Virus record (IMG/VR): IMGVR_UViG_3300025030_000403
Location: 1 to 24,594 of that record
Origin: a virus
Length of the DNA: 24,594 nucleotides
Direction: 5' to 3' (one strand)
In this document: positions 1 to 24,594 of the stretch, piece after piece
Layout: every line of letters begins with the position of its first letter
How positions within the stretch are numbered: the stretch's first letter is position 1
Notes under the pieces: generated by a model
The model's database searches: none
Seen by the model: only the letters and a program-made list of their open reading frames with translations
What the model was told of the DNA's origin: nothing
Translations under genes and position numbers: made by a program

Positions 1-833
1 CGATATACAGGCGCGGTTTGCAACTCACCCATATCACGAACATCAATCCCGCCATTCTGCAAGCCCAACACGCCATCATTGCCGAAACTCAAGACATAGA
101 TAGATGTTGCGGTATCAGTGCCAGAAGTAGCAGCCTCGCTGAACGGAAGAATCGCAGTTCCGGTATTGTCCAAGTCAATGGTCATAATCGGCAGACCATT
201 GTAATACTCGATTGGAGCACCGAATTCATCGCGCTCAAAGGTCAGGAATCCGCCGATAGACGAACTACGCGACGCTTGAGTGATACGACGCTTCATTGCC
301 TTGCTCATCAACAGATGGGTAGGATTCAATGTCTGGTCAATCGCTTCATCCAACTTGTTCAGCGACAATGCAGTTCCGTTGGCTGTAGTACCTGCTTGAA
401 TTTTCTGCGAACCGGTGATACGGGTTTGCAGACCATCAAACTCACGCGGGTCAGTTGCGGTATCGCCCTTGACGAACTTGCGAGTCCATGCCAGCGATAG
501 TGCTCGAATCTTCATCGCTTCATGAACAGAACGCTGATTCATGCCCATCGTATCAATGATGAACTTGTCAACGTCCAAATCACCACCGGCGATTACCAAC
601 GATTCAGTCAGAGGATTCAGAACACCAGTAGAAGGCGTATAGGATTCATTCACGCCACGGAAACCAACACCGGGCAGACTTTCTTCACGATTGTATTTCA
701 GCGCATTACCAGCGATGCCTTCAAAAGGAAGATTTTGGAGAATTGCAGACGAACCTGCATACATTTCGATAATAGCCTGACGAACTGCGTCGCCAGTTTC
801 CAGCTTTGCGGCTTCCACAAGGGTTAGTGCCAT
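1..833 (-). CDS. Major capsid protein, N-terminal 277 residues (cut by window start)
   Basis: This frame is open on the minus strand from ATG at 833 to the window edge. The product starts MALTLVEAAKLETGDAVRQA and continues with segments such as NALKYNREESLPGVGFRGVN and IDTMGMNQRSVHEAMKIRAL, which resemble HK97-fold major capsid proteins of the GP7-like phage group; the match is from memory. Role: the shell subunit of the head. It lies directly downstream of the scaffold gene, the usual head-gene order. A strong Shine-Dalgarno AAGGAG sits 8 to 9 bases before the start, as expected for a highly expressed virion protein. The C-terminus is outside the window. The plus-strand open frames over this gene are shadows. 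Confidence 0.85.
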   Translation of the reverse strand, partial: MALTLVEAAKLETGDAVRQAIIEMYAGSSAILQNLPFEGIAGNALKYNREESLPGVGFRGVNESYTPSTGVLNPLTESLVIAGGDLDVDKFIIDTMGMNQRSVHEAMKIRALSLAWTRKFVKGDTATDPREFDGLQTRITGSQKIQAGTTANGTALSLNKLDEAIDQTLNPTHLLMSKAMKRRITQASRSSSIGGFLTFERDEFGAPIEYYNGLPIMTIDLDNTGTAILPFSEAATSGTDTATSIYVLSFGNDGVLGLQNGGIDVRDMGELQTAPVY

Positions 834-938
834 GATGATACTCCTTAAAAAGTTGAGATTTATTTTCCATACCACGGTCATCCCGACCTAGTAAGTTTCG
901 TTACACAGCACTCCGTCCCGAAGTGTAATACGTTTCTA

Positions 939-1685
939 CTATTTACGTCCTGCTGCTGCCGCCCTCGCCGCTGTCAATCGCTCGACAGGTGGCAAGTTTG
1001 AAAAATCCTTCCCACCAACTTTCTGCGGTTTTCCTGTTGCCGGACTACCAGAAGATGTTACCTTGAATAGCCACGGCTTTGTAGCGCGACATCCTTCAAG
1101 ATACTCTTCCGGCGAATATGGGCTTTTACCATCCTTCCCGATAACAACCGAACCATCTTCGTTATACTGTACTGCGCGACCATTTTCATCAAGTGCGAAA
1201 ATAGTACGTAGATGACCAAGCAACATTTCATCTACTGCGCCAGTCTGAATATCTGAAATCTTGTTTGCGGCAGATCGGAAGGCATCATCAAGAACCCTAT
1301 CCTTATAGGTATTCGCCTTTGATTCTGCTGCTGCAATCTTGTCGCCTAATTCCTTCTTTTGCCGCTCTTCTTCCATGCGCCATTTCTCTGTGCGCTTCTG
1401 GAATACTTCATCAATCTTACCGTTGGCAATCAGTTGAGCTTCTTCGTCATTCTCAAACTTTGCCATAAATTCTTTAGTTTTCAACGGGTCAATCCCATCA
1501 AACTTCCTCAACGCTTCACGCGCTTCTTTTGCTGCTGCACGTTCTTTCTCAAGCGCAGATTTCAATCCTTTGGTATCTTCAATCCCGTTTACATCAAGTT
1601 TGAATTTACCCTCACTTGCAATATACATATCCTTCAATGCTTCCGGTACTGCGTCCAACGTGTCAACAATAAGTTCAAGAGCCAT
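939..1685 (-). CDS. Head scaffolding protein
   Basis: The 248-residue product is acidic-basic mixed and strongly helical. Residues about 40-140 are rich in E, K, A and Q (LKSALEKERAAAKEAREALR, then KRTEKWRMEEERQKKELGDK), typical of a coiled-coil scaffold. Position between portal and major capsid gene is the classic scaffold slot. Scaffolds guide capsid subunits into a procapsid and are then lost; that role is inferred from position and composition, not from a catalytic motif. The short basic tail (AARAAAAGRK) could be the capsid-binding end. The gene ends with two consecutive TAG codons, which shows that TAG is a real stop in this phage. Confidence 0.75.
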   Translation of the reverse strand: MALELIVDTLDAVPEALKDMYIASEGKFKLDVNGIEDTKGLKSALEKERAAAKEAREALRKFDGIDPLKTKEFMAKFENDEEAQLIANGKIDEVFQKRTEKWRMEEERQKKELGDKIAAAESKANTYKDRVLDDAFRSAANKISDIQTGAVDEMLLGHLRTIFALDENGRAVQYNEDGSVVIGKDGKSPYSPEEYLEGCRATKPWLFKVTSSGSPATGKPQKVGGKDFSNLPPVERLTAARAAAAGRK

Positions 1686-1757
1686 TTTATTTAACCATCC
1701 TAGTTAAGTGCACCTGCACAACATAAGATTATGTAATTAAAGAAAGAATGTCAAGCG

Positions 1758-1898
1758 TTATTTTTTCTTCTTCGCTTTTGCTTTCCTTGCAACACTCAAT
1801 GCAATGGCGATTGATTGAACGGTACTTTTCCCGTGAGCCTTTTCAGTGCGTATATTGGCTGACACAGATCGTTTTGAGTAACTTTTGATAAGCGGCAT
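1758..1898 (-). CDS. Small basic conserved phage protein, 46 aa
   Basis: ATG at 1898 is preceded by GGAGG at good spacing. The product begins MPLIKSYSKRSVSANIRTEK and ends in AIALSVARKAKAKKKK. The pattern SxxxVSxNIxTE followed by a lysine and glycine segment, then QSIAIAL and a lysine-rich tail is one I recall from many small phage and bacterial proteins of unknown function. It is highly basic, so nucleic-acid contact is possible but unproven. The start codon lies 3 bases after the stop of the upstream gene, so the two are probably translationally coupled. Confidence 0.7.
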   Translation of the reverse strand: MPLIKSYSKRSVSANIRTEKAHGKSTVQSIAIALSVARKAKAKKKK

Positions 1899-1901
1899 AA
1901 T

Positions 1902-2102
1902 TCATTCCTCCATTTCGTTAAACAACAATAACGTCATCAACATTTCCTCATCGTCATCCGATACTTCGCATTCCCCGACTTGCAATTGACTGATTGTCTG
2001 ATATTGATGGCAAGTAACATCAATAATGCTATTAACATCGCCTATGTTATTAACCGTTATTTGCGATACTGACTGCGGCTTCATTGCGTAATCGCTAATC
2101 AT
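1902..2102 (-). CDS. Hypothetical acidic protein, 66 aa
   Basis: A short frame beginning MISDYAMKPQSVSQITVNN and ending with an acidic helix (CEVSDDDEEMLMTLLLFNEMEE region). I do not recognise it. The start has no clear Shine-Dalgarno; the alternative start at MKPQ also lacks one. It lies between the GIY-YIG endonuclease and the 46-aa basic protein, and its own 3' end carries the GGAGG used by that next gene. No signal peptide or membrane segment is visible. Confidence 0.55.
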   Translation of the reverse strand: MISDYAMKPQSVSQITVNNIGDVNSIIDVTCHQYQTISQLQVGECEVSDDDEEMLMTLLLFNEMEE

Positions 2103-2113
2103 TAGGTTTAATA

Positions 2114-2935
2114 TTATGCAGCTCCTTCGGCAGCTAGTTTCTCGGCTTTTTTTCTGGCCTTAGTTGCTTTTGTTGACGCAACTCGTTTAGCAATCATTTC
2201 TGGTGGTTGTTTTGTACCTATATTTCTTTTCGCTAAATCTCTTAACATTTCTGTATTTTTTTGGTCGTTCTTATATTTCTCAGATAAGTTAGCACGATGT
2301 TCATTTGTGTGTTTTCTGCCTTTATTACTAAAACCTAATTCTCTTATACGCTCAATTCTATCCTTATCATTTTTAATTGCTTCAGATAAATTCTTACGAT
2401 GTTCATCAGTAAATGGTGGTCTCTTCAATCCCTTACCGCCTAAACTAATTTTCATTTTAGTTTCTTCTGATAATTTCTTTCCAGTATTTATCTTTGATAA
2501 ATATTCTCTCATTTCAACTGGAATTATCTTATCCTTATGTGCATCCCCTATCTTTTTTCTTGTCTCATCAGATGGAGATGGTCTTAATTTTTGTGATGCA
2601 CTCATTTTATTTAATGATTCTTGAGTGTGTTTTCTGCCAAGGCTAGTTCCAGCTATCGGCGCAATGTTATATCCGCAATCTGATGCAGAATAATAATCAA
2701 TAATTGCTTGTTCATACATAATCAAATCTTTTTCTTCACAAACAATTAACTTATTAAACTCAAATGAATCCTCACCATATTTATTCCATGCGCGTTGCAA
2801 TTTAACACTATGATGCTTTTCTTTTCTTAATGATGTTTTATGCCTTGCAAATCTATGTGCAAAAGTTTTAGCACTACCAATATATCGTTTCCCATCAATG
2901 ATATTTACAATTTCATATATGCCAGTATTCATCAT
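2114..2935 (-). CDS. GIY-YIG homing endonuclease with NUMOD3-type repeats
   Basis: The 273-residue protein has the GIY-YIG nuclease module at its N-terminus: GIYEI at residues 5-9, KRYIGSAK at 16-23, the basic RFARH segment near 28 and a catalytic-type glutamate in MYEQAIIDYY near 75. It is followed by four NUMOD3-like DNA-binding repeats: SLGRKHTQESLNKMS, TGKKLSEETKMKIS, RPPFTDEHRKNLSEA and NKGRKHTNEHRANLSEK. This is the SegA-like layout of free-standing phage homing endonucleases, which cut related phage genomes and spread by repair. Its ATG overlaps the portal stop codon (ATGA), so it is coupled to portal translation. The gene is visibly more AT-rich than the flanking head genes, which fits insertion from elsewhere. 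Confidence 0.9.
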   Translation of the reverse strand: MMNTGIYEIVNIIDGKRYIGSAKTFAHRFARHKTSLRKEKHHSVKLQRAWNKYGEDSFEFNKLIVCEEKDLIMYEQAIIDYYSASDCGYNIAPIAGTSLGRKHTQESLNKMSASQKLRPSPSDETRKKIGDAHKDKIIPVEMREYLSKINTGKKLSEETKMKISLGGKGLKRPPFTDEHRKNLSEAIKNDKDRIERIRELGFSNKGRKHTNEHRANLSEKYKNDQKNTEMLRDLAKRNIGTKQPPEMIAKRVASTKATKARKKAEKLAAEGAA

Positions 2936-4416
2936 GCCACCTTTGTAGCTTGCATTGAACCGTCAGGCATCCGCTGAATTTTCGTAACCGCTGGCTGTTG
3001 TTTTGGAATCTTTGCTTTATCTTCTTCAAGACTTCCTTGCTCGCTTTCAAACGTGATATGCGGGTCGTAAAATTCTGATTTTTTAAGATACGAGAAAATT
3101 GCTTCACGAGATACCATTCCACCTTGCATTGATGATACAAGTGCAGTAATCATATCGCTTGTTACTGGCTCTCTAAAGAATTCCTTATTCAATGTAAATC
3201 TTACATCTTCAGGAGAATCGCCAGCCCATTCTGCAAATACTTTCAGCGCAACAGTAAGGCAAGTTGATAATGAAATGCTGATTGCGCTTAATACGGAATT
3301 TTCACCGGAACGATAAATGCCAGCAGTTTGAGCACTTTCGGCCTGAAATTTCTGCCCCTCAAGCATACGCGAACCAATAGATACCATCTGTTGCTCAAGG
3401 CGATTAAGTTGATTTTCCAATGAAGAGAATCCGCCTGTACCTACTTCAGCAATTCCAACTTTAGCGGCAGGATTTGGAAATATAAGTGCTTTCCCACCTC
3501 CGATATGTACACTTTCCCCTTGCTGTAATTCGTGTCCTGTTATGTAAAGTACAGGGAGTGCAGACCAATGATTTCCTGTTGCCAAGTCATTGTACGCTTG
3601 ATAGTGTGAGACACATAAATCTGCCAAGTCTATTAGCATAGGCGTATCAATATCAGGAGTAATATCATCTGGCCCGATGATATACAGCGGTATGTAATTC
3701 ATCATCGCGCCATTCATTGTCGGATAGAACCGTTCAAGTTCTACATCGGTTGATTGGCGATTCTTTTCCTGAACTTCAAATATGCGTACACGATAAACGT
3801 CATTTTCGTCTAAATCTAAAACGCGATAACGGGTTACTTCTTTATCCTCAAACTCATCAATAGGAACAGAATGTTCTTCCTGAATAGTTACCATCGAAAG
3901 TTGATATTTATTATTTACGCGACGTTGCCGCCAGTTAATCATTTGTTCGGCTTTGATAACTGACATATACGGACGCACATTCAACGCCTGAGCATCTGCA
4001 ATGGTCATGGAATCGCTTGTTACTGGATAATTAACCAATACACCAGCACGTCCTACAACTAAACATTCTTCTGCCAATCCTTGAGCAAATACAGTAAGCG
4101 GAATTCCTGTCAGAGTTACATCATCTGTCATTGATTCTGTATTTGGGGGGGCATTTAATACTGGAGAAATTCTGAACAACATGCCTATGAATCCGCTTAC
4201 AGTGCGAAACAAGGCATTGTACAGTACGCCACGCCCGATTCGAGCCATGTACGCTGTCTCAGGTTCATCGGTTAAACGCGGAAGGTATTTAGTGGTATGT
4301 TCGCGCAACTCTTCCGTTCCAGCGAACACGTCTCGACACTTTTCCCATTGACCAAGCATCTCAACATAACTTGGATGCTGCGTCCGAACGCCCTTATTCT
4401 TCTGTGATTGTGCCAT
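2932..4416 (-). CDS. Portal protein (DUF4055 type)
   Basis: This 494-residue protein begins MAQSQKNKGVRTQHPSYVEM and carries the early block QWEKCRDVFAGTEELREHTT, then KYLPRLTDEPETAYMARIGR, which I recognise as the N-terminus of DUF4055 portal proteins. Portals form the dodecameric ring at the head vertex through which TerL pumps DNA. Length and position right after TerL support this. The C-terminus ends in a P/Q/K-rich tail. The Shine-Dalgarno GAGGG lies 7 bases before the ATG, but it is folded into a long hairpin (4419-4457) that could restrain translation. Confidence 0.88.
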   Translation of the reverse strand: MAQSQKNKGVRTQHPSYVEMLGQWEKCRDVFAGTEELREHTTKYLPRLTDEPETAYMARIGRGVLYNALFRTVSGFIGMLFRISPVLNAPPNTESMTDDVTLTGIPLTVFAQGLAEECLVVGRAGVLVNYPVTSDSMTIADAQALNVRPYMSVIKAEQMINWRQRRVNNKYQLSMVTIQEEHSVPIDEFEDKEVTRYRVLDLDENDVYRVRIFEVQEKNRQSTDVELERFYPTMNGAMMNYIPLYIIGPDDITPDIDTPMLIDLADLCVSHYQAYNDLATGNHWSALPVLYITGHELQQGESVHIGGGKALIFPNPAAKVGIAEVGTGGFSSLENQLNRLEQQMVSIGSRMLEGQKFQAESAQTAGIYRSGENSVLSAISISLSTCLTVALKVFAEWAGDSPEDVRFTLNKEFFREPVTSDMITALVSSMQGGMVSREAIFSYLKKSEFYDPHITFESEQGSLEEDKAKIPKQQPAVTKIQRMPDGSMQATKVA

Positions 4417-4418
4417 GC

Positions 4419-4457
4419 GATAACCCTCGCTAAACGAGTAATTTTCGCAAGGGTATC
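4419..4457 (-). promoter_or_regulatory. RNA hairpin masking the portal Shine-Dalgarno
   Basis: On the minus-strand transcript the segment at 4457-4447 (GATACCCTTGC) pairs with 4430-4419 (GCGAGGGTTATC). This gives 11 pairs with one bulge and one G-U, closing a 16-nt loop. The second arm contains GAGGG, the only plausible ribosome-binding site for the portal ATG at 4416. The helix would therefore occlude initiation unless opened. The pairing is seen in the sequence; the regulatory effect is inferred. Confidence 0.55.
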
Positions 4458-4491
4458 AGTGTTCTATGGAATAAGCAAGTGGGTGCCTTAC

Positions 4492-5100
4492 TTACAGTAG
4501 TTTTCCTAGCGATTGCATGTAGGTTATCGGGTCTTTTGCGCTCTTTTTGCTATTACAAGTCTGGCAAAGTAACTGAATGTTGTAATCTTCGTTAGCTCCA
4601 CCCAATGCGAGAGGCATGATATGGTCAAGGTGAACTTTACGCTTTTCTAGTTTATTAAGGTCTTTGTGGCATATCGCACATCTACCTTTTTGTAAAACCA
4701 TTAGCTTTTGGAATATGTCTTTTGATAAAGTTCCACCACTATACAATTTGCGTGCGCGACGATTTTGCTTACTTATTGCACTTTGTGATTTAATTTTTTC
4801 TTTATTTTTAGCATAAAAGTTTCTAGCTAAAAGACAATATGCTTCTGGTTTTTTAGCACGTTGTTTTCTAGATGATTCTCTTGTTGATTCTGGATTTTTA
4901 TGTCTAGATTTCTTTTTTATTTCACGTCTTTTATCTGGGTCTTTATCTCTATTAATTTTACTTTGCTCACATACGCATTCTTTACAATAAGAATTTAATG
5001 CAACCCCATGCCTAATAAAATTCCTTTTATTGACACCATATTCAGATAGCTTCTTTTCTTTTTTACATCTTATACATATTTTATATTCCATAAAAATCAC
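4492..5100 (-). CDS. HNH endonuclease with N-terminal zinc-binding region
   Basis: The product has an N-terminal CIRC...CKEC zinc-binding region (residues about 9-12 and 39-42), a highly basic linker, and a C-terminal HNH module: CAIC at 141-144, HLDHIMPLALGG at 157-168, N174, and CQTC at 179-182. These include the metal-binding and general-base histidines, so the nuclease looks intact. HNH proteins of this form are free-standing homing endonucleases in phages. It sits alone between TerL and portal and is AT-rich. The first possible start is GTG at 5100; ATG at 5091 gives MEYKICIRCKK and may be the real start. Neither has a Shine-Dalgarno, and the coding region follows a U tract directly. Confidence 0.85.
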   Translation of the reverse strand: MIFMEYKICIRCKKEKKLSEYGVNKRNFIRHGVALNSYCKECVCEQSKINRDKDPDKRREIKKKSRHKNPESTRESSRKQRAKKPEAYCLLARNFYAKNKEKIKSQSAISKQNRRARKLYSGGTLSKDIFQKLMVLQKGRCAICHKDLNKLEKRKVHLDHIMPLALGGANEDYNIQLLCQTCNSKKSAKDPITYMQSLGKLL

Positions 5101-5184
5101 AATAAAAAATGCTTCACCTGCCCTCTCATCCTTTCGGAAGTTGAACTAACTGTACTGATACAGCCAGAGAGCATGTGAAGCATT
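5101..5184 (-). ncRNA. Structured RNA or terminator-like element between TerL and HNH
   Basis: A perfect 10-bp inverted repeat, AATGCTTCAC and GTGAAGCATT (plus-strand 5108-5117 and 5175-5184), encloses 57 nt. On the minus-strand transcript an inner helix GCTCTCT/AGAGGGC (one G-U) follows, then two small hairpins, CTGTA-TCAG-TACAG and TCC-GAAA-GGA. The distal arm is followed by a U-rich run TTTTTTATT, like an intrinsic terminator. A second hairpin, AATCGG/CCGATT with an 8-nt loop, lies just upstream at 5193-5212. It could be a terminator for the TerL transcript, an RNA-processing site, or a homing-associated structured RNA. Confidence 0.5.
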
Positions 5185-5230
5185 ATCAGTTAAATCGGAG
5201 TTCAAGCCGATTAGTAATTATACCATACAA

Positions 5231-6577
5231 TTAAAGTCCAGTTATTGTTGCGAATTGCATAACGTGATTCTTTTGAAGTTCCATAAAGCACCTAGACAAT
5301 GAGTCACACTGATCGTCGTGAGAGCAATTTGGGAATCCTTCAAGTTCCTTAATTAGCTCTTCATTCCATTTTGCGCGTAACATTTTTACATTGCCAGAAT
5401 TTAATTGGCTAGCGAATGGCTCAGCCCTTGTTACCTTATCGCCTGATTCTGGGCTTGACGATATTCTGAATCCTGATAGCTTTCGTGTAAGATGTTGCGC
5501 CATGAATTTTCCGGCAGCTCCGGGATCGACGGGCAGTGATTGCAGCACACCCAATCCATCTCTTGTAGCAGTTGCTAATAAAGTATTTTCAACCTCTTCC
5601 GGCATACCACGAAAGCGCACAATATCGCATATCGTATATCTACCTTCGTAATCGACATGCAATAGTGCACCCACGCTGAAGTCTGGGTCATTCCCTTTCT
5701 TCTCGTCGTAGGCCGTACTTGCGAAATCCCACGCACGGACAAAACGACCGCCAATTGGCATCACATCAACATAAGACACATTTTTAGTAGTGAACACTCC
5801 ACCCTCTTTAGCGATGCGAGGCTGCCCCATCCAAATATTTAGATACTTGTCATAGTCCATTTCCTTCATCTTCTCAGCAAGCATGATTGATGATTCGTCG
5901 GCTAGATTATTGTCAACATAATTGACGTGGATAAGCGTTACGTCTGGGTCTGGTGTTAGAACGAATCTACGGTACACATAATCGTCAACATTACCTGTAT
6001 TGAAGCCAATCCATATCTCTGCATCCTTGACACGGATAGTGGGGTCTAACTCATCGAACGTTTCTTCGGCGAGGTCAACAGCTTCCTCAATCCAGCATAT
6101 CTTAGTACCTTCCAGTGATTTAATTTCTTTCATGTTGTGCTTCAATCCGCGAAACACAAAGTCAGTACCAGATTTCCTATGGCGGATTGCATTCACAAGC
6201 ACATTGAACTCGCCATCAAGGTGCAAGTCTTTTATTCTATTCTCAAGAACAGATAATACGGAGTCTGCAATAGTTGATTGAATCTGTCGGCAGCAAAGTA
6301 CGGTTTGTTTTTCTTCCATTGCGCGTAGAATTGCGGCTAGTGCAAATGTCCAGGACTTCGCAGCCGCGCGTCCGCCATATGCAACATAATACCTCGTCCG
6401 CTTATGCCCTCTATCGACGATACGATGCTCTGGAATAAGGTATCCATTTTCGGGATTGATTATCCTGCGCTTGCTATCGAATGCGCCTTCTACCTCTTTG
6501 CCGTTGACTAGGATAATCGGTGCGCGATTTTTGGCAAATAGCGGTAACCAGAGCTTACTCGGCAGTTCTAATTCCAT
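5231..6577 (-). CDS. terL: Terminase large subunit
   Basis: This 448-residue packaging ATPase-nuclease has a Walker A-type loop in YGGRAAAKSW (residues 67-76), a Walker B plus catalytic glutamate in ICWIEEA (160-166), and a C-terminal RNase H-like nuclease. The nuclease acids are visible in RAWDFAST (D284), PVDPGAAGK (D352) and HDDQCDSLSRC (420-430). The layout matches Terminase_3/PBSX-like large subunits and looks full length. It translocates DNA through the portal and cuts concatemers. The start overlaps the stop of the preceding small gene (TAATG), implying translational coupling. Confidence 0.95.
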   Translation of the reverse strand: MELELPSKLWLPLFAKNRAPIILVNGKEVEGAFDSKRRIINPENGYLIPEHRIVDRGHKRTRYYVAYGGRAAAKSWTFALAAILRAMEEKQTVLCCRQIQSTIADSVLSVLENRIKDLHLDGEFNVLVNAIRHRKSGTDFVFRGLKHNMKEIKSLEGTKICWIEEAVDLAEETFDELDPTIRVKDAEIWIGFNTGNVDDYVYRRFVLTPDPDVTLIHVNYVDNNLADESSIMLAEKMKEMDYDKYLNIWMGQPRIAKEGGVFTTKNVSYVDVMPIGGRFVRAWDFASTAYDEKKGNDPDFSVGALLHVDYEGRYTICDIVRFRGMPEEVENTLLATATRDGLGVLQSLPVDPGAAGKFMAQHLTRKLSGFRISSSPESGDKVTRAEPFASQLNSGNVKMLRAKWNEELIKELEGFPNCSHDDQCDSLSRCFMELQKNHVMQFATITGL

Positions 6578-6771
6578 TAGTTACTCATCATAATTTCAGT
6601 GTCAAATATAAAATCATATCTTATGCGAACTATAGTTCTGTCATCGAATTCTATAACAAGAATTGCATCACCAGCAAAATCATCTTCTGATATTTTAGAG
6701 ATTGTTTTTCCGGCAAGAATACTATTTAATTCATCAGCCGGAGCGCCACTAAATTCAACGTCACTCATCAT
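6577..6771 (-). CDS. Hypothetical protein, 64 aa
   Basis: Unrecognised small acidic protein beginning MMSDVEFSGAPADELNSILA and ending with a beta-rich half (AILVIEFDDRTIVRIRYDFI). Its start overlaps the previous gene stop (ATGA) and its stop overlaps the TerL start, so it is locked into the late operon. The repeated hydrophobic-charged strands suggest a small beta-sheet fold. Nothing points to a specific role. Confidence 0.65.
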   Translation of the reverse strand: MMSDVEFSGAPADELNSILAGKTISKISEDDFAGDAILVIEFDDRTIVRIRYDFIFDTEIMMSN

Positions 6772-7010
6772 TCTATTCTTCCCTCAAGGTCAATCCCGTA
6801 AGTCGTCTTAATCTCAAATCTTTCAGGATAGCCTCCCCTGAAATTCTTTTCCTCTGGCGCGTAAATCAATCCAAGTGGCAGCAAATCGCCTGTATCAGGA
6901 TCATCAGAATATATCGGCAAGTCACCATGCTCATTTATTAGCTCTTGCAATACCTCAATAAACCTTGATGCTTTGCAAGTTTTGTCTAATTCAAATTCGT
7001 AATAAGACAT
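6768..7010 (-). CDS. Hypothetical protein, 80 aa
   Basis: Starts MSYYEFELDKTCKASRFIEV; ATG at 7010 is preferred because the in-frame TTG at 7016 overlaps the dCTP deaminase stop and has no better ribosome-binding site. The segment ELINEHGDLPIYSDDPDTGD resembles a motif seen in small phage proteins (a helix followed by HGDLPV-like and acidic residues), but I cannot name the family with confidence. It lies between dCTP deaminase and the 64-aa gene and overlaps the latter. Confidence 0.65.
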   Translation of the reverse strand: MSYYEFELDKTCKASRFIEVLQELINEHGDLPIYSDDPDTGDLLPLGLIYAPEEKNFRGGYPERFEIKTTYGIDLEGRIE

Positions 7011-7012
7011 AA

Positions 7013-7579
7013 TCAAATCTTCGGCAAAGTAACGCCAGTTTGTCCTTGATACTTTCCGCCACGGTCTTTATACGAAGTCTCGCATACTTCATTCGCCCAG
7101 AAAAATAAGAATTGTGCGATACCTTCATTAGCGTATATCTTTGCTGGCAATGGCGTTGTGTTTGAAAGTTCAAGTGTTACTTGTCCTTCCCACTCCGGTT
7201 CTAGTGGCGTTACGTTTACAACCAATCCTATTCTGGCATACGTCGATTTACCCAAGCAAATAGTCAGCACATTACGCGGTATCTTGAAATACTCAACTGT
7301 CCGTGTAAGCGCAAACGAGTTTGGCGGAATAATACAATAATCGCCTTTCACGTCAACGAAGCATTTTTCGTCAAAGTTCTTCGGGTCAACTATCGTGCTA
7401 TTGATATTCGTGAATATCTTGAATTCATCTGAGCAACGAGCATCATATCCATAGCTTGATGTACCATAAGATACGATTCGCTTACCATCAACTTCTTTTA
7501 CTTGGTTTGAACTGAATGGCGAAATCATGTCGTGCTTTTCGACCATCCTACGAATCCAGCTATCAGATTTTATGCTCAT
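7013..7579 (-). CDS. dcd: dCTP deaminase
   Basis: The 188-residue protein matches the trimeric dCTP deaminase/dUTPase fold. It shows the active-site block GKSTYARIG (110-118), the [16 protein letters not shown] segment (125-140) with the catalytic-type glutamate in TLELSN, and the C-terminal lid [13 protein letters not shown] (174-186). The enzyme converts dCTP to dUTP, feeding dTTP synthesis. Length is that of cellular Dcd. The start at 7579 overlaps the DUF3310 gene by 17 bases and has a GAGAG-type ribosome-binding site. Its place beside TerS/TerL in the same operon means it is co-expressed with packaging genes. Confidence 0.95.
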
Positions 7580-7805
7580 TTTCTCTCTTTTCTATCTCGC
7601 AATTTATATAAAATACTGCTTTTTTCAAATCTTCAATAGCGTTTCCTTTTAGGTCTGCGCGCCATAGATATTTTTGTGCGCTACCTATGCAAAAGTTCAT
7701 ATGTTTTGCAATCTGTATACATTCTATTGACGCACCGCATGAGCATTTTGCCGGTGAAGATGTATAGTGTTTCGGATGATTAACATTGTCACTCGTTGGT
7801 ATCAT
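7563..7805 (-). CDS. DUF3310 family protein
   Basis: The 80-residue product has the DUF3310 signature: VNHPKHYTS near residue 8, [20 protein letters not shown] (28-47) and [20 protein letters not shown] (47-66). This small family is frequent in phages and is sometimes labelled nucleotide kinase-like, though its biochemistry is unclear to me. Being next to dCTP deaminase suggests a nucleotide-metabolism link, but that is inference. It overlaps both neighbours. Confidence 0.85.
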
Positions 7806-8367
7806 AAATATCCACGTCAGTTACATTCTCAATCACTTTTTCTTGCACTTTACGCTCCGATAAAAAGTTCAGCTGGAATACAGGCCTGCTATCTTGGCTC
7901 AGCGTAACCTCTTGCGGAATAGACTTCTCGTTGAACTTTACCCTATCTCTCAATCCCGCAATCTTCATGGCATGTTCAGCCCTAGCCTTTGCGATACCAG
8001 CTTGTGCAGCAGTCAATTCTTCGCCCTTTGCAGCCGCTTGTTCGAGGTACATGGCAGCATCATCAGCAAGTGCCATCGCGGACGCTTGCATGGCAGGTTC
8101 TAGCGCGTCTCTGTGGAAGGCCATCCACTTGATTAGTTGCTCACGCGATAGTCCTAGCTTCTTGGATGTATCGTCAAGCGTTAATCCGTTCACCAGATAA
8201 TTCAGTATCGCACCAGCACCTCCGACAGCTTCAATGCGCCTTGCTGAATCTTCACTTGGCGCAATAAGGTTCTTGATATTCTCGACGCGCAATACCTTCA
8301 TCGTCTCGTCATCAAGAGCGACTATTTTATTATCGTCAACGATGGCGATTCCTTTTGAATGGTTCAT
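7789..8367 (-). CDS. terS: Terminase small subunit (probable)
   Basis: A 192-residue protein with an HTH-like segment GLTLDDTSKKLGLSREQLIK (about 61-80) followed by WMAFHRDALEPAMQASAMAL and a long alanine-rich helical region (to about 140). This layout, a DNA-binding HTH before a coiled oligomerisation region, is that of small terminases, which recognise the packaging site and regulate TerL. It lies upstream of TerL in the same operon, separated by nucleotide-metabolism genes. Alternative: another HTH regulator; position favours TerS. Confidence 0.72.
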   Translation of the reverse strand: MNHSKGIAIVDDNKIVALDDETMKVLRVENIKNLIAPSEDSARRIEAVGGAGAILNYLVNGLTLDDTSKKLGLSREQLIKWMAFHRDALEPAMQASAMALADDAAMYLEQAAAKGEELTAAQAGIAKARAEHAMKIAGLRDRVKFNEKSIPQEVTLSQDSRPVFQLNFLSERKVQEKVIENVTDVDIYDTNE

Positions 8368-8510
8368 GGTTTTTTAGGATAGGTGTATATTTGAGTAAGC
8401 GCTGCAAGAATAAGGAATACAGCAGCCCATACTCTATGGTCTGAATGACCACTTGCCATCCATACATTTGCCATTATCAAATTGGCATAAAATGCTATTT
8501 CATTTTTCAT
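8364..8510 (-). CDS. Small one-pass membrane protein, 48 aa
   Basis: ATG at 8510 overlaps the previous stop (TAATG) and the stop overlaps the TerS start (ATGA). The product begins MKNEIAFYANLIMANVWMAS and has one hydrophobic segment, VWAAVFLILAALTQIY (about 27-42), followed by a short basic end KKP. That predicts a single transmembrane helix. Small membrane proteins in phages include holins and superinfection factors, but nothing here decides the function. Confidence 0.6.
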   Translation of the reverse strand: MKNEIAFYANLIMANVWMASGHSDHRVWAAVFLILAALTQIYTYPKKP

Positions 8511-8734
8511 TATGCAATACCGTCAATTCTATTGCGAAAATCTATCATAGATTGTTTGTTGGCACGACCTTCAACACTACCCACAAAATCGGATTCGCAA
8601 GCATCACAGTGCAAAAATTGAGATTCAATCATGCCATTTTGTTCAGCGTATTCAACTTCGATATTTTCATATTGCAGTGTTGCGTTACCTTCTTCGCATA
8701 GATGGCATCTATATTCATTGCAGCTTCTGCACAT
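8510..8734 (-). CDS. MqsA/YgiT-like zinc-binding protein, 74 aa
   Basis: The chosen start at 8734 gives MCRSCNEYRCHLCEEGNATL; a longer in-frame start at 8851 would overlap the upstream gene widely and is disfavoured. Two Cys pairs (CRSC/CHLC and CDAC) flank a beta segment, and the tail GRANKQSMIDFRNRIDGIA closely resembles the N-K-x-x-M-x-x-F-x-x-x-V-D-G end I recall in phage proteins annotated as MqsA-family antitoxins. The HTH domain of full MqsA is absent and no MqsR-like toxin is adjacent. Function may be unrelated to toxin-antitoxin activity. Confidence 0.65.
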   Translation of the reverse strand: MCRSCNEYRCHLCEEGNATLQYENIEVEYAEQNGMIESQFLHCDACESDFVGSVEGRANKQSMIDFRNRIDGIA

Positions 8735-8939
8735 CTTTAGGTTCAACTTCGCAGCAGCCACAATCGCATTCATTATCATCCTCTGCCATTTCGTTGCAGA
8801 TAGATTGCCACTGTGCTTTATACATTGTCTTGAGTGTATCCAATGTACCAATTACTTCGCTGTAAGTTGTCTCTTCTGCATCAAACTTATCGCCAATGAA
8901 ATCCATCAATTCGTCAAACAAATCTTGTTTTTCACTCAT
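8715..8939 (-). CDS. Hypothetical acidic Cys-containing protein, 74 aa
   Basis: ATG at 8939 is chosen because GAGGAG lies directly upstream; an earlier in-frame TTG would run through that site. The product MSEKQDLFDELMDFIGDKFD... is acidic and helical, ending with ECDCGCCEVEPKDVQKLQ, a cluster of four cysteines. The cluster may bind metal. It overlaps the downstream MqsA-like gene by 20 bases, implying coupled translation. Not recognised. Confidence 0.65.
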   Translation of the reverse strand: MSEKQDLFDELMDFIGDKFDAEETTYSEVIGTLDTLKTMYKAQWQSICNEMAEDDNECDCGCCEVEPKDVQKLQ

Positions 8940-8943
8940 ATCA

Positions 8944-9168
8944 CTACTCCTCAAAATTCTTCACTTCGTGCATTTCGCACATACCATGAAAGTTGTCCAT
9001 AAAAATAATTGCATTCCCACCTTCACACGCGCATCCAAATCCAGCAACATCACTTACGCTTCCTTGATTGATACCGCTATTCCACGGATGTTTAAATATC
9101 ACGCGCTGATGCTTACAATTACAGCAACAGCTATCGTACCATCTAGGCTTCATACAAGTATCAGACAT
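8944..9168 (-). CDS. Cys-rich hypothetical protein, 74 aa
   Basis: ATG at 9168 has an AAGGAAT ribosome-binding site; earlier in-frame codons lie inside the RHH gene. The product MSDTCMKPRWYDSCCCNCKH continues with FGCACEGG and MCEMHEV. The Cys/His spacing (CCCNC ... CAC ... CEMH) suggests a zinc-binding fold. It is one of three consecutive small Cys-rich genes here. Role unknown. Confidence 0.65.
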   Translation of the reverse strand: MSDTCMKPRWYDSCCCNCKHQRVIFKHPWNSGINQGSVSDVAGFGCACEGGNAIIFMDNFHGMCEMHEVKNFEE

Positions 9169-9298
9169 GATTATTCCTTTCCAACCAATCGGTAACAGCC
9201 CTGCGAATAATCTCGCTGACAGGCATTCCAGTCGCAAGTTTCGCAGACTTTAATCTTGACAGCAATTCAAGCGGGAAATAAAGGTTGATACGTTTCAC
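9161..9298 (-). CDS. Ribbon-helix-helix DNA-binding protein, 45 aa
   Basis: A GTG start at 9298 overlaps the metallophosphoesterase stop (GTGA), and the stop overlaps the next gene start. The product begins MKRINLYFPLELLSRLKSAK and continues LATGMPVSEIIRRAVTDWLE. A short beta strand (RINLYF) followed by two helices with SEIIRRAV is the classic ribbon-helix-helix pattern (Arc/MetJ/CopG-like dimer inserting the strand into the major groove). It is a candidate transcription regulator and the only obvious one in the left operon. Its operator is unknown. Confidence 0.75.
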   Translation of the reverse strand: MKRINLYFPLELLSRLKSAKLATGMPVSEIIRRAVTDWLERNNHV

Positions 9299-10512
9299 TT
9301 TATACTCACCCACGATTCTGTGTGTTCTGTTCGCTCAATAGCATCTGACACGTTCACCGGCATTGTGAATGTGATTCCGTGGTCGCGGTGCGTTATCCAC
9401 ATTGCTTGACGGGGTTGTTCATACGGGAAGTTATTAGCGTATGCGTATTCATTGTAACCGCATAATGAGCTATTTACGATAAGTCGCTGCAACTGTATGA
9501 GTTGATGGAAGTGCCCGAGTAGCAATGTGTCATATCCCATATCAATCTGATTGTTACGGCTTCTTTTTTTATGGTCTCCCCTTGTTATAGGCCCGAGGCA
9601 ACCAATCATAGAATCGCCCCCTCTGAACTGATCTCCATGAGTAAGCAAGTACCTATGCCCATAAATCCGGTAGTAAGCATCCGGCCCGCTTGGGATAAAA
9701 AATGTCACGCGCTTATCAGTCTTAAAATGCTTTTCCAGTAGCACATAAGTTAACCAGTCAAGCGATGTGTATGCCCTATCCTTTGCGCGTATCTTGATGG
9801 TTGTTCGCCCATGGTTGCCCGTAACACAAGGCACGAACACTTTGCCAAACTTATCAGCAAGCGTTTCTATGCACCATATAAGCGTTCCGAACAAGTCAAC
9901 GACTGCTGGTATCAACGGGATATCATTAGTCTCTTTAAGCTCATCGTGGATGTCGCCAGATACCATGTCGCCGCCGAGTGCTACGACAATTCCGGGATAT
10001 TTCGGATTGACCATGTGATTATTCAGCAAATCGATTGCGCGATTTACAAGTTGCTTTGCGCGGTCTTGCGCTATTTCGATATTGTACTTATTCACACCAC
10101 CGATTTGCGTAGGATCAATCGTTTCGCCCCAATGCCAGTCTGAGCATAACAATGTCGGAACACCGGGCGATGACTTTGGAGGCTTGGAATCAATCAACCA
10201 ATTTGGCGGAACTGCCGATGTTTCAGACAATCCAAATATCTTCGACCTGATATATTTGTCTGTCAGTTCTTCACGTTTATATGATGATAACTGCGCTTCA
10301 AGTGTAGCGATTCGATGTTTTGTTGTATCTTCATTATTCTTTACTACAACACCGCTTGGCTTAAAGTTGCGTTCCGATGCACATTTCAACCTGTTATTAA
10401 ATGTCCCCCTAGGAATGTTTAATGATGCAGCAGCTTCAGTTTTATTACTACATACAGCAAGTGCGTCAATTGCTTCCTGCAATTGATCATCAGTATTTAA
10501 TGGCTGGCTCAT
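9295..10512 (-). CDS. Metallophosphoesterase with N-terminal HTH
   Basis: With ATG at 10512 (ATGA overlap with the previous gene) the protein has 405 residues. Residues about 10-45 hold an HTH of the type SNKTEAAASLNIPRGTFNNR. The calcineurin-like domain follows with all metal-site motifs: SDWHWGE (124-130), GGDMVSGDIH (180-189), GNHGR (232-236), THGDQFRGG (291-299) and GHFHQ (333-337). It should hydrolyse phosphodiester or phosphomonoester bonds with two metals. The HTH plus esterase pairing is found in phages and points to a nucleic-acid substrate, but the substrate is not known. Confidence 0.9.
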   Translation of the reverse strand: MSQPLNTDDQLQEAIDALAVCSNKTEAAASLNIPRGTFNNRLKCASERNFKPSGVVVKNNEDTTKHRIATLEAQLSSYKREELTDKYIRSKIFGLSETSAVPPNWLIDSKPPKSSPGVPTLLCSDWHWGETIDPTQIGGVNKYNIEIAQDRAKQLVNRAIDLLNNHMVNPKYPGIVVALGGDMVSGDIHDELKETNDIPLIPAVVDLFGTLIWCIETLADKFGKVFVPCVTGNHGRTTIKIRAKDRAYTSLDWLTYVLLEKHFKTDKRVTFFIPSGPDAYYRIYGHRYLLTHGDQFRGGDSMIGCLGPITRGDHKKRSRNNQIDMGYDTLLLGHFHQLIQLQRLIVNSSLCGYNEYAYANNFPYEQPRQAMWITHRDHGITFTMPVNVSDAIERTEHTESWVSIK

Positions 10513-10724
10513 GCGTGACACCTCGGCTTGAAAAATTGGCAGGCAACGTCTTCCATATCAACAGGAAGACCTCGTTTGAAATCGGGAACACCATCTTCCC
10601 ATACAGGAATTGGCGGCGATACCCAACAATGGTATTCTTTTGCGCCCTTAACCTTTCCATAGGAGCATACACCGCAACACTCACCGGGAAATTTTTGTTT
10701 AGGTAGTGCTGTAATCTTCGCCAT
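10509..10724 (-). CDS. Cys-containing hypothetical protein, 71 aa
   Basis: ATG at 10724, just after the upstream stop, gives MAKITALPKQKFPGECCGVC. An alternative ATG at 10736 overlaps the preceding gene. Cysteines in ECCGVCSYGK and a later YHCW...VACQFFKPRC suggest a zinc or disulfide-type small domain. The W/P-rich middle (YHCWVSPPIPVWEDGVPDFK) is typical of small phage proteins of unknown role. It is coupled to the metallophosphoesterase by an ATGA overlap. Confidence 0.6.
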   Translation of the reverse strand: MAKITALPKQKFPGECCGVCSYGKVKGAKEYHCWVSPPIPVWEDGVPDFKRGLPVDMEDVACQFFKPRCHA

Positions 10725-10725
10725 A

Positions 10726-10935
10726 TCAAGGCTCATCACAACAAATTGTATTTGATACATTCGATGGATATACGTCAATCGGCTTTCCGATTGCTTTGAC
10801 ATATCTCAAATCACTCTCACGTTTCCGTGATTCAATGAGCATTGCGCTCAATTGTTTTGGCGTATATTCTATGAATTGCCCGTTCTCTACTAACTTAAAA
10901 CTCAATACGCCATCAATAACGTTTTCTTCAAACAT
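10726..10935 (-). CDS. Hypothetical protein, 69 aa
   Basis: Starts MFEENVIDGVLSFKLVENGQ with a near-perfect Shine-Dalgarno GGAGGTGAT 1 to 6 bases upstream. The middle FIEYTPKQLSAMLIESRKRE looks helical. No motif is recognised. The strong ribosome-binding site implies good expression within the leftward unit. Confidence 0.65.
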   Translation of the reverse strand: MFEENVIDGVLSFKLVENGQFIEYTPKQLSAMLIESRKRESDLRYVKAIGKPIDVYPSNVSNTICCDEP

Positions 10936-10936
10936 A

Positions 10937-11137
10937 TCACCTCCCTCCGAAAATATCTTTCAAAAAATCCGGCATTTCACTTGAATGAGATTTATTACGA
11001 TTACGATTCTGATTAAGCATTGATTTAATTATGTCGTTGCATGGCTTGCAATATACCGCCATGCCAGCGCGCACCTTTGCATCACGCAATGTCGCCATGA
11101 ATTTACCGCAATGTTCGCAATGTAGTTCTGTAGTCAT
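10937..11137 (-). CDS. Zinc-finger protein, 66 aa, first gene of the leftward unit
   Basis: From ATG at 11137 the product is MTTELHCEHCGKFMATLRDA..., with CEHC and CKPC pairs 22 or so residues apart forming a zinc ribbon, then a basic N/R/K-rich linker and a short acidic-hydrophobic end (PDFLKDIFGGR). In-frame starts at 11158 and 11164 add an N-terminal extension but lie upstream of or within the likely promoter (11146-11174). If that promoter is right, the transcript starts at or about 2 bases before this ATG and is nearly leaderless, since no Shine-Dalgarno is present. Likely nucleic-acid binding. Confidence 0.6.
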   Translation of the reverse strand: MTTELHCEHCGKFMATLRDAKVRAGMAVYCKPCNDIIKSMLNQNRNRNKSHSSEMPDFLKDIFGGR

Positions 11138-11145
11138 GGGAGCGC

Positions 11146-11174
11146 AGTGTATAGACATATACACACAATGTCAA
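11146..11174 (-). promoter_or_regulatory. Sigma-70-type promoter for the leftward unit
   Basis: On the minus strand TTGACA (11174-11169) is followed after exactly 17 bases by TACACT (11151-11146). The predicted start is near 11139, next to the ATG at 11137. A copy of the palindromic operator (11189-11205) lies 14 bases upstream of the -35. Confidence 0.55.
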
Positions 11175-11188
11175 TTACTTTGTGAATG

Positions 11189-11205
11189 CTGTAATCCGAT
11201 TACAG
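11189..11205 (-). repeat. Palindromic operator copy 1
   Basis: CTGTAATCCGATTACAG, the only copy with the centre base in this orientation. It lies 14 bases upstream of the -35 of the leftward promoter, an activator-like position. Confidence 0.85.
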
Positions 11206-11385
11206 TTTTTGTCAATAATTATGTTCACGCTACCTGCTTTGTTCATTTTCGATGAACATTCCATAAATGGGCATGTTCGTACCCAATTTGGGTAAATCAG
11301 CCAATTTTGCGCATGATAGTTCACATAAAATTTAACCAATGTTCCAAATTACCAGCAGATTTTAATAAATGTAGGTAAATCGGAA

Positions 11386-11402
11386 CTGTAATCGGATTAC
11401 AA
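11386..11402 (+). repeat. Palindromic operator copy 2
   Basis: CTGTAATCGGATTACAA in the middle of the intergenic region, 17 bases before an inverted repeat AGTTATACT/AGTATAACT. Confidence 0.85.
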
Positions 11403-11542
11403 CTTCAAATCCGTGAAAAGTTATACTTCCTTTCTCGGATAAATAGTATAACTCTATTCAAGAATCAGGAACTCACGATTACACTTGGTCACTTAGGATG
11501 GGACTATGTTAAACGTATTCTATATTCAAGAATTAAGAATGA

Positions 11543-11559
11543 CTGTAATCGGATTACAG
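11543..11559 (+). repeat. Palindromic operator copy 3
   Basis: CTGTAATCGGATTACAG, two bases beyond the stop codon of the HD-domain gene. Confidence 0.85.
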
Positions 11560-11561
11560 TT

Positions 11562-12125
11562 TCAATTCATATATTCACGCTCAAAATCAGCAAAGTATTT
11601 CCATGAATCCATTGTTCGTTCATCACATATACGGCCAAAATCATCGGCAAGCATAAAGAATTTGAATGCTTTATAGCAATTATGATTACTAAGAAATTTA
11701 GCCATCCTGACTTTAATATCATTATCTTTCGTTGACCAAAATATCTGATGGTGCGCGATCATCCAACTAATACGGTAAATATCGAATTCGCTTACTCCAT
11801 GCTTGGCTAGTATCTGTTCAGCCATTTCAGCACCCACAACATCATGCCTGTCGTATGAATAATATACTCCACGCTTTACGTTTTCTTTCCTTGTACGACA
11901 TACTGGTTTAGCGATGTCATGTAACAAGCAAGCAAATAATCCAATCCAATACCAATCCTCTTGCTCTGATGTAGATTCTTTATACCAATCGCAAACCATG
12001 CAAGTGTGGAATAGCACATTCGGCTCACGATGATATGGACTATCCTCGCATACCTTTCCCATTAAGCATACGGCATATTCAAACCCAAGAATCTTATTGT
12101 AAAGTTCTAAATTTAGCATATTCAT
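11562..12125 (-). CDS. HD-domain phosphohydrolase
   Basis: A 187-residue all-helical protein with an intact HD signature: H40 (LFHTCMVCDWY), H69-D70 (ACLLHDIAKP), H94 (YDRHDVVGAE), H125-H126 (MIAHHQIFW) and D161-D162 (LADDFGR). These ligands bind one or two metals in phosphohydrolases acting on nucleotides or RNA ends. Its start overlaps the nucleotidyltransferase gene by 32 bases in another frame. NTase and HD domains are fused in bacterial CCA-adding enzymes, so a split RNA-end-processing or repair pair is plausible. Substrate unknown. No good Shine-Dalgarno is seen, consistent with coupled translation. Confidence 0.85.
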   Translation of the reverse strand: MNMLNLELYNKILGFEYAVCLMGKVCEDSPYHREPNVLFHTCMVCDWYKESTSEQEDWYWIGLFACLLHDIAKPVCRTRKENVKRGVYYSYDRHDVVGAEMAEQILAKHGVSEFDIYRISWMIAHHQIFWSTKDNDIKVRMAKFLSNHNCYKAFKFFMLADDFGRICDERTMDSWKYFADFEREYMN

Positions 12126-13146
12126 TTTTTATCTGAATTTCAATTCCACTGGTAGTTGCGTGAAGAAAGTTTCTAATCAATTCAGATTTTCCACCAATGC
12201 TATTTACAAAATGTTGCATGAAAACTCCAAGTTCTTTACCTTGAAGTCCGGTTATTCTGGATACAATTTCCCCGTTGAAGTTCTGTTTAACGCGCAATAA
12301 ATTTTCATGCTGAGATAATATCTTGCAATGCTGAATATCAAACCCATCAAATGTCTTCAATGCCAATTGCAAGAATTCAGGTTTACCAGCATACCCATCT
12401 TGCTCACGCATTTCTGTCCACGGATATTCTGGCAATCCTTGTGCCGTTTCGCACCATGTGCGGAATTCATTGTAAATCTTGCGTTTCTTATCCCGTGTAC
12501 GGCTAATGTGATTGCGATTGTGTAATAAATAAATATCCTTGTGAAAATACTTGCTCTTCGATACCCATCTAAACATTTGTTCAACCGTGTCGAATCCAAC
12601 AATAAACTCCTCGTAATTCAAATCACCAAACTCAATAATTTTCTTTATATCTTTTGATACAACTATTTCAGCAAAAGAATTGAATTGGTTATCTTTGTCT
12701 CTAAATATATAACTCAATCCTTTGTGCCCATACTTGAATCCAAGTTTCTTAAAAATCCTGCCAGCAAGATTACCAAGATCATTCCATGAATAATATGACA
12801 ATGAAGTATCATAATATTCGGTTGGAGTAAGAATTAAATCAATTTGGAAGTTTTCATAATCGAACGAATAAACTCCAGAATTAGTTACTAATTGTTTTGG
12901 TGAAAACCACCCATGAATCATATCTGCATAATTAAGAGATTCTCCGCTAAAAGTCTCAAGCAGAATATCCAAGTCTCCGAATGATTCTTTCGTGCGATAT
13001 GCTGGAATATCTAAAATACGCCTATTAACAAATGAATGATTTGCAATACCACTGCTTATTTTCTCAATAACGTAGTCGCGGATTTTTATATATTCTTCTC
13101 TATCAACCCTGCGAGTAGTTATCTCTTTTAACGCATTTCCACCCAT
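12094..13146 (-). CDS. Nucleotidyltransferase (polymerase-beta-like fold)
   Basis: The ATG at 13146 (MGGNALKEITTRRVDREEYI) is chosen because AAAAGGAT precedes it; an upstream in-frame TTG is disfavoured. The 350-residue protein has the NTase motif ESFGDLDILLE (about 54-64) with two aspartates as D-x-D and a third acid in FQIDLILTP (D103). This is the metal-binding triad of polymerase-beta-type transferases. The C-terminal half is helical, with ITGLQGKELGVFMQHFVNSI as one recognisable stretch. It probably adds nucleotides to RNA or modifies a small molecule or protein. The partner HD gene overlaps it. A promoter and palindromic operator lie immediately upstream. Confidence 0.72.
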   Translation of the reverse strand: MGGNALKEITTRRVDREEYIKIRDYVIEKISSGIANHSFVNRRILDIPAYRTKESFGDLDILLETFSGESLNYADMIHGWFSPKQLVTNSGVYSFDYENFQIDLILTPTEYYDTSLSYYSWNDLGNLAGRIFKKLGFKYGHKGLSYIFRDKDNQFNSFAEIVVSKDIKKIIEFGDLNYEEFIVGFDTVEQMFRWVSKSKYFHKDIYLLHNRNHISRTRDKKRKIYNEFRTWCETAQGLPEYPWTEMREQDGYAGKPEFLQLALKTFDGFDIQHCKILSQHENLLRVKQNFNGEIVSRITGLQGKELGVFMQHFVNSIGGKSELIRNFLHATTSGIEIQIKNEYAKFRTLQ

Positions 13147-13175
13147 AAAATATCCTTTTAAATAATTGTTCAAGC

Positions 13176-13203
13176 ATTATAGCATAAGCAAGATTTATTG
13201 CAA
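13176..13203 (-). promoter_or_regulatory. Extended -10 promoter of the nucleotidyltransferase gene
   Basis: On the minus strand TTGCAA (13203-13198), a 16-base spacer ending in TGC, and TATAAT (13181-13176) form an extended -10 promoter. The predicted start near 13169 leaves a leader of about 23 bases. The palindromic operator at 13204-13220 abuts the -35 hexamer. Confidence 0.7.
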
Positions 13204-13220
13204 CTGTAATCGGATTACAC
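13204..13220 (+). repeat. Palindromic operator copy 4
   Basis: CTGTAATCGGATTACAC, directly adjacent to the -35 box of the nucleotidyltransferase promoter; the centre is roughly 43 bases upstream of the predicted start, a class II activator-like or repressor position. Confidence 0.9.
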
Positions 13221-13257
13221 TATTTCTCACGGTTTAGCGGGAATGTGAAAATAGTTG

Positions 13258-13285
13258 TTTACTTGGCGGCGGATATGTCTATAAT
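13258..13285 (+). promoter_or_regulatory. Promoter driving the structured leader
   Basis: TTTACT (13258-13263), a 16-base spacer and a consensus TATAAT (13280-13285) point rightward. The predicted start is about 13291. It is divergent from the nucleotidyltransferase promoter, with operator copy 4 between them. Confidence 0.55.
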
Positions 13286-13290
13286 GCTCG

Positions 13291-13415
13291 ACATCAGCGT
13301 TGTGCAGCGCGAAAGAAGGTTTGACCCAGTTGTCATAGGCATGTAGGGGAGAAATCCCGCCGACCTTCTTCGGTACTGCACACTACATGACCTATAACAA
13401 CTGGGTTTTTGTTTT
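13291..13415 (+). ncRNA. Structured leader RNA with competing helices and terminator
   Basis: Helix H2 pairs 13325-13346 with 13383-13405: CCCAGTTGT/ACAACTGGG, ATAGG/CCTAT and CATGTAG/CTACATG, with one mismatch and one bulge (21 pairs), followed by TTTTTGTTTT, so it can act as an intrinsic terminator. Helix H1 pairs TGTGCAG (13301-13307) with CTGCACA (13376-13382) and AAGAAGGT (13313-13320) with ACCTTCTT (13363-13370), across a 5x5 internal loop. H1 encloses the 5' arm of H2, while the 3' arm of H2 starts right after H1, so they compete or form a pseudoknot. A GGGA-GAAA-TCCC tetraloop hairpin sits at 13347-13358. Either an attenuator for the downstream genes or a free small RNA. Confidence 0.7.
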
Positions 13416-13867
13416 ATGCGCTGATTGTATTATTGGTCTATCGGAATAGCTGCGTCACGAGAGTACATTTGGCGGGAAGGAAGTGGGTAAATCCATGTAG
13501 TCCCGTTAGAGCGCGGTGTAACGGTCTGGAGTAATGCATATTGGCGCATCAGAAGGCTTCCTAGGCGCGGGTGATGGGTGGTTGTATATATTGCTGTGCT
13601 GCTTTGGATGGCAAGGATAACCGAGTGCTTAACTGACACCGTAATGCCGCAAACGGATATATGCACTGACGGACACTTGGATACAACATGCTAGTTGGAA
13701 AACCGTTGGATATTGAATGATTGCGTTTAATTCAAGACCGGGATGCGTACTGCGAGGCTCCGAACCGGATAAAACCAGAACCCGAACTTATGCGTAATTG
13801 CATCGGTTTGGGGTAGGGTAGTTTTTGACCAAAAAGCACCAACGCCCACCATCCCGGATAAATTACA
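13416..13867. other. Region without a supported gene
   Basis: No frame here is convincing on either strand. A 78-codon minus-strand frame at 13430-13666 has no ribosome-binding site and no family character. One perfect hairpin is visible, CCGTTA-10 nt-TAACGG near 13503-13524. The stretch follows the U tract of the structured leader and precedes the Zn-ribbon gene, so it may be an extended leader of that gene. Confidence 0.4.
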
Positions 13868-14104
13868 ATGAACATAACGAAACAATGCGACACTTGCAAA
13901 CAATCCAAGCCACTCTGCGAGTTCTTCAGCCCACCACAAGGCGCGGCAACATCTTGGCAAGGAACCAGCGAACATTGCAAGCAGTGCCACAAAGAAGCGA
14001 AAGTGCCGCACGGTTACGGATATTATGGCAACAACTGGACTTACCCAGACGATACTCCGTTTGGACTGAAGTGTAATCGGATTACAGAAAGGAAGGAAAA
14101 GTGA
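13868..14104 (+). CDS. Small zinc-ribbon protein, 78 aa
   Basis: The product begins MNITKQCDTCKQSKPLCEFF and continues with SEHCKQCHKEAK, giving two CxxC pairs (about residues 7-10 and 37-40) of a zinc ribbon. A second half GYGYYGNNWTYPDDTPFGLK is aromatic-rich. Such small proteins precede DNA-modification genes in some phages. The stop (TGA 14102-14104) overlaps the GTG start of the methyltransferase frame. Operator copy 5 lies inside its last codons and encodes CNRIT, so an operator and coding sequence coincide. Ribosome-binding site is weak (GGATAA). Confidence 0.65.
   Translation: MNITKQCDTCKQSKPLCEFFSPPQGAATSWQGTSEHCKQCHKEAKVPHGYGYYGNNWTYPDDTPFGLKCNRITERKEK
14071..14087 (+). repeat. Palindromic operator copy 5
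   Basis: GTGTAATCGGATTACAG, inside the 3' end of the Zn-ribbon gene and ending two bases before the AAGGAAGG ribosome-binding site (14089-14096) of the next gene(s). Confidence 0.88.
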
Positions 14105-14967
14105 ATGAATCAATGCACCTTTTTGCTGGAGCAGGTGGCGGATTGCTTGCCGACCTCATTATCGGACACAATCCAGTCTGCGCAGTCGAGTGGTAGCCAT
14201 ACGCCTGCCGAATCCTGCGAGAACGCGCCGCCGAAGGATGGTTCCCTGACCTGCGGGTGTACGAGGGAGACATTAGGGTGTTCGATCCATCCGAATACGC
14301 GGGACGAATACATACAATCCATGCGGGATTCCCTTGCACAGATATTAGCGTTGCAGGGAAACAAGTTGGAGTTGGCGAAGGAACACGAAGCGGATTGTAT
14401 AGGGAAGTCCTACGAATCGCTGGCGTGGTACGACCAAGAGAAATCTTCCTGGAAAACGTCTCAGCAATCCTTTCTAACGGATTGGGAACCGTTCTCGGAG
14501 ACTTGGCCGCGCTCGGGTACGATGCGAAATGGATATGTATTCGAGCTTCCGATGTTGGCGCAAATCACCAAAGAGACAGATGGTGGCTACTTGCAAGACA
14601 AGTATTGGTTGACTCCATCGACCATACAAATAACTCCAAGTCAGAACAGACGAGAAAAGCGGACCGAATACAGAGCATCGGTAGGAAGGAAGGATTCCCC
14701 AGGGTGTTTGGAGGAACAAGTAATGACACAGAAGTTTTGGCCAACACCGACATCCCACAATGCGAAAGAGGGAGCGTATCCATCGGAGTATCTTCTGAAT
14801 ACGCCGACACTAGCATCGGAAGTTGGTGGAAAACTGAATGCCTCGTGGGTAGAATATCTAATGGGATGGCCAATAGGATGTACAAACTTAAAGCAATAGG
14901 AAACGGTCAAGTTCCATTGCAGGCAGCTTTGGCATATATGATGTTGTCAGAATTATCCGCAAAGTAG
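14101..14967 (+). pseudogene. C5-cytosine DNA methyltransferase, interrupted by an amber codon
   Basis: Read in one frame, this is a complete C5-methyltransferase of about 288 codons: motif I LFAGAGGG (residues 7-14), motif IV GFPCTD with the PC catalytic loop at 14332-14337, motif VI ENV at 14452-14460, motif VIII HQRDRWWLLA and motif X AIGNGQVP at 14893-14916. Codon 32 is TAG (14194-14196) in CAVEW-stop-PYACR, where the family normally has E or D. One G-to-T change explains it. TAG is used as a normal stop elsewhere, so the enzyme is probably inactive unless suppressed. The variable region is short, so target specificity cannot be read. Confidence 0.8.
14105..14899 (+). CDS. Intact +1-frame ORF overlapping the methyltransferase, 264 aa
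   Basis: This frame runs stop-free over most of the methyltransferase. Its ATG lies 8 bases after AAGGAAGG, an ideal spacing, whereas the GTG of the methyltransferase frame lies only 4 bases after it. The product contains SWKTSQQSFLTDWEPFSETW, then PRSGTMRNGYVFELP, WPTPTSHNAKEG and LNASWVEYLMGWPIGCTNLK. I recall such blocks (SWKTSQ, WPRSGTMRNG, WPTP, WVEWLMGWPxGWT) from phage proteins annotated as methyltransferase-associated or hypothetical. The amber mutation of the other frame is synonymous here (GGG to GGT). Minus-strand frames of 80-106 codons are also open in this region, so composition bias may contribute. Function unknown. Confidence 0.5.
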   Translation: MNQCTFLLEQVADCLPTSLSDTIQSAQSSGSHTPAESCENAPPKDGSLTCGCTRETLGCSIHPNTRDEYIQSMRDSLAQILALQGNKLELAKEHEADCIGKSYESLAWYDQEKSSWKTSQQSFLTDWEPFSETWPRSGTMRNGYVFELPMLAQITKETDGGYLQDKYWLTPSTIQITPSQNRREKRTEYRASVGRKDSPGCLEEQVMTQKFWPTPTSHNAKEGAYPSEYLLNTPTLASEVGGKLNASWVEYLMGWPIGCTNLKQ

Positions 14968-15160
14968 CTTTTTTACAAATTTACAATTCAGGCAGGTCGA
15001 TTAGCCACACCAAATAGCATTTCAATACTAACACACCACTACCACCATGCAAACGCGCTAGGCGGCTTCCTGACAAGGATACGGACTATCAGATACCAAG
15101 TCCGATTATCTAGAAATTCGCAATTTTCAAATCTGCATTCCACTCACACCAATTCACAAT

Positions 15161-15177
15161 CTGTAATCGGATTACAA
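15161..15177 (+). repeat. Palindromic operator copy 6
   Basis: CTGTAATCGGATTACAA, intergenic, centre 48 bp from copy 7. Confidence 0.88.
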
Positions 15178-15208
15178 CCACACAGACAATGTGACTATCA
15201 AGCAGGCA

Positions 15209-15225
15209 CTGTAATCGGATTACAC
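15209..15225 (+). repeat. Palindromic operator copy 7
   Basis: CTGTAATCGGATTACAC, intergenic, 25 bases upstream of the -35 of a possible rightward promoter. Confidence 0.88.
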
Positions 15226-15443
15226 TCAGCACGATATTCACGGAGCATAATTCGCAAGCATTTAGGCAGGATTATACTCTCGAACTCTGAATGACATGAC
15301 GCTAATATAATATCATGGATGTTGGGGAAAGTGATTGACAGAATTTTGTCAAGGGGGGGCAAGCGGTCGATTTAAGAGGAGGGGCAAAAAGTACAATACA
15401 ATCAACAGCTTACGAGGGGAGCGCGCCTGGTTGCTGCGCATAG

Positions 15444-15459
15444 GTTAGTGACTGCTAAC
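15444..15459 (-). repeat. GTTAG...CTAAC repeat, copy 1
   Basis: On the minus strand this reads GTTAGCAGTCACTAAC, one base different from the two copies at 17068-17083 and 17178-17193. The 5-bp arms are inverted repeats. It abuts the tandem GTGAC operators. Confidence 0.7.
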
Positions 15460-15498
15460 GTGACGCAATTTGCGTCACATTGTGACGGATTTGGTCAC
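15460..15498 (+). promoter_or_regulatory. Tandem GTGAC/GTCAC operators
   Basis: GTGACGCAATTTGCGTCAC (15460-15478) is a perfect 9+1+9 palindrome. After ATT comes GTGACGGATTTGGTCAC (15482-15498) with the same outer arms, again followed by ATT. The pair sits just upstream of a weak promoter TTATCA-18-TATACT (15500-15529). This is the arrangement of two repressor-dimer sites. Confidence 0.65.
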
Positions 15499-15606
15499 AT
15501 TATCAATGCAGTGGCACGGATTATATACTGCCTATTTATTAAACAGTTGCGCTATAACTCAATAAGCGCGCCATTCTCGCAGATACTTATGCACAATGGC
15601 ATGAGG

Positions 15607-15650
15607 TGGCACGCTGTTTGCATACTATAATAGCACCGGCAACGTGCCGG
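15607..15650 (+). promoter_or_regulatory. Sigma-54-like promoter and leader hairpin
   Basis: TGGCACGCTGTTTGCA (15607-15622) matches the -24/-12 consensus TGGCAC-N5-TTGCW with GG and GC at the required spacing. A TATAAT hexamer (15626-15631) also lies here but without a -35, so a sigma-70 reading is possible. The leader holds a hairpin CCGGCA-ACG-TGCCGG (15636-15650) directly before the AAGGAG of the next gene. Confidence 0.45.
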
Positions 15651-15668
15651 ATTTTAAGGAGAACGAAA

Positions 15669-15845
15669 ATGATACATAACACAATGACACCAGCGGCACA
15701 TGCGGCGCTCAAAGCGGCGCGCATTTGCGCAAATTTAGGGCGGCGCGCGGGATATACGTATGCCATGCGGCGTGGGTGCAACATGAGCTTATACCGTTTG
15801 GCCTGCCAGCTCCACGCTGCACATCGTAGCGGGGTGACAGCATGA
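15669..15845 (+). CDS. Hypothetical small phage protein, 58 aa
   Basis: ATG at 15669 has AAGGAG 7 bases upstream. The product begins MIHNTMTPAAHAALKAARIC and includes SLYRLACQLHAAHRSG, a helical, basic, alanine- and arginine-rich protein. I recall similar small phage proteins with AAxxCAxxGRRA and LxRLA motifs, all of unknown function. The stop overlaps the next start (ATGA). This block is visibly more GC-rich than its surroundings. Confidence 0.65.
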   Translation: MIHNTMTPAAHAALKAARICANLGRRAGYTYAMRRGCNMSLYRLACQLHAAHRSGVTA

Positions 15846-15994
15846 TGCGCGCCCCGGCAGTATCTCGGCCTTGCATATTGACCCAACTGCACCGCCTTGC
15901 ACGTGCCCGCGCGTGGTCTATGGTACGCCCTCAGTCTATCATCGTGGATCGCTATCAGGCCGTGACGGTGCACTACAGCAAAGGAGGGTATTAA
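15842..15994 (+). CDS. Hypothetical small basic protein, 50 aa
   Basis: Begins MMRAPAVSRPCILTQLHRLA and ends DRYQAVTVHYSKGGY. It is arginine-rich with a predicted helix in the first half. Start overlaps the previous stop (ATGA). Its final codons contain AAAGGAGGG, the ribosome-binding site of the next gene, the usual organisation of compact phage operons. Not recognised. Confidence 0.6.
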   Translation: MMRAPAVSRPCILTQLHRLARARAWSMVRPQSIIVDRYQAVTVHYSKGGY

Positions 15995-15995
15995 C

Positions 15996-16137
15996 ATGCG
16001 TATATTGGACGTTTGGACTACTCAAATTCAGCGGCGGTTATCATGACGTGTTACGCCGCTCCGCTGATTTGCATGGCACGCCTGAATATATACGGCGTGA
16101 CGGCGTGCTAATTCCATGGGCGCAGCGCTTTGTCTAA
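15996..16137 (+). pseudogene. Small gene with an apparent frameshift
   Basis: A strong AAAGGAGG precedes ATG at 15996, but that frame gives only MRILDVWTTQIQRRLS before TGA at 16044-16046. One frame over, and without any start codon of its own after the ribosome-binding site, the sequence reads SGGYHDVLRRSADLHG and then VLIPWAQRFV to TAA at 16135-16137, which looks like a normal protein. A single-base indel around 16020-16025 would join them into about 47 residues. Alternatively it is programmed frameshifting, or the short peptide is real. Confidence 0.45.
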
Positions 16138-16206
16138 AGTCATCCTCCCGCGCCTTGGCAACAGGACGCGGCGGGCCTAACTTTGGGCGATTATTGAGGG
16201 GATGTT

Positions 16207-16437
16207 ATGAATAACTTTAAACAACTGCGGCACGATGTAAACGGTAACACGCGCTTTGTAACTTCGTGGCTCGGCTTCGGCTTCAATTCATACGCTCAAG
16301 CGGTCAAGGCGGCAAACACTCTAGGCGGACGCAAATACCATTGCAAAGCATACGGCGGCGGAATAGTGTTTCAAGCGTATCAGTGCGAACTTGCGGACAT
16401 ATCGGCACGGCTGCAAGCGTTAGCAAAGGCCGCCTAA
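16207..16437 (+). CDS. Hypothetical protein, 76 aa
   Basis: Begins MNNFKQLRHDVNGNTRFVTS after GAGGGGA at suitable spacing. The middle AVKAANTLGGRKYHCKAYGG is basic with a GGG turn; the end ISARLQALAKAA is helical. A GC-rich imperfect hairpin (CCCGCGCC...GCGGCGGG, about 16147-16175) precedes it. I do not recognise the family; composition suggests a compact alpha/beta protein. Confidence 0.65.
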   Translation: MNNFKQLRHDVNGNTRFVTSWLGFGFNSYAQAVKAANTLGGRKYHCKAYGGGIVFQAYQCELADISARLQALAKAA

Positions 16438-16516
16438 ACGCGCCACAAAGCGCAACAAGGCGTTTACCTGCTATCGGGCAGGGGTGAGTATCAATTAACG
16501 AAATGAAAGGCTTAAA

Positions 16517-16687
16517 ATGGACTATTTGCTAACCCGTCAACAGGCTCGCGAAACACTAAATAAACTTGGCTTCCAGAATTCCAAACTTCCGGCCATACAA
16601 CGCAGCCTGATTCTCAACTTTCCGGGGAAAGCATGGCGCATTGATTGGAAAGGCAAGGATGCTTTCTTGATGTACGAAATGGCATAG
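16517..16687 (+). CDS. Hypothetical protein, 56 aa
   Basis: ATG at 16517 follows GAAAGG. The product is MDYLLTRQQARETLNKLGFQ... and ends DWKGKDAFLMYEMA. It is basic, with one amphipathic helix (TRQQARETLNKLG) and an aromatic, strand-like C-terminal half. It ends with TAG, a second case where amber is a normal stop. Unrecognised. Confidence 0.6.
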   Translation: MDYLLTRQQARETLNKLGFQNSKLPAIQRSLILNFPGKAWRIDWKGKDAFLMYEMA

Positions 16688-16845
16688 GCATAGGCTGATA
16701 ACCTAGCAGGCACAATACCGCCTAGAATCGCATCCTGCGGGTAATGGCGGGTAATTAACTGGACTAGCAAGCGGCAAGTATAGCGGCTAAACATGGCAGC
16801 AATTCTAAAGGGCGGAACCGGAATATCGGCAAAGGCATAAAACAA

Positions 16846-17010
16846 ATATGCACGATCACGGACTACTACATCACCCGCAACCTAGCAGGGGAGATAGTCA
16901 AAGAGCGATACGTTGCAATTCACATCATGTTGGGTATCATCACCGATTATGATATTCCAGAAACCGAAGTCGCAAGAGGCTTGCTACCAGAATACCAGCA
17001 CTTACTCTAA
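16846..17010 (+). CDS. Probable small gene with non-canonical AUA start, 54 aa
   Basis: The frame ICTITDYYITRNLAGEIVKE then RYVAIHIMLGIITDY to TAA at 17010 reads like a genuine protein, but no ATG, GTG or TTG lies between the preceding TAG and its middle. ATA at 16846 is placed about 10 bases after AAAGG, where a start is expected. One change (ATG to ATA) would explain it. Either a rare AUA start, a decayed gene, or initiation at the internal ATG. Confidence 0.4.
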   Translation: MCTITDYYITRNLAGEIVKERYVAIHIMLGIITDYDIPETEVARGLLPEYQHLL

Positions 17011-17067
17011 ACGCGGAATCCATGTATACCGCAACCCGGCAAAACATGGATTCTTCACAGCCCAATA

Positions 17068-17083
17068 GTTAGCACTCACTAAC
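17068..17083 (+). repeat. GTTAG...CTAAC repeat, copy 2
   Basis: GTTAGCACTCACTAAC, identical to copy 3 at 17178-17193. Confidence 0.75.
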
Positions 17084-17177
17084 CTACCCAAAACATCGGA
17101 AGCGCAAACCTTTTACCGTGTAAGTAAAGGTGAGCAACCGCAACAGATCACACAAAACATGGAATTATTACCATCCG

Positions 17178-17193
17178 GTTAGCACTCACTAAC
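17178..17193 (+). repeat. GTTAG...CTAAC repeat, copy 3
   Basis: GTTAGCACTCACTAAC, 110 bp from copy 2. Confidence 0.75.
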
Positions 17194-17363
17194 ATTGCGG
17201 ATATAGTTGGCTATTATAACCTTTAGCCAATGGTAAAGCATGTTGTCAGTCATTACTCACGCCAAAACACGGAATTAGTGAGCCAAAACACGGAAAAGTT
17301 GATATTCGTCAACTAAACATGAATTCTGCACAACTTTTAAGCAGATAGTCAGGAAAATAGGGC

Positions 17364-17452
17364 AATATATTGAACAACTGCTTATTATTTAAGCAACTCT
17401 TAAAGTAATACATTAACTATTGCTTAATAATTAAGCAACTGTTCAATATATT
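17364..17452. repeat. 33-bp imperfect inverted repeat with nested palindromes
   Basis: Arms 17364-17396 and 17420-17452 share AATATATTGAACA at the outer end and TGCTTA...AAGCAA at the inner end, around a 23-nt centre. Each arm contains its own TTAAGCA-type palindrome (for example TTGCTTAA-TAA-TTAAGCAA at 17420-17438). A direct copy of TTGAACAACTGCTTA (17370-17384) recurs at 17464-17478. Confidence 0.75.
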
Positions 17453-17502
17453 TTAGAGGAAAGTTGAACAACTGCTTAAAAAATAGGCAATTTACCCTAA
17501 AT

Positions 17503-17521
17503 GCAAATAAGAATCATTATC
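17503..17521 (+). promoter_or_regulatory. Fur-box-like site
   Basis: The 19-mer GCAAATAAGAATCATTATC matches the classical Fur box GATAATGATAATCATTATC at 15 of 19 positions, with the right half perfect. It may be chance in AT-rich DNA. Confidence 0.3.
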
Positions 17522-17798
17522 ATTAAAAAAAATAGTGAATGAAAACAACTACTTAAAAATTTATAATCAATTAGAGAGTTGATTCCATTGAGGAAAACGG
17601 CAAAAAAGAGAGGATATTATGCAGTTATTCCACATATAACCCTTTGTATATCTAACAAATAACACCTTCACTACCCATATAGAGAGATTATTTTATAATA
17701 AGAATATATATATCTGTAGGCTGTGGCTGTGGTGAATATTTTTCATTTATCCTGTTTTTAGCCCTTTAGTGAATATAATCAAGTATTTAACTGCGGTT

Positions 17799-17820
17799 TT
17801 GCCTAGGAATTGCCTAGGAA
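17799..17820. repeat. Tandem 11-bp repeat TTGCCTAGGAA
   Basis: Two exact adjacent copies (17799-17809 and 17810-17820), each with the palindrome CCTAGG, upstream of the rightward promoter. Confidence 0.7.
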
Positions 17821-17875
17821 TTAATAGGGTTGTGGCTTTGCGGGTAGTTATAAAGCAAAATAGTTTATTATTATG

Positions 17876-17903
17876 TTGTATTCTTCGTGGATTATGCTAT
17901 TAT
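17876..17903 (+). promoter_or_regulatory. Promoter of the rightward small-gene operon
   Basis: TTGTAT (17876-17881), a 16-base spacer ending TGC, and TATTAT (17898-17903) give an extended -10 promoter of the same design as at 13176-13203. It lies about 45 bases before the first gene of a long run of co-directional genes. Confidence 0.6.
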
Positions 17904-17945
17904 GACTACTTGTTCGGTTGATTAACTTTTGAAAGGGTAAATAAA

Positions 17946-18227
17946 ATGAGAATTACACAAAAAGATTTAGAAGCTGTAGTTTCACGGATTAACCGTATTT
18001 GTGGAACTCCTGCTACTCCATATTCCAAAGATGCTGCCGGTAAGATTTCCCCTAATGCTGACTGCTACCATCTATCCTACGCTTACGGTGGCGTCCAGCT
18101 TGTGCAAATGTCCGATGTTATCGGTTGCTCCGGTGTCCGTAATGTTCTGGGAACTGGTCATATTACCAAGTCTGATTTATACAATCGGATGCAAGCGTTT
18201 ATTGCTGGTTTGGAGGTGACAAAATGA
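17946..18227 (+). CDS. Hypothetical phage protein, 93 aa
   Basis: Begins MRITQKDLEAVVSRINRICG and has NADCYHLSYAYGGVQLVQMS and TKSDLYNRMQAFIAGLEVTK. I recall close relatives in many phages (TQKDLxAVxxRIN...YHLxxAYGGVxLxxM...SxREL...FIAG), always as small proteins of unknown role near early genes. GAAAGG precedes the start. First gene of the rightward operon; its stop overlaps the next start (ATGA). Confidence 0.8.
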   Translation: MRITQKDLEAVVSRINRICGTPATPYSKDAAGKISPNADCYHLSYAYGGVQLVQMSDVIGCSGVRNVLGTGHITKSDLYNRMQAFIAGLEVTK

Positions 18228-18478
18228 CATTTACCACATATTCCGAAGCTGAAGCCGAAGCCGTAGAGTTTGGCGCTGTTAACGTTGGCGTATTCTCACC
18301 TAACTGGCCGTTGCATGGTGCATTTTGTGCTCACTTCTTCGATGCTGCTGGTTTGGAGGTTGGCTTTTATCATTACGACCTGCATAATCCGTTGCTTGTT
18401 CTTGAGCCTCGCCGTTCATGGAGCCAATCATTCAAGGATGGTTTGAAATTCAGTAAAATTGAAAAGGTGTCAATATGA
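18224..18478 (+). CDS. Hypothetical protein, 84 aa
   Basis: Begins MTFTTYSEAEAEAVEFGAVN and contains APFCAHFFDAAGLEV-like text (GAFCAHFFDAAGLEVGFYHY) and SWSQSFKDGLKFSKIE. Compact alpha/beta protein without a recognised motif. The ATGA overlap with the previous gene and an ATGA overlap with the next gene place it firmly in the operon. Confidence 0.7.
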   Translation: MTFTTYSEAEAEAVEFGAVNVGVFSPNWPLHGAFCAHFFDAAGLEVGFYHYDLHNPLLVLEPRRSWSQSFKDGLKFSKIEKVSI

Positions 18479-18606
18479 ACCGATCCGATATATCCGGCTT
18501 TGAGTTTACCATTTTCGGCTATACCGTGGAAGTTGTGACCGTTCGCCGTATCCCTCGAACTATCGCCCTTTGGCATGGCTCCCGTTTTATCTATCGGAAA
18601 GGCTGA
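18475..18606 (+). CDS. Hypothetical protein, 43 aa
   Basis: ATG at 18475 overlaps the previous stop. The product MNRSDISGFEFTIFGYTVEV... is short, basic at its C-terminus (RRIPRTIALWHGSRFIYRKG) and probably beta-rich. A GGTGTCAAT ribosome-binding site precedes it. No family recognised. Confidence 0.6.
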   Translation: MNRSDISGFEFTIFGYTVEVVTVRRIPRTIALWHGSRFIYRKG

Positions 18607-18609
18607 AAA

Positions 18610-18804
18610 ATGACTCCAGAATATAGAAAACAGATTGCGGAATGTGAGAAGCTATACGCCGAAAAGGGCCGCAAAGCATTAAACAATCCCCACGGCATGA
18701 TCGGCAAAACATGCGGTTGCCGTGATTGTTTCTGCTGTGCCGCTTATCACGTGCTGGAAGCCGCTGCAATTCGTGAATATCAAATAAGGAGCTTGAGAAA
18801 ATGA
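18610..18804 (+). CDS. Cys-rich hypothetical protein, 64 aa
   Basis: Begins MTPEYRKQIAECEKLYAEKG. A cluster GKTCGCRDCFCCAAYHV holds five cysteines within ten residues, likely a metal site, followed by a helix LEAAAIREYQIRSL. Overlaps the next gene by ATGA. Unknown function. Confidence 0.65.
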   Translation: MTPEYRKQIAECEKLYAEKGRKALNNPHGMIGKTCGCRDCFCCAAYHVLEAAAIREYQIRSLRK

Positions 18805-19409
18805 AAACTCGAAATAAAATCAAGTTTATTGCCGGAATACATGGCTCCGAAGGCAATCCAGATACATTCGCCATGATCGAATGCTATCAGCTCAAACATG
18901 GGCTTGCTATATCTGCCCCGATTGTTGCCGATGAATTCGGCCAATGTACCTATAAGGCAGGCTGGATCGTTTACCACGTTGCAACAGGTAGAACGGTAAA
19001 GACTGACTACGGAAATGGTTTTAAGACCCCTTTTGATGCAATCCTTGCGGCAAAGAATGTCGGCGGGTTGTATGCCAAAATTACCGCCCGTGATTTTACC
19101 GCCGAAATTGAGGCTTTGCCGGTTGCGGAGTGTGTTGTTCCTGTAATCGGTAAACTTCGCGCCATGCCTAAGCCAAAGGCGGACAAGGTATTCGGCCTTA
19201 ATCCTGCAAAATATGGCTCCCTTGTTGCCTTAATCGGCGATATTGACAACGCACGCCGGGAAGCATATCGAACCAGCGGCCAGTTTTTGCCCTTCCGGTT
19301 CGGCAAAGCAACTTTTAAGGTTGGCGCAAGGCTTGAGGCGTTAAACCTATTCCGTGAACGTGTACTGAAAAACAAACGGGCATTTTCGGATGCCGCCCTT
19401 AACGCTTAA
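18801..19409 (+). CDS. Hypothetical protein, 202 aa
   Basis: The largest gene of this operon. It begins MKTRNKIKFIAGIHGSEGNP and has ATGRTVKTDYGNGFKTPFDA in the middle and a basic C-terminal third (RFGKATFKVGARLEALNLFR). It contains no nuclease, kinase or DNA-binding motif I can identify. The start overlaps the upstream stop. It could be a single-strand or host-interaction protein, but that is guesswork. Confidence 0.65.
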   Translation: MKTRNKIKFIAGIHGSEGNPDTFAMIECYQLKHGLAISAPIVADEFGQCTYKAGWIVYHVATGRTVKTDYGNGFKTPFDAILAAKNVGGLYAKITARDFTAEIEALPVAECVVPVIGKLRAMPKPKADKVFGLNPAKYGSLVALIGDIDNARREAYRTSGQFLPFRFGKATFKVGARLEALNLFRERVLKNKRAFSDAALNA

Positions 19410-19426
19410 CTTTGGAGACTGAAAAC

Positions 19427-19678
19427 ATGAAAACTTACACTTTTGACGGACACGGAATAAATGGCGCGGATGAATATAAAAGCCGCTTGGCTACACTCAC
19501 GAACGAAGGTCACGCTAAAAACATCGGCAAACTGTTTGCAGCCGCCCCTGAATTGATGGAAGCATTGGAAGCATTGCTAGAACATGCAGAAAAATATCTC
19601 CGCCTCGGTGAAGTTGGAGGCAAAGAAAAACGTATTATTGAGTCCGCCCGTGCATCAATTGCAAAGGCGAAAGGCTAA
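19427..19678 (+). CDS. Phage protein with AAAPELMEALE motif, 83 aa
   Basis: ATG at 19427 is preferred over an in-frame TTG because TTGGAGAC gives it a ribosome-binding site. The product begins MKTYTFDGHGINGADEYKSR and contains NIGKLFAAAPELMEALEALL, a helix-hairpin hallmark of a very common small phage protein family of unknown role. The tail EKRIIESARASIAKAKG is helical. Position among early genes is typical. Confidence 0.75.
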   Translation: MKTYTFDGHGINGADEYKSRLATLTNEGHAKNIGKLFAAAPELMEALEALLEHAEKYLRLGEVGGKEKRIIESARASIAKAKG

Positions 19679-19680
19679 TC

Positions 19681-19869
19681 ATGGAAACAGTAAAAATCCC
19701 AAAAGGCGAGCAAGTCTATATCTGGATGCGCGCCAACAATGCCACGCAAGCAATGGCTATGCAGCAATTCGGCATGACGCAAACAGGGATAAGCCTTGCC
19801 CTGAAGCGCCACTGCACAAAACATGGGCTGATTAAAATTGATAATCGTAAAAAGGGGATGACAAAATGA
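19681..19869 (+). CDS. Possible HTH protein, 62 aa
   Basis: Begins METVKIPKGEQVYIWMRANN. Residues about 20-45 (NATQAMAMQQFGMTQTGISL then ALKRHC) can be read as helix-turn-helix, with the GMTQTGI turn and recognition-type helix, followed by a basic tail DNRKKGMTK. It may be a small DNA-binding regulator. The evidence is only pattern-level. Overlaps the next gene by ATGA. Confidence 0.55.
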   Translation: METVKIPKGEQVYIWMRANNATQAMAMQQFGMTQTGISLALKRHCTKHGLIKIDNRKKGMTK

Positions 19870-20069
19870 ACGCCACACTCGAAAACATGCAGAAAGCGCA
19901 ACAATGCGCGGCTATGCTGGTAAATGATCTGCGCGAATGCCTGAAAACATGCTCGGCGCTAGAAGCCATGCTTATTTTACCGGAAATTGAAAAATCGGCT
20001 GATATAGCCAACAAACTATCGGCCATGCTTTCCGCAATGAATGCAGGAAGCGAAAATAAGCCATTTTAA
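19866..20069 (+). CDS. Hypothetical helical protein, 67 aa
   Basis: MNATLENMQKAQQCAAMLVN... is almost wholly helical (alanine, leucine and methionine rich) and ends SAMNAGSENKPF. A coiled-coil oligomer is likely. Start overlaps the previous stop with a GGGGATG-type ribosome-binding site. No family recognised. Confidence 0.65.
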   Translation: MNATLENMQKAQQCAAMLVNDLRECLKTCSALEAMLILPEIEKSADIANKLSAMLSAMNAGSENKPF

Positions 20070-20119
20070 GCCTTCGCAACAAGCTGGACAGCCTTCGTGT
20101 TATCCATAGCAGTAAAACA

Positions 20120-20150
20120 CGCTAAAAACGCATCCTACGCGGTTTTGGCG
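20120..20150 (+). promoter_or_regulatory. Intergenic hairpin
   Basis: CGCTAAAAACGC (20120-20131) pairs with GCGGTTTTGGCG (20139-20150) through 11 of 12 positions (one G-U, one A-G mismatch) around a 7-nt loop. No U tract follows, so it is not a standard terminator; it may stabilise or process the mRNA. Confidence 0.4.
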
Positions 20151-20179
20151 GTATTCTAACTAACTAATGAGGTGAAACC

Positions 20180-20371
20180 ATGTTTGAAAATACAGGAACA
20201 AGAATAACACTTAACGGAGATGATTATGCTTATTGCCAAGAAGCTGAAAAAGCCGTTACGCTGCTTAACGATGCTCGCAGGTTGAATGATAAACGCAAGT
20301 ACACAGAATCAGCCAAGACGATCTACAAAGCGGAACAGTTAAGCGGTTTTCGTTATCTGCGTCCGATTTAA
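20180..20371 (+). CDS. Hypothetical protein, 63 aa
   Basis: MFENTGTRITLNGDDYAYCQ... with a helical repeat-like body (EAEKAVTLLNDARRLNDKRK, YTESAKTIYKAEQLS) resembling a TPR-like hairpin. Ribosome-binding site GAGGTGA is in the stereotyped cassette TAACTAATGAGGTGAAA. Unknown role. Confidence 0.65.
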   Translation: MFENTGTRITLNGDDYAYCQEAEKAVTLLNDARRLNDKRKYTESAKTIYKAEQLSGFRYLRPI

Positions 20372-20375
20372 ATAG

Positions 20376-20392
20376 GCAAAACATCGTTTTGC
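20376..20392 (+). promoter_or_regulatory. Intergenic hairpin
   Basis: GCAAAAC-ATC-GTTTTGC is a perfect 7-bp hairpin with a 3-nt loop, 5 bases after a stop codon and about 24 bases before the next start. No U tract follows. Confidence 0.45.
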
Positions 20393-20415
20393 TGTGAACT
20401 TTTGAGGGGAATAAA

Positions 20416-20601
20416 ATGGAAAGCCAAAAACTTACGCCAGAAAATACCGCCGCGATACTGGAAGAACAAGGCGAAGCGTTTAACCTGTGCGCGCAATGGT
20501 TACGCGAAGGCAAACACGATGCCGCTATGCGTTACCTGATATTCACTCAAGCCGTAATCGCGCAAGAGTTGGCAAACATTGCAGACAATTGGAATGAGTA
20601 A
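20416..20601 (+). CDS. Hypothetical helical protein, 61 aa
   Basis: MESQKLTPENTAAILEEQGE... continues as two helices (FNLCAQWLREGKHDAAMRYL and FTQAVIAQELANIADNWNE). It is acidic and compact. GAGGGGA precedes the start. Not recognised. Confidence 0.65.
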   Translation: MESQKLTPENTAAILEEQGEAFNLCAQWLREGKHDAAMRYLIFTQAVIAQELANIADNWNE

Positions 20602-20604
20602 AAC

Positions 20605-20898
20605 ATGGTAAACCTGATAAAACTATACACGCGACACGGCGCAATCTGGGTGGATACCGCAGAACTATCAGCACGCGGAAACATGCCGCAAGGTCGTTGC
20701 CTGCATATATACACTTCACACGGCAATAGGCTCGTGGATACCGAAGCATGGCACAAGGTAAGCCCTAAAACACGCCCAAGCGGTATCGTTCACCCTGCTA
20801 ACCTATTCGCTACACCGGAACTCGCAAAGGCAGATAGCGATAAAATCTTCGCGGATATGGCAAGGCGCGCAATCATGGAAACGGTGCGGTCAATTTAA
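20605..20898 (+). CDS. Hypothetical protein, 97 aa
   Basis: Begins MVNLIKLYTRHGAIWVDTAE; repeats of strand-like text (GRCLHIYTSHGNRLVDTEAW) suggest a beta-barrel-like first half followed by a helical end (ADMARRAIMETVRSI). It starts 3 bases after the previous stop. No motif recognised. Confidence 0.65.
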   Translation: MVNLIKLYTRHGAIWVDTAELSARGNMPQGRCLHIYTSHGNRLVDTEAWHKVSPKTRPSGIVHPANLFATPELAKADSDKIFADMARRAIMETVRSI

Positions 20899-20913
20899 CT
20901 AACGAGGTGAAAA

Positions 20914-21093
20914 ATGTTATCTCAAGATAGTCTTGAAATTATAGCAGCAAGGAAACGCCGCGCAATCAAGCGGCAGTTGCGTGAACATGGAATCGCTGTA
21001 TCTCTTTCGATGCCTGAAATTATGTACGATCTAGCGGCATTGTGTAAGGTCAGGAAAGACTTTTTATTACTAAATAACGAGGTGAAAACATGA
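20914..21093 (+). CDS. Hypothetical basic protein, 59 aa
   Basis: ATG at 20914 follows the cassette TAACTAACGAGGTGAAAA. The product MLSQDSLEIIAARKRRAIKR... has a strongly basic helix (AARKRRAIKRQLREHG), which could contact nucleic acid, then a hydrophobic helix. Its last codons read through the next cassette (NNEVKT) and its stop overlaps the next ATG. Confidence 0.6.
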   Translation: MLSQDSLEIIAARKRRAIKRQLREHGIAVSLSMPEIMYDLAALCKVRKDFLLLNNEVKT

Positions 21094-21254
21094 GAACGAG
21101 TGCATACGAAATTGTTTTTATTGATGGAAGAAGCATAGAAGTGTGGGCTTTTTGTGCAGAGCAAGCAAAGATACTCGCGCAGGCAGAATGTATTAAACGT
21201 GGTGAAAATTATGACGTAAAGGAATGTAATTACATAGGTAATATTGCATATTAA
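21090..21254 (+). CDS. Hypothetical protein, 54 aa
   Basis: MRTSAYEIVFIDGRSIEVWA... then FCAEQAKILAQAECIKRGEN and a short strand end. The strand-helix-strand order (EIVFIDGRSIEVWAFC, AEQAKILAQAE, YDVKECNYIGNIAY) resembles small ferredoxin-like host-takeover proteins, but the family is not identified. Ribosome-binding site GAGGTGA lies in the preceding gene. Confidence 0.6.
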   Translation: MRTSAYEIVFIDGRSIEVWAFCAEQAKILAQAECIKRGENYDVKECNYIGNIAY

Positions 21255-21269
21255 ATAACGGGGTGGAAA

Positions 21270-21530
21270 ATGGAAACTACATTATGCTGGAACTGTAATA
21301 CAGTGTATTCAATCGAAGATGAGAAATTGCCAAGTTGCGGATCGACTAACGCAAACTTTGACCAAGAACAAGCGCAAATTGAATCACTTAAGGATCAAAA
21401 CACGGAACTGCTGCGCGCTCTTGAATCAATCCCAACAAGCTGCGACCATGAGTATCCGCATCTTTTGGCTTGTTGGCATTGTATTGTCAAGGATGCTATC
21501 GCAAAACACGAAAATCAGGTAGTCAAATAA
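21270..21530 (+). CDS. Zinc-ribbon plus coiled-coil protein, 86 aa
   Basis: METTLCWNCNTVYSIEDEKL continues PSCGS: a CxxC followed by a single Cys, a partial zinc ribbon. It is followed by a leucine-heptad segment (IESLKDQNTELLRALESIPT) and a late CDHEYPHLLACWHC that can supply further metal ligands. Likely a small nucleic-acid or protein-binding adaptor. The ribosome-binding cassette is TAAATAACGGGGTGGAAA. Confidence 0.65.
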   Translation: METTLCWNCNTVYSIEDEKLPSCGSTNANFDQEQAQIESLKDQNTELLRALESIPTSCDHEYPHLLACWHCIVKDAIAKHENQVVK

Positions 21531-21544
21531 TCGAAAGGTGGAAC

Positions 21545-21796
21545 ATGCAAAAATATCAAGTAAGAAATGCAGAAAATGCTTTGGCATACATAACAGATTG
21601 CATTTTGGCGACTGTTTGCTCGATGGCAATGAAGAAATCGCGTCCTAAATATGAATTTGAGCGTCAAATATCAATTGCTCAAACTTCTATTGATTGGATG
21701 ATAGAAATGCACATTGATTTTTCAGGAACACGCGCTACAAATGTAATCGAACATGGGAATGTTAAAACATGGGCAGATACATTCATTCATGATTAA
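21545..21796 (+). CDS. Hypothetical protein, 83 aa
   Basis: ATG at 21545 with AAAGGTGG upstream gives MQKYQVRNAENALAYITDCI...; an earlier in-frame start would overlap the previous gene. The protein is helical and has ISIAQTSIDWMIEMHIDFSG and a C-terminal VKTWADTFIHD. It is the last rightward gene and ends 10 bases from the convergent helicase gene; no terminator hairpin is visible between them. Confidence 0.6.
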   Translation: MQKYQVRNAENALAYITDCILATVCSMAMKKSRPKYEFERQISIAQTSIDWMIEMHIDFSGTRATNVIEHGNVKTWADTFIHD

Positions 21797-21806
21797 AACA
21801 CGAAAA

Positions 21807-23207
21807 TCACGCAGCCTTTTCATCGCTCCGAATCTTTTGCAATATCCGGTCGTTGTATTTGTGATCCCCTTGCGCACGAAGATAGTGCTGCGTGATGTCG
21901 GCATTGTCTTTGAGTTGCAAAGCCGGATGTCCACGGCGCAGATATAATTTTGGATTGCCAAATCCCAAATAACCTTCCTCGAATCGAACATGAACTCTGC
22001 CATTATTGTTATACAAAAAAGGATGCTCGACATAGCCAATGCTCTGGATAAGGTCAAGCCGCTTACGGTAATTCTGCCTGATCTTGTTCGCCTTCATCCA
22101 GCGTTCAATGGCGCGGTTAGAAAGCCATCCGCCACGAAATCCCCACTGACCTTCTTCGATAGCATCCATAATCGCCTGCTCTTCCTCAGTGCGACATACA
22201 AAAATGGCTTCCCTAGTTGAGCTAGTGATCGGTGCGCGGACGCAATCCTTCGCCGGATTAAGCGCGTCAACCAGCGGATAGGTATGCAGATATTCATTCA
22301 CAATCGCATACCCACCCTCGCGCAACCAATCCCAAAGGCGCGGAAAGTAATTGCCGGTCATGCCGTCGCGCTGGAGGTCGCCAAGATATTGCTGCGCCGT
22401 GTAGAAAATCGCATAGCGTCTATCCGTAGCAGTCTTTCCTATAGCGTCTTTGTAGTTGGTGCAAAACATGAAATTTGCGCGATTTTCTACGGTAATCTGG
22501 TCAATCCCTTTTTTCTGGGATTCGATAATGGTGTTCGTAATCATGGGTTTCAAAACATCCAAAACGCTTCTATCTCCGCCTAGATAAACCTCTTCCATGC
22601 CGATTAAAAGCCGGTTCTGAATCCATCCGCTAAATTTTCCTCCGCTTTTCGCGAAATCCGAAACATTTGGTGTGTGTACGTATTTTTGCCCGATGCACTG
22701 GACTAAACATGCGATTAACATGGACTTTCCGTTACCCTCGATGCCTTGCAAAACAGGTGCCCATTGAAACTTCTTGCCTTGATTCTGTACAAGTGCCGCC
22801 ATCCAATGAATCAGAATATCTCGATCAGTCGGGTCTGGAAGCATCTTTTCGATATGCTCGATAAACGGCTTAGGATTGCCTACAGCGCGTTTAGTCGTGA
22901 TAGGCCACCATGAGTTCGCCAGAAGGATACCGTTCTCGTCTATGACGCTACACGGCTCGCATTCAGGACGGAAACATAAAGAATCAGCGCGTGGGAATTT
23001 GATAGCCTGCGACTTGGTAAAACAGTTCCAAGCAGAATCAGTGGTTTTTGTACCGTCTTTATTCAAGTCGAAGATATACCCGCCGAACGAAGCATCAAAT
23101 TGCCCTTGAGCCAGCATAGTTCCGCCTTGAACAAGGATTTTATGCGAATCTCGGACGTAAACACATCCTTTGAAAACTTCCGGTTGTTCAGATGGTTTTA
23201 GGTGCAT
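21807..23207 (-). CDS. SF3/DUF5906-type replicative helicase without primase domain
   Basis: The 466-residue protein has an AAA+/SF3 core: Walker A GIEGNGKS (155-162), Walker B with paired acids LLIGMEEV (200-207), sensor ANFMFCTNY (244-252) and an arginine-finger-type TATDRRYAIF (259-268). This resembles the C-terminal helicase domain of phage D5-like and NrS-1-like primase-helicases (DUF5906). The N-terminal 120 residues carry no primase motif I can see, so priming must come from another protein. It unwinds DNA at the fork. The start overlaps the stop of the upstream 66-aa gene by 10 bases. Confidence 0.85.
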   Translation of the reverse strand: MHLKPSEQPEVFKGCVYVRDSHKILVQGGTMLAQGQFDASFGGYIFDLNKDGTKTTDSAWNCFTKSQAIKFPRADSLCFRPECEPCSVIDENGILLANSWWPITTKRAVGNPKPFIEHIEKMLPDPTDRDILIHWMAALVQNQGKKFQWAPVLQGIEGNGKSMLIACLVQCIGQKYVHTPNVSDFAKSGGKFSGWIQNRLLIGMEEVYLGGDRSVLDVLKPMITNTIIESQKKGIDQITVENRANFMFCTNYKDAIGKTATDRRYAIFYTAQQYLGDLQRDGMTGNYFPRLWDWLREGGYAIVNEYLHTYPLVDALNPAKDCVRAPITSSTREAIFVCRTEEEQAIMDAIEEGQWGFRGGWLSNRAIERWMKANKIRQNYRKRLDLIQSIGYVEHPFLYNNNGRVHVRFEEGYLGFGNPKLYLRRGHPALQLKDNADITQHYLRAQGDHKYNDRILQKIRSDEKAA

Positions 23208-23398
23208 ACTTTCTCACGAATTATCGCATCAAGGCGTAGGTACTCTTTTTGGTTTACTTTTGCATTAAAAACCCAACAATCCCTGTCGGTTGCGATTAAA
23301 GCCACCCTGTTTTTTAATGCAGCAATATCTGAAACAGGCTCTCCACCATAAAGCCTAATCCATTCTTTATTTATTGTTTCAGCGAGTTCTTCGAACAT
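23198..23398 (-). CDS. Hypothetical protein upstream of helicase, 66 aa
   Basis: MFEELAETINKEWIRLYGGE... then PVSDIAALKNRVALIATDRD and LDAIIREKVCT. Helical and compact; ribosome-binding site is weak. The overlap with the helicase and shared orientation suggest that it works with it, possibly as a loader or accessory subunit; this is inference. No recognised motif. Confidence 0.6.
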   Translation of the reverse strand: MFEELAETINKEWIRLYGGEPVSDIAALKNRVALIATDRDCWVFNAKVNQKEYLRLDAIIREKVCT

Positions 23399-23421
23399 AA
23401 ATATCTTACTAAATTAGTCCA

Positions 23422-23438
23422 GTGTAATCGGATTACAG
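23422..23438 (+). repeat. Palindromic operator copy 8
   Basis: GTGTAATCGGATTACAG, overlapping the stop codon (TAA, 23433-23435) of the DUF551 gene. Confidence 0.88.
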
Positions 23439-23654
23439 TTTGGGCGCTTCTGGGAGTGGCATCCATCCAACTAATGAATACGCGCCCCCTTCTTCTGTTC
23501 TGTAGTGACCTTTCATTGCCCAGCTTGGACTATCAGAATATCCAGTTGCGTAATAAATTCTGTAGCGTTGTCGTGGGTTATTCCAATCCCCCTCCCAAAC
23601 AGCGAGCAAAAAATCACCTGTTTTCGGAGCAGTCTCAATTTTTTGCCATTCCAT
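23433..23654 (-). CDS. DUF551-like phage protein, 73 aa
   Basis: The product begins MEWQKIETAPKTGDFLLAVW and ends VGWMPLPEAPKL. WQxIETAPK at one end and WMPLPEAP at the other are the DUF551 signature seen in many small phage proteins. The function of the family is unknown. GAGGTGAG gives a strong ribosome-binding site. The stop codon lies within operator copy 8. Confidence 0.8.
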   Translation of the reverse strand: MEWQKIETAPKTGDFLLAVWEGDWNNPRQRYRIYYATGYSDSPSWAMKGHYRTEEGGAYSLVGWMPLPEAPKL

Positions 23655-23687
23655 ATTCTCACCTCAAATAAAATCCATTTTAGAAAA

Positions 23688-23704
23688 CTGTAATCGGATT
23701 ACAG
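23688..23704 (+). repeat. Palindromic operator copy 9
   Basis: CTGTAATCGGATTACAG, overlapping the stop codon of the next minus-strand gene (TAA, 23699-23701) and lying upstream of the DUF551 gene. Confidence 0.88.
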
Positions 23705-23929
23705 TCTGATAAACATTTTGCATTGCTTGAGTCCAATACCGTCATCTGTTTCAGGTATTAGCATATCAAGCACTTTTCCGGCCTCTGATGTTTCGCCATT
23801 TTTATCGCAATATTTGGTTACAATATGCGCAAGCCATACCGCACAATCCTGATTCACATCATGTACGCAATTTTCGCAATACCGTTCTTGGTATGCGCGT
23901 CCAGATGTTCCGTTAGGGAAGTATCCCAT
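23699..23929 (-). CDS. Cys-rich phage protein, 76 aa
   Basis: MGYFPNGTSGRAYQERYCEN continues CVHDVNQDCAVWLAHIVTKY and ends LKQCKMFIRL. The pattern MGYFxNGTxGxxYxExYCxxC, then CxVWLAH and a C-terminal QCxMF, is a widespread small phage protein family that I recall, of unknown function, probably zinc-binding. CGGAGAAAAAT precedes the start. The long upstream leader holds a three-way-junction RNA. Confidence 0.8.
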   Translation of the reverse strand: MGYFPNGTSGRAYQERYCENCVHDVNQDCAVWLAHIVTKYCDKNGETSEAGKVLDMLIPETDDGIGLKQCKMFIRL

Positions 23930-23954
23930 ATTTTTCTCCGTTGAAATAGCCTTT

Positions 23955-24052
23955 GCATGGATTAAACGCTAGAAATTTTTATCGGCTGATTAGCGTTTTG
24001 CTTGTTATGCGACTAATGATTTTGCAGGTCATCGCATAACGTCGATCCATGC
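23955..24052. ncRNA. Candidate three-way-junction RNA
   Basis: Three perfect helices nest in 98 nt: P1 GCATGGAT/ATCCATGC (23955-23962 with 24045-24052), P2 AAACGCTA/TAGCGTTT (23964-23971 with 23991-23998) and P3 GTTATGCGA/TCGCATAAC (24004-24012 with 24032-24040). That is 25 perfect pairs around a junction, with 19-nt loops on P2 and P3. On the minus strand it forms the leader of the Cys-rich gene at 23929. An adjacent hairpin ATCGTG/CACGAT (24059-24078) follows. Strand is undecided. Confidence 0.6.
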
Positions 24053-24101
24053 CTATAAATCGTGTGGACAAGCACGATGAGAAAGGTATCAGCCTCCTGC
24101 G

Positions 24102-24290
24102 TTATTTGGTGCTTGGAATTACAAAAATCACCTCGTTGAGATTTAATATCACGTTGTCATGTTGAAACAAATTGATACCGTGATTAAAATTGGAAAATGC
24201 CACTGATATTTCACGCATAAATCTATCAGAATCGGATGGGTCAACATGCACACAATCACCGTTCTTGAATCCAATTTCGTATTTAGTCAT
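24102..24290 (-). CDS. Hypothetical protein, 62 aa
   Basis: ATG at 24290 with GAGGTG upstream gives MTKYEIGFKNGDCVHVDPSD...; an earlier in-frame start would overlap that site. Two strand blocks (YEIGFKNGDCVHV and VILNLNEVIFVIP) around a helix suggest a small beta-rich fold. It follows the glycine-zipper gene by a few bases and the same operon is likely. Not recognised. Confidence 0.65.
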   Translation of the reverse strand: MTKYEIGFKNGDCVHVDPSDSDRFMREISVAFSNFNHGINLFQHDNVILNLNEVIFVIPSTK

Positions 24291-24298
24291 TTTACACC

Positions 24299-24594
24299 TC
24301 AATTAAGTACAGTATAGCCTCTTCCGCGCATACAGTTTCGGAAAATCTCATCCTTGTTCTTTATTCCATGAGACGCACCACCAGCAACACCGCCTACAGC
24401 ACCAGCACGGGCATATTGATACATATTCTGCCTATCTATCACCGCACCCATCAGAAGCCCGAATAATGCACCAGCACCAGCACCAGCAGCGGCATTACTT
24501 GCTACAGATTGCGATTCTGCGTAGTGCTGACATTCATAATCATCAGCAGTGTATTGTGCGGAATCTTTACCCTTCGTGTCAACAAGAATTCCGC
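24299..24594 (-). CDS. Glycine-zipper protein, C-terminal part (cut by window end)
   Basis: The frame is open from the window edge to TGA at 24299-24301. The visible 97 residues start GILVDTKGKDSAQYTADDYE and contain ECQHYAESQS, then two glycine-zipper segments (NAAAGAGAGALFGLLMGAVI and RAGAVGGVAGGASHG), followed by NKDEIFRNCMRGRGYTVLN. This is the glycine-zipper envelope-protein family, normally a lipoprotein with an N-terminal signal, which would lie outside the window. It probably acts in the host membrane, for example in superinfection or lysis. Exact role unknown. Confidence 0.75.
   Translation of the reverse strand, partial: GILVDTKGKDSAQYTADDYECQHYAESQSVASNAAAGAGAGALFGLLMGAVIDRQNMYQYARAGAVGGVAGGASHGIKNKDEIFRNCMRGRGYTVLN

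Follow-up and report, generated by a model that had tools for sequence, protein, structure and literature searches.

In the window, the complete stretch of 24,594 nucleotides of viral DNA analysed here, a conserved element was located at positions 13293–13425 on the + strand, in which two long helices (A and B), two small hairpins and a U tract follow a sigma70-type promoter. The promoter, TTTACT-16-TATAAT (13258–13285, +), matches the consensus at 10 of 12 positions, in line with an earlier note on this DNA, which had described a consensus promoter starting the RNA; a −10-like hexamer lies 6–8 nt ahead of the motif AUCAGC in all relatives. Upstream of the promoter, a repeat search detected the operator-like palindrome TGTAATCGGATTACA (13203–13217). 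At least eight copies are present in the window (those at 11387, 11544, 13203, 14072, 15162, 15210, 23423 and 23689 among them), mostly in intergenic positions, and several were found in related contigs too. In the relatives L007, L013, L005 and L016, too, the element is preceded by a copy. These palindromes are probably operators of a phage repressor.

The first gene downstream encodes a small CxxC zinc-ribbon protein (13868–14104, +). This ORF gave weak matches to the N-termini of phage HNH/endonuclease VII families, and its DNA is 84–89% identical in relatives. A cytosine DNA methyltransferase frame follows at 14101–14967 (+). It carries an in-frame TAG near its start (14191–14196 region, ...VEW*PYAC...), downstream of the motif LFAGAGG; the gene may be broken, the sequence may be in error, or there may be a restart at GTG 14257. 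The gene order is the one given in the earlier note, which had placed the RNA upstream of the zinc-ribbon and methyltransferase genes; it is not simply upstream, however, as about 440 nt of further noncoding sequence (13426–13867, +) lie in between. Elsewhere in the window, a free-standing GIY-YIG/NUMOD3 gene (2114–2935, −) and an HNH endonuclease gene (4492–5100, −) adjoin the portal and terminase genes, and the spot beside the terminase gene is occupied by different sequence in relatives.

The predicted transcript starts at AUCAGC (13293–13298), which is nearly invariant in relatives and forms the 5′ half of an outer repeat. The 3′ half, GCUGAU, lies at 13420–13425, is present in most relatives and reads GCUGGU in the L152 allele. 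As this repeat, missed previously, flanks the structure, the conserved element extends to approximately 13425. Pairing of the two halves is unproven, since they are mostly invariant and give no proof by covariation. Helix A is built from a 5′ arm at 13301–13320 and a 3′ arm at 13363–13382, with 7 outer pairs (13301–13307/13376–13382) and 8 inner pairs (13313–13320/13363–13370) separated by an internal loop, which together make up the 15-pair early helix reported before. Helix B, the putative terminator helix, is formed by 13324–13346 and 13383–13406, its 5′ arm following that of A after a linker of 3 nt in the window copy. It is a long helix in front of a U tract, as claimed, but comprises 22 pairs with one mismatch and one bulged A instead of 21 pairs. 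The two 3′ arms are indeed directly adjacent (boundary between 13382 and 13383). The GNRA-type tetraloop hairpin seen earlier in the centre corresponds to H2 (GGGA-GAAA-UCCC, 13347–13358, +), with a GAAA loop. A second small hairpin, H3 (GCCG/CGGU, 13359–13374, +; stems 13359–13362/13371–13374), was absent from the earlier description. Its loop consists of the inner 3′ arm of A, which would thus be displayed in the B state. The U tract UUUUGUUUU of the putative intrinsic terminator (13407–13415, +) follows the last base of helix B without a gap.

RNA folding gave −58.3 kcal/mol, compared with −34.0 ± 3.7 kcal/mol in shuffled sequences (MFE z −6.5), and no other 125-nt stretch of the window, on either strand, has a lower energy. 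A shuffle test for perfect helices was discarded as proof against chance, because 2.4% of the shuffles were equally good; the claim that the structure is not accidental therefore rests on folding energy and covariation. A simple terminator scan returned no entry for helix B, since its loop limit was set to 8 nt. Reading of the leader sequences revealed no small ORF conserved across the alleles.

Homologues were collected from terminase-gene relatives and by core-pattern searches among IMG/VR contigs. Nine or more phage contigs, the GenBank phage MW202573 among them, carry the element; by sequence they fall into about six lineages. Copies are 97% identical in L007, L050 and L125, 95% in L013 and 80% in L005/L118 (= L150), and further copies are present in L148 and L149, in other phages. 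Using the window copy as query, nothing similar was retrieved among annotated phages or plasmids. The GenBank homologue (L153) surfaced only with the L149 copy, whose noncoding stretch served as query; its leader is largely different in sequence, with the same helices. A pattern made from the outer arms of A led to L160 and L161, which were scored at 71 and 62 bits by the covariance model R1. The core GCATGTAGGGGAGAAATCCCGCC is identical in several phage groups and changed in L153. The sibling phage L016 is 99.5% identical to the window over positions 1263–11261; beyond that, its right-hand module differs, the RNA allele included, which looks like a module exchange. This allele (L016/L152) is of unrelated sequence behind a similar promoter and has the same A5-B5-A3-B3 order, H3 loop and U tract; as model R1 fails to recognise it, only the architecture can be called shared.

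Pattern matches in a genome collection, none with flanking helix arms, were judged likely chance, and patterns from the downstream region of L148/L149 matched, beyond these two, only coding-like DNA in which the element is absent. A loose descriptor search was useless for finding members; a stricter one recovered the known members and one minus-strand candidate near the terminase gene. This candidate, located at 5095–5235 (−) between the terminase and HNH genes, again shows the A5-B5-A3-B3 order and a U tract, both following a TATAAT. Among relatives it occurs solely in the near-identical sibling L016, and one match of equal score also came from a shuffled control, so that it may be due to chance or represent a simple terminator.

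The case for a selected RNA is carried by the alignment of seven sequences. Helices A and B together with H2 and H3 comprise 45 pairs, and 99.4% of the cells are paired; 21 of the 45 pairs show changes on both sides, a result equalled in none of 500 shuffles, and pairing dropped to 34–40% when the register was slid. For helix A, all cells are paired (100%) and 10 of 15 pairs have changes on both sides; the corresponding values for helix B are 98.7% and 8 of 22. The four pairs of H2 are kept in all seven sequences, one with a change on both sides and more changes in L160 and L161, as are the four pairs of H3, two of them with changes on both sides. Covariation is extended by L160, L161 and L153, of which the first two contribute further, different pairs. 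Both helices covary strongly, that is, the compensatory changes on which the earlier note had made its proposal depend are present in homologues, and this indicates that both were selected as RNA. The + strand is the functional one, since several pairs are G-U in + strand RNA and would be A-C mismatches on the opposite strand. In every homologue, the arms of A come first, the arms of B enclose the hairpins and the U tract stands at the base of B, with 7–8 T in 9 bases in eight alleles and T-rich sequence also in L160 and L161; promoter spacing is kept in all alleles. As these comparisons show, selection on the + strand has kept A, B, H2, H3 and the U tract, behind a conserved promoter.

In all alleles, the strands follow the order A5-B5-A3-B3, i.e. 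that of an H-type pseudoknot, and A and B are without common bases. The earlier idea that the early helix traps the 5′ arm of the terminator holds insofar as this arm is enclosed in the loop of A, but it is not base-paired by A. Across the alleles, linkers of 3–5 and 0 nt stand against stems of 15 and 22–26 pairs and are too short for both complete stems. Mutual exclusion of A and B is therefore likely, as linkers of 3 and 0 nt would have to cross helices of 15 and 22 pairs; on these geometric grounds, the exclusivity is likely steric. Within these limits, the two helices may form a partial pseudoknot.

Downstream of the element, the picture is variable. Homologues of the stretch 13426–13867 were sought and none were found; its folding z is near 0, and it resembles none of the stretches of the relatives. 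In all relatives except L013, roughly 270–590 nt without a convincing ORF separate the element from the first gene; L013 kept the element and lacks the long stretch. In L148, L149 and L153 the stretch can be aligned, shows matched stem changes and has a folding z of about −2, and the conserved structured RNA begins directly after the outer repeat GCUGAU. In L150 and L161, the Rfam family RF02932 (Betaproteobacteria-1 RNA) is found about 60–80 nt downstream of the element, with scores of 50.6 and 60.9 bits at a gathering score of 49.4. As the downstream stretches are unrelated between groups, the leader gives the impression of a module behind which the noncoding sequence can be exchanged. Among the first genes downstream, ones for small CxxC zinc-ribbon proteins, for HNH proteins or for DNA methyltransferases are frequent. 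An RF02932-like RNA, unannotated there, was also observed after the primase gene of Acidovorax phage AP1 (L158, 2980–3100), where the element would not fit; possibly, RF02932 is an RNA of phages more generally. When 369 genomes from a single bacterial class were searched with RF02932 and model R1, there was no match, a result that, without a positive control, shows little.

The reading favoured here, at about even confidence, is that the element would act as a promoter-proximal terminator/antiterminator gate at the head of a phage transcript. In RNA starting at approximately 13292, helix A would fold first, and its loop would close around the 5′ arm of B. The adjacent 3′ arm of B would then emerge, and because the helices are interlocked with linkers of 3 and 0 nt, full B could form only if A opens. 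If B had formed while the polymerase is on the U tract, transcription would stop and an RNA of about 120 nt would be released; if A held, the polymerase would read through into the long noncoding stretch and then into the zinc-ribbon and methyltransferase genes. We infer that B terminates and A antiterminates, with a factor or the speed of the polymerase deciding. In unforced folding of transcript prefixes, with a model that ignores pseudoknots, A was best until most of the 3′ arm of B was out, and B thereafter (about −36 versus −50 kcal/mol). The crossover in the window copy came at 18 of 24 nt of this arm, which coincides with the U tract when a polymerase footprint of 14 nt is assumed; in L148 and L153 it came earlier than in other alleles, which counts against the gate. 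The gate is favoured because the later helix carries an intrinsic-terminator signature, a stem followed by a U tract, in every allele, because A is complete before B, and because the handover coincides with the U tract. The sibling phage, with the same design in unrelated sequence at the same place, is a further point for it, as are the covariation in both helices and the preserved promoter spacing.

The structured RNA directly behind the outer repeat in L148, L149 and L153 weighs against this reading and suggests that the read-through RNA matters; the U tract, the data suggest, need not be an efficient terminator. The same observation fits the main alternative, rated as rather unlikely: a long (400–700 nt) phage noncoding RNA whose folded 5′ domain is the element. 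In it, A and B would coexist at least in part, as a pseudoknotted core, with the U tract as linker and the outer AUCAGC/GCUGAU clamping the domain. The RF02932 RNA that follows in L150 and L161 and the long noncoding sequence behind the element in all relatives but one fit this explanation, and the inner 3′ arm of A inside the loop of H3 is a typical pseudoknot design. Yet the linkers are too short for complete helices, a GC-rich helix with an immediate U tract in every allele would be unexpected for a mere linker, and the 5′ element is kept nevertheless where the downstream stretch is unrelated or, in L013, absent.

L013, with the element but without the long stretch, fits a free, trans-acting small RNA, about 120 nt long, that ends at B and the U tract and uses A in folding or target pairing. 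We consider such an RNA unlikely: it would have its own promoter and terminator signature and a core identical in several phage groups, but this core is altered in L153, the outer repeat and the following RNA are conserved past the terminator in other relatives, and a target sought in the window was not found, only matches of chance length. The geometry had also been likened to that of an attenuator or riboswitch. The attenuator layout recurs in every homologue, whereas a strict ligand-sensing riboswitch, in which the hairpin core would be the aptamer and A/B the expression platform, is very improbable; the terminator/antiterminator geometry and the partly conserved core would suit it, but no Rfam riboswitch matched even at E up to 10, the core, unlike an aptamer, is not conserved in all lineages, and the downstream genes are variable and not metabolic.

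On the comparative evidence, the element is a real, previously uncatalogued RNA, absent from Rfam. Unusually clear covariation in two helices that interlock makes the putative switch readable directly from sequence. If the element gates transcription, an attenuator built on interlocking, with no bases in common, would be of a distinct design, and the element would for the first time place the orphan Betaproteobacteria-1 RNA, and long noncoding stretches heading phage operons, in a genomic context. More tentatively, and with doubt prevailing, a modular class of phage regulatory RNAs can be envisaged, in which two topologically interlocked helices with no common bases serve as a co-transcriptional timing switch gating long, exchangeable noncoding RNAs, some with Betaproteobacteria-1 RNA.

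In an Rfam search of the window, no family covered the element, whether matches were taken at the gathering threshold or up to an E of 10, and a literature search, whose reach did not include the source paper of RF02932, yielded no description of the element or of that family. The RF02932 model had no match in the window; its matches in L150 and L161 lie past the element, in a separate segment. Known attenuators, such as trp-type leaders and riboswitch expression platforms, are promoter-proximal leaders with two competing long helices, of which the earlier forms first and the later is a GC-based hairpin with a U tract. The element shares the promoter-proximal leader, the two long, probably competing helices, of which the earlier is predicted to fold first, and the U tract at the later, GC-based one. 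It differs in that its helices have no common bases, exclusion presumably arising by interlocking, which to our knowledge is unusual among attenuators, in that no leader peptide, tRNA or ligand element was recognised (no tRNA was found in the window), and in that noncoding sequence, not a gene, follows. GOLLD and ROOL are large phage noncoding RNAs with pseudoknots, GOLLD consisting of a variable and a constant half (PMC12286853). The element differs from both, as neither Rfam model matched in the window or in relatives. The leader of the lambda late promoter (pR′, 6S RNA, tR′) and the HK022 put RNA are short terminated phage RNAs with regulated read-through. A phage promoter and a short terminated RNA with regulated read-through, as proposed here, would be common to them and the element, a likeness for which sequence and fold were compared through Rfam. 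In L148 and L149 the element stands just before the terminase genes, in L149 right after ninG, which resembles the lambda arrangement; in the window, by contrast, the operon behind the element is that of the zinc-ribbon and methyltransferase genes, which runs divergently from the terminase genes.
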